This document shows positions 1 to 64,000 of a stretch of DNA of 64,000 nt, piece by piece. Both the position numbers and the translations under genes were made by a program. Source of the DNA: Platanthera guangdongensis (lineage: Eukaryota; Streptophyta; Magnoliopsida; Asparagales; Orchidaceae); the NCBI GenBank assembly GCA_039583875.1, contig CM077162.1, positions 65,841,259-65,905,258 of the forward strand, given 5' to 3'. The notes beneath the pieces are model-generated. The model had not been told where the DNA came from and made no database searches. It saw nothing but the letters and a program-made list of their open reading frames with translations. Position 1 is the first letter of the stretch; the number at the start of each line of letters is the position of its first letter.

Positions 1-843
1 GCCCTCTCCACTCACCACATGGACAAGAAAAGGCTATGATTACAACCAAAACTCACACTTTGAGAACTTGGCGTAGAGCTTGTTTCTCCTCAGGGTGTGC
101 AACACTATCCGTAAATGGTTCGCATGATCTTCTTCAGACTGAGAGTACACCAAGATGTCATCAATGAAGACAATCACAAAATACAAGTACTCTCAAAATG
201 TTCAGTGCATTAAGTCCATAAACACCGAGGGCGCATTTGTTAGCCCAAACGACATTACCATGAACTCTCAATGACCGTAGTGTTTGCCAAACGCTGTCTT
301 GGGAATGTCACCTTCCCGAATCCTCAACTGGTAATAACCAGACTTCAAGTCTAGTTTAGAATAGACGTTTGATCTGACGAGCTGATCAAACATGTCATTA
401 ATTCGAGGTATTGGATACTTGTTCTTCTCCGTCAGCTTATTCAATTCGCGATAGTCGATGCACAACCGCAAGATACCGTCCTTCTTTTTCACAAAGATAA
501 CAGGTGTGCTCCAAGGTGACATATTGGGCATATATATCCCTGTTCCAATAACTCTTATAGTTGCACTTTGAGTTCCTCCATTTCCTTTGGCGCTACTCGA
601 TATGGTGAGCGGGCCACAAGTTTTGCACATGGAAACCAACTCAATCGAGAAATCAATCTCCTGCTGTGGTCGTAATACCGGAAGCTCCTTCAGACCATCA
701 GCATACTTCGAAACAATCAGAACATCACTCACACTGTCCTTTGGCTCAACAACCTCAATAAGCATGAAGAACAACTCCGCGTCTTTCCGAACAGCTTCGA
801 TGACTTGGAGAGCAGACATCAACGTCCTGCTCGATCCTCGCAT
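1..843 (-). pseudogene. Gypsy reverse transcriptase remnant (element A)
   Basis: Would copy element RNA into DNA. Reading down from 843, the end of the linker is followed by RT motifs: [42 protein letters not shown] and, past several stops, FGLTNAP, the catalytic FIDDILVYS and FSKCEFW. A TGA at about 268 follows the HYGH stretch, more stops lie near 195-205, and two more near 25-35, so no enzyme can be made. The catalytic Asp pair is still encoded. The 3' part is cut by the window edge. Confidence 0.85.
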
Positions 844-861
844 ACCAATGAATTTCGTCTC

Positions 862-1218
862 TCACTCGGTGCTCTGCCCCAGTGTGACTTCATTTGAATT
901 GTAATCTATATAGGCACGCTGCTCCGAGAGCCAGTCCATACCAAAGATCACATCAAATTCCGATATCGGCAGCACATATGCTTCCAATCCGAAATACTGA
1001 CTTCCTATCCGTACCTCTACAAAGCAAGACCTATCCGCATGCATCACACATCCGTTTCGTAATAACACCTTCACACAATCTGCCACCATACGAATCGACA
1101 CGCCGATCCGTGACATGAAATCCACAGATAGAAACGAATGCGAAGCACCCTTATCAAACAATGCTCTCACCGGATAGTCTTGAATCAGGACAAAGCCTAC
1201 GACAAACACATAATACAC
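862..1218 (-). pseudogene. Gypsy aspartic protease remnant (element A)
   Basis: Retroviral-type aspartic protease that would cut the Gag-Pol polyprotein. The active-site region reads ALFDKGASHSFLS; the family uses D-T/S-G, so Lys replaces the middle residue and activity is unlikely. The downstream signature DVIFGMDWL is present. It is followed closely by the RT reading frame and preceded by the Gag zinc knuckle. B's protease (41603-42229) is the closest match in the window. Confidence 0.75.
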
Positions 1219-1265
1219 AATCTACACAAAAGGTATTAAGTACCAAAAAGCAATAACAAAGTATC

Positions 1266-1771
1266 TTAACTCGTACCTGTGACAATATCACTTTGCTTGA
1301 TGGCCTCCTGTTGGACAAGATTATATACTCGGGGCTGCGCCTCGGATGCTGAGGATTCCACCACTGTCTTTCCCTTTTCCGCATAAGACGCTCCTGCCTT
1401 CTTCTCACATTTAGGCGGACCAATCTGACAGTTACGGGCTAGATGACCCACCTTACAACAAGTATAACAAGCACGAGGGTCTTTCCTAGAAGTTGCTCCA
1501 GAAGCAACACTCGAGGGATCCTGTGAAGAAGACTTGGACCTTTTACCCCATCTCTTGCGGTAGCCCGACTTTCCGGGTGCAGCGCTTTAAACTCGGGTTT
1601 TGTCACAGCCAAGTCCCTCTTGTCCTGAGCCCGCTGTATATCCTTCTCCAATGCACGAGTCATATCAACCAACGCTTGAAACCCCTGGTTCACTAAACTC
1701 GAGAGCAGGAATCTCAAACTCATCCCGTAACCCTTCGTAGAACCTATTGGTTTTACGCTTTTCATCAGCAA
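1266..1771 (-). pseudogene. Gag C-terminal part with CCHC zinc knuckle (element A)
   Basis: Overlapping frames encode the end of capsid (GYGMSLRFLLSSLVNQGFQ, shared with B) and, around 1430-1470, a nucleocapsid knuckle CYTCCKVGHLARNC (C-X2-C-X4-H-X4-C) followed by a basic stretch. At least one frameshift lies between the two parts. Nucleocapsid would bind genomic RNA. The coding series continues from the Gag N-terminal part at 1851-2378. Confidence 0.7.
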
Positions 1772-1850
1772 AGATCATTCCCGCATAGCATCCCAACATT
1801 GTAAACGCATGCAAGTAGGTATCAACACTACTTTCTCCCTGAGTTAGACG

Positions 1851-2378
1851 CTAGAATTCGTTCTCCATGGCTATACGCTGAGCAGATGGCAAATGCTTTG
1901 CCAAAAATAGTCTCGAAAACTCCTCAATCGAGACTTCTGTTAGTTGTTTGCCCACCAAGTGGTGCAGCTCTATCTCATCCCACCATAGCTGAGCCTCTCC
2001 TTCCAGCAAGAAGGTGGCCAAGGTGACTTTCGGTTCTTCCTCCGTCCTTATCGCCGTCAAAATCCTCTTGACGCGCGCAAGCCAATACTCTACCTGTGTT
2101 GGGGATCCCGCCCCCGTAAACGTAGGAGGATTGAAGCTCTTAAATTTCTTTAACTGCCATTCAGCTGCTCGAGGATCAACAATAGCCTCAACAGGATTTG
2201 GCCACAAACCATCCTGTTCTGGCACCACTGCAGGCTGCGTCTGACCAGTAGGATGTGCGTGCATCATAGAAAATAACGCCTCAGCAACTAAACGTACTGT
2301 CTCCGTAGAAAGAGTCAGTGTAGGCACCTCAGCTGGTGCCGCACTCTCATCAGAATGCTGGAGCTCAGACTGCCCCAC
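1851..2378 (-). pseudogene. Gag N-terminal/capsid part (element A)
   Basis: 175 codons from MGQSELQ. The middle matches the plant gypsy Gag (retrotransposon gag) pattern: FKSFNPPTFTGAG, VEYWLARVKRILT, ATFLLEGEAQLWWDE and SRLFLAKHLPSAQ. It would form the virus-like particle shell. The ATG lies about 220 bases after the LTR/primer-site junction at 2610, a normal leader. A stop ends this part before the capsid C-terminus, so Gag is broken. B's 42948-43232 is the nearest relative. Confidence 0.8.
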
Positions 2379-2598
2379 ACCACTTCGCGTTACCTATACG
2401 TGTAAAAGACGCACTTTAATGACTTGGAAAAAGCAACAACAACAGTATATGAACGTGCAAGTTCCTCAAACAAGTTTATATACATCCCTTAGTGGAGATT
2501 CTTGAGTACATTTATGTTATAACGGGTCGCACGTACACGTGCTCGCCACCCCTCAAAAGAATTCGACCACGAATTCGAAGGAGGAAAATCAAGACAAG

Positions 2599-2607
2599 CT
2601 GATACTA
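2599..2607 (-). other. Degenerate primer-binding site (element A)
   Basis: Just inside the LTR end the minus strand reads TAGTATCAG, one mismatch from TGGTATCAG, the complement of the 3' end of initiator tRNA-Met. Position next to the LTR end (TTACA) supports it. Confidence 0.6.
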
Positions 2608-2610
2608 ACT

Positions 2611-4446
2611 TGTAACACCTCCGTCTGTCATATGAAATATAACAGAAGTTCCGGCCGGGACCCCACACCATATTCCACAGACAGTCAGGGACATTACTTA
2701 TGAATATCAAAACCAATATATGCATCTTAACTCAGAGCATTCTAGCGAAAGCATTAGGGGTTAAATTTGAACTTAGCTATCATGAATGTCCACTATATAT
2801 AAATAACCACATTTATATATCTCCAAGGAATGTTTATAATATACACAAAAATGTTTGGCCTTAAGGCCTTATAAGTTTTCTTCATACGTGTGGATTACAT
2901 ACATCGGCACGCAGGCCAGCCACACATGAAAATCACAAAATATTTCATTCTTGGGCCGTCGAGGGCCAGCATAGCAGCAACAACATCAACAACAACAAGG
3001 ACTTCAGCACATTGTTTTCCACTCTGCTCTCATGCACCTGGACGGGAACAAACCACCGTAATGGTGGCAAACAAAGCAACAATCAGCATTCAACTGACCA
3101 ATTTATAATGACCCTACCCCTTACCCGGGGCAGCAACATTCCTTCCCTGCAAGCATAGCATTTTCAAAACAGATATATCACAAGAACGTGCACTCACACA
3201 CAGTTCAACATATCACAAACGAATTCCTCAGCGGCCAAACGTTCCGTGCAATCAGTGCACATATTCAGTATGCCGAAGTGTCAGGCCCCACCACCGTTTC
3301 CAACGGCAACATTGAGCATTGCGCTCTAAGTCCCACATCCAGAGACTTTAGTCTTAATGGCACACATGCCTAAGACTCTCATTATGTGTTATAATAAATG
3401 AGCAATAACCCGGGCAACTCAAGTTGACAACTATAACGCGGAGATAGGTCAGCCCTACCCGTTGCTCAAATTGCCATAACTAACGCGGGTCGGATTCTCC
3501 CTTATCCATTCAACATGAAGCCTTTTAAGAGCTCATAGCTCACAATAACCACACTGTCCACCAAGGACTGCTTCACAATCATAGGTTAGCTTGGAGACAT
3601 CGCCAGTGATAGTCACTATCACCCGAAGTTAGCGACATAACTCTCTTTCTTATGTAGGGGAGACCGTGATACGTGCTCGACTATGCTAACGGAAACTATA
3701 GTCACAAAACATACAAGTAAGATGGGAGGGCTCCGACCAAAAGCGAGCGAAAAGGGGTCGGGTTGGCTCCCAAATCTGAATGAGAAAAGTGCCGGACTAG
3801 ATACAACGTCCTTAAGACCTACCTCTCCAACAAGCACACAACTCACCGTAAGCCGGACTTGATACAACGTCCTTAAGACCTACCTCTCTAACAAGCACAC
3901 AACTCACTGCACCTACACAAGCACCTATTTTATCAACTTGAGCCATTTCAAACGCAGAAATAATTTATTTCGGAACAGCGACAAACTTCAAATGGTGGTT
4001 GAGTTCTAGTTGAGATTAATTCCCTTGTTAACACAAAGTGTACAGATCTTGGAAAGCAAGTCAAGGCTAGGCCAAGTCTCGCTCCCGCAACGGATCTTCC
4101 CGATCTAGAATACAAGAGATTTAATAGCAATGAAGTCGAATCAGATTATGCAAGCGATGTATTTAAAAACCATGGAAAATACGGTTCACAAAACCTCCAC
4201 AAACTTAAAGCAAGAATCACTAAGAGAGGAATAGATTACCCAACCAAGAACATCAATCACACAAGATAAGGTGGGAGATTCACTCTCTCCACGGAACCAC
4301 CGACTTCACACCGAATGGTTCTGCAACCTTCTTCCTTGGAGTCACACCCAAGGAAGCCACGCCGGAGTCGCATCGATCGGGATGGAGGTAGCAAGGGGAG
4401 GCTTCACACTAGGGAGGGGGGGGGGGGCTGCGGCAAGGGGAACACC
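2611..4446 (-). repeat. 5' LTR of element A (U5/R side, interrupted at 4446)
   Basis: Starts TGTAACACC on the plus strand. The first ~600 bases align with the B 5' LTR at 43670-44208, including the stretches around CATGAATGTCCACT and GGCAAACAAA. There is no coding potential beyond short chance ORFs. A TTTAAATA stretch near 4155 on the minus strand is a weak TATA candidate. The left limit is firm; the right limit is where I's ORF3 similarity starts. Confidence 0.7.
3791..3911. repeat. Two-copy 61-bp tandem repeat in LTR A
   Basis: Two near-identical units begin GCCGGACTAGATAC (3791) and GCCGGACTTGATAC (3852), differing at only a few positions. Probably a local duplication inside the LTR. Confidence 0.85.
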
Positions 4447-5631
4447 TCTAGAGGTTGCTAAGCCATATTTGGCTATTGTCCAGTATACCTCTCCAGCTAG
4501 TCCAGCAGTTTCGAAGCAACTTTGTGACACCTTTGCTGCTCCTACTGCTGTTCCATCTCCTGTGCCTATTTCAGAAATCTGCCCTGTCCCAGACTTTGTC
4601 ATGGATGATTCTCCCATGCCTGATCTGGATGAGCTCATTCTGGCAGACATTGAAGAAGAGAACAAGGCAGCAGCTGCAAGCTCTGTCTCTACTGCTGTTG
4701 AACCCTCACCCACTGAACCTTCTATCCCCCTCAAGAAAAACCTCTTATCATTCCTGATGCCACTCTGAGGAAGTTGAATGCTCTGTATGATAACCCTCAG
4801 AGTTCAGATTCTGATGATGATGATGATGAATCAGATGATGAGGCTGCTAAAAAGAAAAAGAAGTTGCTCTCTAAGAAAAGGAAGGCTCCTCCTCCTGCTC
4901 CCAAGCCTAATCCCACTGCAAACACTCCATATTATATTCTGCACAATGTTGCTCCTTACAAAAGGATGCCTGCATGGATGTGGCTATCAAAGAACCAGCA
5001 AAAAGAGAGGAAGAGGAGTAGGAGATACTCTCCTCCCCCAGTTCATAGATACAGAAAGGATCCTCCTCCTCCTCCTCCTGCAGCAGGTGCCTCTAGCTCT
5101 GGCTCTCATAGATCTGCTCCTATTCAAACTTATCAGAGACAAACAGGGAGATCCTCTGGTGGTAGTCAGCCAAGTCCACCATCTTCAGGCAGACAACACC
5201 ATCAACAACAACAGCAGCAGCACCAGGGATCTAAGGAACATGAAGCTGAAAGGCCCTATTCTCCTCCTGAAGATCCAGAAACAGCCAACACAGCCAGAAT
5301 GACAAGGTTCCAAGAGATCATTGGCTTATCTCTAATCAACAAAGCTAAAGCTGAAGGCAAGGACACAACAGGCTTAACTACTATGTCTCAGTACAGGAGA
5401 GATGAGCTAAAGAGATTTGGGAAAGCAAACAAGTTACTCAATGTTGATGAGTACATGCATCTTCACCCAGAAGCAGTTGTCCCCAGAGCCACTTCACTAA
5501 ACATCATAGGGGCAGCTGACATGACTATGACCAAGGCTCAAGCTTCAGATCCCAATAGGGAAATCATTTTCAAGAAGCCAGGAGATAAAACACCAGAAGT
5601 CAAGCCAAAACAGAAGAAGACAGAGAAGTAA
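4447..5631 (+). pseudogene. ORF3 C-terminal fragment (element I)
   Basis: Extra protein encoded downstream of pol; function unknown. 4447-4735 matches D around 57880-58110 (KPYLA.V.YTSP.SPAV.KQLCD), then a one-base frameshift near 4735 moves the frame to that of 4774-5631. The rest is low-complexity: an acidic DDDDDESDDE run, basic KKKKKLLSKKRK, Pro-rich PPPPPPAAG, a Gln-rich QQQQQQ stretch, then a better conserved tail (TARMTRFQEIIGLSLINKAK, KPGDK) ending at TAA 5629-5631. The mixture of acidic, basic and disordered segments suggests an RNA- or chromatin-associated protein, but this is only inference. No membrane span seen. Confidence 0.75.
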
Positions 5632-5812
5632 TGTTTTGTGGTTATTTCATTTCTGCTTCTATTTCAGACTGTTTCTTGCATTAAAACAAAGCCTGTATGT
5701 GTATATATATATATCTGATGCATGTGTTGTAAATTCTCTGCCAGATATATCTCTTAATTTTGCTTTGTTTTTCTGTTTGTTCTTTGCTTGGAGTCTCTGT
5801 TAGTGACCTCAC
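5632..5812 (+). other. 3' untranslated segment between ORF3 and polypurine tract (element I)
   Basis: Non-coding, T-rich, with a short TA microsatellite near 5702-5714. The matching stretch in D is 56695-56856. No other signal seen. Confidence 0.6.
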
Positions 5813-5828
5813 CCAAATAGGGGGAGAT
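5813..5828 (+). other. Polypurine tract (element I)
   Basis: AAATAGGGGGAGATT immediately precedes the LTR start TGTTGG. Same sequence and position before the 3' LTRs of D, E and G; it primes plus-strand DNA synthesis. Confidence 0.85.
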
Positions 5829-6015
5829 TGTTGGATTCCTAGTTGATTTGGGCTAGGTTCACTGACTTAGGATGTGACCCATCATGTATAGTCTGGGTCA
5901 AGTTTTTGTCTTAGAGTCTAGGATAGTCCTCTTTCACAACTTCAGATGGACCAGCCTACTTCAAGACCATCAGGAACTCCAGATCTATCAGTTTTTCAGA
6001 CTAAGTGAAATGAGT

Positions 6016-6715
6016 TCGACGTTCGTCGAACTCAGCTCGACGAAGGGAGCTCTGCGCTCGACGATCGTGAGAGAATTCGCAGTGCTGAGCTCGACGAACT
6101 TTGTTCTTTGCTCGATGAACACCAGATTCTACTTCAAGCATTCTCAGGACTACTTCAGAATTTCTCTAAGTCCAGCTTCATGCTTCGGTTGACGAATTAT
6201 ATTCTGAGCTCGACGAACTTGGACCTCAAGTTCACAGCTTCTCAGGTCGACGAGTGCTAATTTCTACTCGACGATTTTTGTACTCAGAGAATCTGTGTCG
6301 ACACTCAGGATTTCAGTCGACACCAGACAATTTGTGTCGACACCAGGATTTCAGTCGACACCAGCTTATGTCGACACCAGAGGATTTGTGTCGACACCAA
6401 GATCAATCTGTCGACACCAGAGGATTTGTGTCGACACCAAGATCAATCTGTCGACACCATTTTGTGTCGACACAGCATTTCAGCAGATGCAGAGTATTTC
6501 ATCCAAGTCCAGAACTTTTCTCAGGTCGACGAATTTGGTTCTCAGCTCGACGAATTTAGTTCTCTGCTCAATGAATAATGTTTGTCTGATATTGAAGATT
6601 GTTTGCTCAACGAATGAAGACTGTCAGCTCGATGAACTCAGCTTAGCTCGACGAACTCAGGCTCAGCTTGACGAATTCAAAACTCAGTTCGACGAATTCT
6701 ATTCTTCGGTCGACG
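6016..6715. promoter_or_regulatory. Composite palindrome array in U3 of LTR I
   Basis: Two motif types are interleaved. The outer parts (6016-6280 and 6525-6715) hold many CTCGACGAA / TTCGTCGA copies, often as inverted pairs (CGACG TT CGTCG). The middle (6295-6475) holds about ten GTGTCGACACC copies spaced about 17-25 bases, the motif of element G. Short chance ORFs rich in VDTR/CRH are by-products. The D LTR has the same composite layout. Confidence 0.85.
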
Positions 6716-6934
6716 ATTCCAGACTAGGTCTTCTTCCGTTCCCGTCTCATTCCATGGCGCCGATTCCTGGACAATTAATGGCGGTTCTTCACAGTATACT
6801 ACCGTTAGGATGCGCAGTTAATCCTGGATTATTACATGCCATTTTCCCATGGAAACAGTTGGGGAAATAATTAATTGCTGCTTCCTTTCAGGCCGTCTGC
6901 CATTACTGCTCGATATTCAAAATTCGAATGTGTT

Positions 6935-6942
6935 CTTATAAG
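6935..6942 (+). promoter_or_regulatory. TATA-like box of LTR I
   Basis: CTTATAAG about 220 bases after the palindrome array, in the usual position relative to the LTR start. The corresponding site in D is eroded. Confidence 0.5.
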
Positions 6943-7354
6943 ACAGAGACATATACAGAAACAAGAAGCAATACAGATAGACACAACAACAAAAAAAAAG
7001 GCATAGACAGTGATTTAGACAACACAAGAAAAAGGATTTCATTCTTAGCCCAGAGAGAAACTGATCTAGAAGAAGAAGAAGAAGAAGAACACTACATCAA
7101 TATCAAGAGTCTTCTTCATCTGCTTTTACTCAGGATAACTTCAAAAACAATACATTCATATCAGTTGCAAGAAGTTCCTGAAGACTTTCTCTGGACCAGG
7201 AAATCTTGGTCTTTGAAGACCTATCACCCTGAAGCAGTGCTCCAGCATACTTCCTGATTCATTCTACATCTCAGGGGGAGCAAAGCTGCTAAACAACAAT
7301 CCACAAGTCTTCTCATTGACTTGATAAAGAGAAGACCTCATCACCCTTTCACTC

Positions 7355-7530
7355 CACCTTTGTACAGGGTTTTAATTCCCTTCAAAATTATTCTGGTTGC
7401 AAGTATCCCACCAAAAGACTTGAGGGTTTGGTTTTTGGGAACCTGATCAAAACCCCATTGGTGCCAGGACACCTGATCAACCCCTTCCCGCAGTGAATTC
7501 CTACCAGGGTGGTAGAAGAGTGGACTACCC
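7355..7530 (+). other. Structured leader segment in LTR I
   Basis: Short stem-loops visible by eye: AGGG..CCCT, GGTT..AACC, GGTG..CACC and CTACC..GGTAG, two of them followed by TGATCAA. It lies in the part of the LTR that is transcribed into the 5' leader. Less regular than in E, F, G and X. Confidence 0.45.
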
Positions 7531-7766
7531 AGATTTGGGGAACCACTATAAAATTCTTGTGTCATCTGGTTGTTTTCTTTTCCTTTTGTTTTCTGACCTT
7601 GCTCTGTGAATGTGCTGTGATTGGTTATTTGTTGCATCTTGGTTTATTGTATTTGCTTCCCTGCACACACACACCTAAAATACAATAGCAGTTGTAAAAG
7701 TTTTTAAAATCACCATATACTCTATTCACCCCCCTCTAGAGTATATCAGATCTAGCTGCACTTTCA

Positions 7767-7993
7767 AAAACTATAGAATTATTTTCCCCAAAAATTCCCA
7801 TGTTTGGGGAGGGCCTAGATATGCCTAATTAAGCCACATGCCCAAAATGTCAGTCGATTTGGACTTAGGGTTTGGGCAGGGCACTCATTTTATTGTCTGA
7901 CCTACCCTAGGACCAACCCTAGGTAAATGGCTCTATAGGGAACTGGCCCAAAACGTCCCCCTTTGCTCCTTTGAGTTTCGGGGCGTGACAGGC
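7767..7993 (-). repeat. Gypsy LTR tip, probably the U3 start of element A's 5' LTR
   Basis: On the minus strand it begins TGTCACGCCCCGAAACTC at 7993, much like B's 3' LTR start (TGTAATGCCCTAAAACTC). It abuts the end of element I. With 2611-4446 it would make an LTR of about 2.06 kb, split by I. No genes. Confidence 0.5.
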
Positions 7994-8322
7994 AGTAGTC
8001 GTAACCAAAAATTATGTGTAATATATCAAATTGAAGGTAAATTCAAGACCTACAATCTTCATGTTGAGAACATTTTATGCAAAAGGCTGTAAGAGCCCTA
8101 ATTATTGGCATGAAAAAAGTCAGTTAAAAAGAGCAGAAAATAGCACTATTCATGTGATAAAATAATTCCAGGATTAAAATTAATGCATGGCACGAATCTT
8201 GAAGCCATCGGACGGCAGCTGCTTTTCTTCTCCAAATCGCCTGGAATTCAGCCCGAACTTCACAGGGGCTTTCCCGGCGGCTACCGGTGGCGCCTCCACC
8301 GGCAAACTTCACCTCCCCCCTC

Positions 8323-8420
8323 ACGGTGGTGGGGGCAACCTTTTGCCGGCGGCTAGGGCGGAGGGAGGTGGCGGCAACCTTTTGCCGGCGGCTAGGGCGG
8401 CGGGAGGTGGCGGCGCCACC
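8323..8420. repeat. Two-copy ~48-bp GC-rich tandem repeat
   Basis: Two adjacent units share GGCAACCTTTTGCCGGCGG and the following CTAGGGCGG; GGCAA..TTGCC could fold as a small stem. It lies in the presumed leader of LTR H. Confidence 0.8.
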
Positions 8421-8902
8421 TCACTCGAGAGCTTGCAAAAACTATATTAATGGCGTAATGAAGAACTGGGTTCGGGCTCATTCGAGCCCGAACCTTACCC
8501 TAAACATTCCTAAGATCTAGGCATGAAGAGAGAGGTGAGGGAGGACCTTCCCGGCGGCCTTGCGACGTGAGGAGCGGCGGAGAACCATTGTGGCGGCGGC
8601 GGCACTTATCCTTCAGTTTCATGGCTCCAGCTCGGGTTTCAGCTCCAAGGTTCGGTTTCTCTCTCTCTCTGCTGCTCTCCTTGTCCTGAGGGTGTTGAAG
8701 TGAAGGGGAAAAAGGGGAGATGAAGTATAGGGGGGGGGGTGATAATTCTTAAGTGAGAGGTGGCGGGCTAGCCTTGTTCTTGTCACCATGCATGCATGGG
8801 TGGGCCCCACACCATCCACCTCCTCCTCAATGACTCCAAGGGTCGGCCAGCCCAAGTGGGGGCTGATGGCATGGGTCCAAGTGGCTCATTCCACTAAACA
8901 CC

Positions 8903-8912
8903 CTTAAATATA
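8903..8912 (-). promoter_or_regulatory. TATA-like box of LTR H
   Basis: TATATTTAAG on the minus strand, about 130 bases downstream of the TTGAC repeat array and followed by a pyrimidine/purine-rich tract. Same relative placement as in the other LTRs. Confidence 0.5.
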
Positions 8913-9039
8913 CCCCTTTCTCTCTCCTAATTATTCTTCACTTTGAGATTCCCTCTCTATCCTAGTCACTAAGTTTGCTAGTCAACCCTCTAGTCTATTG
9001 GCAGTCCAGAGGTCCATTTCACCCCTCAAAGTAAGGTTA

Positions 9040-9700
9040 GCCCAAGTGAATTGGGCTTGAGCTTGAGTTTGCCCATTTGGGCTAGCTTGACCCAAACCTA
9101 TGCTAGGGTTGACTTAGGTCAATTTAGTCTTGAGGTTGGCCCAAATGTGTCCTTAGTGACCCATTGGCCTCCCCTAAGGCCTTGGTAGGGTTGTATTGGC
9201 CCTTTGGAGGTCACTTGACCCTTAAGCAGGGTACCTTGAGCACTTTAGGGCTAGAGTTGACTTTGGTCAACTTAGCCTTTTTGGTTGGCCCCAATGGGTC
9301 CTTGGTGTCCCATTGGATTCTCACTAGGGTAATGAAGGTAAGTGTGGGGTACACTTGGCTAAGGGAACTTCAATTGGCCCTTGTGCAGGTCAGTTTGGCC
9401 CATTGTAGGTTAGGTTGACCCATTTAGGGTTAAAGTTGACTTTGGTCAACTTAGCCTCTTGGGTGGACCCAAATGGGTCCTAGGTGACCCATTGACCTCA
9501 CCCTAGGGTTAGGTGGGCTTGGGTGGGGTCCACTTGGATTGGGGATGGTCAATTGACCCTATGTAGGTTAGTTTGACCCATTTTGTGTTAGGGTTGACTT
9601 GGGTCAACTTAACCCTTTTGACTGCCCTCCATGGGTCCTTAGCGCTCTAATGGATCTTACAATGGGTTGATGAGACCATGGTGGGGTCTTGAAGTCTTGG
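9040..9700. promoter_or_regulatory. Diverged tandem array with TTGAC..GTCAA palindromes (LTR H)
   Basis: Four diverged units of about 150-180 bp; each carries TTGACTTTGGTCAA or a variant near 9109, 9257, 9436 and 9594, plus several single TTGACC/GGTCAA sites. TTGAC is the core of the W-box bound by WRKY factors (known); whether they act here is unknown. Confidence 0.7.
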
Positions 9701-9907
9701 TGAAGCCCCATGGTTATCTTAAACTAAGGTTCAGTAATTTACTATTTGCAGACCATAGTGGTCTCACCCACATTCTTAGGTTTTCTTAGTCTTCTTGGGC
9801 TTCCTAGGGTTTGGTCATGACCTAGTCATGGCCAAAACTACTCTTAGGGGTCTAGTTGGAAATGAGATGTTACATTATTCTCCCAGAAATTATTCTAAGT
9901 CCTTGAC

Positions 9908-10087
9908 TCGAGTATGCCCTCTTCCTCTCGAGTAGTTAAACTCCACATCTCGAGTAACTATATTAGCACTCGAGTAAGTCTCTTTATACTCGAGTAGCTA
10001 CTCATCATTTCTGGATTTTCTCTAAGTCATCTACCCAAGTTGTTCTCTTATATTCACTTGTGTAATCTTATATAGTACTCGAGTAGG
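9908..10087. promoter_or_regulatory. ACTCGAGT palindrome array (LTR X)
   Basis: About seven ACTCGAGTA-type copies (some degenerate) at irregular 20-35-base spacing in the U3 part, upstream of the TATA box that lies at 23469 beyond the G insertion. Confidence 0.8.
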
Positions 10088-10187
10088 TAAACATTCACTA
10101 AAGTATTTCAGTCATCCTTTTCAGAAAAATCGTTAAGTCCAAATTTGACAGAAATTTCAAAAGCCTTGACATGATTGGTCCACGTGT

Positions 10188-10192
10188 CTGTC
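10188..10192. other. Target-site duplication, left copy (element G)
   Basis: CTGTC immediately before the LTR start TGAAAG; identical to 23435-23439. Confidence 0.93.
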
Positions 10193-10220
10193 TGAAAGAT
10201 ATGGTACCTACACACCTAGA

Positions 10221-10232
10221 GGGGGGGGGGGG
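10221..10232. repeat. Poly-G run in U5 of 3' LTR G
   Basis: 12 G in the plus strand within CACCTAGA-Gn-TGAATAGG; the other LTR has 13. The same context occurs in D, F and I. Confidence 0.9.
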
Positions 10233-10453
10233 TGAATAGGTGACCTAATCCTTTTTAAACTTTAATGGCAGCAAACAGTTATATCACAGAAACATAACTA
10301 GTTTATCACAGCAAACACAGCAATATTCACAGCACAGCACAGCACAGCATACACAGTGGTTTATAGTGGTTCCCTAAGATATGGGTACATCAACTTTCCC
10401 CCTTCGCCTATCTAGCAGTGTACTAGATTCAGCCAAACTCCTCCACTGTCTCA

Positions 10454-10696
10454 GAACCCAAAATGGTTCCTACACCTCAGGCCCAAGGCCTTACAACTCA
10501 GCTTTATCCCAAAGCCTACACTCAGCCAATCAAGGCCTACACTCAGCCAACCAAGGCCTACTCTCAGCCAATCAAGGCCTACACTCAGCCAATAAGGCCT
10601 ACACTCAGAGATCTCAATCTCCTACACTCAGGCTAACAAGCCCTACCCTCAGCCTTTATAGTTATAGGCTTACAATTCACTCAGATCCAAAGGATC
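10454..10696 (-). other. Leader hairpin array (3' LTR G)
   Basis: About ten consecutive mini-hairpins: GAACC..GGTTC, GGCC..GGCC, GCTTT..AAAGC, four GCC..GGC units, AGAT..ATCT, GGCT..AGCC, GCCT..AGGC and GATCC..GGATC. They are separated by CTACACTCA-type linkers (TGAGTGTAG in the RNA). Stems differ, linkers are constant. It lies about 400-650 nt downstream of the TATA box, so it is in the 5' leader of the RNA made from the 5' LTR. Confidence 0.75.
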
Positions 10697-11102
10697 CTAC
10701 AAGTTAAAAATGTATTACAGAAATTAACTCTACAACTCAGAAATAAAAGAGGGGAGTTGAGAGTTTCTTGATGAGTTCTTTGAAGAACTCAGCTGGATTC
10801 ACTCTGACTTAACTTTCTTAAAAGCTTCTTGAGTAGAACTGAATAAGACTGAATCCTCCTGCAGTTGTTCCTTGACCTCTGCCACTTAAGATCCAGAATT
10901 GAATCTGAATCCTTCTTCTCAGCCTAGTTCCAGAGGCTGATTTCTTGGATGGAGCCCTCTCTCTCCAACTTCTTAGATCTGCACTTGGACTACAAGATCT
11001 TCTTGTGTTGATACTCTTGGTACCACTTCAATAATTTGTTTTTCAACAAACTGAACTTTTGAACAACAATCTGATCAACAATTTCTGTAAACTGTAGGTG
11101 CC

Positions 11103-11110
11103 TATTTATA
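11103..11110 (-). promoter_or_regulatory. TATA box, 3' LTR G
   Basis: TATAAATA on the minus strand, about 135 bases downstream of the nearest GTGTCGA copy. Confidence 0.8.
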
Positions 11111-11245
11111 GGCCTTCTTCATGGTAACCGGCTGGTCCGGTCCATAACCGACTTCTGATATCTCTGACAAGTGCTGTAGACCGGCTGGAACGGCAGCTGT
11201 CAAGTCATCCAGTCACTTCTTGAAAATCTCTAACTGTCTGTAAGT

Positions 11246-12175
11246 GTCGAGACTTTCTGTCTTTAAGTGTCGACACTTATAGTCCAAGTGTCGACACATG
11301 TTGTGTAAGTGTCGACACAAGTCTACAAGGTGTCGACACAACTCCTTGTATGTCTCGACACAGATTCTTCTGCATGTGTTGACACTGAAATTGAGTGTCG
11401 ACACAAGTACTTGTTCTTCTAGCTTTTGCTGAATTCTTCTAAGTGTCGACACATCTCCTTTGTGTCGACACAACTTCTTGTGTTGAATCTGTCAAGTGTC
11501 GACACTGCTTCTTGGTGTCGACACATAGTCTTCAATGTCGATACTTGCTGAGTGTCGACACAGCTCCTTGTGTCGACACACCTTCTTCTTGTTGAGAATT
11601 CAGCTGAGTGTCGACACATTCCCTTAGTGTCGACACTTGTACTTAGAATATTTTTGTTGATCTTTCTGATCTTTGCTAAGTGTCGACACAGCTCCTTGTG
11701 TCGACACTTTCTTCAAGTGTAGAGTCTTCAGCTAAGTGTCGACACATTGTGCTGGGTGTCGACACTTACTTCATGTGTTGACTCTTCTGGTTGTGTGTCG
11801 ACACATTGTGCTGGGTGTCGACACATACTTCAAATGCTGACTCTTCTGTTGAGTGTCGACATATTTTTCTGAGTGTTGACACTTGTACTTAGTCTCTGCA
11901 AACTTTTGCTGTGTGTCGACACAGCTCCAAGTGTCGACACTTTTTGGTGTAGACACAGCTTCACTGTGTGTCGACACAGCTCCTTGTGTCGACACTTTCT
12001 GTCTGCACTTTTCTTCACTGAGTGTCGACACAGCTCCAAGTGTCGACACTTACTGTCTGGTGTCGACTCTGCATCCCAGGTGTCGACACAATGACTCCAA
12101 GTGTCGACACTGCTTGTCTGGGTGTCGACACAAGTCTTCTTAAGTGTCGACACTTTCTCTCTAGGTGTCGACACA
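11246..12175. promoter_or_regulatory. GTGTCGACAC palindrome array (3' LTR G)
   Basis: About 30 exact copies of the 10-bp palindrome plus eight or so variants (GTGTTGACAC, GTGTCGATAC, GTGTAGACAC), many paired with short spacers such as AGCTCCTT. It fills the U3 region upstream of the TATA box. Chance ORFs rich in CRH/VDT/VST are produced on both strands and are not genes. Confidence 0.93.
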
Positions 12176-12319
12176 TGGACTTAAAAACTTTTTGCTTCAG
12201 TCCAGTGATTACTTAACCTGCACAAATAAACTCAACATACATCAAATACATTATGATGTATATCATTGAGTTGGGTGAGGCTTCTTCAAATCAGGTACAT
12301 TTGACCAATGTACCCAACA

Positions 12320-12335
12320 ATCTCCCCCTATTTGG
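12320..12335 (-). other. Polypurine tract (element G)
   Basis: Minus strand CCAAATAGGGGGAGAT directly before the LTR start TGTTGG. Confidence 0.9.
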
Positions 12336-12618
12336 AGAAGTCATAACCCTTGGTCAATGATATACACTATTCATAATTAAAAATTACACAATGATGTAAA
12401 GCAGGTAATATTCAGCAGGGTAAATATAAACATGTATAAATTCACACATGTATACACATTCATCATTCCAGAATAAATAAGAAATAGACACATTCACAGA
12501 ACAATCATGAAATATATTTATCATATATTATTCTAACATTTTTCTTATACATCTTCAGTGGTTTACAAAAATGTTTTACATTCAAAAGATTACAACAATC
12601 TTCAAGTTAATTCTTAAT
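12336..12618 (-). other. 3' untranslated segment of element G
   Basis: AT-rich, non-coding stretch between the ORF3 stop and the polypurine tract; nothing else recognised. Confidence 0.6.
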
Positions 12619-15462
12619 CTATTTCTGGTCTGGTTCTTTGATAACTATGCCTTTGCCAGGTTGGACTTGAGCTTTGACAGGGGCTTCAGCAGTTTCAGCA
12701 ACAGCAGGCTTCTTGCCTTTTAGATCTTTCTTTTTGAGTTCTTCTACCTTGATCTTCTGCCTCTCAAAGTAGTGATATGGCTTAGGGAAGTACTTGCTAG
12801 GCTCCACTGCAGTAGGAGGTAGCTTTCCCATCTTAGCCTTCCTTCTGAATTGAACAATGGCCTCTTGTCTTATTTCATGTTTTCTCCATTCAGCTTCAGA
12901 GAACCACTTGTTCCTGTCATGAGTATTGTCCTTGGCAGCTTTCCAGGCAGTTAAAATTATATTCCTAGAGGTAGGGCTCCACTGTTCAAAATCTGGCCTT
13001 TGTTCTGCTTGTTCCCTAAACCTCTTCTTGGACAACCTTGTCTCTTCTTCCATCTGTAATGCGTCTTGCATGGCTTCAAGTAATAGGTTGAACAACCTTT
13101 TCAATATGGATATTGTCCTTGCCCTCAGGTGGGCTATACATGGTCTCACATCTGCTTGAATCATTTCAAAGTCTGGAGGTGGATAAATGACTTGAGCTAC
13201 TTCTGGTGGCTCACCTCCAAAATAAGCAGGGTTAATGCCTGATTCAGCAACATCTTGGTCATCACACAGAGGAGGGTATCCAAGTGTAGCCCGGATTGAA
13301 TTTGATATCCATTTTGCATGATCAGAACTTGCCTTGACTAACACTCTCTCCCCCTTTATGACTTCTCTAGCCATGTGATCTCGGACATCATCCTTTTGAA
13401 ACCTGATTTGACTATCCAAATATCTGATTCCCTCTTTAAAGAATGGTTTCAGCTTTTGAAGTTGTTCAGAGATAGCTTTCTAGGAGGCTTGGATTGCAGT
13501 CTTGACAGCAGAAATTTCCTCTTGAAAGGCTTTGTCAAAATCAGCTGTAGCAGTAGCAGTAGAGGTAGAAGGTTCAGCAGCCTTGGTCTTCAACTCAGTG
13601 ACTATAGCATTATGGGAGGCAGTCAGATTGTCATTCATTCTTAATTGATTTTCCAGTACATACCCTTGCTTTAATGCTATATCATCTACCTGTGCCTTGA
13701 TCTTCTCCTGATGTGTTGCCAGATAGACTACTGTATTTCCACCTTTGTGGAAGCATTCATTCATCTCTTTCTTGTTAAGGTTCATTTCAAACCTTATAGA
13801 CTTTATATCTTGGGCTAGATCAAACTGCAAAGCTTTGTGCCCCTCATCTACATAAGCCTCTATGGCTTTTCTTTGTTCATCCATTTTAATCTGCAGTGCA
13901 ATCAGTAAAGCACTATAATCAACAGTTGGAGCTTGTTGAATTATAGGCTGTGGGGCTATAGATTGCAGAGCTTTCTTATAACTTTGACTTCTCCTTTTGA
14001 AGACATATAGTTTCTTCTTCTTTGCCCTAGCACTCTCCTCATCTTCAGAGGCAGAAGTGCTGGCTATGTCAACCCTATCCTTAGGGCTTTGAGGCTTCTC
14101 TTCCTGTACTTCAGGTGCCTTCTCATTGTCTTGCCTCACAGGCTCTTCCATAACTTGCACTTGCTCCCCCTCAGCAGCAGCATTATCTCTTGCATCAGCA
14201 TCCTTGTCCATGTCAAAATCTTGCTGGTCTAGATTAAGGAATAAGTCTTCCATTGTGTACTCTGATGGTGAAGGAGCTGGAGACAGTCTTTGCTCTTCAA
14301 CCACTGGATCAGGAATTACTTCTAATACAGCATATGTGTCTTCTTTGGCAGCATCTGTGACTTGGCTATCCAGCTGGATTTGCTGATGATAATCAGACAA
14401 ATCTGTATCAGCTTCCATAGAAAAATGCAAAGTGTTTAGTTCAGTGAGTACCTCTTGTATGATGGTGGTGGCTTGCTCACTGTCCAGTGTAGAGGGTTCT
14501 GCTACAACTGGAGGCTCCCCCTGGCTTTGATCCCTGTGGATGGGGCTAGCTTGTGGTAGCTCCCCCTGCATCTCAGCAATTTCTTGAGCAGCAGGGGTCT
14601 TCTCTACATGCACCTCCTCATGATCATCAGGAGTGAAAACAACTTGTTCTTCACTCCCAGAACTGCTGGAGGACTCCTGTGCCACAGGAGCTGTTTTCCT
14701 TTTCTTCTTGAGAGGAGTATCTTTCTCAGTAATTGTCTTCTCTGGGGTTGGTAAGTCCTTGGACAACACCCTGTCCCATCTTGAAAAGATCCTTTGATCC
14801 ATCTTCCTCATGTGGTTTATCTTGCTGCCTGCAGCAGTATTCATTACCTCTGGTATCACACCAGCTAGGTAGAGACTAATGATCCTGCCCAGATTGGGCT
14901 TCTTCAAGCTCTCCTTGATCTTCTCATAAACCACCATAGACCAATCTGTTTTCAGAGTGAAGATTATCCTTGTCATGATGCCAAACATATGGGCAGACAC
15001 TCTGCCATGCCCTCCAGGCTTGCTGAGTAAGACTTTTCCCACAATCTCAGACATGAACTTCCCTTGATTATTCATGCCTTTCCTATTGAAAACAGATCCT
15101 ATCTTCATCTTAGGATCAAGTCCACACCAGGTTAAAGCTTCCCTGGTCTTTGAAGCAGTAACCTCTTCTTCATCTTGAGTTTTTGGCAGCTGAAGCACCT
15201 TCCTCAGATTTTTAGGTGAAACCTTGAATTTAGTTCCATGAACTCTGGATTTGATTCTGAATCCAGATTCATCTACTGCAGCTTCATTAAGGAATTCAAG
15301 TACCTCCTTCTTCCAAATCTTTGTAGGTTCTGACACTAGATATTCTAGTCCTGAATCGGCGACTAGGGTTACAACCGCCTTGATTTCTGCATCTGCATCG
15401 TCGAACGCGCCGCACACAAGCTCATAACCCTCGTTAACGTTCTCCTCAAGCTTAGGAGCCAT
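12619..15462 (-). pseudogene. ORF3 of element G, 947 codons with one internal TAG
   Basis: Protein of unknown role encoded after pol. ATG at 15462 (MAPKLEEN). Residues about 30-230 form a folded domain that resembles the 'putative plant transposon protein' domain often found next to plant retroelements (recognised by pattern: WKKEVLEFLNEA, GIMTRIIFTLKTDWSMVVY, GRIISLYLAGVIPEV). Then a disordered acidic/Ser-Gln-rich middle, a basic KKKKLYVFKRR patch, a coiled-coil-like stretch (about 520-650), and a conserved tail (WSPTSRNIILTAWKAA, PSKYFPKPYHYFERQ) shared with E. A single in-frame TAG at 13477-13479 splits it into 660- and 266-codon parts. The position is that of the env-like ORF of soybean SIRE1, but I see no signal peptide or membrane span. 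Confidence 0.8.
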
Positions 15463-15496
15463 TAGGGTTTGTAGAAGTTGTCTTTAGAAAAGAGAG

Positions 15497-15935
15497 GTGT
15501 CGACACAGAAGTTTTGGTCTCGAAACTTTGAAAGCGTGTCGACAAACAAAGACAGTACCCTATTTATACCTTTCTGATTTTGAAGATGAACAGGCGGGAC
15601 AGCTAACTTAAAATGTGTCGACACTGGATATAAGTGTCGACACTGACTTATAATGTCTCGACACACATGTGTCGACACAAGTTTAGTCAACAAATTTTAT
15701 GTGTCGACACTTGTTTATGTGTCGACACAACATATCTCGACACATTGTCGAGACTTTACTTAGAAAATTCTGAGTAAAACATAAGTGTCCACACCACTTT
15801 GGATGTGTCGACACCTACTGGACATGTGTCGACACTAACATTCTGAAGTGTCGACACCAACATCCTAGATGTGTCGACACCTTTTTCCTGAAGTGTCGAC
15901 ACCACTATTCTGTGTCGACATAGACTTGTCTATGT
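15497..15935. promoter_or_regulatory. GTGTCGACAC array in pol-ORF3 spacer (element G)
   Basis: About 14 exact copies plus variants between the pol stop (15976) and the ORF3 ATG (15462), most at 15611-15935. Same motif as G's LTR array. The ORF at 15484-15693 is a by-product of the repeats. Confidence 0.92.
15561..15568 (-). promoter_or_regulatory. TATA box upstream of ORF3 (element G)
   Basis: TATAAATA on the minus strand, identical to the LTR TATA box, about 100 nt before the ORF3 ATG and downstream of most of the array. Suggests an internal promoter for ORF3 (inference). Confidence 0.6.
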
Positions 15936-15975
15936 GTCGACACCTTTTTACTTAGCCAATTTTAATTCTGTAAAC

Positions 15976-17703
15976 TTAATCTAAGTTTATCATTCCTAGT
16001 TCAATTTTGAATCTATTGAACTTAGCTTCTTCTAGGGGCTTAGTAAACATATCAGCTATCTGATTATCAGTTTTAACATATTCAAGTAAAATATCTTCTC
16101 TTTCTACATGCTCCCTAAGAAAATGATATTTAATTTCAATATGTTTAGTTCTACTATGATATACAGGGTTATTAGCTATTGAAATAGCACTTGTAGAATC
16201 ACAGAAAAGTGGAGTTCTACTTACCTGAAATCCATAGTCCTCTAGCTGATGTTGTATCCACAGAAGTTGAGCACAGCAACTTCCTGCAGCCACATACTCT
16301 GACTCAGCTATGGAGATAGCCACACTGGTTTGCTTCTTGCTACTCCATGAAATTAATCTCCCACCTAGGAGTTGACAGGTTCCAGTAGTGCTCTTTCTAT
16401 CCTCTTTGCATCCTGCAAAGTCTGCATCTGAATAACCTATTAGATCAAAATCTCCATTCCTAGGGTACCAGAGGCCTAGATAGGGAGTGCCCTTTAGATA
16501 TCTCAATATTCTTTTGACTGCTGTCAAATGAGACTCTTTAGGGCAGGCTTGATACCTTGCACAAACACATGTAGCATACATGATGTCTGGTCTACTAGCA
16601 GTCAAGTATAATAGGGAGCCAACTATCCCTCTATACAAGGTTTCATCTACAGGTTTCCCTGCATCATCCTTGCTAAGAGACATACTTGACCCCATAGGAG
16701 TCTTCATGGTGCTGGATGAATCCATACCATACTTCCTTATGAGTTCTAGAGTGAACTTGGACTTACATATGGAAAAACCACTTTCAGTCTGTTTAACTTG
16801 GAGACCCAAGAAAAACTTTAGTTCTCCCATACTACTCATCTCAAACTGACCTTGCATAAGTTTTGCAAACTTTTTGCAAAGGCTGCTTTCAGTAGACCCA
16901 AATATAATGTCATCTACATATATTTGGACTAGTATTACTTTGCCTCTAGATTCCCTAAGGAATAGAGTCTTATCTATTTTCCCCCTTGAGAACTTGTTCT
17001 CAATGAGGAAACTAGATAGGGTTTCATACCAAGCCCTAGGGGCTTGCTTTAACCCATATAAAGCTTTCCTAAGTCTATAGACATGATGAGGTAGAGTTGG
17101 ATCAACAAAACCTGAAGGCTGCTCCACATAGACTTCTTCTTTAAGATTACCATTTAGGAATGCTGACTTGACATCCATTTGATATACCTTGAATCCTTGA
17201 TAGGTTGCATAGGCCAAGAACATCCTTATGGCTTCCAGTCTGGCTACTGGAGCAAAGGTTTGATCAAAATCAATACCTTCTTCTTGCCTATATCCTTTAG
17301 CAACCAGTCTAGCCTTATTCTTAATGATGACCCCTTGTTCATCCATCTTATTCCTGTAGATCCACTTAGTTCCTATCACATTATGGTCTTTAGGTTTAGG
17401 AACTAATTCCCAGACCTTGCACCTCTTGAACTGATTAAGCTCTTCTTGCATTGCTTCAGTCCATTGTGGATCTTGTATTACTTCTTCAAACTTCTTGGGT
17501 TCAACTTGTGACAGAAAGCTGGAATATATTGCAGCATTCTGATTTCTGCTCCTAGTTTGAACTCCTTGTCTTGGATCTCCAATAATCAGCTCTACTGGAT
17601 GATCTCTAAGATGCCTGTGGGCTGGAGGCATCCTAACTTCTGGTTGAACCACTTCAGCATCTACATCATGCTGTATTCCTTGTATTTCTTCAGCAATTGG
17701 CAC
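15976..17703 (-). CDS. Pol C-terminal part: copia reverse transcriptase and RNase H (element G)
   Basis: 575 codons. [47 protein letters not shown] and the catalytic box [12 protein letters not shown] near residue 265, all intact. RNase [32 protein letters not shown] and [15 protein letters not shown] with the acidic residues present; the usual C-terminal end [16 protein letters not shown] is complete. The frame is the same as the upstream integrase part, from which it is separated only by one TAA (17743-17745), so this is the downstream part of one polyprotein and its ATG at 17703 is not a natural start. It makes and degrades the RNA/DNA hybrid in the particle. Confidence 0.9.
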
Positions 17704-17742
17704 ATGTAGTTCTCCCCCTGGACAACAGCTACTTTCTTCTAC

Positions 17743-19143
17743 TTACTGTCTTGCAGCAGGCACTTCTTCTATAGTAAGCTTGTCCATTTTCTTTGTCAAA
17801 CCTGTGGGGCTGCACACACTGCTAGACAACTCATTATTAATAAGTTTAGTCTCATCAAAAACTACATGCACTGATTCTTCTACAACTTGTGTAGTCAAGT
17901 TGTAGACTCTATAAGCCTTACTATTATTGCTGTACCCAACAAAAATTCCCTCTTGGGACTTGGCATCAAACTTAGTTAAGTAAGACTTCCCATTGTTAAG
18001 TATGAAGCATTTACAACCAAAGATCCTAAAATAGGATAGGTTTGGTTTCCTGCCTTTCACAACTTCATAGGGGGTCTTGTTAAGCCTTTTAGTGATGATA
18101 GCCCTATTTATAACATGGCATGCAGTATTAACTGCTTCAGCCCAGAAATATTCTGGCAGTGATGTATCACTTAGTAGGGTCCTACCAGCCTCTATCAAGG
18201 TTCTATTCTTCCTCTCAGCAATGCCATTTTGCTGAGGTGTTCTAGGTGAAGAGAATTCTTGAAATATCCCAAAGTCTTCACACAGTTTTGTCATGCTATC
18301 AGACTGAAATTCAGTACCATGGTCACTTCTAATTTTGACCACTGTACTATTTAGTTCATTCTGAATTTGCTTGACAAAGCTATAGAAGACACTAGGTGTT
18401 TCAGATTTCTGTCTTAAGAAGAACACCCAGGAAAACCTTGAGTAGTCATCTACAACTACAAAGGTATAGACCTTCCTACCTAAGCTGTGAACTGGCATTG
18501 GACCAAAAAGATCCATATGCAAGAGGTATAAACACCTCACAACATCTTTGTTCTCTATGCTTCTAAAGGTGGATTTAGTCTGCTTGCCCTTTTGATAAGC
18601 TGAGCAAATGCCATCTTTAACACACTTAACTTGAGGACCATTCCTCACCAACTCTTTGCTAAAGAGTTTGCTAATAGTCTTGTAGTTAAGATGGGCAAGC
18701 CTCTTGTGCCATTTGACACAATGAGAGACTGTCTCATCAGCTACAAGACAAACTGGAGAACCATTGTTCTCAACCATAATGTCTAGACAGTAGATATTCC
18801 TCTTCCTATAACCTGTCAAAATGATCTCTTGATCACTTGACCTCTTGATATGACAACCATTTTTAACAAATGAGATGTCATACCCTACATCACTTAATTG
18901 ACTTATACTTATTAGGTTGTGTTTCAACCCTTTAACATAAGCCACTTGAGTAATGGTAACTAAGTTTGTAGAAATGTTACCAAATCCTTTGATGATTCCT
19001 TTTTCAGAACCACCAAAGGTTACTTTTGGACCATCTTTTACTGGAATGTAGTCCTTTAGTAATCTTCTTGTTCCAGTCATATGTCTGGAACATACACTGT
19101 CCAAGTACCATGTTGGGGTATGGCCACTTGGACTTACCTGCAA
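17743..19143 (-). pseudogene. Pol N-terminal part: copia protease and integrase (element G), with active-site changes
   Basis: 466 codons in frame with gag, beyond a TAA. The protease site reads WYLDSVCSRHM, so D15-S16-V17 replaces D-S-G; E, F and D keep DSG. Integrase zinc finger: H147, H151 and C180 present but Tyr at 183 where F has Cys. Catalytic triad D211, D274, E310 (HMDLFGP, RSDHGTEF, NGIAERKNR) intact, followed by the usual C-terminal domain (GRKPNLSYFRIFGCKCF). A TAA at 17743 stops it before RT. The start is a TTG, so expression needs readthrough or splicing from gag. Two key residues are lost. Confidence 0.88.
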
Positions 19144-19155
19144 AACAGATTAATG
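19129..19155 (-). other. Gag-pol junction with splice-site-like sequence (element G)
   Basis: After the gag TAA the minus strand reads TCTGTTTTGCAGGTAAGT: a pyrimidine-rich stretch with CAG resembling a 3' splice site, overlapping CAG/GTAAGT, a perfect 5' splice-site consensus. F and D have similar sequences at the same place. Confidence 0.5.
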
Positions 19156-21192
19156 GACCTTAGAACCCAAAGAATTCTTGGGTCCTTGGTATTTGTTAGT
19201 CTGTAATCTGATAAAACTACCTACTGGCTTCCCACCAGGTAGCTTGCTACTCACTTTGGCACTAGCATTGTGCCAACAGTCCACTGCAAAGTGGCCAACT
19301 TTGCTACAACACCAACATTCAAACTTGTTGTACCTTTGCTTAGGTACAGCCTTTGCTGTCTTATCTACAGCAGACTTGTTGAATGTTGGGGCTTTGCCCT
19401 TGGACTTGGGCTTGGATTGCTCAGTCCTTGCAGGTCTAATAAAGCCCAGTCCAGCCTTGCCTTTATGATGAACAAATTCATCAATTAAAGGTAACACTGA
19501 CCTAGGTTTAGAAAACCTAGCAACTAAGTCCTTCTCCTTCTGAAGATTGATCTCCAGACTCTTAATTTGATCATTCATAAAAGTGATAGTACCCATCTGA
19601 ATCACTGTTATGTGTTTCAGCCTAGCTATCTCATTCAATTTTTGATCAAATTGCTTCTCAAAATCTGTTGCAGCAGCTTTAAGATCAGCAATTTCCTTTG
19701 CCTGACTTTTGGCTAGGGACTTGCTTTTCTTGTAAGCTTGCAACAGCACCTTATATTCATCTATAAGCTGATGAATATCATCCTCAGACTCAGATACATT
19801 CTCATCACTTGATGAAAAAGAATCTGAATCTGAACTAGAACAAGAAATAGAACTTGAACTTGAACCTTGTACCTGACTGGGTCCTGGCTGCTCCAGGATT
19901 TTGGCACTCTCTGTCAAAGCCATTAGCCCTTGGCATTGACTGTCTTCTTGTTCATAAATAGACTCCATGATCTGCATGAATTCTTCCTCTTCTTCTTCAG
20001 CAAACAGCCCTATGTAGGCTTCAGCCTCAGACTCAGTTTCTGAAGAAGAGATATCTGATAGAGTCTTCTCCTTCTTGGCAACAAAAGACTTTTCTTTCTT
20101 TCCTTTGAAGTGAGTCTTTTTCCTGTCACCAGATTCCTTTCTCTTCTCTGGACAATCTACAATAACATGACCCTGTCTATTGCAGCAATAACACACTATC
20201 TTTAATCCAGTTGCCTTGCTTGACTTTGTCCTCTTCCTGTCTTTCTTTGAAGGCTTTTTCTCCTGATAAAAGACTTCCTTTCCATGTGATGTAGAAGGCC
20301 TTGACCTCCACTGTTTCTTTTTCAAAAACTTCTGAAAGTGTCTAGTGAAAGCAGCAAAGTCTTCATCTCTTTCACTGCTTTCTGACTTGGTGCTGACTGT
20401 TTCATCTGACTCTGATTCAGCAATCTTTGGAGGTGGAGTTGGTGATTTATTCCTGCACTTCCTGGGGACATCTGTCTTGAAAGCAACTGATCTTTCCTTG
20501 TGCTCAGTCCTTGTTGATTTCTCCTCCTCTTTTCTCACTGTCAACTGCATCTCATATGACAACAACTTGCCAAACAGTGTAGGAGGAGGAATTTCCCCCA
20601 ACTTAGCCATTTCTCTAATGGCACAGATCTTTGTGTCCCAATCTTTGGTTAGGGACCTTAGGAACTTGTCATTTAGTTCATAGTTACTGAACTCTCTTCC
20701 ATAAGACATGAGTTCATTAACTATTCTGTAGAACTTCTTGTAGCACTCAGTTATGCTATCACCTTTACCTTGTCTAAAACTCTCATACTCCTGATTTAGC
20801 AAGGATTTTCTATCTTGCCTAACTTCTTCAGATCCTTCCATATACACTATAAGAGTGTCCCACATCTCTTTAGCTGTCTTGCAGTGCATAATATTCTGAA
20901 AAGTTGCATCATCAATGACACTCACTATTATGTTCTGTGCCCTCTTGTCCATAGTGGCTAGGACAATCTCATCCTTAGTCATCTCAGAGAAATCCTTTGG
21001 AGTTCTCTGATTTGCATCCAAAACTGAAATCTTCATGGGCACATAAGGCCCTTCCTTTACTGTGATGTAGATTCTAGGGTCTGAGGCCTCCATAAACAGC
21101 CTTACCCTTTCCTTCCAGATCCCAAAGATCTCTTTCCTGCATATGGGTAATTTCATGGAACCCAATTCCTTGTGATTCTCAGAGGAACCCAT
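19150..21192 (-). CDS. Gag polyprotein of element G
   Basis: 680 codons from ATG 21192 (MGSSENHKELGSMKL). Residues 1-240 form the copia Gag/capsid region (IWKERVRLFMEASDPR, EMWDTLIVYMEGSEEVRQD, KFLRSLTKDWDTKI). Two zinc knuckles of the form C-X2-C-X3-GH-X4-C: CYCCNRQGHVIVDC near 332 and CWCCSKVGHFAVDC near 625. Between them is an acidic Ser-rich segment and a coiled-coil-like stretch (about 470-560). It would form particles and package RNA. Ends in TAA; pol continues in the same frame. The leader from the primer site to the ATG is about 100 nt. This frame is undamaged. Confidence 0.93.
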   Translation of the reverse strand: MGSSENHKELGSMKLPICRKEIFGIWKERVRLFMEASDPRIYITVKEGPYVPMKISVLDANQRTPKDFSEMTKDEIVLATMDKRAQNIIVSVIDDATFQNIMHCKTAKEMWDTLIVYMEGSEEVRQDRKSLLNQEYESFRQGKGDSITECYKKFYRIVNELMSYGREFSNYELNDKFLRSLTKDWDTKICAIREMAKLGEIPPPTLFGKLLSYEMQLTVRKEEEKSTRTEHKERSVAFKTDVPRKCRNKSPTPPPKIAESESDETVSTKSESSERDEDFAAFTRHFQKFLKKKQWRSRPSTSHGKEVFYQEKKPSKKDRKRTKSSKATGLKIVCYCCNRQGHVIVDCPEKRKESGDRKKTHFKGKKEKSFVAKKEKTLSDISSSETESEAEAYIGLFAEEEEEEFMQIMESIYEQEDSQCQGLMALTESAKILEQPGPSQVQGSSSSSISCSSSDSDSFSSSDENVSESEDDIHQLIDEYKVLLQAYKKSKSLAKSQAKEIADLKAAATDFEKQFDQKLNEIARLKHITVIQMGTITFMNDQIKSLEINLQKEKDLVARFSKPRSVLPLIDEFVHHKGKAGLGFIRPARTEQSKPKSKGKAPTFNKSAVDKTAKAVPKQRYNKFECWCCSKVGHFAVDCWHNASAKVSSKLPGGKPVGSFIRLQTNKYQGPKNSLGSKVH

Positions 21193-21293
21193 GTTTCTTG
21201 ATTTTCTTGAATTTCTTGAATCTGTGATTTGCCTTACACTGAATCTGCCAAACAGGATCTCCTCAGACTGTTAGTCCTTTTTGAGGAACCTCC

Positions 21294-21304
21294 CTCTGAT
21301 ACCA
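21294..21304 (-). other. Primer-binding site (element G)
   Basis: TGGTATCAGAG on the minus strand two bases after the 5' LTR, complementary to the 3' end of initiator tRNA-Met. Confidence 0.93.
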
Positions 21305-21568
21305 CTTGAAAGATATGGTACCTACACACCTAGAGGGGGGGGGGGGGTGAATAGGTGACCTAATCCTTTTTAAACCTTAATGGCAGCAAACAGTTATATC
21401 ACAGAAACCTAACTAGTTTATCACAGCAAACACAACAATATTCACAGCACAGCACAGCACAGTATACATAGTGGTTTATAGTGGTTCCCCAAGATATGGG
21501 TACATCCACTTTCCCCCTTCGCCTATCTAGCAGTGTACTAGATTCGGCCAAACTCCTCCACTGTCTCA

Positions 21569-21811
21569 GAACCCAAAATGGTTCCTACACCTCAGGCCCA
21601 AGGCCTTACAACTCAGCTTTATCCCAAAGCCTACACTCAGCCAATCAAGGCCTACACTCAGCCAACCAAGGCCTACTCTCAGCCAATCAAGGCCTACACT
21701 CAGCCAACAAGGCCTACACTCAGAGATCTCAATCTCCTACACTCAGGCTAACAAGCCCTACCCTCAGCCTTTATAGTTATAGGCTTACAATTCACTCAGA
21801 TCCAAAGGATC
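21569..21811 (-). other. Leader hairpin array (5' LTR G)
   Basis: Same series as 10454-10696; differences between the LTRs in this stretch that I noticed fall in loops (for example CAAC versus CAAT). Confidence 0.75.
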
Positions 21812-22217
21812 CTACAAGTTAAAAATGTATTACAGAAATTAACTCTACAACTCAGAAATAAAAGAGGGGAGTTGAGAGTTTCTTGATGAGTTCTTGGAAG
21901 AACTCAGCTGGATTCACTCTGACTTAGCTTTCTTCAAAGCTTCTTGAGTAGAACTGAATAATACTGAATCCTCCTGCAGTTGTTCCTTGACCTCTGCCAC
22001 TTAAGATCCAGAATTGAATCTGAATCCTTCTTCTCAGCCTAATTCCAGAGGCTAATTTCTTGGATGGAGCCCTCTCTCTCCAACTTCTTAGATCTGTACT
22101 TGGACTGCAAGATCTTCTTGTGTTGATACTCTTGGTACCACTTCAATAATTTGTTTTTCAACAAACTGAACTTTTGAACAACAATCTGATCAACAGTTTC
22201 TGTAAACTGTAGGTGCC

Positions 22218-22225
22218 TATTTATA
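22218..22225 (-). promoter_or_regulatory. TATA box, 5' LTR G
   Basis: TATAAATA on the minus strand downstream of the palindrome array; expected transcription start about 30 nt further. Confidence 0.8.
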
Positions 22226-22360
22226 GGCCTTCTTCATGGTAACCAGCTGGTCCGGTCCATAACTGACTTCTGATATCTCTGACAGGTGCTGTAGACCGGC
22301 TGGAACGGCAGCTGTCAAGTCATCCAGTCACTTCTTGAAAATCTCTAACTCTCTGTAAGT

Positions 22361-23290
22361 GTCGAGACTTTCTGTCTTTAAGTGTCGACACTTATAGTCC
22401 AAGTGTCGACACATGTTGTGTAAGTGTCGACACAACTCTACAAGGTGTCGACACAACTCCTTGTATGTCTCGACACAGATTCTTCTGCATGTGTTGACAC
22501 TGAAATTGAGTGTCGACACAAGTACTTGTTCTTCTAGCTTTTGCTGAATTCTTCTAAGTGTCGACACATCTCCTTTGTGTCGACACAACTTCTTGTGTTG
22601 AATTTATCAAGTGTCGACACTGCTTCTTGGTGTCGACACATAGTCTTCAATGTCGATACTTGCTGAGTGTCGACACAGCTCCTTGTGTCGACACACCTTC
22701 TTCTTGTTGAGACTTCAGCTGAGTGTCGACACATTCCCTTAGTGTCGATACTTGTACTTAGAATATTTTTGTTGATCTTTCTGATCTTTGCTAAGTGTCG
22801 ACACAGCTCCTTGTGTCGACACTTTCTTCAAGTGTAGAGTCTTCAGCTAAGTGTCGACACATTGTGTTGGGTGTCGACACTTACTTCATGTGTTGACTCT
22901 TCGGGTTGTGTGTCGACACATTGTGCTGGGTGTCGACACATACTTCAAATGCTGACTCTTCTGTTGAGTGTCGACACATTGTTCTGAGTGTCGACACTTG
23001 TACTTAGTCTCTGCAGACTTTTGCTGTGTGTCGACACAGCTCCAAGTGTCGACACTTTCTGGTGTAGACACAGCTTCACTGGGTGTCGACACAGCTCCTT
23101 GTGTCGACACTTTCTGTCTGCACTTTTCTTCACTGAGTGTCGACATAGCTCCAAGTGTCGACACTTACTGTCTGGTGTCGACTCTGCATCCCAGGTGTCG
23201 ACACAATGACTCCAAGTGTCGACACTGCTTGTCTGGGTGTCGGCACAAGTCTTCTTAAGTGTCGACACTTTCTCTCTAGGTGTCGACACA
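22361..23290. promoter_or_regulatory. GTGTCGACAC palindrome array (5' LTR G)
   Basis: Same array as in the 3' LTR with a few single-base changes, mostly in or near the central CG (GTGTCGATAC, GTGTCGGCAC). Confidence 0.93.
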
Positions 23291-23434
23291 TGGACTTAGA
23301 AACTTTTTGCTTCAGTCCAGTGATTACTTAACCTGCACAAATAAACTCAACATACATCAAATACATTATGATGTATATCATTGAGTTGGGTGAGGCTTCT
23401 TCAAATCAGGTACATTTGACCAATGTACCCAACA

Positions 23435-23439
23435 CTGTC
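23435..23439. other. Target-site duplication, right copy (element G)
   Basis: CTGTC directly after the LTR end CCAACA. Confidence 0.93.
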
Positions 23440-23468
23440 ATTAAGACTAATTATGACCGTTAGAATCT

Positions 23469-23476
23469 TATATAAG
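23469..23476 (+). promoter_or_regulatory. TATA box of LTR X
   Basis: TATATAAG in the context ATGACCGTTAGAATC..GGTC, matching the TATA region of E (28767-28774). Confidence 0.75.
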
Positions 23477-23846
23477 GTCTTGTCCAAACCGAGAAACCCT
23501 AACAAGTTCTGTCAAGTTTTATTCTAAGTATTTTTCTGAATCTCATTCTCTCTCTCTAAAAACGAAAGCCGCCTCCGCCGACCATCATCGCGCATATTTG
23601 GCTAGGGTTTTCGATCCAGAAGATTCAAATCAAGAAGATTCACAGATCGAGATTGTCTTTCAATTATTCATCATCTATCTGATCATGTGAAGCCAAGAAA
23701 TTTCAGATCTAGCTTTTACCGAGATTCTTCTTCAACTTCTCTGATAGAGCCGTAAAGATCGAACAGGAAGATTCAGGCGGACTGTTTCCAGATCTAAGAA
23801 AGTTTTACTGTTTGTATTTTCATATACTTTCAATTTCATTCTTGTA

Positions 23847-23980
23847 GGAGAATTCTCTTTGAGTGTAGGAGCCCTTTTTTGTCTCCAAGTTGTAGGAAGT
23901 TTTATCTTCCGAGTGTAGATCCGTGTTGTGGATCGAGATTGTAGGAACTTTGTTCCGACGCATAAGATTGGTTTTCAATC
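23847..23980 (+). other. Leader hairpin array (LTR X)
   Basis: Six consecutive stems: GAGAATTCTC, GGAG..CTCC, GGAAG..CTTCC, GATCC..GGATC, GGAAC..GTTCC, GATTG..CAATC. Most are separated by linkers of the type GAGTGTA or AAGTTGTA. Confidence 0.78.
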
Positions 23981-24190
23981 CGAGATAGTGGAGTAGCCGA
24001 GTCTAGTTCTTTGCTAGATCGGTGAGGGAAAGTGGATGTATCCAAGGTTGGGAAACCACTATAAATATTTTATCGTCTGTGATTGATTGGTAGATAATTG
24101 TGTGCATAGTCTCTAAACTTTTATCTCGCAAAAAGGCGCACAACTCACCTATTCACCCCACTCTAGGTGATTTAGGTAGACAACTGAACA

Positions 24191-25054
24191 CTTTTAATCT
24201 TGTCATGCATTCAGACTAAAACTCAGTCCCATGATCACTTCTGATTTTGACCACAGTACTGTTAAGTTCATTCTAAATTTGCCTAACAAATGTCTGGAAG
24301 ACATCAGGGGTTTCAGATTTCTTCCTTAGAAAGAACACCCAGGCAAATCTGGAGAAGTCATCAACAACCACAAGAGTGTAGACTTTCCTACCTATACTAT
24401 GAACTGGCTAGGACCAAATAGATCCATATGCAGGAGGTATAAATGCCTCACTGTGACTTTGGTATTAAGGCTCTGAAAGGAGGTCCTGGTCTGCTTGCCC
24501 TTTTGGCATGCTAAGCAGATACCCTCCTTGATGCACTTCACCTTAGGACTATTTCTCACTAACTCTTCACTAAAGAGTTTGCCTATGGTCTTAAAATTCA
24601 GATGAGCTAGCTTCTTGTGCCATTAGACACAATGTGAAGCTTTCTCATCTACAACTAGGCATATAGGAGAATCCTTGCTCTTATAAACAAAATTGAGAAA
24701 ATAGACATTTCCACTCCTAGTGCCTGTCAAGATGACCCCTTGGTCACTTGACCTCCTAATTTTGCACTCATCCTTGAGGAAACAAATGTCATAGCCAAGA
24801 ACACAAAGTTGGCTTATGCTTATCAGGTTATGTTGCAAACCTTTCACATAAGCTACTCGTGTGATAGTGATTATGCCATTAGATATCTTACCAAACCCTT
24901 TGGTTACTCCTCTTTCTGAACCACCAAAGATGACTTTGGGTCCATTTTCAACTGGAGTGTACTCCATCAACATGCTCCTTGTTCTAGTCATGTACCTGGA
25001 ACATCCACTGTCCAAGTACCGTGTAGGGGTATCACCACTTGGACTCACCTGCAA
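24191..25054 (-). pseudogene. Copia protease and integrase N-terminal part (element F)
   Basis: The protease site RYLDSGCSRYMT keeps D-S-G. The pre-integrase region (NLISISQLCVLGYDICF) and, past a stop near 24622, the integrase zinc finger (CLACQKGKQ intact), the MDLFGP-type motif and DHGTEF-like remnants are readable down to 24200 with frameshifts. It breaks off at LTR X. Not functional. Confidence 0.82.
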
Positions 25055-25079
25055 AGATAGATCATCTTTCCTTAGGACC

Positions 25080-27582
25080 TCAATTCTTATTGGGTCCTAG
25101 GTGCATGTTAGACAGAAATTGAACATGCCTACCTGCAGCTCTTCTGACAGGTAAACTGGCATTATTTCTCTGGATACTCTTATTGTGCCAACAATCAATA
25201 ACATAGTGACCCACTTTGCCACAACACCAGCACTCATAAATGTTGTACCTTCTTTTGAGGGATGGCTTTGCAGCATAGCAGTGTGCGGCTCTTATTCCAG
25301 TAGGTACAATGGCCTTTTTCTTAAGTCTTCCAGCCATAGCCTGATTTGGGATTTGTATGGTAGCAGAGGTACTATGGATATCTTTGACCCTATCAGCAGC
25401 TGCCTTCTTTTCAGAGTGCAAGCTCCTGATAGCTTCAGATATACCCAAGTCTGGTGTGCTGACAGACTTTCCTTTAGTCTGATTGTGGACTGGAAGACTT
25501 TGAGAATGGGCTGCAGCCTTATTTTTGAGTGTTGGGGCTGGTACACCAAACACAAATGGTCCAGGATGGGCCATTTGGATTTCTTCATGGGCTGCCTTGT
25601 AGGCACTATCACCCTTGCCATTCCTAACACCATACTCCCAGCGACCATGAATGCTGTCATGGTCATACCTTTTAGATGGTAGCTCCACTTTCCTGAAAGG
25701 AATTGAAGGCATGGAGGCTAGTGGCTGCACTAGAGCATTGCCCTTCCTTTTGGAATAGACAACTCTAGTTCTCCCTTTGAAGCCTAACCCCTTTTTCCCC
25801 TTTTGGGAGGAGAAGGAATCAATCAAAGGCAATACTGAACATGGCTTTGAGAACTTAGCCACTAGATCCTTCTCCTTTTGGAGTTTACATTCAAGATTCC
25901 TAATGTGGTTATTTTTGAAGATGATTGTGCCCATCTAAATAACAATGATGTTTTTCAGCTTGCTGACTTCTTGTATCTTCAGGTTCAACATGTTTGCTGA
26001 GTCTAAAACAACCAGCTTCAGAGAGGCAATCTCCTCAGCCTATTTTTGGCTAGAAGCTTGCTTCTCTTCAGTGCTTGCAGGAGTTCACCATAATTATCAA
26101 TCAATTGATTGACATCTCCATCAGATTCAGAGCCATCTTCATCTTTTGATGCAGATGCTTCTGATTCTGGACTAGTTACATAATCTGACACAAAAGGTAT
26201 AGAATGTACCTTACTTGTGTTAGACTGCTCCTGGCTGTGTCCTTCCTCAGTTAAATCCATCAGCCCAAGATAATGGCTGACTTCTTCTCCTTCTTTAGAT
26301 CTGGTAGCATCATCGGCTTCTCCAGTGATTGCAGCCAGCATCTCTAGGAAGTCTGCTTCTACAGATTCTTCTTCAGCAGTAAATAGCCCAATGAGGGCTT
26401 CAACTTCATCTTCCTCTTCTAACTCTAATGATGAGGAGTCAGTCCAACTCTTTTGCTTCTTGGCAATGAAGGACTTCTCCTTCTTGACCTTCTACTGATG
26501 TTCCTTCTTTCCACCAGCATCCATTATTTTGATAGGGCAGTCGACTATGACATGCCCTGGCTTGCTGCAACAATAACACACCACTTTAGAAGAAGTATGT
26601 ATACTAGGATTAGAGCCATACATGTCCTCTTTAGAGGATTTCTATTTGCCCTTATAGTATTCTTCCTTGGGATGAGAAGAAGAGGATGGACTGCTTTTCT
26701 AGTGTTTCTTCTTTATAAATTTCTGGAATTGCCTAGAAAAGGCATCAAGGTCTTCATCAGAAATGTGGCAGTCTGATGTGCTGGTATCTGAGCTTTCTGA
26801 CTCAGAATCAGCAACTTTCCTTGGTTGAGAAGGAATCTTTCTCCTGCTCTTCCTTGTGGCTTCAACTTTAAAGGCCATTAACTTGTCTTTGACTATAGGC
26901 TGCTGATTTTCTCCTCCTCCTTTCTAGCAGTCTGCTGCATTTCATATGATAATAGCTTTCCAAATAGGGTTGGTGGTGGAGTGTCTGCAAGTTTGCCCAC
27001 TTCTCTGATGGCACCGATTTTTGTGTCCCAGTCTTTAGTTAAAGACCTGAGGAACTTATCATTCAATCCATAAGTGCTGAAGACTCTGCCATATGTTTTC
27101 AGCTCTTTCACAATTCTGAAAAACTTCTCATAACACTCAACAATGCCATCTGACTTGTCCTGCCTGAAGCTTTCATACTCCTGATTGAGCATGAACTTCC
27201 TGTCCTCCCTCACTTCTTCAGACCCCTCCATATAGACAACTAGTGTGTCCCACATCACCTTAGCTGTCTTGCAGTGGACTAGGTTTTGGAAGGTTGAGTT
27301 ATTTATGACACTAACAATAATGTTTTGTGCCCTATTATCCATTGTCGCAAAGATGATTTCATCTTTAGTCATCTCAGAATATAGCTTTGGAGTCTTCAGA
27401 TTTGCATCAAGAACTGATGTCTTCATTGGGATGAAGGGCCCTTCCTGTATTATGATGTATATCCTAGGATCAGAAGCTTCCATGAAAAGTCTGACCCTTT
27501 CCTTCCAGATGTCAAAGGTCTCCTTCCTGCAAAGCGGAAGTTTCATGGATCCAAGTTCTTTATGATTCTCACCTGAACCCAT
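25080..27582 (-). pseudogene. Gag (element F), interrupted
   Basis: Starts at ATG 27582 (MGSGENHKELGSMKLPLCRK), near-parallel to G's Gag. 27582-26893 is an open capsid part; a stop near 26893 and more down to 26018 break the acidic middle; 25934-25080 is open and carries the knuckle CWCCGKVGHYVIDC. The first knuckle (CYCCSKPGHVIVDC-like) is seen near 26540-26580. Relative to G there is an extra segment (25290-25670) in the C-terminal part. Confidence 0.82.
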
Positions 27583-27648
27583 CTTGGCCTTTTAATAGCT
27601 GCCCCTGGAGATCAACTCAGACTATTAATTCTATCTTGAGCAACCTCC

Positions 27649-27659
27649 CTCTGATACCA
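27649..27659 (-). other. Primer-binding site (element F)
   Basis: TGGTATCAGAG on the minus strand, two bases from the LTR end, as in G. Confidence 0.9.
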
Positions 27660-27699
27660 CTTGAAAGTTTTGATTTCAAGAACAACTAATCACCTAGAT

Positions 27700-27741
27700 G
27701 GGTGGGTGGGGGGGGGGGGGGGGGTGGGGGTGGTGGGAGGG
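27700..27741. repeat. G-rich tract in U5 of LTR F
   Basis: Long G runs with few T/A interruptions in the plus strand between CACCTAGAT and TGAATAGG; could form a G-quadruplex. Confidence 0.85.
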
Positions 27742-27984
27742 TGAATAGGTCCAATTCCAAAAACTTAAGAAGCTAATCGATTAATATCACAACACATCAA
27801 TCTCATGACAATCAAAACTAGCACATCACAGTACATAAAATTTTATAGTGGTTCCCCAATTGATGGGTACATCCACTTTCCCCCTTCGCCTATCTAGCAG
27901 TATACTAGATTCGACCAAACTTCCTTCTATCTTTCTCAGATACTCAGATCTTACAGCTCAGAGCCCAACCTACTCCTACAACTC

Positions 27985-28045
27985 GGGCACAAGCCCTACC
28001 ACTCAGATCACCAAGATCCTACAACTCAAGTTCTTCCCAAGAACT
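27985..28045 (-). other. Leader hairpin array (LTR F)
   Basis: Stems GGGC..GCCC, GATC..GATC and AGTTC..GAACT separated by CTACAACTC / CTACCACTCA linkers. Stem sequences mostly differ from G, E and X, while linker and spacing agree. Confidence 0.72.
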
Positions 28046-28303
28046 CTACCTCAGATGACTCCACACTCTAAAAATGTTTCAAGTTGTCTACCTAAATCAA
28101 CTAGAGAGGGGTGTTGTGCGTCTTTTTGCAGAATAAAAAATTTAGCGAGCGATGCACAAAAATAACCAAGCATTCACAAACGATACCAAGAGTTATAGTG
28201 GTTCCCCAACCTTGGGTACATCCACTTTCCACCTCACCGATCTAGCAAAGCACTAGACTCAACTACTCCACTAATATCGGATTGAAAACAACCCTACCAC
28301 TCA

Positions 28304-28412
28304 GAACAAAGTTCCTACAACTCGATCCCAAAAATAGGATCTACACTTGGAAGAGTAAACTTCCTACAAAGAGCTCAGAGAACAAAGCTCCTACACTCGG
28401 AGAAGAATCTCC
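28304..28412 (-). other. Leader hairpin array (LTR E)
   Basis: GAAC..GTTC, GATCC..GGATC, GGAAG..CTTCC, GAGCT..AGCTC and GGAGA..TCTCC in series, joined by CTACAACTC / CTACACTTG / CTACACTC. Corresponds stem by stem to LTR X. Confidence 0.78.
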
Positions 28413-28766
28413 TACAATAATAAAATGAATATAAAGAATTACAAAAAGTAATTTCTCAGATCTGAAAACTTCTGCCTTTCTTCTTCCTTGAATTTGAAAG
28501 CTCTATCAGAATTATTTTGAAGAAGACTCGGCTAGATCTCTGGATCTGAAAACTTAGGACTCAGCAAGATCAAGGAGAGAATCAGTCGATTGTAGAATAG
28601 CTTGAACTTTGAATCTCTTGCTCTGAATCTCTGGATCGAAAGCCTATCAGCAAGAATTGCGATAAATAGAGGCAGCGACTCTCGATTTAGAAAGTGAATT
28701 TTCGATTCAGAATTCTTAGAATTTCTTCTTTCGGCTTCAACTAGGGTTGGTCGATTATGATAAGAC

Positions 28767-28774
28767 CTTTTATA
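28767..28774 (-). promoter_or_regulatory. TATA box, LTR E
   Basis: TATAAAAG on the minus strand about 120 bases downstream of the palindrome array. Confidence 0.78.
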
Positions 28775-28889
28775 GGACTTGTCTAACGGTCATAATCATA
28801 ATAAATGATAGCCACATAGACCAATCACTTGCTAATTACATTTGAAAATTAGTCTGACTGGACTTAAGAAAATTTTCAAAAACAGTACA

Positions 28890-29440
28890 ACAGTTCTCGA
28901 GAAGAAGGATTGTACTCGAGAAAAAATGAATTCTGTTCTCGAGAACAATAATGATGGTCTCTAGAAAAATAACTTTTGTTCTCGAGAACAATGATGAAGA
29001 TCCCGAGAAAAAGGACTTAGAAAAAATGTGGAGGTGGAAATCAGCGCACTCGAGAATAAAAGAAGTACACGAGAGAAAAGAACTTTAGTTCTCGAGAAGA
29101 AACAATCTGGTACTCGAGAACAAATAAGTGTTCTCGAGAACAAATGTCTGGCTCTCGAGAAAAATGGTATAGGTCTTGAGAAAAGTCTTCTACATCTCGA
29201 GAATTAAGCATAGTCTTCTCGAGAATAAATTTAGCCTTCTCGAGAAAAAGACTTAGAAAAATTCCTTAAGGGAAAGATGTAACTCAAGAAGAAGTGTCAT
29301 GAATTACTCGAGTACATAAGGCATTCCCGAGAACAGCATTAAGCTTTCTCGAGAACTATTTTTGCAACTCGAAATCAAGACAAGTCTTGCTCGAGAACAA
29401 GCTTTAGTTCTTCTCAAGTACAAAAGATAGTACTCGAGAA
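28890..29440. promoter_or_regulatory. TTCTCGAGAA palindrome array (LTR E)
   Basis: About 20 copies of CTCGAG in TTCTCGAGAAC/ACTCGAGAA context at 20-30-base spacing, some eroded at the CG (TTCTCAAG, TCTTGAGAA). Confidence 0.9.
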
Positions 29441-29769
29441 AAACACTTAGAGAATTTTTCTGAAAGTCTGAAAACATGATTTCTTCAAAATAATCAGCAT
29501 CAAACTTTTCTCCCATGCTCTTAGTACTTGAAAAGGAAGTGTGTCCCAATGGAGAGGCTACACATGAGTCAATACCATGAATCACATAATGAGGGATTAC
29601 ATTGTATGGTCCTGTGTTTGGTAGCTTATTGTAGACTGACATTGAACTACACTTAACAATTGTATCCTGCAAACACTTAACTAAAAAGAGCATCAAATAC
29701 AAACTTAATTCATCTTAGTTCAAGGGTGACTTCATACAAATTTGGGTTATTGTAGATGCAATACCCAAC

Positions 29770-29785
29770 AATCTCCCCTATTTAT
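29770..29785 (-). other. Polypurine tract (element E)
   Basis: Minus strand AAATAGGGGAGAT directly before the LTR start. Confidence 0.85.
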
Positions 29786-30003
29786 AGAAGTCAGAACCCT
29801 CTACACTAAGGTGGATTACATCAAGATAAACTAGTAAAGAAACTCATAACCATAATAAATAGATAAGAGCAATAATGGAGAAAAATCAGATCAACAAAAC
29901 TAAAGGTTCATATTAATAGAAATATGTCAAAGAAAGAGTTCAATTCCACAATTTCAACAATGAGAATTATCAGAACATCTTCAATTTCTATTAGTAATGT
30001 TAT

Positions 30004-32373
30004 TGTTGCTGTCTTTCTAGTTTCTCCTATTGTCTCTTCTGGTAGTTGTATGGCTTAGTAAAATACTTTGGAGGTCTAGGAGGAGCTTTGGGATTCTTTC
30101 TCCCATATTCTCTATCATATATCCTCCTTTTAGTAAGAGACTTTTCATATAACTCCCATTCATGAGAGTATAATGTAAGTTCCTGTCTTCATTGAAATAA
30201 ACTACCAGCTTTAGAGTATCAAGAATTAGAGATTTTGAGGTTGGGCTCCAAACTTCAGTAAATTATTTAGGTCTTTTCCTTTCAGCATCAAGATGGAGAT
30301 TTGATCTACTTGCTGAGGTTCCATCCCCATATTTATTTCTTTTGGCTTTCTGAATTTCTGGAGGTTGAGGAGGCATGCTAGCTTGTTTTGATTCCCATAC
30401 CTCTTCATAGATCTCTAAAGGAGGTCCTTCAAAATAGTCTGGAGGAGGTCCTTCAAAGTATTCTGGAGGAGGTGAGAATGTTGGCCTATTTACTTCCAAA
30501 TGTGCAGGAGGAGCAGAAGGATCCATTGCCAGTTCAGGAAATAATTGATTATGCATCCATATGGTAGTGTCATATGTATATAGTTTTGTGCTTTTGACTT
30601 CCTTAAGTACAAAAGACTGAATCTTTTGCAGTTTGACATCCCACTGAGTTTTCAGAGTTTGAGCTTGTTTGTCCAGTTGTTCTTTCACTTTATCCTCCCC
30701 CTTTCTGACTTCTAGGGAGAGGGTGCTGATGACATCTTCTTTAAATTTCCCAACTTCTTCACAAGTTTTGAAATTTCTCTCTTCGGCTCTCTTGTCCAGC
30801 TGAATCTGATTAGTGGCCTGGGTAACTGATTGGTCCATTACTGTACCAATGCTTGTAATGGTATGATCTATGGCTTTTCCTCCAATCTGTAAGAGTCTCT
30901 TAAATTCATCAGTATTATTTTGGATTTCAGCAAATCCTCGACTCATTTCTTGTTCCAATGCAGTCATTTTATCAGTTATAACTTTGAGAGAAGAATCAAA
31001 ATAAGCTCTTTGAGCAGTCAGCATAGTATCAATCTTGCTTAAGATAGAGCCTTCAGGAAAGATTTCAGATGGAATTGATGGTTGAGGTTGAACTGGGGCT
31101 GTCCATGGGGCTATCTCTTCAATGATAACAGTGGATGTAGAAGTATGCTTTTACTGATTGTGCTTTTTTCATCTTCAACATCTATGGGCAGCATGGATGG
31201 AATTTTAAAGTGAAGACTTGGAAGTCTTGGTTCAGCAGCTTCAATTTCATCTTCAGAATCATGTATGGAAACAACTTCAACATCAGGTGTATCTTCAGAT
31301 GGAGATGGGGTTGGTTCTTCTTGTACAAGAGAGTTTCTTTGAGAAGACTATGTTGGAGACTTTGCAGGAGAGGAGGGCTATTCTTTAGTAGCTGTGAAAA
31401 GAGGCTCTTTTGAAGAGAGTTCCTCTATCATTCTGTTGATGTCTTCATCAATAGACAAAAGTTGTTCTTCTACCTGGGCATCAGTCAGGTTTTTTAAGTC
31501 TGGAATATCTGGAATATCTTCAGTAGCAGGAAAAACTGGATGGTCTGGATGCAGCAGTGTGGAAGTAGTAACAGCAGATGGAGTAGATGGAACTGAGAGT
31601 GCAACAATAGGAGGAGTAACTTGAGGAGGGATTTTTGTAGTAACTGGTGTTGCAGTTTTTGTGGGAGCTAGAGCAGGAGGTGGCTGAGCTTGAAAAAATT
31701 GGGCATGATCCCCCTCAATAACTGGGACAGTTATCTGATGAGAAGGAGGAGATGGGGTCCTATCCCCATCTTCAATTTCCTTTGAAGCTTTGTCAAACTT
31801 CTGTAATTTAACCTCCCATCTCTGGATAAAGGTAATAAAAACTTTCTTCATATGATGGAGGGCCATGCCCTTTTCATGGAGAAAACGTCAGGGTCCATCT
31901 GATTGAGGCAAAGAGAGATAATCTTGCCATAGTTGGGGCTTTTAATACATCCCTTAATCTTGTCAAAAAGCATCATGCCCCACTGGAATTTCTTTCTACA
32001 GATCACTGCAGAAATCATATCAAAGAATTCCGGGGAATCCCACAGAAAATATATGCCCATTCATAGTCTGTGCCTACAAGATCATCTTCTTGATCTATTA
32101 CTAGAAGTTGCAGAAATTTGGAGACAGAGAGAGAAGTCATCTTTACCTTGACATCTCTAACTTTTGATTTGAGCACCTTGCCATTGCGCTAGATCTTCGC
32201 GTGTTGGAAGAACTATTCGACATCAGAATGTAGAATACAGCAAGGATGTTCCAGAACAAATGGCAAGCCGGCGGTGTCGAGCAAGATAAAAACATTCCGG
32301 AAGTCATCAAAAAGTTCTGCAATCCCTGCGGAGATTAGTTCGCTGCCGATTACGATTTTAAAAGATGATGCCA
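30004..32373 (-). pseudogene. ORF3 of element E, broken
   Basis: From ATG 32373 (MASSFKIVIGSE) with stops near 32220 and 32190 and several frameshifts. 31848-32060 carries the domain shared with G (FDKIKGCIKSPNYGKIISLCL), 31378-31866 the Pro/Thr-rich middle, 30263-31024 a coiled-coil-like stretch (EMSRGFAEIQNNTDEFKRLL, KRAEERNFKTCEEVGKFKED) and a Pro-rich segment with two FEGPPP repeats. The tail at about 30004-30260 (VWSPTSKSLIL, PKYFTKPYNY) matches G's C-terminus. Function unknown; clearly inactive here. Confidence 0.75.
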
Positions 32374-32465
32374 TTGAGGAGAAAGAATTGCGAGCTGGAT
32401 TGCAAAGGGAGAATTGATCTTGAGTGCGACAGTCAGCAGAGACGGAGAAGGTGAAGAGTATTTTC

Positions 32466-32870
32466 TCGAGAGAGGGATATGAAATCGGGAATAAAATTTC
32501 TTGGACCTAAGTCTATTTATATTTACCTTTAATTTTGATGAAAAATACATTAAAAAATAATACCTGGAATATGGCGGAAACCGATCGACGAACGTCGAAC
32601 TCCGAATGACGAAAATCGAATTCTAATAGACGAAGACCGATCGACGAAATAGGATAGACAAAAAATTGATCGACTATCGTCGTACTCCGATCGACGAAGT
32701 TGAACTTCTTCTCGAGAAATGATACCGCCGTACTCGAGTAGAACTGTTGTTCTCGAGAAGTAATTATTGTTCTCGAGAAGTAACTTTGCCATTCTCAAGA
32801 AGTAATTATTGTTCTCGAGAAGTAAATCTGCTGTTCTCGAGTACAAGTGTTGTACTCGAGAAATGAGGTC
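32466..32870. promoter_or_regulatory. Mixed palindrome array in pol-ORF3 spacer (element E)
   Basis: 32700-32870 holds about eight TTCTCGAGAA/ACTCGAG copies as in E's LTR; 32580-32700 holds TCGACGAA/CGTCGAAC copies, the motif of D and I. One further CTCGAG lies at 32465. Non-coding. Confidence 0.87.
32514..32521 (-). promoter_or_regulatory. TATA box upstream of ORF3 (element E)
   Basis: TATAAATA on the minus strand, about 140 nt before the ORF3 ATG, downstream of the spacer array; same arrangement as G. Confidence 0.6.
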
Positions 32871-32942
32871 CATACTTTGAAATTTCTTTGATTTTGAAGT
32901 GTAGCCAGAACTTGAACTTGTTGTCATATTTTTCTTCAATCT

Positions 32943-34146
32943 TCTATATCCTTGTTGAGCATGCCAAGTTCTGTTTTGAAGAATGCAAACTTGGCCTCGT
33001 CCAGCGGCTTTGTGAATATATCTGCAATATGTCTGTCAGTTAGGACATATTGGAGATTTATGTCACCATGCTCCACATGCTCCCTGATGAAGTGGTATCA
33101 CACCTCTATGTGCTTTGTCCGGTTGTGAGAGACATGATTGTTAGCTATGGCAATTGCACTGGAGGAGTCACAAAATAATGGAATGTCCTTGACCTTCAAG
33201 TTGTAGTCTTCAAGTTGGTTATTTATCCAAAGCAACTGTGTACAACAACTGCCGACATAAATGTATTCTGACTCAGCCGCTGAGATACTGATACAAATTT
33301 TCTTTTTGCTGCTCCATAAATTGGGCCTCCTTCCAAAGAATTGGTAAGTCCCGGAAGTGCTCTTTTTATCATCTTTGCTTCCAGCGAAATCTTAAATAAC
33401 AGATAGACCTGATTAGGAAAGTTAGAATCAACGAAACCTGGAGGTTGTTCCACATACACCTCTTCCTTTATGTCACCATTAAGGAATGCTAACTTCACAT
33501 CCATCTAATAGAAAGTGAAGCCCTTAAGTGCTGCATATGCTAGGAACAACCTGATTGCCTCCAGCCTTTCCATGGGTGCATAAGTTTGATCGAAGTCGAT
33601 ACCTTCTTCTTGTCTGTATCCTTTTACGACGAGTCTGGCCTTGTTCTTTATGATTGTACCTTACTCGTCCATCTTGTTCCTGTAGACGCACTTATTCCGA
33701 TGACGTTCTTGCCTTTGGGTATTGGAACAAGCTTCCAAACTTGGCAATGCTTGAATTGATTAAACTCTTCTTCCATTGTCATTATCCATGATGCGTCTGA
33801 GTTTGCTTCCTCAAACTTCTTCGGTTCAACCTGTGAGAGAAAACTCAAAAATAAATTTTCATTAGCTGTACCTCTACGAGTTCTGACACCATCCTGAGGA
33901 TCTCCCCTGATTTGGTCCATTGGGTGATCCTTCAAATGTCTGAGCTTTAGAGTCCTTGTATCTGGAGCTTCTTCAACCACAAGAGTGACTTCATTAACTT
34001 GAATGGCATCTTCATCATGGTCATCAACCTCTCCAATTGGGGTTGGAGTGGTGATTTTTATGAACTTTTGATCTTTCCCTTCAGTTGGCTCATCCAAGTT
34101 TAATTCTTTTATCTTTGAACCTGCATCTTCAATAAACCACTAGAAG
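32943..34146 (-). pseudogene. Copia RT/RNase H remnant with internal deletion (element E)
   Basis: 34097-33400 encodes the RT start ([34 protein letters not shown]). Near 33392 the sequence jumps directly into RNase H ([14 protein letters not shown]), so the RT palm with the YVDD box is gone. RNase H ([17 protein letters not shown]) and the C-terminal end (about 32943-33200) remain, in a shifted frame. Incapable of DNA synthesis. Confidence 0.85.
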
Positions 34147-34950
34147 AGCTGTCTTGCAGCAAGCTCATCTCATCAAATACAATATGAATAGATTCTTATA
34201 TAACCAAGGTTTTCTTATTAAAAATCATATATGCCTTACTATGGCTACTTTACCCTACAAAAATACCTTCAAAGCTCATTTCACTAAATTTAGTAGTATG
34301 ATACTTGACATTGTTAAGGACGAAGCACTTACAACCAAAGATTCTAAAGTATGAAATAGTCGACTTCTTGCCCTTTAGTAGTTCATAAGGTGTCTTATTA
34401 TGGTTTTTGTTTATGAGTGCTCGATTTTGAATGTGGTATGCAGTGTTGACAGCTTCAGCCCAAAAATATTCTGGTAGTGAGGCATCACTCAACATGGTCC
34501 TGCAGGCCTCCATGAGTGTTCTATTCCTTCTCTCAGCTTCTCCATTCTGATGAGTAGTATGAGGAGAGGAAAACTCATGAAAGATACCCAGGCTTTCACA
34601 GAATTCTATCATGGCCCCAAACTTGAACTCTGTTCTATTGTCCCTTCTGATTTTGACTATGGAACAGTTGTATTCATTCTGGGTCTGCCTAACAAAATTA
34701 GTAAAGATATCAAAAGTATCTGACTTTTGTTTTAGAAAGAACACCCACGCAAAGTGCGAGTAATCATCAACAATAACCAATGTATAATCCTTGCCTCCCA
34801 AACTTCTAACTTGCAGTGGACCGAACAAATCCATATGAAGTAGATGTAGACATCTATTAGAGTCTTTGCCAATAATGCTTTTAAAGGTAGTCCTTGTTTG
34901 CTTGCATTTTACACATGCGTGACGAGGTCTATCTTTAGCATCATGTTCTA
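34147..34950 (-). pseudogene. Copia integrase remnant (element E)
   Basis: 34834-34250 is open: MDLFGPLQVRSLGGKDY, VDDYSHFAWVFFLKQKS, KIRRDNRTEFKFG (the usual DHGTEF core altered), HQNGEAERRNRTLMEA. The zinc finger part (about 34850-34950) is broken by stops. It would insert element DNA; not functional. Confidence 0.8.
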
Positions 34951-34995
34951 AATTAAGAGAAAATAATTAATTAATATTTTTGAAATTAATATGTG

Positions 34996-35445
34996 TTAGT
35001 CTTTTGTGTCATTGATCACCAAGGGACGCACTACCTTTAGCCAAAACAACACTGGCATAGAAGAGTCTATGCAAATAAAATTTAAACACAATATATTTGT
35101 ACTACGAGTGCCTGATAGAATCATTTCCAAATTGTCTACCGATTTTATCAAGCACTTGTCTGCATGAAATTCTACTATGTATCCTTTATCACAAAGCTGG
35201 CTTATGCTTATGAGATTGTGTTTCAATCCTTCAACATAAGGCACATCTGAGAAGGATACACTACCATTCATGATCATACCGTAGCCTTTAATAATTACTC
35301 TGTTAGAACCTCCAAAGATGACTTTTGGCCCATTCATGACTGGAGAATAATTCTGGAGTAGGCTTCTAGTCCCGGTCATATGCTGAGAGCATCCACTATC
35401 CAAGTACCAGATAGGAGTTTTGGTGGCCTTTGGACATACTTGCAA
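34996..35445 (-). pseudogene. Copia protease and pre-integrase part (element E)
   Basis: 149 codons. WYLDSGCSQHMTG retains the D-S-G site; GGSNRVIIKGYG and NLISISQLCDKGY follow as in G. The frame closes before the integrase zinc finger. Confidence 0.8.
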
Positions 35446-35476
35446 TCACAAATCAGTTTGCCTTATTAACCCAAAC

Positions 35477-37440
35477 TCATTTGGGTCCTTGGTCTCTAGT
35501 TAGCATACTCCCCCTACGTATATTAATATTATGAGTTGTCTTTCTCACATTATTAACATGAGGAGTCACATAATTTCTGGGGTTAAACCAACAATCAATG
35601 ACGAAGTGACCAACTTTATCGTAGCACCAACAGTCAAATCTATTGTATCTTTGCCTGAATTTCTCCTGCTTGACCTTTTCAGAGTGTGGTCTAGCAGGGG
35701 CAACAATCTTGGTGGTAGAAGCTTCATGGTGATGGCATTCACATTGCTTCTTCCCCATAAGAGGCTTTTCCACAACGAGTTTTACTTTTGTTGCTTTCTT
35801 GATGTTATGACCATGATTATGAGGGCCATAGCTCTGAAGAGTGATCTCCTCATAAGGTGCCTTGAAGACACTTTCTCCAAAGTTTTAGGGACGGGTCCAT
35901 CCTTGGTACCGAGACTTGGGCCCTATATAAGTAGTCCTAGCAAAGTGACCGTATGACGAATCAAGATAAAACTCGTTCTTTGGAAAGATGACCTTTTTGA
36001 ATGAGGTCTGATCTTGAGGAGCTTTCCCTTTCTCCCTGGCCAAAGCCTTCTTGGCCGCCTTATTCTTCCTTTGAGCCTAATTTATCCTAGAGGATTTACT
36101 AGGAGCATTAAAATGACCTATGCTAGCAGCTTTGGCCTAAGCTGAGAATTCAGCAACAAAAGGAAGGACAGTTTTGGGCTTGGAGAAGCTTTCAACAAGT
36201 TTCTTCTCCGTAGAAAGTTGTTCTTCCAATTCTTTGATGATCTTCTCCTTCAGTTCTAGGTGCTCGAGAGCCTTATTATACTCTTCCATAACAGCATTGA
36301 AGTTCTCTCTGAGTGAGTCTGTCTTGGTGACTTCCTCTCTCAGAGTGCTCTCTTCAGCCTTGAGAGATATAATCTCCTTGGCCTGAGTTTTCACCACTTT
36401 TCGACATTTGTCGTAAGCCATGATTAACTCCTTATATTGGGCCATGAGTTTAGACACATCATCAGAAGAGTAGTCCTTATGATCATGATCAGAAGCATCT
36501 GATTCAAAAAGAGGAGTATGAGAGTTTACCTTCCCAGTGTATTGGGGTTCTTCTTCATCATCTGTTTGTGCCATTAGCCCAAAATAGGCTTCCTCTTCTT
36601 CACTTGACTCAGATGAGTCAGAGTCGCTGAGATTCTTGTCCTTCTTGGCTACTAGGTTTCTTTCAGTTCTCTTCTTATTGTAAGAAGATTTATTCTCCTC
36701 TCTTTTTCCACCCTTCTTCTTCTTGTGAGGGCAATCAACAATGACGTGTCCTGGCTTATTGCAACAATAACAAACAATGTCAGAATAAATGTGTTTATTC
36801 TGTTTAGAATGATACCTGTCTTGGCTACTTGAACCTTTCTTGTGTCGATGACCATCATGACGTGATCTTCTGTACGAGGCATCTTTGCCTTTCCATTGTT
36901 TCTTCTTGTTCAAGAATTTCTTGAACTTCCTTGAAAGAAGAGAGAACTCTCCTTCAAATAACCCTTAGCCTGAAGTGCTTTGCTCTGAAACTTCATCTTC
37001 ACTATGTTCATATACAAGAGCAGGTGATGCAACTTTGGCTTTCCTTGAGCTGTCTGCCTTCAGTGCAATAGACTTCTCCTTGGATGACCACCGGTTCTTC
37101 TCTTCTTCAGATTTTCGTGAATTGATTTGCAGTTCATAGGACATTAGCTTTCCGAAGAGATTCTGAGGGTCAGTCTTTGCCAGCGTATAAAATTCCAGGA
37201 TAACACAGACTTTGTTGTCCTATTCCTTAGTCAGGGAGCTCAGAAACTTATCATTTAACTCTCCATTATTGAATACCCGGCCATATACTCTTAGGCCGTT
37301 AACAATTTTGAAGAAGCTTTCAAAGGTGTTTGCAATTGAGTCCTTGGGACCTTGTCAGAAAGCTTCATATTTTTGATTCAGTAGGGATCTTCTATCATCC
37401 CTAACCTCTTCAGTACCTTCCATTAAAATGATAAGAGATT
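35477..37440 (-). pseudogene. Gag of element E, interrupted by gypsy B
   Basis: Knuckles CYCCNKPGHVIVDC (near 36740-36785) and CWCYDKVGHFVIDC (near 35590-35640, one Cys replaced by Tyr), an acidic/Ser-rich middle and a coiled-coil-like stretch (36137-36500). Stops at about 36137, 36966 and elsewhere. At the 5' side it breaks off at 37440 within the conserved 'MEG-EEVR' capsid motif, where B's LTR starts. Confidence 0.83.
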
Positions 37441-38204
37441 TTTAACACCCCCATCCGTCACATGAGATATAGCAGAAGGTCCGACCGGGGCCCCACGCCA
37501 TATACCACAGATAGCTAGTGGAGTTACGTATTAAGCCATAGGCGCGGGTCAAGCTTCCCAGAGTCCCAAATCGATCACATAGTTATTACATAACCCGGTT
37601 ATGTACAAGTTGGATCCCAGGCCACCAAGATGGCAGAATCATGCATCTGCCCAGGTTTTCGGGTGCACCTCGGGGTTAGTCCCCAAGTCTCCCTGTTGCA
37701 ATCTACCACATAGAAAAACTGAAAACAACCATTGGCACGGAGTCTTCTACTGCAATTCATGCATAATGAAACATCACCAATCCAGACCAACTTGTCCGGG
37801 TAGGCTTCACACACGATGCTTATGTCCATACTTCGATTCCAGACTTTACATGCAAAACTAGGAGGTATATTCATGTCCACCCGAAGGAACACCTCACACT
37901 CACCGCATACTCACGAGAGCTGGTTTCCTATGCAGAAAGGAAGATGACTTCACTTGTCCAAGAAGAGAATCGTTACACTAGAAGTTCGTTTAGGCCCCAT
38001 GGAGAAGAGAAGAAACTTAGACGGATGAAATGCACTACAACGACCTTGCCTCCAAGGATCTGGACTCGGCTTGCAATTCGGAGCTCTGAAGCTCCACCGG
38101 CGGCCAGATTTCCCCTTCTCCTTCTTCCTTGCTCTCCCCTCTCTCTAACACTTGTAGAAAGAGAAAGCCTCAAGATAAATGAGGGTTTAGCCCTCAACTC
38201 CAGG

Positions 38205-38212
38205 CCTTATAA
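38205..38212 (-). promoter_or_regulatory. TATA-like box, 3' LTR B
   Basis: TTATAAGG on the minus strand about 95 bases downstream of the palindrome array. Confidence 0.6.
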
Positions 38213-38308
38213 CAACAGGGAGAACTCTGGGCCATCAGATCCAATCTAAGTAAAACGAACGGCCTCGATTTGCCCTTAAAATCAATTTCCTGGGCCGAAC
38301 ACGGCTTG

Positions 38309-38710
38309 TGACACACCCGTGCACAGACCGTATCTCACGATCTGAACACAATGATTGAATGCAGAATAGGACACGAGCTCAGACACGCTAGTGTATTGCT
38401 TGACATGCCCGTGTCAGTTGATGACACGCCCGTGTCACGGGGCGTGTCCCTCAAGTGACACCGGAAACTGTCGCGTCCCTACCAGGACACAGGCTTATAC
38501 ACGCCCGTGTCGACAAGTACACGGCCGTGTTCCAGGCCGTGTCCCTTACTGGACACCGCCATGCTGACACAGAGTAGGACACGATCATGGACACGCCCGT
38601 GTCTCAGGCTGTGTACCTGACCTCCAAAGATTGTCGAACACATTTCGTCGAACACATGGAAAATCGTCGAATCCGTAGCAGGATATGGCCATGGACACGC
38701 CCGTGTCCCA
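38309..38710. promoter_or_regulatory. GACACGCCCGTGTC palindrome array (3' LTR B)
   Basis: Seven or more copies of the inverted repeat GACACG-CC-CGTGTC or close variants (TACACGGCCGTGTT), interspersed with GGCCGTGTCC half-sites and three TCGTCGAA copies at 38633-38665. Confidence 0.85.
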
Positions 38711-38786
38711 GGCCGTGTGACCCTTATCAGGCCCCAGATTAGCCTTAAAACACTACCAGTTCATTTCCGAGTTTTAGGGCATTACA

Positions 38787-38802
38787 ACTCTCTCCCCTTA
38801 AA
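38787..38802 (-). other. Polypurine tract (element B)
   Basis: Minus strand TTAAGGGGAGAGAGT next to the LTR start. Confidence 0.8.
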
Positions 38803-38849
38803 AGAATTTCGTCCCGAAATTATAAAATGAAAAGTACTCAAACTTAAAC

Positions 38850-40310
38850 GATATCTGAGTAGAAGAGCTCGAGATACTCCTCAAGCATGGTCTACTCTAG
38901 CTCCCATGAAAGCTCCTCACGACCGCCATTGTCCCATCAGAATTTGACCATCCTGTTGTCTTTGTTACGAAGTCGCTTGACTTTAAAGTCCTCAATGCGA
39001 ATGAGCTTGACTTTCATTATCAACCCACTATCAACAGGTACCTGATTGACCACAATCACTTGCGAAGGCTCTTGCACCGCTTTTCGCAACACCGATATGT
39101 GGAATACATTGTGTAGACCACTCAATTCCACTGATAACTTCAGTCGATAAGCCGCTTCACCAATACGCCCTAGAATCTCAAACGATCCAAGGTACCTCGT
39201 ACTCAGCCTCTTTAAGCGTTGTACCCGTGAGACACCCTTGAACGACTTAATTTTCAAATATACACAATCACCAACAGCGAACTCAATGTTCCTGTGCTTG
39301 GCATTATAATATTTAGCCTGCCTTTCCTGAGCGATCAACAAATGTTCTCGTATTGTTTGTACCAACAATGTGGCGCCTTCCACTTCTTGTCGTTTGTACA
39401 TCTTCAACTCACCCGTCTCCAACCATGACAATGACGTGCGACATTTTATACCGTAAAGAGCCTCGAAGGGTGCCATTTGAATACTCGCTTGGTAGTTGTT
39501 GTTATAAGCAAACTCCACCATGTACAGGTGATCTTCCCACCGCTTTCCGAAATCCAAGACGCACATGCGAAGCATGTCCTCCATCATCCTGTTGACCCTC
39601 TTTGTCTGACCATCCGTCTGCGGATGAAAGGCCGTGCTAAAGCTCAGCTTGGTTCCTAACATTTGTCGCACCAACCTCCAGTCATTGGACATGAAGCGCC
39701 CATTTCGATCACTCACGATGCTGCGGGGCACACTATGCAGTCGAACAATGTTATATATATAGAGTTTTGCTAGCTTATCCACTGAATCATCCTTACTATT
39801 CGGAATGAAGTGTGACACTTTCGTCAATCGATCTATGATCACCCAGATGGCGTCGTTTTCCTTTTGTGACTTTGGCAACCCATGCAAAAATTCCATTGAA
39901 ATATCATCGAACTTCCACTCCGGGATAGGGAAGGGCTTCAAGAAACCTCCGGGCTTCTGGCACTCCACATTCACAAGGCCCACGTTTGACACTTTGCCAC
40001 ATAAAGTGCCACGTCCTTCTTAAGTCCTGGCCACCAGAACAACTTTTTCATATCACAATACATTTTCGTCATCCTAGGGTGAATTGAGTACTTGGTATGA
40101 CGAGCCTCGTACATCAATTCCTCCAGCAGTTTACCCATATTTGGGACGCACAGACGACTGTCCCTCCATAACAGTCCATCGACAACAACAAATTGCGAAT
40201 TTGACCCATCCAATGCCTCAACCATAGTCTGCTTCATGTTGCTATCAAAGTCCAGAGCCTGCCGAATCCTATCAGCAAGGTCATACTGCACCTCTGTCCA
40301 GCTCAATTAT
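38850..40310 (-). pseudogene. Gypsy integrase with chromodomain-like tail (element B)
   Basis: Zinc finger region 39971-40306 (HTKYSIHPRMTKMYCDMKK, CQTW), then after a frameshift the core: VIIDRLTKVSHF (first Asp), SIVSDRNGRFMS (second Asp), FHPQTDGQTKRVN, where the catalytic Glu is replaced by Lys. The tail (LRKAVQEPSQVIVV, EDFKVKRLRNKDNRMVKF) leads into a chromodomain-like end with stops near 38936 and 38887. Inserts DNA in active relatives; dead here. Confidence 0.82.
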
Positions 40311-40393
40311 CCTTCAGTACTCATCTGCTTGTCAACACAAGAGATCTCTAATGCCTCCAAATCCCGAATCAAACACTCGTCATGAACCAACAA

Positions 40394-41578
40394 TCAATTG
40401 GCCTGTGCGGGTGCCCTATGACTCAACGCATCCGCCACCACATTGCCTTTCCCAAGCACATAATGTATCTTGAATGTGTAGACACCCAGGAACTCCATCC
40501 ACCTCCGCTGCCGCATGTTTATGTCTTTTTGATCCAACAAGTACTTCAGGCTCTTGTGATCGGTATAGATATCGACCTTCACAATGTACATATAATGCCT
40601 CCACAGCTTCAGGGTAAATATCACGGCCGCTAGCTCCAAGTCATGGACCAGATAATTCCTCTCGTGTAACTTTAGCTGACTCGAGCCATGGGCTATTACA
40701 CTCCCATGCTGTAGTAGAACACAACCTAAGCCACTGCCCGAAGCATCACTGTAAATCTCAAACCCTTCATTCCCACTTGGCGAACATAGAATTGGCGTCA
40801 TGGTCAACCGACTTTTCAGTTCTTCGAAAGCTTGCACGCACACAAGCAACCACACAAACTTTTGATCTTTCCTCGTCAAAGTTGTGAGGGGTAATGCTAT
40901 CCACGAGAAGTTCTCTATGAAGCGCCTGTAGTAGCCCGCAAGTACAAGGAAACTCTAGACTTCTGCCACTGAAGATAACACAGGCCACTCCCGTATCACA
41001 ACTATCTTCGCCGGATCTACCACAATCCCTTCTCCACTAACTATATGACCAAGGAATGCTACTGAGGATAACCAGAATTTGCATTTGGAGAATTTGGTAT
41101 AAAGTTGATTCCTTCTCAACATCTCCAACACCATATGCAGATGCTTGAAATGATCATCCTCACACTGCGAGTGCACCAATATATCGTTGATAAAGACTAT
41201 CACGAATTGGTCCAGGTACTCTCTGAACGTTCTGTTCATCAAATCCATAAACATAGATGGCGCATTAGTCATCCCAAACAGCATTACGATGAACTCATAA
41301 TGCCCATACCGTGTACTGAAAGCTGTCTTGGGGATATCACTTTCCCTTATCTGCAGCTGATAGTATCCAGATTTTAGATCTAACTTTGAGTACACAGTCG
41401 ACCCCACCAGCTGGTCGAACAGATCATCAATTCTTGGGACCAGATACTTATTTTTCTTCGTTAGCTTATTCAACTCCCGATAATCGATACAAAGCCGTAA
41501 ACTTCTGTCCTTCTTCTTAACAAATACGACCGGCGCGCTCCAAGGAGACGAACTTGGACGCACATAACCTTGCTCCAA
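40394..41578 (-). pseudogene. Gypsy reverse transcriptase and RNase H (element B)
   Basis: 41578-40955: [59 protein letters not shown]; the catalytic box is [10 protein letters not shown], with the first Asp of FIDD changed to Asn. A frameshift near 40955 leads to RNase H ([60 protein letters not shown]). RT activity is not expected. Confidence 0.85.
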
Positions 41579-41602
41579 CAGCTGCTGCAGCTATACTTTC
41601 AA

Positions 41603-42229
41603 CTATGCCATCTCCTTAGGCGCTAACCGATATGGAGAGCGTGACACAGGTTTTGCGCATGGCACCAGCTCAATGGTGAAGTCGATCTCTCGCTGAGGCG
41701 GGGCTCCAGGGAGATCGTCAGGGAACACATCAGGATACTCAGACACAACTGGGATATTGTCCATACTAGGCTTGGGCTTCGAAGCCTCCACTAAAGTGAA
41801 AACCAGCTCTACATCAGCACAAACTGCCTTAACCACCTGGAGAGCAGACATCAAGGTCTTGCTCGACCCTTTTATGCCCGCAAATGTCGTCTCACGATAA
41901 GTTCCCAATTTAACCTCCTTGCGGTTGCAATCAATGTATGCCCGCTGCTCCGAGAGCCAGTCCATCCTAAAGATCAAGTAGAACTCCACTAATGGCAGTA
42001 GCGATGCTTGCAAGTCAAACTCTTGACTCCTAATCTGTATCTTTACACAACAAACTCTATCCGCTCGCATTGTACACCCATTAGGCAACAACACATCCAA
42101 TTTGTCCCTTGCCATCGAAGAAGGTACTCCGATGCACGATACAAATCCTTCAGACAAAAAGGAATGCAAAGCTCCTGTATCGAACAGTGCTCTCGCCGGA
42201 TAATTGAAAATCAAAACAAAGCATACCAC
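41603..42229 (-). pseudogene. Gypsy aspartic protease and linker (element B)
   Basis: 208 codons, open. ARALFDTGALHSFLSE keeps D-T-G; FYLIFRMDWL is the conserved downstream motif. The C-terminal part is the linker to RT (DVFPDDLPGAPPQREIDFTIELVP). Stops separate it from RT at about 41600. Confidence 0.8.
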
Positions 42230-42296
42230 AAGCAGTCATAAGCTAACGCGCAAAAGGTAACAAATATATAAAGTTAATCTGCTTTTAATTAACTCA

Positions 42297-43446
42297 TACA
42301 TGTCACCATGTCAGTCTGCTTTATGGCCTCGTAAAGGCCAAGGTTGTACACTCTGGGCTTAGCTGGAGCATAGTGGGATGCGGCTGACTCCGCCGCCTTC
42401 CTGTTTTCATCGTATGTTGCTCCAGGCTTCCTCTCGAACTTTGGACGTCCGCTCCAACAATCTTAGGCAAAGTGCCCTAGCTTTCCACAGTTATATCATG
42501 TGCCCGGGGTTCAGGCTGTAGTTGCCCTAGATGCCCAAAAGAAGGGGCTGGACCTGAAGTCCTAGCCTTCTTATTCCACCTACAGAAACAAGACTTTGAG
42601 GTGGTTGGTACCTTGAACTCCGACTTCTTCGCACCAGAGTCCCACTTCTCTTGGACTCTCTTCAGATCCCTCTCCAACGATCGGGCCGTATTGACCATGG
42701 TTAAGAAGCCCTGCGTCATAGGCCCCGAGAGTAGTAGCCTTAGGTCATCCCGCAAACCCTCGTAGAACCGGTTGGTCTTACGCTCCTCATCGGCCAAATT
42801 AGATCTAACATAACGACCCAACCGCATAAACTCATGGAGGTACTCATCCACGCTCCTATCTCCCTATGTCAGCCTCTGGAACTCATTCTCCATAGCGATC
42901 CTCTGAGCCGATGGGAGGTATCTTGCCAAGAATAACCTCGAGAACTCCTATATCGAAACATCTGTGAGTTGCCTTCCAGCCAAGTGATGCAGCTCCAACC
43001 CTTCCCACCACAACCTCGCTTCACCATCCAACAGGAAGGTGGCTATGGTGGTCTTCTGCAATTCCTCCACTTCTATGGCTGTCAAGACTCTCTTCACCCG
43101 AGAGAGCCAATCTTCAGCCTGGGTTGGAGTTCCAGCTCCTGAAAAAGCTGGAGGGTTAAAGCTCATTACATGTTTGAGTTGCTTCTCTACCGCTCTTCTA
43201 GGTATCAATGGCTCTATCACCACTTGTTCCACCCTTCTAGGTTCTGCTTCTCGAAGAGGTACCTACTCCCCTGCAGAGGCAGGATGTTGCACTTACATTC
43301 CATGCTGGGAGTTTATCATCGCAAACACTGCTTCAGCCACCAGTCTAATGGTTTCAGCTGAAGGAGGGTTTGCAGGCACATCATTAGGTGCACTACTCGC
43401 CGCCAATTGCGGATGTTCCGACTATCCAGCACCGCTCCTAGTCACC
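42297..43446 (-). pseudogene. Gag (element B), broken
   Basis: 43232-42948 holds the capsid motif (SFNPPAFSGAG, DWLSRVKRVLTA, ATFLLDGEARLWWEG), 42851-42477 its C-terminal part (YLHEFMRLGRYVRSN, ADEERKTNRFYEGLRDD). The zinc knuckle near 42460-42500 is damaged by stops. At least five stops or frameshifts in total. Confidence 0.8.
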
Positions 43447-43656
43447 TATAATAGCAAAAACCCTCGATTAGGCGACAAACAGATTGCTAAAAGCAATCAC
43501 TGGAACACTCAGGTTCCTCAAAACAAGTGTATTTTCATTCCTAAGTGGACATTCATGGGTTCTTTTCATGTTATAACGAGGACGCACATACATGTGCTCA
43601 CCCCCCCCTTAAAAGAATTTGTCCACAAATTCAAATAAGCAAGACCGAAGCCATAG

Positions 43657-43666
43657 TCTGATACCA
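43657..43666 (-). other. Primer-binding site (element B)
   Basis: TGGTATCAGA on the minus strand three bases from the LTR end TTACA; initiator tRNA-Met type. Confidence 0.88.
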
Positions 43667-43669
43667 AAT

Positions 43670-44208
43670 TGTAACACCCCCATCCGTCATATGGGATATA
43701 GCAGAAGGTCCGGCCGGGGCCCCACGCCATATACCACAGACAGCTAGTGGAGTTACGTATTAATACCAAAACACCGCCAAAGGAACACACGTCCTAACTC
43801 AGAGCATTCTAGCAGAAGCTTTTAAAACAGTTATAAGAACCCAAGGCACATCATGAATGTCCACTAAAAACCCACAACAAGAATGAGCGTACAAATACAC
43901 AAAGTACTTGGCCTTATGGCCTTACAAAAATTTACATTAAATAATACATGTCTTCCAAACATTAGCACGCAAGCCGACCACACTTGAGCATAAAAGTAAA
44001 CATTGGCTTTTGGCCTTCGAGGGCTGGCTCAGCAACATGGGCGACAGCTCGCTACTTGCCACTAGGCTCCGCAACACCTGCAATCAATATTCCACCGCAA
44101 CAGTGGCAAACAAAAGCAACGGTCAACTAAATAAGATAGGGAACGAACAATTTAAGCACACTTCACCACAAACGTAGACACCCACGGCCACATACCCCGT
44201 GCTCTCAG
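43670..44208 (-). repeat. 5' LTR fragment of element B, interrupted by C
   Basis: Starts TGTAACACCCCC in plus coordinates. It aligns over its length with the A LTR (2611-3200), but with the B 3' LTR only over the first 93 bp. It ends in ..CTCAG, where C's LTR begins. Confidence 0.8.
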
Positions 44209-46082
44209 TGTATCAACACGCATTTTCACCGCATATAATAAAATATTAGAGTAAGAGAAAATGCGCGTCATGATACCACGTCAGCAGGGGATAACTGCGG
44301 ACGCTCAGACAAACACCTACTTAATCATGAAGAATGATTCTTTAAGTTATTCTAAGGTGAAATCAGTTTAAGTGCAGTAGTTAGTCGTATCCCTCGGCTT
44401 AGTGAGTCATCTAGTTCATGAATTAAAATATAATTATACGCTGTGGAAGATACTTATTTAGATTGACTCAAACATCCTACATGAGTATCAACTTCCCCAA
44501 AGAACAACTCATGCTATGCAAAAACCTAAATTTATAATAGTAGCAAAGATAGCGTTTACGATCGCTAAATATAACAAGTTAGAGTTTTAAATTATGCAAT
44601 GCATAAAGTAATAGTAGTAGATTTTATTCTTGAAAATATCTAACATGCATTCCTAGCAGAAATCATCCCAGAGAGCAAGTAATCCACATCCACACATAGA
44701 AAACTAAGCAGCTAGCAAGTATCTAAAAATAACAATTATGTGGGTGTCAACAAACTGACACGAACCCACATACATAATAGTATGTCTGAACTAGTAAAAT
44801 AAAATAAACAACAATCTACCTCGCTAAGACGAGGCAACAACCACGGCCAACACTGCCACCCAGAAACTCTAAAACCAGATCTGCTATCTGCTACTGCTCA
44901 AAATATGAGGCATTCCAAAGACAGAACACCTCGGCAAGAATGTACAAATGGTGGCAGAAAAATAAACCAAAATAAACAAAGATCAAAAGAGGTACCAACC
45001 CAAGACCAAAAGCACTGAAGTAAAGTACAAAAAAAAGAAACATGACATCAACAGGAAAAGATCTCTTACGTGATTTGTCACGTACAACAAGAGTACACCA
45101 GACGCACGACGCTATAAGGCGACAACATGAGTAAATCATAAGAAAGAAGTACAAAACCTTTATTAGACACCTGTGGTCTACTCTATCCAAAAACACGGGC
45201 GAGATGGTCACTCAACTGGACACACCCTCACGAATATGATATCCGTCTAACTGCGAGAGAGTCTCATACTCTCCACCATACACCACAGACGCCCAAAAAC
45301 CTGGTAGACTTCCACAAGGTACTAATAAAGGAATCAAACATTGAGGAGGTGGTTTCATCCACTAACTCCCGCAATCAAGAAAACCCATAAAAAAACCACC
45401 ACATATACCTCGAGATTTGGTACGTCAGATTCTACTTGACATTTCTAAATTCAAGATGCGGTTGATCAACCTTTAGGAACAGTTTACAATCCTAGATGAA
45501 ACTCTAACGCATCCTACATAATCGTTAAGGAACGGTAAACATGAGTAAGATACAACCATATCATCAAAATATGAATAACTTTTCAAGGTTAAACTTAGAA
45601 TAAACAAGAACATTGTGAATAAGTTGATATAAACAAAAGATTTAGGCTGCACTATACTTTAACAAGAAATTTACGATAATAACAAATGAAATTAGGAGTT
45701 GCAACAGATCATGAGAAAGAGGAGAAGAGAGGAGTAGAACCACCACTTGCCTTGGTTTTACCTAAAAAAGACTCCAAATCACTCCACGCCGCAGATCGGG
45801 GAAAAAGAAGACGGGAAGTTGAAATCTAAACAAAAATGGCCGAAATAGAGGTTAGGGCCGAAAAACCCTAACGAGAAAACTCAAGAAACGAGATTAGTTT
45901 TACCACGATGGTGTAGCTCTCGATGAGAGCTTTCAAGATCTATATTCGGTTGAAGATTTCGAGCACCGGAGCACCGTCGGCGGCCACCGGAAGATTCACA
46001 AACGACTTCCTCTCTCACGCCTACGTCTCTCTGTATCTGTTCAGAATTTTGGAGAAGATGAAGTTTTTTTCTCTATATAAGA

Positions 46083-46128
46083 GTGTATATATATATATAT
46101 ATATCTATATATATATATATAATTATAA
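46083..46128. repeat. TA microsatellite at the promoter of 3' LTR C
   Basis: (TA)n with one TC interruption and an adjoining TTATAA; the probable TATA region lies here, downstream (minus) of the array. The 5' LTR has a pure run at 54669-54711. Confidence 0.85.
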
Positions 46129-46324
46129 AAAGCTTTGTCTAAAAACGGACTATTTACGAGCGGGTGCGCGGAAAATGAAATAGAGCTTTAGGATGGCTTC
46201 AAATCGAAAATTACCCATCATGAAAGTTGTAGATCTTGTCGCGACGAACAAATTTTATGTTAGACAATTGTTTATACGACGTCGTTTTGACCCTCAAAAA
46301 GGCGCCCGAATGCAACTGCAACGA

Positions 46325-46775
46325 TCACTCGAGTACAGTGAAATGATCACTCGAGTACAGTGAAACGATCACTCGAATACAATGAAACGATCACTCGAGT
46401 ACAATGAAACGATCACTCGAGTACAGTAAAATGATCACTAGAGTACAATGAAACGTTCACTCGAGTGCAATGAAACGTTCACTCGAGTACAATGAAACGT
46501 TCACTCGAGTACAATGAAACGATCACTCGAGTACACTGAAACGATCACTCGAGTACAGTGAAACAATCACTCGAGTACAATGAAATGTTTACTCGAGTAC
46601 AACGAAATGTTCACTCGAGTATAATGAAACGATCACTCGAGTACAACAAAACGTTCACTCGAGTACAATAAAACGTTCACTCGAGTACAATGAAACGTTC
46701 ACTCGAGTACAATGAAACGATCACTCGAGTACAATGAAACGTTCACTCTAGTACAATGAAACGATCACTCGAGTA
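46325..46775. promoter_or_regulatory. 21-copy array of a ~22-bp unit with GTACTCGAGTAC core (3' LTR C)
   Basis: Unit consensus TCACTCGAGTACAATGAAAC plus GA/GT; spacing about 21-22 bases, about two DNA turns. Single-base variants in a few units (CTAGAG, CTCTAG, CTCGAA). Located about 200 bases upstream of the TA-rich promoter. Confidence 0.92.
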
Positions 46776-47337
46776 TCAGACAATTTATTTGCATGAACAG
46801 TAGATTTTGCAAATATATCCATAAAATAAACTATATAAATGAATAGCAAAAGACATTTTTGAATAGTACTATAATATATTAAAATAATCATATTTATATA
46901 TTTTTGAATAAGAAAACACGAGTTCAAAACGGAGGCCTAAACGCGCGCCGAATTAAACGAAACTCGCACCATAGACGAACACTGACGCTACGAACACAAC
47001 GGCGAAGTTAAAACCAAAATCCGACGAGTCATTCTCGAGATATAAATTTTTAAAGTTTACGACGAACATAAATTCCACAAAACTTCGGAAAATCGTCGAG
47101 GCCCAAATATCGCTCGGATCGCGACGAAACTTGACAAGCAAGTACAAAATTACTTAACTTAAATTCCAAATGCAAAATTTTCCCATTACAACAAAAATTC
47201 GGCCAACTCAACCGCACGGACGCGAAAATGCCTTAACGACATTGTGTCGTCAACTCGATGTTAAAAGTAATGCCACGACGTCATAAATATGACGATGCCC
47301 TTTCAAATAAAATCATCGAAAAATCGGGGGCGTTACA

Positions 47338-47354
47338 GTCACTCCCCCTAAAAA
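47338..47354 (-). other. Polypurine tract (element C)
   Basis: Minus strand TTTTTAGGGGGAGTGA next to the LTR start. Confidence 0.82.
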
Positions 47355-47408
47355 GAAGTTTCATCCCGAAACTTAACACAACTCCAAAATCAAACCAAAA
47401 CGATAAGA

Positions 47409-48577
47409 TCAAACATGACTGAAAACATAAAGACATACCCGAAACTTAGAGAAGAGGTGCGAATGAGATTCCCTCATTGGAGATTTCAATTCCCACGTCG
47501 CACTCTCGATGTCTTGATTTCTCCAAAGAATCTTGACCATAAGGATGGTCTTTCTCCGTAATACACTCTCTTGAGAATCCAGAATACGAACAGGTTCTTC
47601 TACATATGTAAGGTTGGGCTGAATTTGGGGCATCGAGTCGAGGACTTGACAATCATTATAAACACACTTCCGCAACTGGCTCACATGGAACACATCATGG
47701 ACACCAGGAAAGGTAGCAGGCAACTCCAGCCTATACGCTGAAACTCCGACGAGTTCAAGAATCTGAAAAGGACCCACGTAGCGGGGGTCTAACTTGTGGT
47801 TCCTTCCATACCTTTTAACGCCAAACATCGGAGAAACCTTCGGAAAAATCAAGTCTCCAACGGTAAACTCCAGATCGACCCTTCGTTGATTAGCATACTT
47901 CTCATAGCTCTCTTGAGCCACACAGAGCTTTTCTCGAATATAAGTCACGACACAATTCATCTCCTCAAGGGCTTCCAAACCTAGCAATAGTCTCTCACCA
48001 ACTTCAGCCCAAAATAAAAGATTTCTATAATGCCTCCCATATAAGGCCTCAAATGGGGCCATCTGTAGACTCTCTTGATAACTATTATTATACGCAAACT
48101 CCATGAGTCTGAGACGCTCGTTCCAAGCACCACCATGATCCAAAATATAACACCTAATCATATCTTCTACGATATAATTTACCCTTTCCGTCTAACCATT
48201 CGTCTGCAGATGATAGGCGGTGGAATACCTTAAATTGGTACCCAACCCCTTCTGTAAACTCTTCCAAAAGCAGACGTAAATCTGGAGTCTCGATATGATA
48301 AAATGCTAACAGGCACTCCATGTAATCTGATGACCTCTTCAAGATATAGCTCAGCTATCTTCTTCATCGAATACCCAATCTTAAAGGGAACAAAGTGAGC
48401 ACACTCTGTTAATCTATCGACTATCACCCTAACAGAGTCAAGCCCACAGGGAGATTTTGGTACACCGGTGATGAAGTCCATTGAAATAATCTCTCATTTC
48501 CAACTTGGAATATCAAGCGGTGTCAATTTACCACCAGACCTTCTATGATCGTCCTTAACACGCTGACACGTATAACA
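47409..48577 (-). pseudogene. Gypsy integrase with chromodomain-like tail (element C)
   Basis: The core starts MDFITGVPKSPCGLDSVRVIVDRLTEC (48481), then SILSYRDSRFTS; a frameshift near 48240 and a stop in the HLQTNG..TERVN region follow. 48161-47409 is open: LMEFAYNNSYQESLQMAPFEALYG, LDPRYVGPFQILE, VFHVSQLRKCV and the chromodomain-like PVRILDSQESVLRRKTILMV..ILWRNQDIESATWE. The preceding zinc finger (CYTCQRVK) lies around 48550-48660 with a stop. Confidence 0.82.
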
Positions 48578-49159
48578 TTACGATACAAACTTCGCGATAT
48601 CATTCTTCATCCCTGACCACCAAACAATTTGCTTTAGATCTTTATACATCTTAGTGGAACCAGGGTGGTAGGCTACACTGGAACCATGAGCTTCAACACA
48701 GATCTTAGCTCGAATATCGCCAAAGCCGGGGACGCAAAATCTACCCCGATACCTCAAGGTATCGAACTCATCCAAAGAGAAATCAGGTAGCTCTCCCTTC
48801 ACAGTTCTATTCTGGAGGTGTGACAAATCCAGATCATCCTTCTGATGTGCTCGAGCAAGGGAAATCCAAGAGGATTCTTCTGCTTCTATACTAGTAGGCA
48901 CAGTACAAATCCCAACTTCAATCTCCATCAACAAGAATTCTTCTACCAAGGACTGCACCGATAGATTAAAAATTTTGGTTGTCTTTCTACTCAAAGCATC
49001 GACTACTACATTAGCCTTTCCTGAATGATAAAGAATTTTCACTTCATAATCTGCCATATATTCTAACCACCGACGCTGGCGCAGATTTAGATCCTTCTGA
49101 GTGAAGACGTACTTCAAACTCTTATGGTCCATATAGATCTTGCACAGCGCGCAATACAA
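48578..49159 (-). pseudogene. RNase H end and integrase zinc finger (element C)
   Basis: [34 protein letters not shown] is RNase [15 protein letters not shown] its end. The C-terminal part ([19 protein letters not shown]) is the start of the integrase zinc-binding domain. One TGA near 49163 separates it from RT in the same reading series. Confidence 0.8.
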
Positions 49160-49165
49160 TAAGTG

Positions 49166-50179
49166 TCACCACAGCTTCAGCGCATAAATTACGGCAGCAA
49201 ACTCCAAATCGTGCGTAGGATAGTTTCTCTCGTGAATCTTTAGTTGTCTCGATCCATACGCAATCACCTTACCATCTTGCTTTAAAACACAACCAAGTCC
49301 GATGTGTGATGCATCAACATACACAACATACTCAACTCCTTCAGTATGTAAGGTTAAAATTGGAGCAGTACATAATCTCTCCTTCAGTTCTTGAAAGGCC
49401 TCTTCACACTTATCACTCCAATTGAATGCATTATTCTTCTGAGTAAGTCTAGTTAGAGGAGCAGACAACACCAAAAACCCTTCCACGAATCTCCTATAAT
49501 AGCCAGCCAAGCCTAAGAAGCTCCTAATCTCCTTAGGTGTAGAAGGTCTCTCCCATTCCATCACAGCAGAAATCTTGGTCGGGTCTACAAAAATACCGTC
49601 CTTGCTTACAACTTGACCCAGAAAGGACACCTGAGGTAGCCAGAACTCACACTTGCTCAACTTTGCAAATAACTTATGCTCCCTCAGGGTCGACAAAACC
49701 AAATGCAAATGTTGAGTATGCTCCTCAACATTCCGGGAATACACCAAGACATCATCTATGAACACAATAACAAATCGGTCCAAGAAATCCTTAAACATCC
49801 TATTCATCAAATCCATGAAAGCAGAGGGTGCATTGGTTAAACCGAAAGACATCACAAAAAACTCATAATGTTCATGCCACGAATGTAAAATGGTTCGTGG
49901 AATATCTGCCTCATGAATTCTCAACTGGTGGTAGCCTGGGCGAAGATCGATCTTTAAAAATACCAAGCTACCACGCAACTGATTGAACAGATCATCAATC
50001 CTTGGTAGTGGATATCTATTCTTAATGGTCACCTTATTCAATTCTATGTAATTGATGCAAAGCCTCATCGATCCATCTTTCTTCTTAATGAACAAAACAG
50101 GAGCACCCCACGGAGAAGAACTTGGTCTAACAAAACCACACCTCATCAACTCATCGAGCTGAGTACGCAACTCATCCAA
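49166..50179 (-). pseudogene. Gypsy reverse transcriptase (element C)
   Basis: 337 codons, open: [51 protein letters not shown] and the intact catalytic box [14 protein letters not shown], then [15 protein letters not shown] and the RNase H start [15 protein letters not shown]. Best-preserved gypsy RT in the window, but cut off from protease (stop near 50180) and from RNase H. Confidence 0.85.
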
Positions 50180-50827
50180 CTAACGCGAAGCCATACGGTA
50201 CAGTTCTTTGGCAATAGGACGAGTACCTAGCTCGGGGTCTATCATAAACTCTATCTCCCTTTCAGGAGGAAGTCCTAGAAGACTATTAGGAAAGACATCT
50301 GGAAACTCTCGCACCACCGAGGCATCCTCAAGACGTGGTGTAACAAAATCAATTTCCAAAGAAGATATAGAAACCAAAAATGCCTCATAACCAGACTCTA
50401 TTGCACGACAAGCACGTACCGCAGAAATAATAGGGGAAACCCTGTCCTGAAATCCATAGACGCTCATAGGTTGGCCATTGTCCATCCTGAAGTCCAGTCT
50501 CTTTGCCTTGCACTAGATGACCGCATCATACCTGGAAAGCCAGTCCATGCCCAAAATCACATTGAAATCTACCAGATCTAACACCATCAGATCTGCAAAG
50601 GCTAGGAAATCACCTAGACAAATAAGGCATCTCAGAACTCCTTGATTAGTTATCACCGAATCACCAGAGGGAAGCTTGACATTGAAGGAGTCTCCTAATT
50701 GATCCACATCCAGCCAATGTTTATCAACAAACCTCCGGGCCGCAAAGGAATGGGTGACACCTGAATCGAAAAGAACGCATACCCACCTATTCCGCACCTT
50801 AAACTCACCTAAAATCGTAACATACAT
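50180..50827 (-). pseudogene. Gypsy aspartic protease and linker (element C)
   Basis: VLFDSGVTHSFAARRFVDK gives the D-S-G site; VDFNVILGMDWLSRYDAVI the downstream motif. A TAG near 50510 divides it from the linker part (DVFPNSLLGLPPEREIEFMI), itself closed by a stop at 50180. Confidence 0.8.
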
Positions 50828-50949
50828 AACTAAACAAACGATAACTAGGGCAACAACGATAAATAATAAAGATAAATTTAACTGGGGCTAACTTGATATC
50901 ACTTGTGTAGAGGTTTGAGCTTTCTCACTGGTCATCACGTTCAGCTTTA

Positions 50950-52140
50950 CTTTTCCTTTATCCAGGTTTGATGGCGGCGGCAGAGCACGAAGCGGGGCAG
51001 GGTGCAGTGTGGACTGAGCCTGGGGGCACGAAGATTTCTGGTATCCCTTCTGCCAGCACTAGAAGCAAGTCCTTTCTTTCATTCAACAATAACTCACACC
51101 ATGAACCTTCCTTGCACAGAACGAGCACACTAGCTCTCCCTTGGGTGCACCTTGGATGGCGTGCACCTGCTGCTGCTTCAGGGTGGTAGTCCTCTTGAAA
51201 CACCTTTCGTAAGGGTGGCCATGACGACCACAGAAGCTACACACTTCCTTACTTTTCTTCTTCGAAGAAAGACCAGATGCCCTGGAGCTGCCCTCCTCAA
51301 CACCTTTCCTTTTCACTTTCCTCGCCGCAACACCTCGATTCTTGGCGTTCTCGATCGCCTCGACCTTCAAAGCAGCTTTCACTGCTTCAGCATAGCTTTC
51401 AGCTCAATAAGCGCATGCCCATTGCTGGACATCGCTTCTTAATCCTCCAAGGAAACACTTCACTCTACCCTCCTCAGAAGCTACCAAATCAGGAGCAAAC
51501 CTACTTAGTTTGCTAAACTCAATCTCGTACTCGCTCACGGTGAGCTGTCTCAGATTCAGATATAGGAAGTTATTCATCAGGCTGTCCCGCTCGACTGAGG
51601 GTAGAAACTTCTTCAGCAGCATCTTCTTAAAAGATTCCCAAGAACAGCCTTCCTTCAGACTCTCTCTTTCCCGAATCCACCAACTCTTTGCCAGGCCTTT
51701 TAACTGATAGGCTGCAATCATCACCTTCTGGGCTTCTAGAATTCCAGAATATGAAAACATCTCATCTATGGAGATGATCCCATCATCTAAAACCATAAAG
51801 TAGCACTCCCGTCGTAGGTGGGAGGTCCCAACCGTTGGAAGTGCGATATAAAATTCATTTCTGGTGGTATCCCCATCGGGGGCACCAGAGGAGCAGGGTT
51901 ATCGGGCATGGCTTGGCCCAAGGCAGGCTGGTGTACTAAAGGTTACTGCGCGGAAGCGGAAGACAACAAAGACTCAATTTGCGATTGCATCACAACTAAT
52001 TGTCTCGACAAAGCCTCATTGTTCTGACGCAAACTCTCGATAATCGCATCACTTTGCGCACCTGATGACTCGCCCTCCGACTGGGGAGTCGACCTCGTCG
52101 CAGGACGCTTTGGCGGAATTTCTAAAAAGCAAACGAACAA
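50950..52140 (-). pseudogene. Gag (element C), broken
   Basis: N-terminal Ser/Gln-rich part 52140-51943, capsid part 51796-51404 (KVMIAAYQLKGLAKSWWIRERE, WESFKKMLLKKFLPS, YEIEFSKLSRFAP), then knuckle CSFCGRHGHPYERC near 51215-51260 after a basic stretch (RKVKRKGVEEG). Two or more stops/frameshifts. Confidence 0.82.
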
Positions 52141-52777
52141 CTCATCAAAATCCTAGCTTACAAGAAATCCACACGACTAGTTTAGATCATACTTAAAAGA
52201 CACATGCTTACGATGCAACTTGCTCTGGGATTTTATAATGATGCTATGTCCTACTTAGAATAATATCCTCTCATCCTATTGACTCTTATGCATATGACAT
52301 GAATGCATGTATTCTTTATTCTTATTTTAAATCATGTGTGTACATGTGTCATCATTTAAGCCTTAACTTAGCACACGTGTATATACAATGATATGCAATG
52401 TATGCAGTGTTATGCATTCTAGAAAGACCTTAATGAATGTATGAGCGAAATATACATGAAATGTTATGCATCTCATACTACATAACATCACATGCAATGA
52501 GAAAAGAAAACATGCTAATGGGAACCCATGTGATGGTGGTTATGCATCCCATACTACATAACCATCACATGTTGCCACCTATGGTGGAGCCATATACAAA
52601 TAAATATTATGCATCACATACTTCATAATATGTCGCGTATACTTCTTATCATGCTATGAGTGTAGTGACTATGCTTCGGCTAAGACGTACTGATGACACA
52701 TCGGCGTATGTATGAAATGTCACCTAACAACTGACACTAACAAGGGAAGGTTGCCCGACCAATTGTCAAGCAACCTA
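52141..52777 (-). other. Leader between primer site and gag (element C)
   Basis: Non-coding, about 640 bases, AT-rich. Holds a series of related stem-loops (52461-52631). The ORF 52437-52628 on the plus strand is a chance frame over the repeats. Confidence 0.7.
52461..52631 (-). other. Three related stem-loops in C's leader
   Basis: Stems ATGTTATG/CATAACAT (52461-52488), GGTTATG/CATAACC inside a longer CATGTGATGG/CCATCACATG arm (52527-52571), and ATATTATG/CATAATAT (52604-52631). Each has a loop of the type CATCNCATACTN. The stem changes are compensated on both sides. Confidence 0.7.
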
Positions 52778-52789
52778 GCTCTGATACCA
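52778..52789 (-). other. Primer-binding site (element C)
   Basis: TGGTATCAGAGC on the minus strand two bases after the 5' LTR; full match to initiator tRNA-Met type sites. Confidence 0.93.
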
Positions 52790-52791
52790 AC

Positions 52792-54667
52792 TGTCATAAC
52801 CCGCATATTCACCGCATATAATAACTTATCAGAGTAAGGGAAAATGCGCGTCATGATGCCACGTCAGCCGGGGATAACTGCGGACGCTCAGGCAAACACC
52901 TGCTTAATCATGAAGAAAAATTCTTTAAATTATTCTAAGGTATAATAAGTTTAAGTGCAGTAGTTAGCCATATCCCTCGGCTTAGTGGCTCATCTAGTCC
53001 ACGAATCAAAATATAATTATACGCTGCGGAAGATATTTGTTTAGATTGACTCCAACATCCTACATGTGTATCAACGTCCCCAAAGAACAACTCATGCTAT
53101 GCAAGAACCTAAATTTATAATAGTAGTAAATATAGCTTTTACAGTCCCTAAATATAACAAGTTAGAGTTTTAAATTATGCAATACATAAAGTAATAGTAG
53201 TAGATTTTATTCTTGAAAATACCTATCATGCATTCCTAGCATAAATCATCCCAGAGAGCAAGTAATCCACATCCATATATAAAAAACTAAGCAACTAGCA
53301 AGTATCTAAAAAAACAATTCTGTGGGCGTCAACAAACTGACACGAACCAACATATAGAATAGTATGTTAGAACCAGTAAAACAAATTAAACAACAATCTA
53401 CCTCGCTAAGACGAGGCAACAACCATGGCCAACACTGCTGCCCAGAAACTCCAAAACCAGCTCTGCTATCGGCTACTGCTCTGAACCTGAGGCATTCCAA
53501 AGACAGAACACATCAGCAAGAAGGTACAAATGGTGGCAGAAAAATATGCCAAAATAAACAAAGGTCAAAAGGAGTATCGACCCAAGACCAAAAGCACTAA
53601 AGTAAAGTACAAAAAAAGAAATAAGGCATCAACAGGAAAAGATCTCTTAAGTGATTCATCACGTACAACAAGAGTACACAAGATGCACGAGGCTATAAGG
53701 CGATGACATGAGTAAATCATAAGGAAGAAGTACAAAACCTTTATTAGACACTTGTGGTCGAATCTACCCAAAAACACGGGCGAGGTGGTCACTCAACTGG
53801 ATATACCCTCACAAATATAATATCTGTCTAACTACGAGGGAGTCTCATACTCTCCACTATACACCGCAGATGCCCAAAAACCTGGTAGAATTCCACAAGG
53901 TACTAATAAAGGAATCAACCATTGCGGAGGTGGTTTCATCTTCTAACTCCCGCAATCAAGAAAACTCACAAAAAAACCACCACATATACCTCGAGATTTG
54001 GCATGTCAGATTCTACTTGACATTTATAGATTCAAGATGCGGTTGATCAACCTTTAGGAACGATTTACAATCTTAGATGAAACTCTAACGCGTCCTACAT
54101 AATCATTAAGGAATGGTTAACATGAGTAAGATATAACCATATCATCAAAAATATGAATCACTTTACAAGGTTAAACTTAGAATAAACAAGAACATTGTGA
54201 ACAAGTTGATATAGACAAAAGATTTAGGCTGCACTATACTTTAACAAGAAATTTACGATAATTACAAATGAAATTAGGAGTTGCAACAGATCATGAGAAA
54301 GAAGAGAAGAGGGGAGTAGAACCACCAGTTGCCTTGGTTTTACCGAACAAAATCCTCCAAATCACTTCACATCACAGATCGGGGCAAAAGAAGATGAGGG
54401 AAGTTCAAATCTAAACAAAAATGGCCAAAATAGAGGTTAGGGCCGAAAAACCCAAACGAGAAAACTCAAGAAACATGAGAAGTTTTACCACGATGGCGTA
54501 GCACTTGGCGAGAGTATTCCAGATCTATATTCGGTTGAAGATTTCGAGCACCAGAGCACCGTCGGCGGCCATTAGAAGATTCACAAAGGGCTTCCTCTCT
54601 CACGCCTACGTCTCTCTGGATCGGTTCAGAATTTTGGAGAAGATGAGGCTTTTTTCTCTGTATAAGA

Positions 54668-54716
<49 letters not shown>

Positions 54717-54737
54717 TAAAAGTTTTATCTAAAAACG
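52792..54737 (-). repeat. 5' LTR of element C, cut by D
   Basis: Plus-strand start TGTCATAACCCGC. Aligns with 44209-46150; the matching array part lies beyond D, outside the window. Ends in AAAAACG, where D's LTR begins. Confidence 0.88.
54669..54711. repeat. TA microsatellite in 5' LTR C
   Basis: Uninterrupted (TA) run of about 21 units, homologous to 46083-46128. Confidence 0.9.
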
Positions 54738-54770
54738 TGAAAGTGTAAGTTAGATCTGATATACTCTAGA

Positions 54771-54796
54771 GGGCGGGGGGGGGGGGGGGGGGGGGG
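54771..54796. repeat. Poly-G run in U5 of LTR D
   Basis: GGG-C-G22 in the plus strand between CTCTAGA and TGAATAGAG. Confidence 0.9.
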
Positions 54797-55799
54797 TGAA
54801 TAGAGTATGGTGCTTGCTAAAAACTTTTTACAACTGTTGTTGTATACCTAAGTGAACAGGGAAGCAAATGACATAAAGTAAGCACAACAATTAACTAAGC
54901 GCAGAGAAATCATAGATCACAGCCAGAAAACAAAAGAAAACAAGCAACTAGAAGACACAAGGAGCTACAGTGGTTCCCCAATCAATCTGGGTACATCTAC
55001 TCTTCTACCACCCTAGGTAGGAATCCACTGCAGGATGAGTTGATCAGGTGTCCTGGGCACCAATGGGTTTTGATCAGGTCCCCAAAAACTAAACCCTCAA
55101 GTCTTTTGGAAGGAGACTTACAACCAGAATAATTTTGAAGGGATTTAAAACCCTGTACAGGAATAAGAAAGAGAGGGTGATAGTGTCTTCTATGTCAACA
55201 GTCAGAGAGAAGACTTGTGGATTGATGTAGTAGCTCTTGCTCCCCCTGAGATCTTGAATTGGTCAGGAATGCTGGAGCACTGCTTCAGGGTGATAGGCCT
55301 TCAATGACCTAGAATGCCTGGACCAGAACTGCTTCAGAAACTTCTTTGACAAATTGATAAAGTTCTGATGTCCTTTGAAGTTGTCCTGGGAAAGAAGAAG
55401 ACTCTTGATTGAATTTAGTTGTTCTTCTTCTTCTTCTTCTTGAGAGAGTTCTCTGGTCAAGGCTGATTGCAGTCAAGAACTTTAGCTTTGAGAATGATTG
55501 TTCTTCTGCAATCTTTTGAGTATTTTCTGTACTGTAATTCTTGAACTCTGCTTGATTCTGTATTTTCTTGTGTCTCTATGTGTCTGCAACTGACTGAAAG
55601 ATATTCAAACTTTTTGAATTGTCGAGCAGTAATTACAGTCGGCCTTAGAAAGAATCAGCAATCAATGACTTTCCTAACTGTCCCATAGACAAACGACATG
55701 TAATCATCCATAGTCAATGTGCGTTCTAACGGTAACATTCCGAGAAGATCTGGCATTAAATATTCAGGAATCAGCGCCAAGAAACGAGACGGGAACCTT

Positions 55800-56490
55800 G
55801 AAGAAAACCTAATCTGGATTCGTTGAACGAAGAACACAATTCGTCGAGCTGAACTTGTGTTCGTCGAGCTGAGCTTGAGTTCGTCGAGCTGAGCTTGATT
55901 TCGTCGAGCTGAGCTTGATAAAGTTCGTCGACCAGATAATCTTCATACATCTGACAGACATTCTTCATTCGTCGAGCTAAGAAATAGAATCATCGACCTG
56001 AGAAAAGTTGTGGACATAGACAAAATATCCTATATCTGCTGAAATGCTGTGTTGACATAAATTGGTGTCGACAGATAGATCTTGGTGTCGACACAAATCC
56101 TCTGGTGTCAACAGAAGCTGGTGTCGACTGAAATCCTGGTGTAGACATAAGCTGACTGGTGTCGACACAAACCCTAAGTGTCGACACAGATTCTCTGAGT
56201 CCAGAAATCGTCGAGTATAGAATAACATTCGTCGAACTGAGAAGCTGACTTCGTCGACCTGAGAAGTTGTGAACTTGAGGTCCAAGTTCGTCGAGCTCAG
56301 AATATAATTCGTCGACCGAATCTTGAGGCTGGACTTAGAAAATATTTGAAGTCCTCCTGACTTTGGCTTGATGTAGGAACTGAGTTTTCGTCGAACATAG
56401 AACATACATCGTCAAGCTCAGCACTACGAATTGTCTCATGATCGTCGAGCGCAGAATTCCTTTCGTCGAGCCGAGTTCGACGAACGTCGA
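55800..56490. promoter_or_regulatory. Composite palindrome array (LTR D)
   Basis: TTCGTCGAGCTGAG-type copies on both sides (55840-55985, 56205-56490) and a central block of GTGTCGACA copies (56045-56185), mirroring I. Several CG sites are changed to TG/CA (GTGTTGACA, GTGTCAACA). Confidence 0.87.
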
Positions 56491-56677
56491 ACTCACTTTA
56501 CTTAGCCTTGAAAACTTGTGAGTCTGGAGTCTCTGAGGGTCTTGTTGAAAGCTGGTCCATCTGGAGTTGAGCCTAAGGACTTAACCTAGACTCTAGGACA
56601 CAAATTGACCCTGACTAAACATGATGGGTCACAACCTAAGTCAGTGAACCTAGCCCAAATCAACTATGGATCCAACA

Positions 56678-56694
56678 ATCTCCCCCTATTTGGG
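56678..56694 (-). other. Polypurine tract (element D)
   Basis: Minus strand CCCAAATAGGGGGAGAT directly before the LTR start. Confidence 0.88.
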
Positions 56695-56856
56695 TGAGGT
56701 CACTAACAGAGACTCAAGACAGAAAAACAAAGCAAGAAAAAAGATATATCTAACAGAGAACTATAACACATGCAACAGATATATATATACACAGCTTTGT
56801 TTAACAGATAGCACAGTTTAAAGCAAATAGCAGACAGAAATGAAATAACAAGAAAA

Positions 56857-59651
56857 TTACTTCTTTGGCTTCTTCTGCTGAGGTTTGTCTTCAGCTTTCT
56901 TTTCTCCTGGCTTCTTGAAAATGATTTGTCTGTTAGGATTTTGAGCTTGAGCCACTGTCATGGTCATATCAGCTACCCTAATAATTTTTAATGATGTTGC
57001 TCTGAGGACAACTGCTTCTGGATGAAGTTTCATATAGTCGTCAACATTAAACAATTTGTTGCCTTTGTCAAATCTTTTCAGCTCTTCCTTTCCATACTTT
57101 GACATAGTTGAAAGACCAGAAATTTCTTTTTCTTCTACTTTGGCTTTATTTATCAAAGATAGACCAATCAACTCTTGGTACCTAGCCATTTTTGCTGTAT
57201 TAGCAGTCTCTGGATCTTCGAAAGGAATTGGAGGGGAGTCTGGCTTCTTTGGGCTTTCAGCTTTATGAGCTTCAGAACTATGTTGCTGCTGCTGCTTATG
57301 TTGACTACCTGAGGAGGATGGCCTCTGCTGTCTGCTTCCAGAAGATCTCCCTGACTGTCTCTGATAAGTTTGCATTGGGGCAGATCTCTGGGAGCTAGAG
57401 CCACTGGTACCAGCTGCAGGGGGAGGAGGAGGATCCTTCCTGTATCTATGCACTGGAGGAGGGGAGTATCTCCTGCTTCTCTTTCTTTCTTTCTGCTAGT
57501 TTTTGGATAGCCACATCCATGCTGGCATTCCCTTATATGGAGTCACATTGTACAAAATATAGTAGGGAGTGTCTGCAGTGGGATTTGGCTTGGGAGGAGG
57601 AGTAGCCTTTCTCTTCTTTGCCAACAATCTCTTTTTCCTGCTAGCTACATCCACATCAGAATCAATTTCATCATCATCAGATTCTGAATCATAAGGGGTA
57701 TCATACAATGAATCCAAAGCTTTTAAGGCTTTATCAGAAACAACAGCCTTTACTGTAGGAGGGGCATAAGGATCAGGAATAAGAGTTTCAGCAACAAGAG
57801 AAGAATTATCTGTATAAGATTTAGAAACACAAGAGACAGAGCTTTCAGCTACTGCCTTATTGTCTTCTTCAATGTCTGCCTATATAAGCTCTTCTAGAGT
57901 AGGCATTGGAGAGTCATCCATAATAAAGTCTGGTGCTGAAACTGGCACTAGAGTATCTTCTGGAATGACCTCTGGACTGGAAGCTGAGAAGGAGGCTGAA
58001 GCTGAGAGAGTAAAATTGTCACAGAGTTGCTTGACAACTGCTGGACTGGTTGGAGAGGTATAAGGTACCATAGCCAAATAGGGCTTAGAGAAATCTGCTA
58101 GAGGGAATTGCATATGTACAGAGTCAAAACTTCTTAACAAAACTAATAAATTCACTGTGGGTTTTAAGTAGAAATCACCAACAGGAGTTATTTGAGCAAC
58201 TGACTCATCCAAATCAATGTCAGTATCCATAAATTGAATTAACTCAAACATTTCAGCATCAAAGTCTGTCAAAACTGGTGTATCCTTATCTGAATCTGCT
58301 GGAGAGGGAACTTCTGTGACTGCTGCTGCTGCTGTATCTGTATCTGCTGCAACTTCATCATATAGAATCTCACCCTGCCTGGGCTCAGGAAGACCTGGAG
58401 CCAGGCCCCTAGATGAAGAGGGGGCAGTAGAGAGAAGAGAGATCTAGGTAGATAAGGAATTAATGGAGGTCACAAGAGGTGTAATGGCCTCTTGGATCAA
58501 AGATTTAATGAGAGGTGTGAGCAAAGGAATGAGGGTGGATGGATAAAATAGGGAAGGGGATGGAATGGGATGAGGAATAACAGATGGAGGAGGGGCATCT
58601 AGCATGATTGCATCTGATGGTATATGGTAAGATGGAATGGTGGATAAGTGTGGGGGAAGAGGAGACTGTGGGGGTGTAGGAATAGGAATGTCCTGAGGGG
58701 AATCTGGAGGAGTGTGTTGATGATCAACTTGCAAGGGGGAAGATGGAGGTGAAGATAGAATGTTTGTCAGGTCAAGTGATGGAGATGAAGGAGGGGTAGG
58801 TACATGAGGAGGTTTCTTTGGAGGAAGAGGTGCTGGAATAGATGGTTGAGATGGAGGAACCTCTTCAAAGGGTGGAGAGCGGCCTTTACAGCCCTTGTGC
58901 TCTCAGAAGTTTAGAGGGAGGAGGAAGAAGCCTTTGAGGGCTTCGAGATGGTACTCTCCCACCTTCCAAACAGAGCGCAAGTGAGGCGCTTGCTGGTGTT
59001 TATGGAGATGGTCGGGGAGACCATACAATCAGCAGCCTTCTCCTTGAGAAATACTCCCAATAATCTGCCAAAGCAGACTTCCTTCTTGCTGTTCTTCTTT
59101 TTGATCAAATCAAAGAACACCTTACTCCAATCAACATGTCACTTATTCACTACTGCACACATTATCAGAAATTGGTGACGAGTAATATAGTCGTGAGCAG
59201 AGTGCTTGGCCATCAGAATCTTTCCCGTAATATCTGCCAAAAATTGGTAGGCGGCGGATAATTGCTTTTTCAACAACTTATTAGGGTTGTTACCAGAGAA
59301 ACCCATTAATTTCAGCATATCATTGAATTCCTCAGAATCCATTTCCAAATTGTCTTCTCCATTCACTAATCCAAATATCTCAGATAGAACTGCGGGATAG
59401 AGGGAAACAGCAGTGTTCCCTATATTGCCGCTCAAAATATCTTCGTCAGAAACAGTAAATGTATATACCCATTCTCGTATTTCCGTTCCATGAAGTTTGA
59501 TGCGCCTGATCATGAAATCCTTTAAACTTAGTTCTTCCAGTAGTTCTAGGATGTATAGAAAGATGGGGTCAGAGTGTTGAAACGACTCAAAGTCCATGTC
59601 GAATCCTGTGTCAAACTTCATTGCAACCAAAGCACCTGAGGGAATCACCAT
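56857..59651 (-). pseudogene. ORF3 of element D, broken
   Basis: ATG 59651 (MVIPSGALVAMKFDTGF). 59651-59139 is open and, past a stop at 59136, 59120-58911 continues the folded domain (HVDWSKVFFDLIKKKNSKKEVCFGRLLGVFLKE) with the same pattern as G and E. A Pro/Ser-rich middle (58734-58444), an acidic part (58272-57880), KALDSLYDTPYDSESDDDE (57717-57496) and a basic/Pro/Gln-rich tail (57453-56857, KPGEKKAEDKPQQKKPKK) follow, separated by about five stops or shifts. Tail matches I. Function unknown; no membrane span noticed. Confidence 0.75.
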
Positions 59652-59737
59652 TGATGTCCTGCAAGAAAAACACAGAGAAAAATGGCGATCAAGAGCAAGG
59701 GAGCTGAAAGTGCGGGACGGAGGTCGAAGAAAACCTA

Positions 59738-59745
59738 GATATAAG
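59738..59745 (-). promoter_or_regulatory. TATA-like box upstream of ORF3 (element D)
   Basis: CTTATATC on the minus strand, about 90 nt before ORF3's ATG, downstream of the spacer array; weaker match than in G and E. Confidence 0.4.
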
Positions 59746-59759
59746 ATTTTCAGAATATG

Positions 59760-60035
59760 AATCGACAAACTCCGTTCCACGAAAAAGAAAAATTCTTCGA
59801 ACTGAGCTCGAGGAAATAAATTATAGATAGATAATTCGTCGATCTCATCCAGAATAATCGAAAACAGTTCGTCGATCTTCGTTCGACGAAAAGTCTTCAG
59901 AAGCAAAGTTCGTCAATCTCTGGTCGACGAAAATTGTTCCCTCATACAGAGAATTCGTCGATCTCCGTTCGACGAGAATCTCTCAAACTTTCCCTAATTC
60001 GTCGAACTCCGTTCGACGAACTCTGGAAAATTCAT
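59760..60035. promoter_or_regulatory. TTCGTCGA/TCGACGAA array in pol-ORF3 spacer (element D)
   Basis: Four to five inverted pairs, for example TTCGTCGAAC..GTTCGACGAA with a 3-base centre near 59998, plus single copies. Same motif as in D's LTR. Confidence 0.88.
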
Positions 60036-60051
60036 CGAATGCAGACAGAAA

Positions 60052-61828
60052 CTAGGTTAACTCTTCTCCATCAATCATTCCCAGTTGATTTATAAAGAAC
60101 AGATGGGTTTTCTCATCCAATGGCTTGGTGAAAATATCTGCTCTCTGTAGATCAGTAGGAATGTGGATCAAGTTAATTTTCTTTTTGTCCACATTATCTC
60201 TAATGAAATGATGTCTTATTTCAATATGTTTTGTCCTAGAATGGTGAACTGGATTCTGTGCTATAGCAATAGCACTAGTATTATCACAAAATAAAGTTGA
60301 ATTATTTAAGTTGACACCATAATCTGAGAGTTGGTTTTGTATCCATAGCATTTATGAACAGCAACTACCAGCAGCCATGTATTCTGCTTCTGCAGTTGAT
60401 GTAGACACAGATGTATGCTTTTTACAAAACCAGGAGACAAGTCTCATACCAAGGAACTGGCATGTTCCAGAGGTACTTTTCCTATCCATTCTACTTCCAG
60501 CATAGTCAGCATCTGAGTATCCAGTTAACTCAAACTCTGACTCTACAGGTATACCAGAGTCCTAGATTAGGGCAACTCTTTATATATCTCAAAATTCTTT
60601 TTAGGAAAATAAGGTGAGATTCTTTAGAGTTCACTTGGAACCTAGCACAAAGACATGTGACAAACATTATATCAGGTCTGCTAGCTGTTAGGTAAAATAG
60701 GGATCTAACAATTGCCCTATAATTTTTCTGATCCACTGGTTTCCCTGCTGTATCAGAATCCACAACAGCATCTGTAGCCATAGGGGTTTTTATCCCTGAA
60801 GCATCACCCATCCCAAACTTTTTGATAAACTCTTTAGCATTCTTAGCTTGGGAGAGGAAGATACCATCTGGGAGCTGCTTCACTTGGAGACCAAGGAAGT
60901 AGGAAAGCTTACCCATGCTACTCATCTCAAATTTTGAATGTATGAGGTCAGCAAACCTCTTGCACAATTTGGGATCAGTAGACCCAAAAATAATATCATC
61001 CACATATATTTGTACTAACAGAATTTGGTCCTTATGATGTCTAGTGAAAAGTGTTTTATCTATGGTTCCTCTTGTAAATTCATGCTCTAAGAGAAAGCTT
61101 ACTAGGGTCTCATACCAAGCTCTTGGAGCTTGCTTTAGACCATAGAGAGCTTTATGCAATTTAAAAACAAAAGAGGGTTGAGTAGGAGAGATAAGACCTG
61201 GAGGTTGTTCTACATAAACCTCTTCTTGAAGTACTCCATTCAGAAATGCACTTTTGACATCCATCTGGTAGACCTTGAATCTCTTGTAAGCTGCATAGGC
61301 AAGGAATATCCTAATGGCCTCTAACCTTGCAACAGGGGCAAAGGTTTGGTCATAGTCTATTCCTTCCTCTTGTCTGTAGCCTTGAGCAACAAGCCTAGCC
61401 TTGTTTCTCACTATGTTGCCTTGAGCATCCAACTTGTTCCTGTAGACCCATTTGGTTCCAATAACTGGGTAGTTATGGGGTCTTGGAACCAAATCCCAAA
61501 CTCTACATCTCTCAAACTGATTGAGTTCCTCTTGCATTGCAATGATCCAGTGGGGATCTTGCTCTGCCTCATGTATGGTGAGAGGTTCAATTTGAGAGAG
61601 AAAATAAGCATGCATCAAGTCTTGGTTGAGTTGATGCCTTGTCTGTACACCTACTGAGATGTCTCCAATTACTTGAGATCTGGGGTGATCTCTAAGTGTG
61701 ACAAGATCAGTTGGTGGAGTTGGTTGAGCAACAACTTCAGTATTTAATTCCTCTTGGGGAATGATACTAACTATTGGGGGAAGTTCAACCGCTTCCTCTT
61801 GAATTTCCTCATCACTATGTTCAGCATC
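60052..61828 (-). pseudogene. Copia reverse transcriptase and RNase H (element D)
   Basis: 61618-60530: [54 protein letters not shown], catalytic [12 protein letters not shown] intact, then [20 protein letters not shown] one-base shift near 60540 and a stop near 60352 break RNase H; its end (LFCDNTSAIAIAQNPVHHS, RADIFTKPLDEKTHLFF) is open at 60351-60052. 61619-61828 is the linker to integrase with a stop. Confidence 0.87.
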
Positions 61829-62984
61829 CTATAGAGTGGGATGGTGTGATACCTCTTGGGTAAGGTTCAGTCCATCCATAGACTCACACAGTGGTTGAAC
61901 CTGCAAAGAGCTTATGGTAGAAATTTCTTTCTCCTTGTATGACATGTTAGTCTCATCAAAAGATACATGAACAGATTCTTCAATTTTAATAGTTGATTTA
62001 TTATACACCCTATAAGCCTTACTGATCATGGAGTATTCCAGAAACACTCCTTCATCAGCTTTAGCTTGAAATTTTGCTAAGTATCTCTTGTCATTATTGT
62101 GAATGTAACAAATACAACCAAAGATTCTAAAATAGTCTACTTTAGGTTTCTTCCCTTTGAGTAATTCATAGGGAGTCTTGCCCTTAAGTTTATGTATCAA
62201 GCTTCTATTCAACACATAGTTGGAGGTGTTCATTGCCTCTGCCCAAAACGATAGAGGAAGATGAGCATCTGACAATAATGTAGTAGCAGATTCAATAAGG
62301 GTTCTATTTTTCCTTTCAGCTACACAATTTTGTTGAGGAGTTCTAGGAGCTGAGAAAGTATGCCTGATCCCTTCACTTTGACAGAACTCTTGCATAAGAA
62401 GAGAATCAAACTCTGTCCCATGATCACTTCTGATCAGGGCAATGTGAGTGTTGAACTCAATCTGTATGCATTTGAGAAACTCTGTCAAACACTTAAAGTT
62501 ATCAGACTTCTTCCTCAGAAAGAACACCCATGTGAATCTAGAGAAGTCATCTACAACTACTAAGGTATAAGATTTCCCTCCTAAGCTTTGTACTGTAATG
62601 GGTCCAAAAAGATCCATGTGTAACAAATACAAAATCGTAGGTGAATCACTCTTATTAAGTGACTTGAAACTATTTTTGGTTTGCTTGCCTAATTGACAAG
62701 CCCTGCAAAGTCCTTCCTTCTTGTAGGGGCCAGAAGGTAGTCCTCTAACAAGGTTGTCCTTGGTATAGCCTAGCAATGGTTCTAAGGTTTATGTCTTAAT
62801 CTCTTATGCCATAATTCATTAGGTCTATAAATAGAATTAAACAGACAAATATCTACCTTGGTTGAAAGAAAATCTACAAGATAGATGTTATCTTTCTTTT
62901 ACCTGTCAACACAATTGTGTTGTCCTCTGATTTGATCTTGCATAAGGATTTGCTGAAGGTCACATAGTAGCCTTCATCACATAG
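61829..62984 (-). pseudogene. Copia integrase (element D)
   Basis: 62776-61829 is open: CRACQLGKQTKNSFKS (zinc finger cysteines present), HMDLFGPITVQSLGGKSY, VDDFSRFTWVFF, LIRSDHGTEFDS, RTPQQNCVAERKNRTL, so D-D-E is complete, then GKKPKVDYFRIFGCICY. The zinc finger His part (about 62770-62980) is disrupted by a stop or shift. Confidence 0.85.
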
Positions 62985-63239
62985 TTAACTGATACTGATC
63001 AAGTTGTGCTTCAGTCCTTCCACATAGGCTACTTTCTTGAATGTGATTGAGCCAATCTGGACTGCACCATATCCTTTTGTTAGTCCAAAGTTTGAGTCAC
63101 CAAATATTACTTTGGGTCCAAGCTTGGCTCTGAAGGATGTGAAATTGTCCTTGTTTCCTGTTATGTGCTTTGAGCACCCACTATCCAGATACCATTGCTG
63201 GTTTGATGTTGGATAGGTCTTCACCTGCACATAAAACAA
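62985..63239 (-). pseudogene. Copia protease and pre-integrase part (element D)
   Basis: WYLDSGCSKHITGNKDNF carries D-S-G; VIFGDSNFGLTKGYGAVQIG and KHNLISIS follow. Just upstream the minus strand reads TTTTATGTGCAGGTGAAG, again splice-acceptor-like at the gag-pol boundary. Confidence 0.82.
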
Positions 63240-64000
63240 TTTACTTATTTTTGACCCAGTTTACCTTGGGCCTAGGTTGATAACCTTTGAATTCAGAAAT
63301 AAAAGACATCTCTGGTTGACTCTTATAGCCTTCAGGATGATATCTCCTAGGAGGTATTATCCATTCAATATAAGGGTTAAACCATTGAGATGTAGAACCT
63401 CTAGGATTGAACTTTGATTTGCCTTTGAAAGAGTTTTCAAAACTCTGAGCTCTGTTCGACGATCTTTGAGCTGAGTTCGACGATCTTGGGTCAGATCGTC
63501 GAGCTCCGTTCGAAGATCGACTGTGCCAGAGTTCAGGGTTTAGAGTTCGTCGACCTGAGTTCGACGATTTAGCCTGAGATCATTGAGCTCCATTCGGCAA
63601 TCGTCGAGCTCCGTTCGACGAATTCTGTTGAACTATGGTTTTCTTAGGTAGATCAGAGTTCTTCCTGGCTACCTCTACAACTCCCTTGCCTTTATCAGAG
63701 ATAAACTTGATTGGGGTTGATAATACTATAGGTTGGCTAGATGAAACACCCAAGCCTAGTGTACTGTTGAATCTTGAGTTCAATGTGCTTGTGATGTCCA
63801 TTAGTTTGATACTTCTCCCATTGAGGGATTCTTCAAACTTCTTGGCCTTTGATAGTTCACTTTTCAGTGAGGCTATTTGCTCCCTACAGCATTCCAACTC
63901 CTCAGAGAGTTTGAGGTTTTCAATTTTTAAAGTGCCGTGTTTAGATAGCTGATTTCTGAGAGAAATGATTTCCTTCTCAGATTTTAGTAAATCTAAACAC
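63240..64000 (-). pseudogene. Gag C-terminal part (element D), truncated by window edge
   Basis: 63897-63580 is coiled-coil-like at its start (ECCREQIASLKSELSKAKKFEESLN), then a linker encoded by the palindrome repeats (SSNGARR), a TGA at 63577, and in the same frame more repeat-encoded SSNSxxR units followed by KGKSKFNPRGSTSQWF. The N-terminal capsid is beyond 64000. Confidence 0.75.
63443..63625. repeat. TCGACGAA palindrome array inside D's gag
   Basis: About ten TTCGTCGA/TCGACGA copies, same motif as in D's LTR and spacer, in phase with the gag frame and encoding Ser-Ser-Asn and Arg-Arg pairs. Confidence 0.85.

Follow-up and report, generated by a model that had tools for sequence, protein, structure and literature searches.

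The window, as we call the whole 64-kb stretch of the Platanthera guangdongensis genome analysed here, contains an LTR retrotransposon, element G, on its minus strand and also holds leaders of the further elements E, F and X. The following features of G were identified (window coordinates):

10193..12319, minus strand: 3' LTR, 2,127 nt long, with 98.2% identity to the 5' LTR in a blastn comparison of both flanks
10221..10232, minus strand: poly-C integrase signal near the LTR end, as defined in the accessible text of PMC2829016
11105..11111, minus strand: TATA box, CTATAAA; transcription would be expected to start ~30 nt further on
11267..12174, minus strand: 30 palindromes GTGTCGACAC in U3, upstream of the TATA box and separate from the hairpin array
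12322..12329, minus strand: terminal polypurine tract (PPT) AGGGGGAG, followed by AT and the LTR start TG
13480-15462, minus strand: 660-aa ORF without a Pfam match, at the position of the Sirevirus envelope-like gene
19150..21192, minus strand: gag ORF, 680 aa, CCHC knuckles at aa 334 and aa 626
21293..21306, minus strand: primer binding site (PBS), CA/AGTGG TATCAGAGG, adjoining the 5' LTR end
21307..23434, minus strand: 5' LTR (blastn of the two flanks)

The gag ORF, whose ATG is located 115 nt past the LTR, encodes a 680-aa protein with PF14223 and CCHC motifs; its best protein match, which covers 70% of the query at 69% identity, comes from the orchid Platanthera zijinensis. PF07727 and PF00665 are also found in G, and both integrase and reverse transcriptase between the LTRs are of the copia type, so that G combines the large CCHC gag with the copia-type pol expected of a Sirevirus. 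The octamer AGGGGGAG lies 10 bp upstream of the 3' LTR with the AT/TG attachment site characteristic of Sireviruses, and the PBS ninemer differs by one base from the Sirevirus TATCAGAGC that follows CA/ATTGG, with G as the second spacer base being a known variant (PMC2829016, accessible text). Additional minus-strand copies of the octamer are found at 13355, after the 660-aa ORF, and at 14171, 14522 and 14567, inside it; in the available Sirevirus description, the linker domain contains several more PPT copies, most of which are located past the ENV gene (PMC2829016). In the whole window there are 79 copies of the palindrome GTGTCGACAC, the majority of them in the U3 regions of G (11267-12174, 22382-23289) and at 15497-15943, where 12 copies directly precede the 660-aa ORF. 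These are the positions of the Sirevirus repeated motifs (RMs), but the core is GTCGAC, as opposed to the published CGG-CCG (PMC2829016, accessible text). In its PPT with the AT/TG site, PBS, poly-C signal and the placement of its palindrome arrays, G agrees with the Sirevirus description, as far as that text extends (PMC2829016), and fits an envelope-type Sirevirus of the Ty1/copia group; the weaker points of the fit are the GTCGAC core and the location of three of the four extra PPT octamers within the 660-aa ORF.

Palindromic repeats were also seen elsewhere in the window. About 21 tandem copies of a 22-nt unit with the palindrome CTCGAG at 46227-46886 are possibly the repeated-motif array of another element, and GTTCTCGAGAAC-type palindrome arrays near E (28893-29246 and 32737-32862) resemble the repeated motifs of a further family.

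A row of mini-hairpins is present in both LTRs of G and in the leaders of X, F and E:

10453..10697, minus strand: mini-hairpin array of G, 3' LTR copy, 11 units
21568..21812, minus strand: mini-hairpin array of G, 5' LTR copy, 11 units
23847..23980, plus strand: mini-hairpin array of X, four scan units (23847-23934) and two with imperfect linkers
27938..28046, minus strand: mini-hairpin array of F, 5 units
28275..28412, minus strand: mini-hairpin array of E, 6 units by linker parsing, 5 by scan (28303-28412)

On the sense strand, each of the 11 consecutive units of G begins with xGUA, has a 4-7-bp stem with a 3-10-nt loop and ends with GAG; four of the 11 are tandem copies of one 21-nt unit and are therefore not independent evidence. 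We scanned the window for units defined as xGUA followed by at least 4 contiguous pairs (3 Watson-Crick) and then GAG or AAG. The scan yielded 47 units and five clusters of at least 3, namely those of G (both LTRs), E, F and X, with no such cluster elsewhere in the 64 kb, and 60 dinucleotide shuffles of the window gave a mean of 10.7 units, a maximum of 18 and no cluster. The initial annotation, which placed the G array at 10454-10696, is borne out by the 11 units and their repetition in the other LTR. The stems that it listed are present (GAACC/GGTTC, GCTTT/AAAGC, GATCC/GGATC, GGCT/AGCC and four GGCC/GGCT units), and the same layout was recovered in E and X at the scan positions given above; in F the array exists but the proposed 27985-28045 was too narrow. 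From the TATA boxes of G and E (the latter at 28775), the arrays should lie several hundred bases into the transcribed leader. No Rfam family matched above its gathering threshold in the 64 kb, and the best score in the G leader (E 0.17) belongs to an unrelated fungal snoRNA on the opposite strand.

In G (10702-10748), X (23795-23842), E (28418-28455) and L042, one of the leaders fetched from the genome, the first hairpin comes after a T-rich tract that ends in UUGUA and could be a poly(A) or splice-like signal. The first unit of G, X and E would agree with a splice acceptor, UGUAG/G preceded by a U-rich tract; this reading was dropped on account of the UGUAA linkers and its misfit with a third lineage (see below), and by eye a strong donor was not seen. 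Also by eye, the end of LTR E seems to continue straight into LTR F (28060-28130), so that E appears to be inserted into F, and the integrase signal of E seems to lack the ACCTATTCA part when compared with X.

Two further hairpins, H-a and H-b, are placed between the array and the LTR end:

10406..10434, minus strand: H-a of G, directly 3' of the array, UCUAG..CUAGA, outer GCC/GGC-type stem
10366..10394, minus strand: terminal hairpin H-b of G, 3' LTR copy, GUGGAUGUACCC..GGGGAACCAC type, then UAUAAA
21481..21509, minus strand: terminal hairpin H-b of G, 5' LTR copy
24032..24059, plus strand: terminal hairpin H-b of X
27848..27876, minus strand: terminal hairpin H-b of F
28198..28225, minus strand: terminal hairpin H-b of E

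H-a keeps its position while its stem differs between families (UCUAG/CUAGA, UCCAAC/GUUGGA, UCCC/GGGA), and its column pair 52-61 is GC in 9, AU in 8 and CG in 2 of 20 leaders and broken in one. H-b is near invariant, in part because the search pattern fixes most of its bases, and is thus uninformative on covariation; a compensatory change between X and E was ruled out, as X carries a U.G wobble. In the 36 leaders listed, each representing one cluster and loop type, UAUA comes after H-b in 34 cases and UAUAAA in 24, and the sequence beyond is U/GU-rich.

These features are abundant in the genome. The H-b pattern, with 21 fixed bases, has 130,664 matches in the 4.25-Gb assembly (65,217 + 65,447) and its reversed control has 0, and a two-unit linker pattern that imposes no pairing has 30,430 (12,923 + 17,507), with 4 (3 + 1) for the reversed pattern. 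Arrays comprise ~5 units in E and X, 9-11 in G-like leaders and ~20, counted by hand, in leader L052. A third Sirevirus-like lineage has the same terminal hairpin block and keeps five hairpins, one of them as GGAAC/GUUCC versus GGACC/GGUCC, with the linkers GUGUUGUAA, GUUUUGUG, ACGUGU and GUUAGUGCA:

L042:1496-1723, minus strand: third-lineage array, hairpins with different linkers
L068:112-339, minus strand: third-lineage array, hairpins with different linkers
L075:108-335, minus strand: third-lineage array, hairpins with different linkers

Since this lineage keeps its hairpins with other linkers, no strict linker motif is universal. In the ten D/I-like leaders aligned, hairpins are predicted and no pair shows a double change, so that the looser version of the layout noted for D and I gains no support from covariation. 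A pattern scan of viral contigs returned 6 matches, none with the surrounding leader features, and searches of viral and prokaryote contigs, by RT as well as by pattern, revealed no relative.

Pairing in the array stems is almost certainly maintained. When arms were swapped among 25 hand-cut units, none of 20,000 permutations reached the observed pairing; the arm ends had been chosen by hand, and a repetition without that choice, on 25 segments cut only at xGUA and paired in any register, again gave 0 of 50,000 for the pool. For single arrays, this linker-only swap reached the observed value in 84 (G) and 52 (E) of 50,000 permutations but in 4,234 (F) and 8,270 (X), so F and X alone are not significant and the strength of the test comes from G, E and the pooled families. 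A larger set of linker-cut units was drawn from 80 distinct leaders of this genome in which the terminal block matched the search pattern; its 114 distinct arm pairs average 3.46 contiguous pairs as against 2.02 after swapping (z 14.6; 0 of 20,000). Stem position 3 is paired in 94 of the 114, compared to 44.4 expected from column make-up, and all four Watson-Crick combinations contribute (AU 28, GC 20, CG 19, UA 17); positions 1 and 2, which form the constant edge, show no pairing excess in this set. The terminal-block pattern missed the 3' LTR copy of G itself, which differs by one base, and the block is absent from 2 of 28 G-family loci. The 14 k-mer clusters into which the leaders fall, 8 of them with a median of at least 4 units, are rough, the 480-nt leader cut shortens the longest arrays, and the F leader cut runs into the neighbouring E array (to 28356), so that some of the 7 units of F are those of E.

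Comparison of orthologous units gives the same picture. In a same-locus alignment of two units from 19 sequences, 96.2% of cells are paired versus 89.5 after shuffling, and 17 paired cells are double-changed versus 5.0 (sd 1.7; 0 of 500), with all slid versions of the alignment lower on both measures. Two versions of one unit, GGCTTT/AAAGCT (37 loci) and GGTCTT/AAGACT (24 loci), were seen among the 128 loci fetched, a partly overlapping set with both LTRs of some elements, and 0 of these loci are of mixed form; genome-wide, 4 copies of one mixed form exist. At least 4 contiguous pairs were found in 24 of 27 distinct interiors of linker-pattern matches, taken from 18 rows hand-picked for differing interiors among the 100 matches listed. 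Finally, variants common to at least two copies of the G family, counted by hand without class U5 (which contained units of other classes), are located in loops in 9 cases and in arms in 5, four of these 5 being pair-keeping. The covariation over many copies on which the initial annotation made its case depend is thus present in the linker-cut swaps as well as in the double changes.

The linker TGAGTGTAG, previously described as nearly invariant, is recurrent but less constant than that: the 474 pattern-defined linkers of the fetched leaders comprise several variants, including GAGTGTA (202), GAGTTGTA (84) and GAGGTA (42). UGUA is found in 377 of the 474 and missing from 97. These linkers were collected with a pattern that fixes GAG and GTA, which itself largely sets their composition (42% G, 1% C). 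In structure-defined gaps, i.e. the stretches between hairpins found by structure alone (118 gaps in 21 leaders), GAG occurs in 90, [UG]GUA in 86 and UGUA in 59, while random stretches of the same leaders have GAG in 25% and UGUA in 11%; the gaps contain 38% G and 5% C and the leaders 28% G and 16% C. The enrichment of GAG and UGUA in these gaps indicates that the linkers recur without being asked for. The predicted unpaired fraction in 17 leaders is 0.55-0.59 for linkers and 0.19 for arms, with a leader average of 0.44.

Folding energies of whole arrays are modestly better than those of shuffles (z -1.75 for G, -0.73 for X, -2.95 for E and -0.88 for F), and the lowest-energy fold of G pairs units with one another; whole-array minimum free energy is a poor test of a row-of-hairpins layout. 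With pairs restricted to at most 26 nt, z is -2.7 (-2.69) for G, -2.2 for X, -5.0 for E and -0.9 for F, as compared to -3.2 (-3.19) for the G leader upstream of the array and +0.8 and +1.0 upstream of X and E. The opposite strand beats shuffles too and, at this pairing limit, is stronger than the sense strand in three of the four arrays. A bias-free wobble test (15 G.U versus 11 A.C, p 0.28) likewise gave no strand preference, and an earlier count of 34 G.U versus 8 A.C was discarded because its filter admitted G.U as pairs. Of the reading proposed for the array at the outset, the differing paired stems and the recurrent linkers thus stand, and a role as a selected RNA structure is a tentative part. 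Action as RNA is nevertheless the natural reading, given that the array sits in what should be the transcribed leader.

Our preferred interpretation, to which we assign a probability of about 0.4, is that the linkers present a docking strip that would be read by zinc-knuckle Gag. The R/U5 leader would carry a modular row of mini-hairpins in which pairing is maintained and the stem letters turn over. The hairpins would serve as spacers, keeping short linkers of the GAG-N-UGUAG type, G-rich and C-poor, open in ~21-nt steps, and such open linkers in a row would form a multivalent docking strip for an RNA-binding protein. This protein would most likely be the element's own Gag, which would bind through its CCHC zinc knuckles and use the strip to select and condense its own genomic RNA. 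That the stems are free to change and the linkers are kept suggests that it is the linkers which a protein would read, with the stems presenting them, and the range from ~5 to ~20 units fits multivalent binding. Several results argue against a Gag strip: the predicted openness of the linkers, little above the leader average, the modest folding energies with cross-unit pairing in G, the equally good score of the G leader upstream of the array, the lack of strand preference and the other linkers of the third lineage. In addition, the functional core may instead consist of H-a and H-b, which lie on the primer-site side of the array. The linker reader may be either the Gag of the element or a host Spen-family protein such as FPA.

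The main rival reading, itself rather unlikely, is that the array serves 3'-end formation, feeding a poly(A) signal just downstream, in which case R would end after H-b. The UGUA linkers would then bind CFIm, which recognises UGUA (PMC7457121, accessible text), or the GA-rich linkers would bind FPA/CFII, in line with the binding of FPA in Arabidopsis to a GA-rich element that lies downstream of poly(A) sites (PMC12591160, in the part available), and H-b would present UAUAAA ahead of the GU-rich stretch. The frequency of UGUA in pattern-defined linkers (377/474) and in structure-defined gaps (59/118 versus 11% in random stretches), UAUA (34/36) and UAUAAA (24/36) after H-b in the leaders listed, and the U/GU-rich sequence beyond all favour such a role. 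However, UGUA is missing from half of the structure-defined gaps, from 97 of the 474 linkers and from most third-lineage linkers, so the UGUA-type core is not found in every unit, as it would be in a plant far-upstream element. In addition, the first unit lies at least 184 nt before H-b in the tabulated array families, beyond the usual distance, plant far-upstream elements occupying a ~125-nt region that begins ~30 nt before the site (PMC7457121, accessible text). A genome-wide search for poly(A)15 at 5-35 nt past GGNAACCACTATA, which had no positive control, found none, and the published model of Sire elements, which rests on comparison with Tnt1, has a very short R near the TATA box (PMC3601003, accessible text).

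Weak hairpins might limit long-range pairing of the ~1-kb leader or steer ribosomes, that is, act in translation, stability or RNA spacing; this would suit a Gag start downstream of such a leader (the start site being an expected one) but does not require recurrent linkers, and we consider it improbable. Slightly more doubtful still is an origin without selection, in which template switching during reverse transcription or replication within imperfect hairpins copies one arm from the other. Such a process alone would generate double changes, and both the lack of strand preference among wobbles and the visible multiplication of units by tandem duplication are consistent with it; it leaves unexplained, however, the recurrent linkers, the fixed site beside H-a and H-b in several families and the prevalence of shared G-family variants in loops (9 versus 5 in arms), and the closing G.U, at a position that belongs to the constant edge, is kept rather than corrected in 63 of 114. 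Recognition of the row of small palindromes in double-stranded DNA, in the manner of the U3 repeated motifs, is very unlikely, even though G carries a U3 palindrome array of a kind known for the class (PMC2829016, accessible text) and the antisense strand, too, folds better than shuffles. In U3 a single palindrome, GTGTCGACAC, is repeated, whereas each unit of the array has arms of another sequence, a pattern that fits a structure rather than a DNA-binding site, and loops of 3-10 nt separate the arms.

Retroviral Psi signals consist of a few unlike stem-loops, and XIST A-repeat units are near-identical in sequence. The array, known here from sequence, differs from Psi in having up to ~20 like units, and from the A-repeat in its unrelated sequence and differing stems, FPA being a hypothetical plant Spen binder. 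A packaging-type layout, with short helices and G-rich linkers in a 5' leader, is present in the sequence, the leader placement following from the expected transcription start and the openness of the linkers being predicted. The array resembles the HIV-1 nucleocapsid interaction domain, where short helices in leader RNA flank G-rich linkers as serial sites (PMC2689691, accessible text). With the XIST A-repeat it shares tandem structured units, of which Spen protein needs a minimum of four for high affinity (PMC10870365, accessible text). Like CFIm target regions, it has UGUA, in many linkers, upstream of an A-rich hexamer, but CFIm sites are not hairpin-linked according to the accessible text of PMC7457121, and half of the structure-defined gaps lack UGUA. 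A parallel is also provided by the Sirevirus RMs, which are likewise multi-copy dyad-symmetric units in Sirevirus LTRs but repeat a single palindrome and lie upstream of the TATA box (Bousios et al. 2010, PMC2829016, accessible text); the array is downstream of the TATA box, and its units have stems of their own and recurrent linkers. The accessible Results of PMC2829016 do not describe an R/U5 hairpin array, the available part of PMC3601003 covers PPT hairpins and R length and not such an array, and it is not named in the titles and opening abstract lines of the Sirevirus and hairpin literature found, a coverage that takes in few of the subscription papers. We tentatively suggest that the arrays represent a new class of modular Sirevirus leader RNA, in which stems would drift while remaining paired, linkers would serve one protein and valence would be tuned by 21-nt units.

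LTR retrotransposons make up much of large plant genomes, and, to our knowledge, their cis-acting RNA signals in plants are hardly known. A structure kept in very many copies and in several families offers a ready natural mutagenesis set, the array points to a region in which packaging or 3'-end control could be probed, and the linker pattern together with the terminal hairpin block provides a sequence handle for finding Sirevirus leaders. If the reader were a Spen protein of the FPA type, the array would be part of a plant counterpart of the mammalian Spen surveillance of retroviral RNA (PMC7282817, accessible text).
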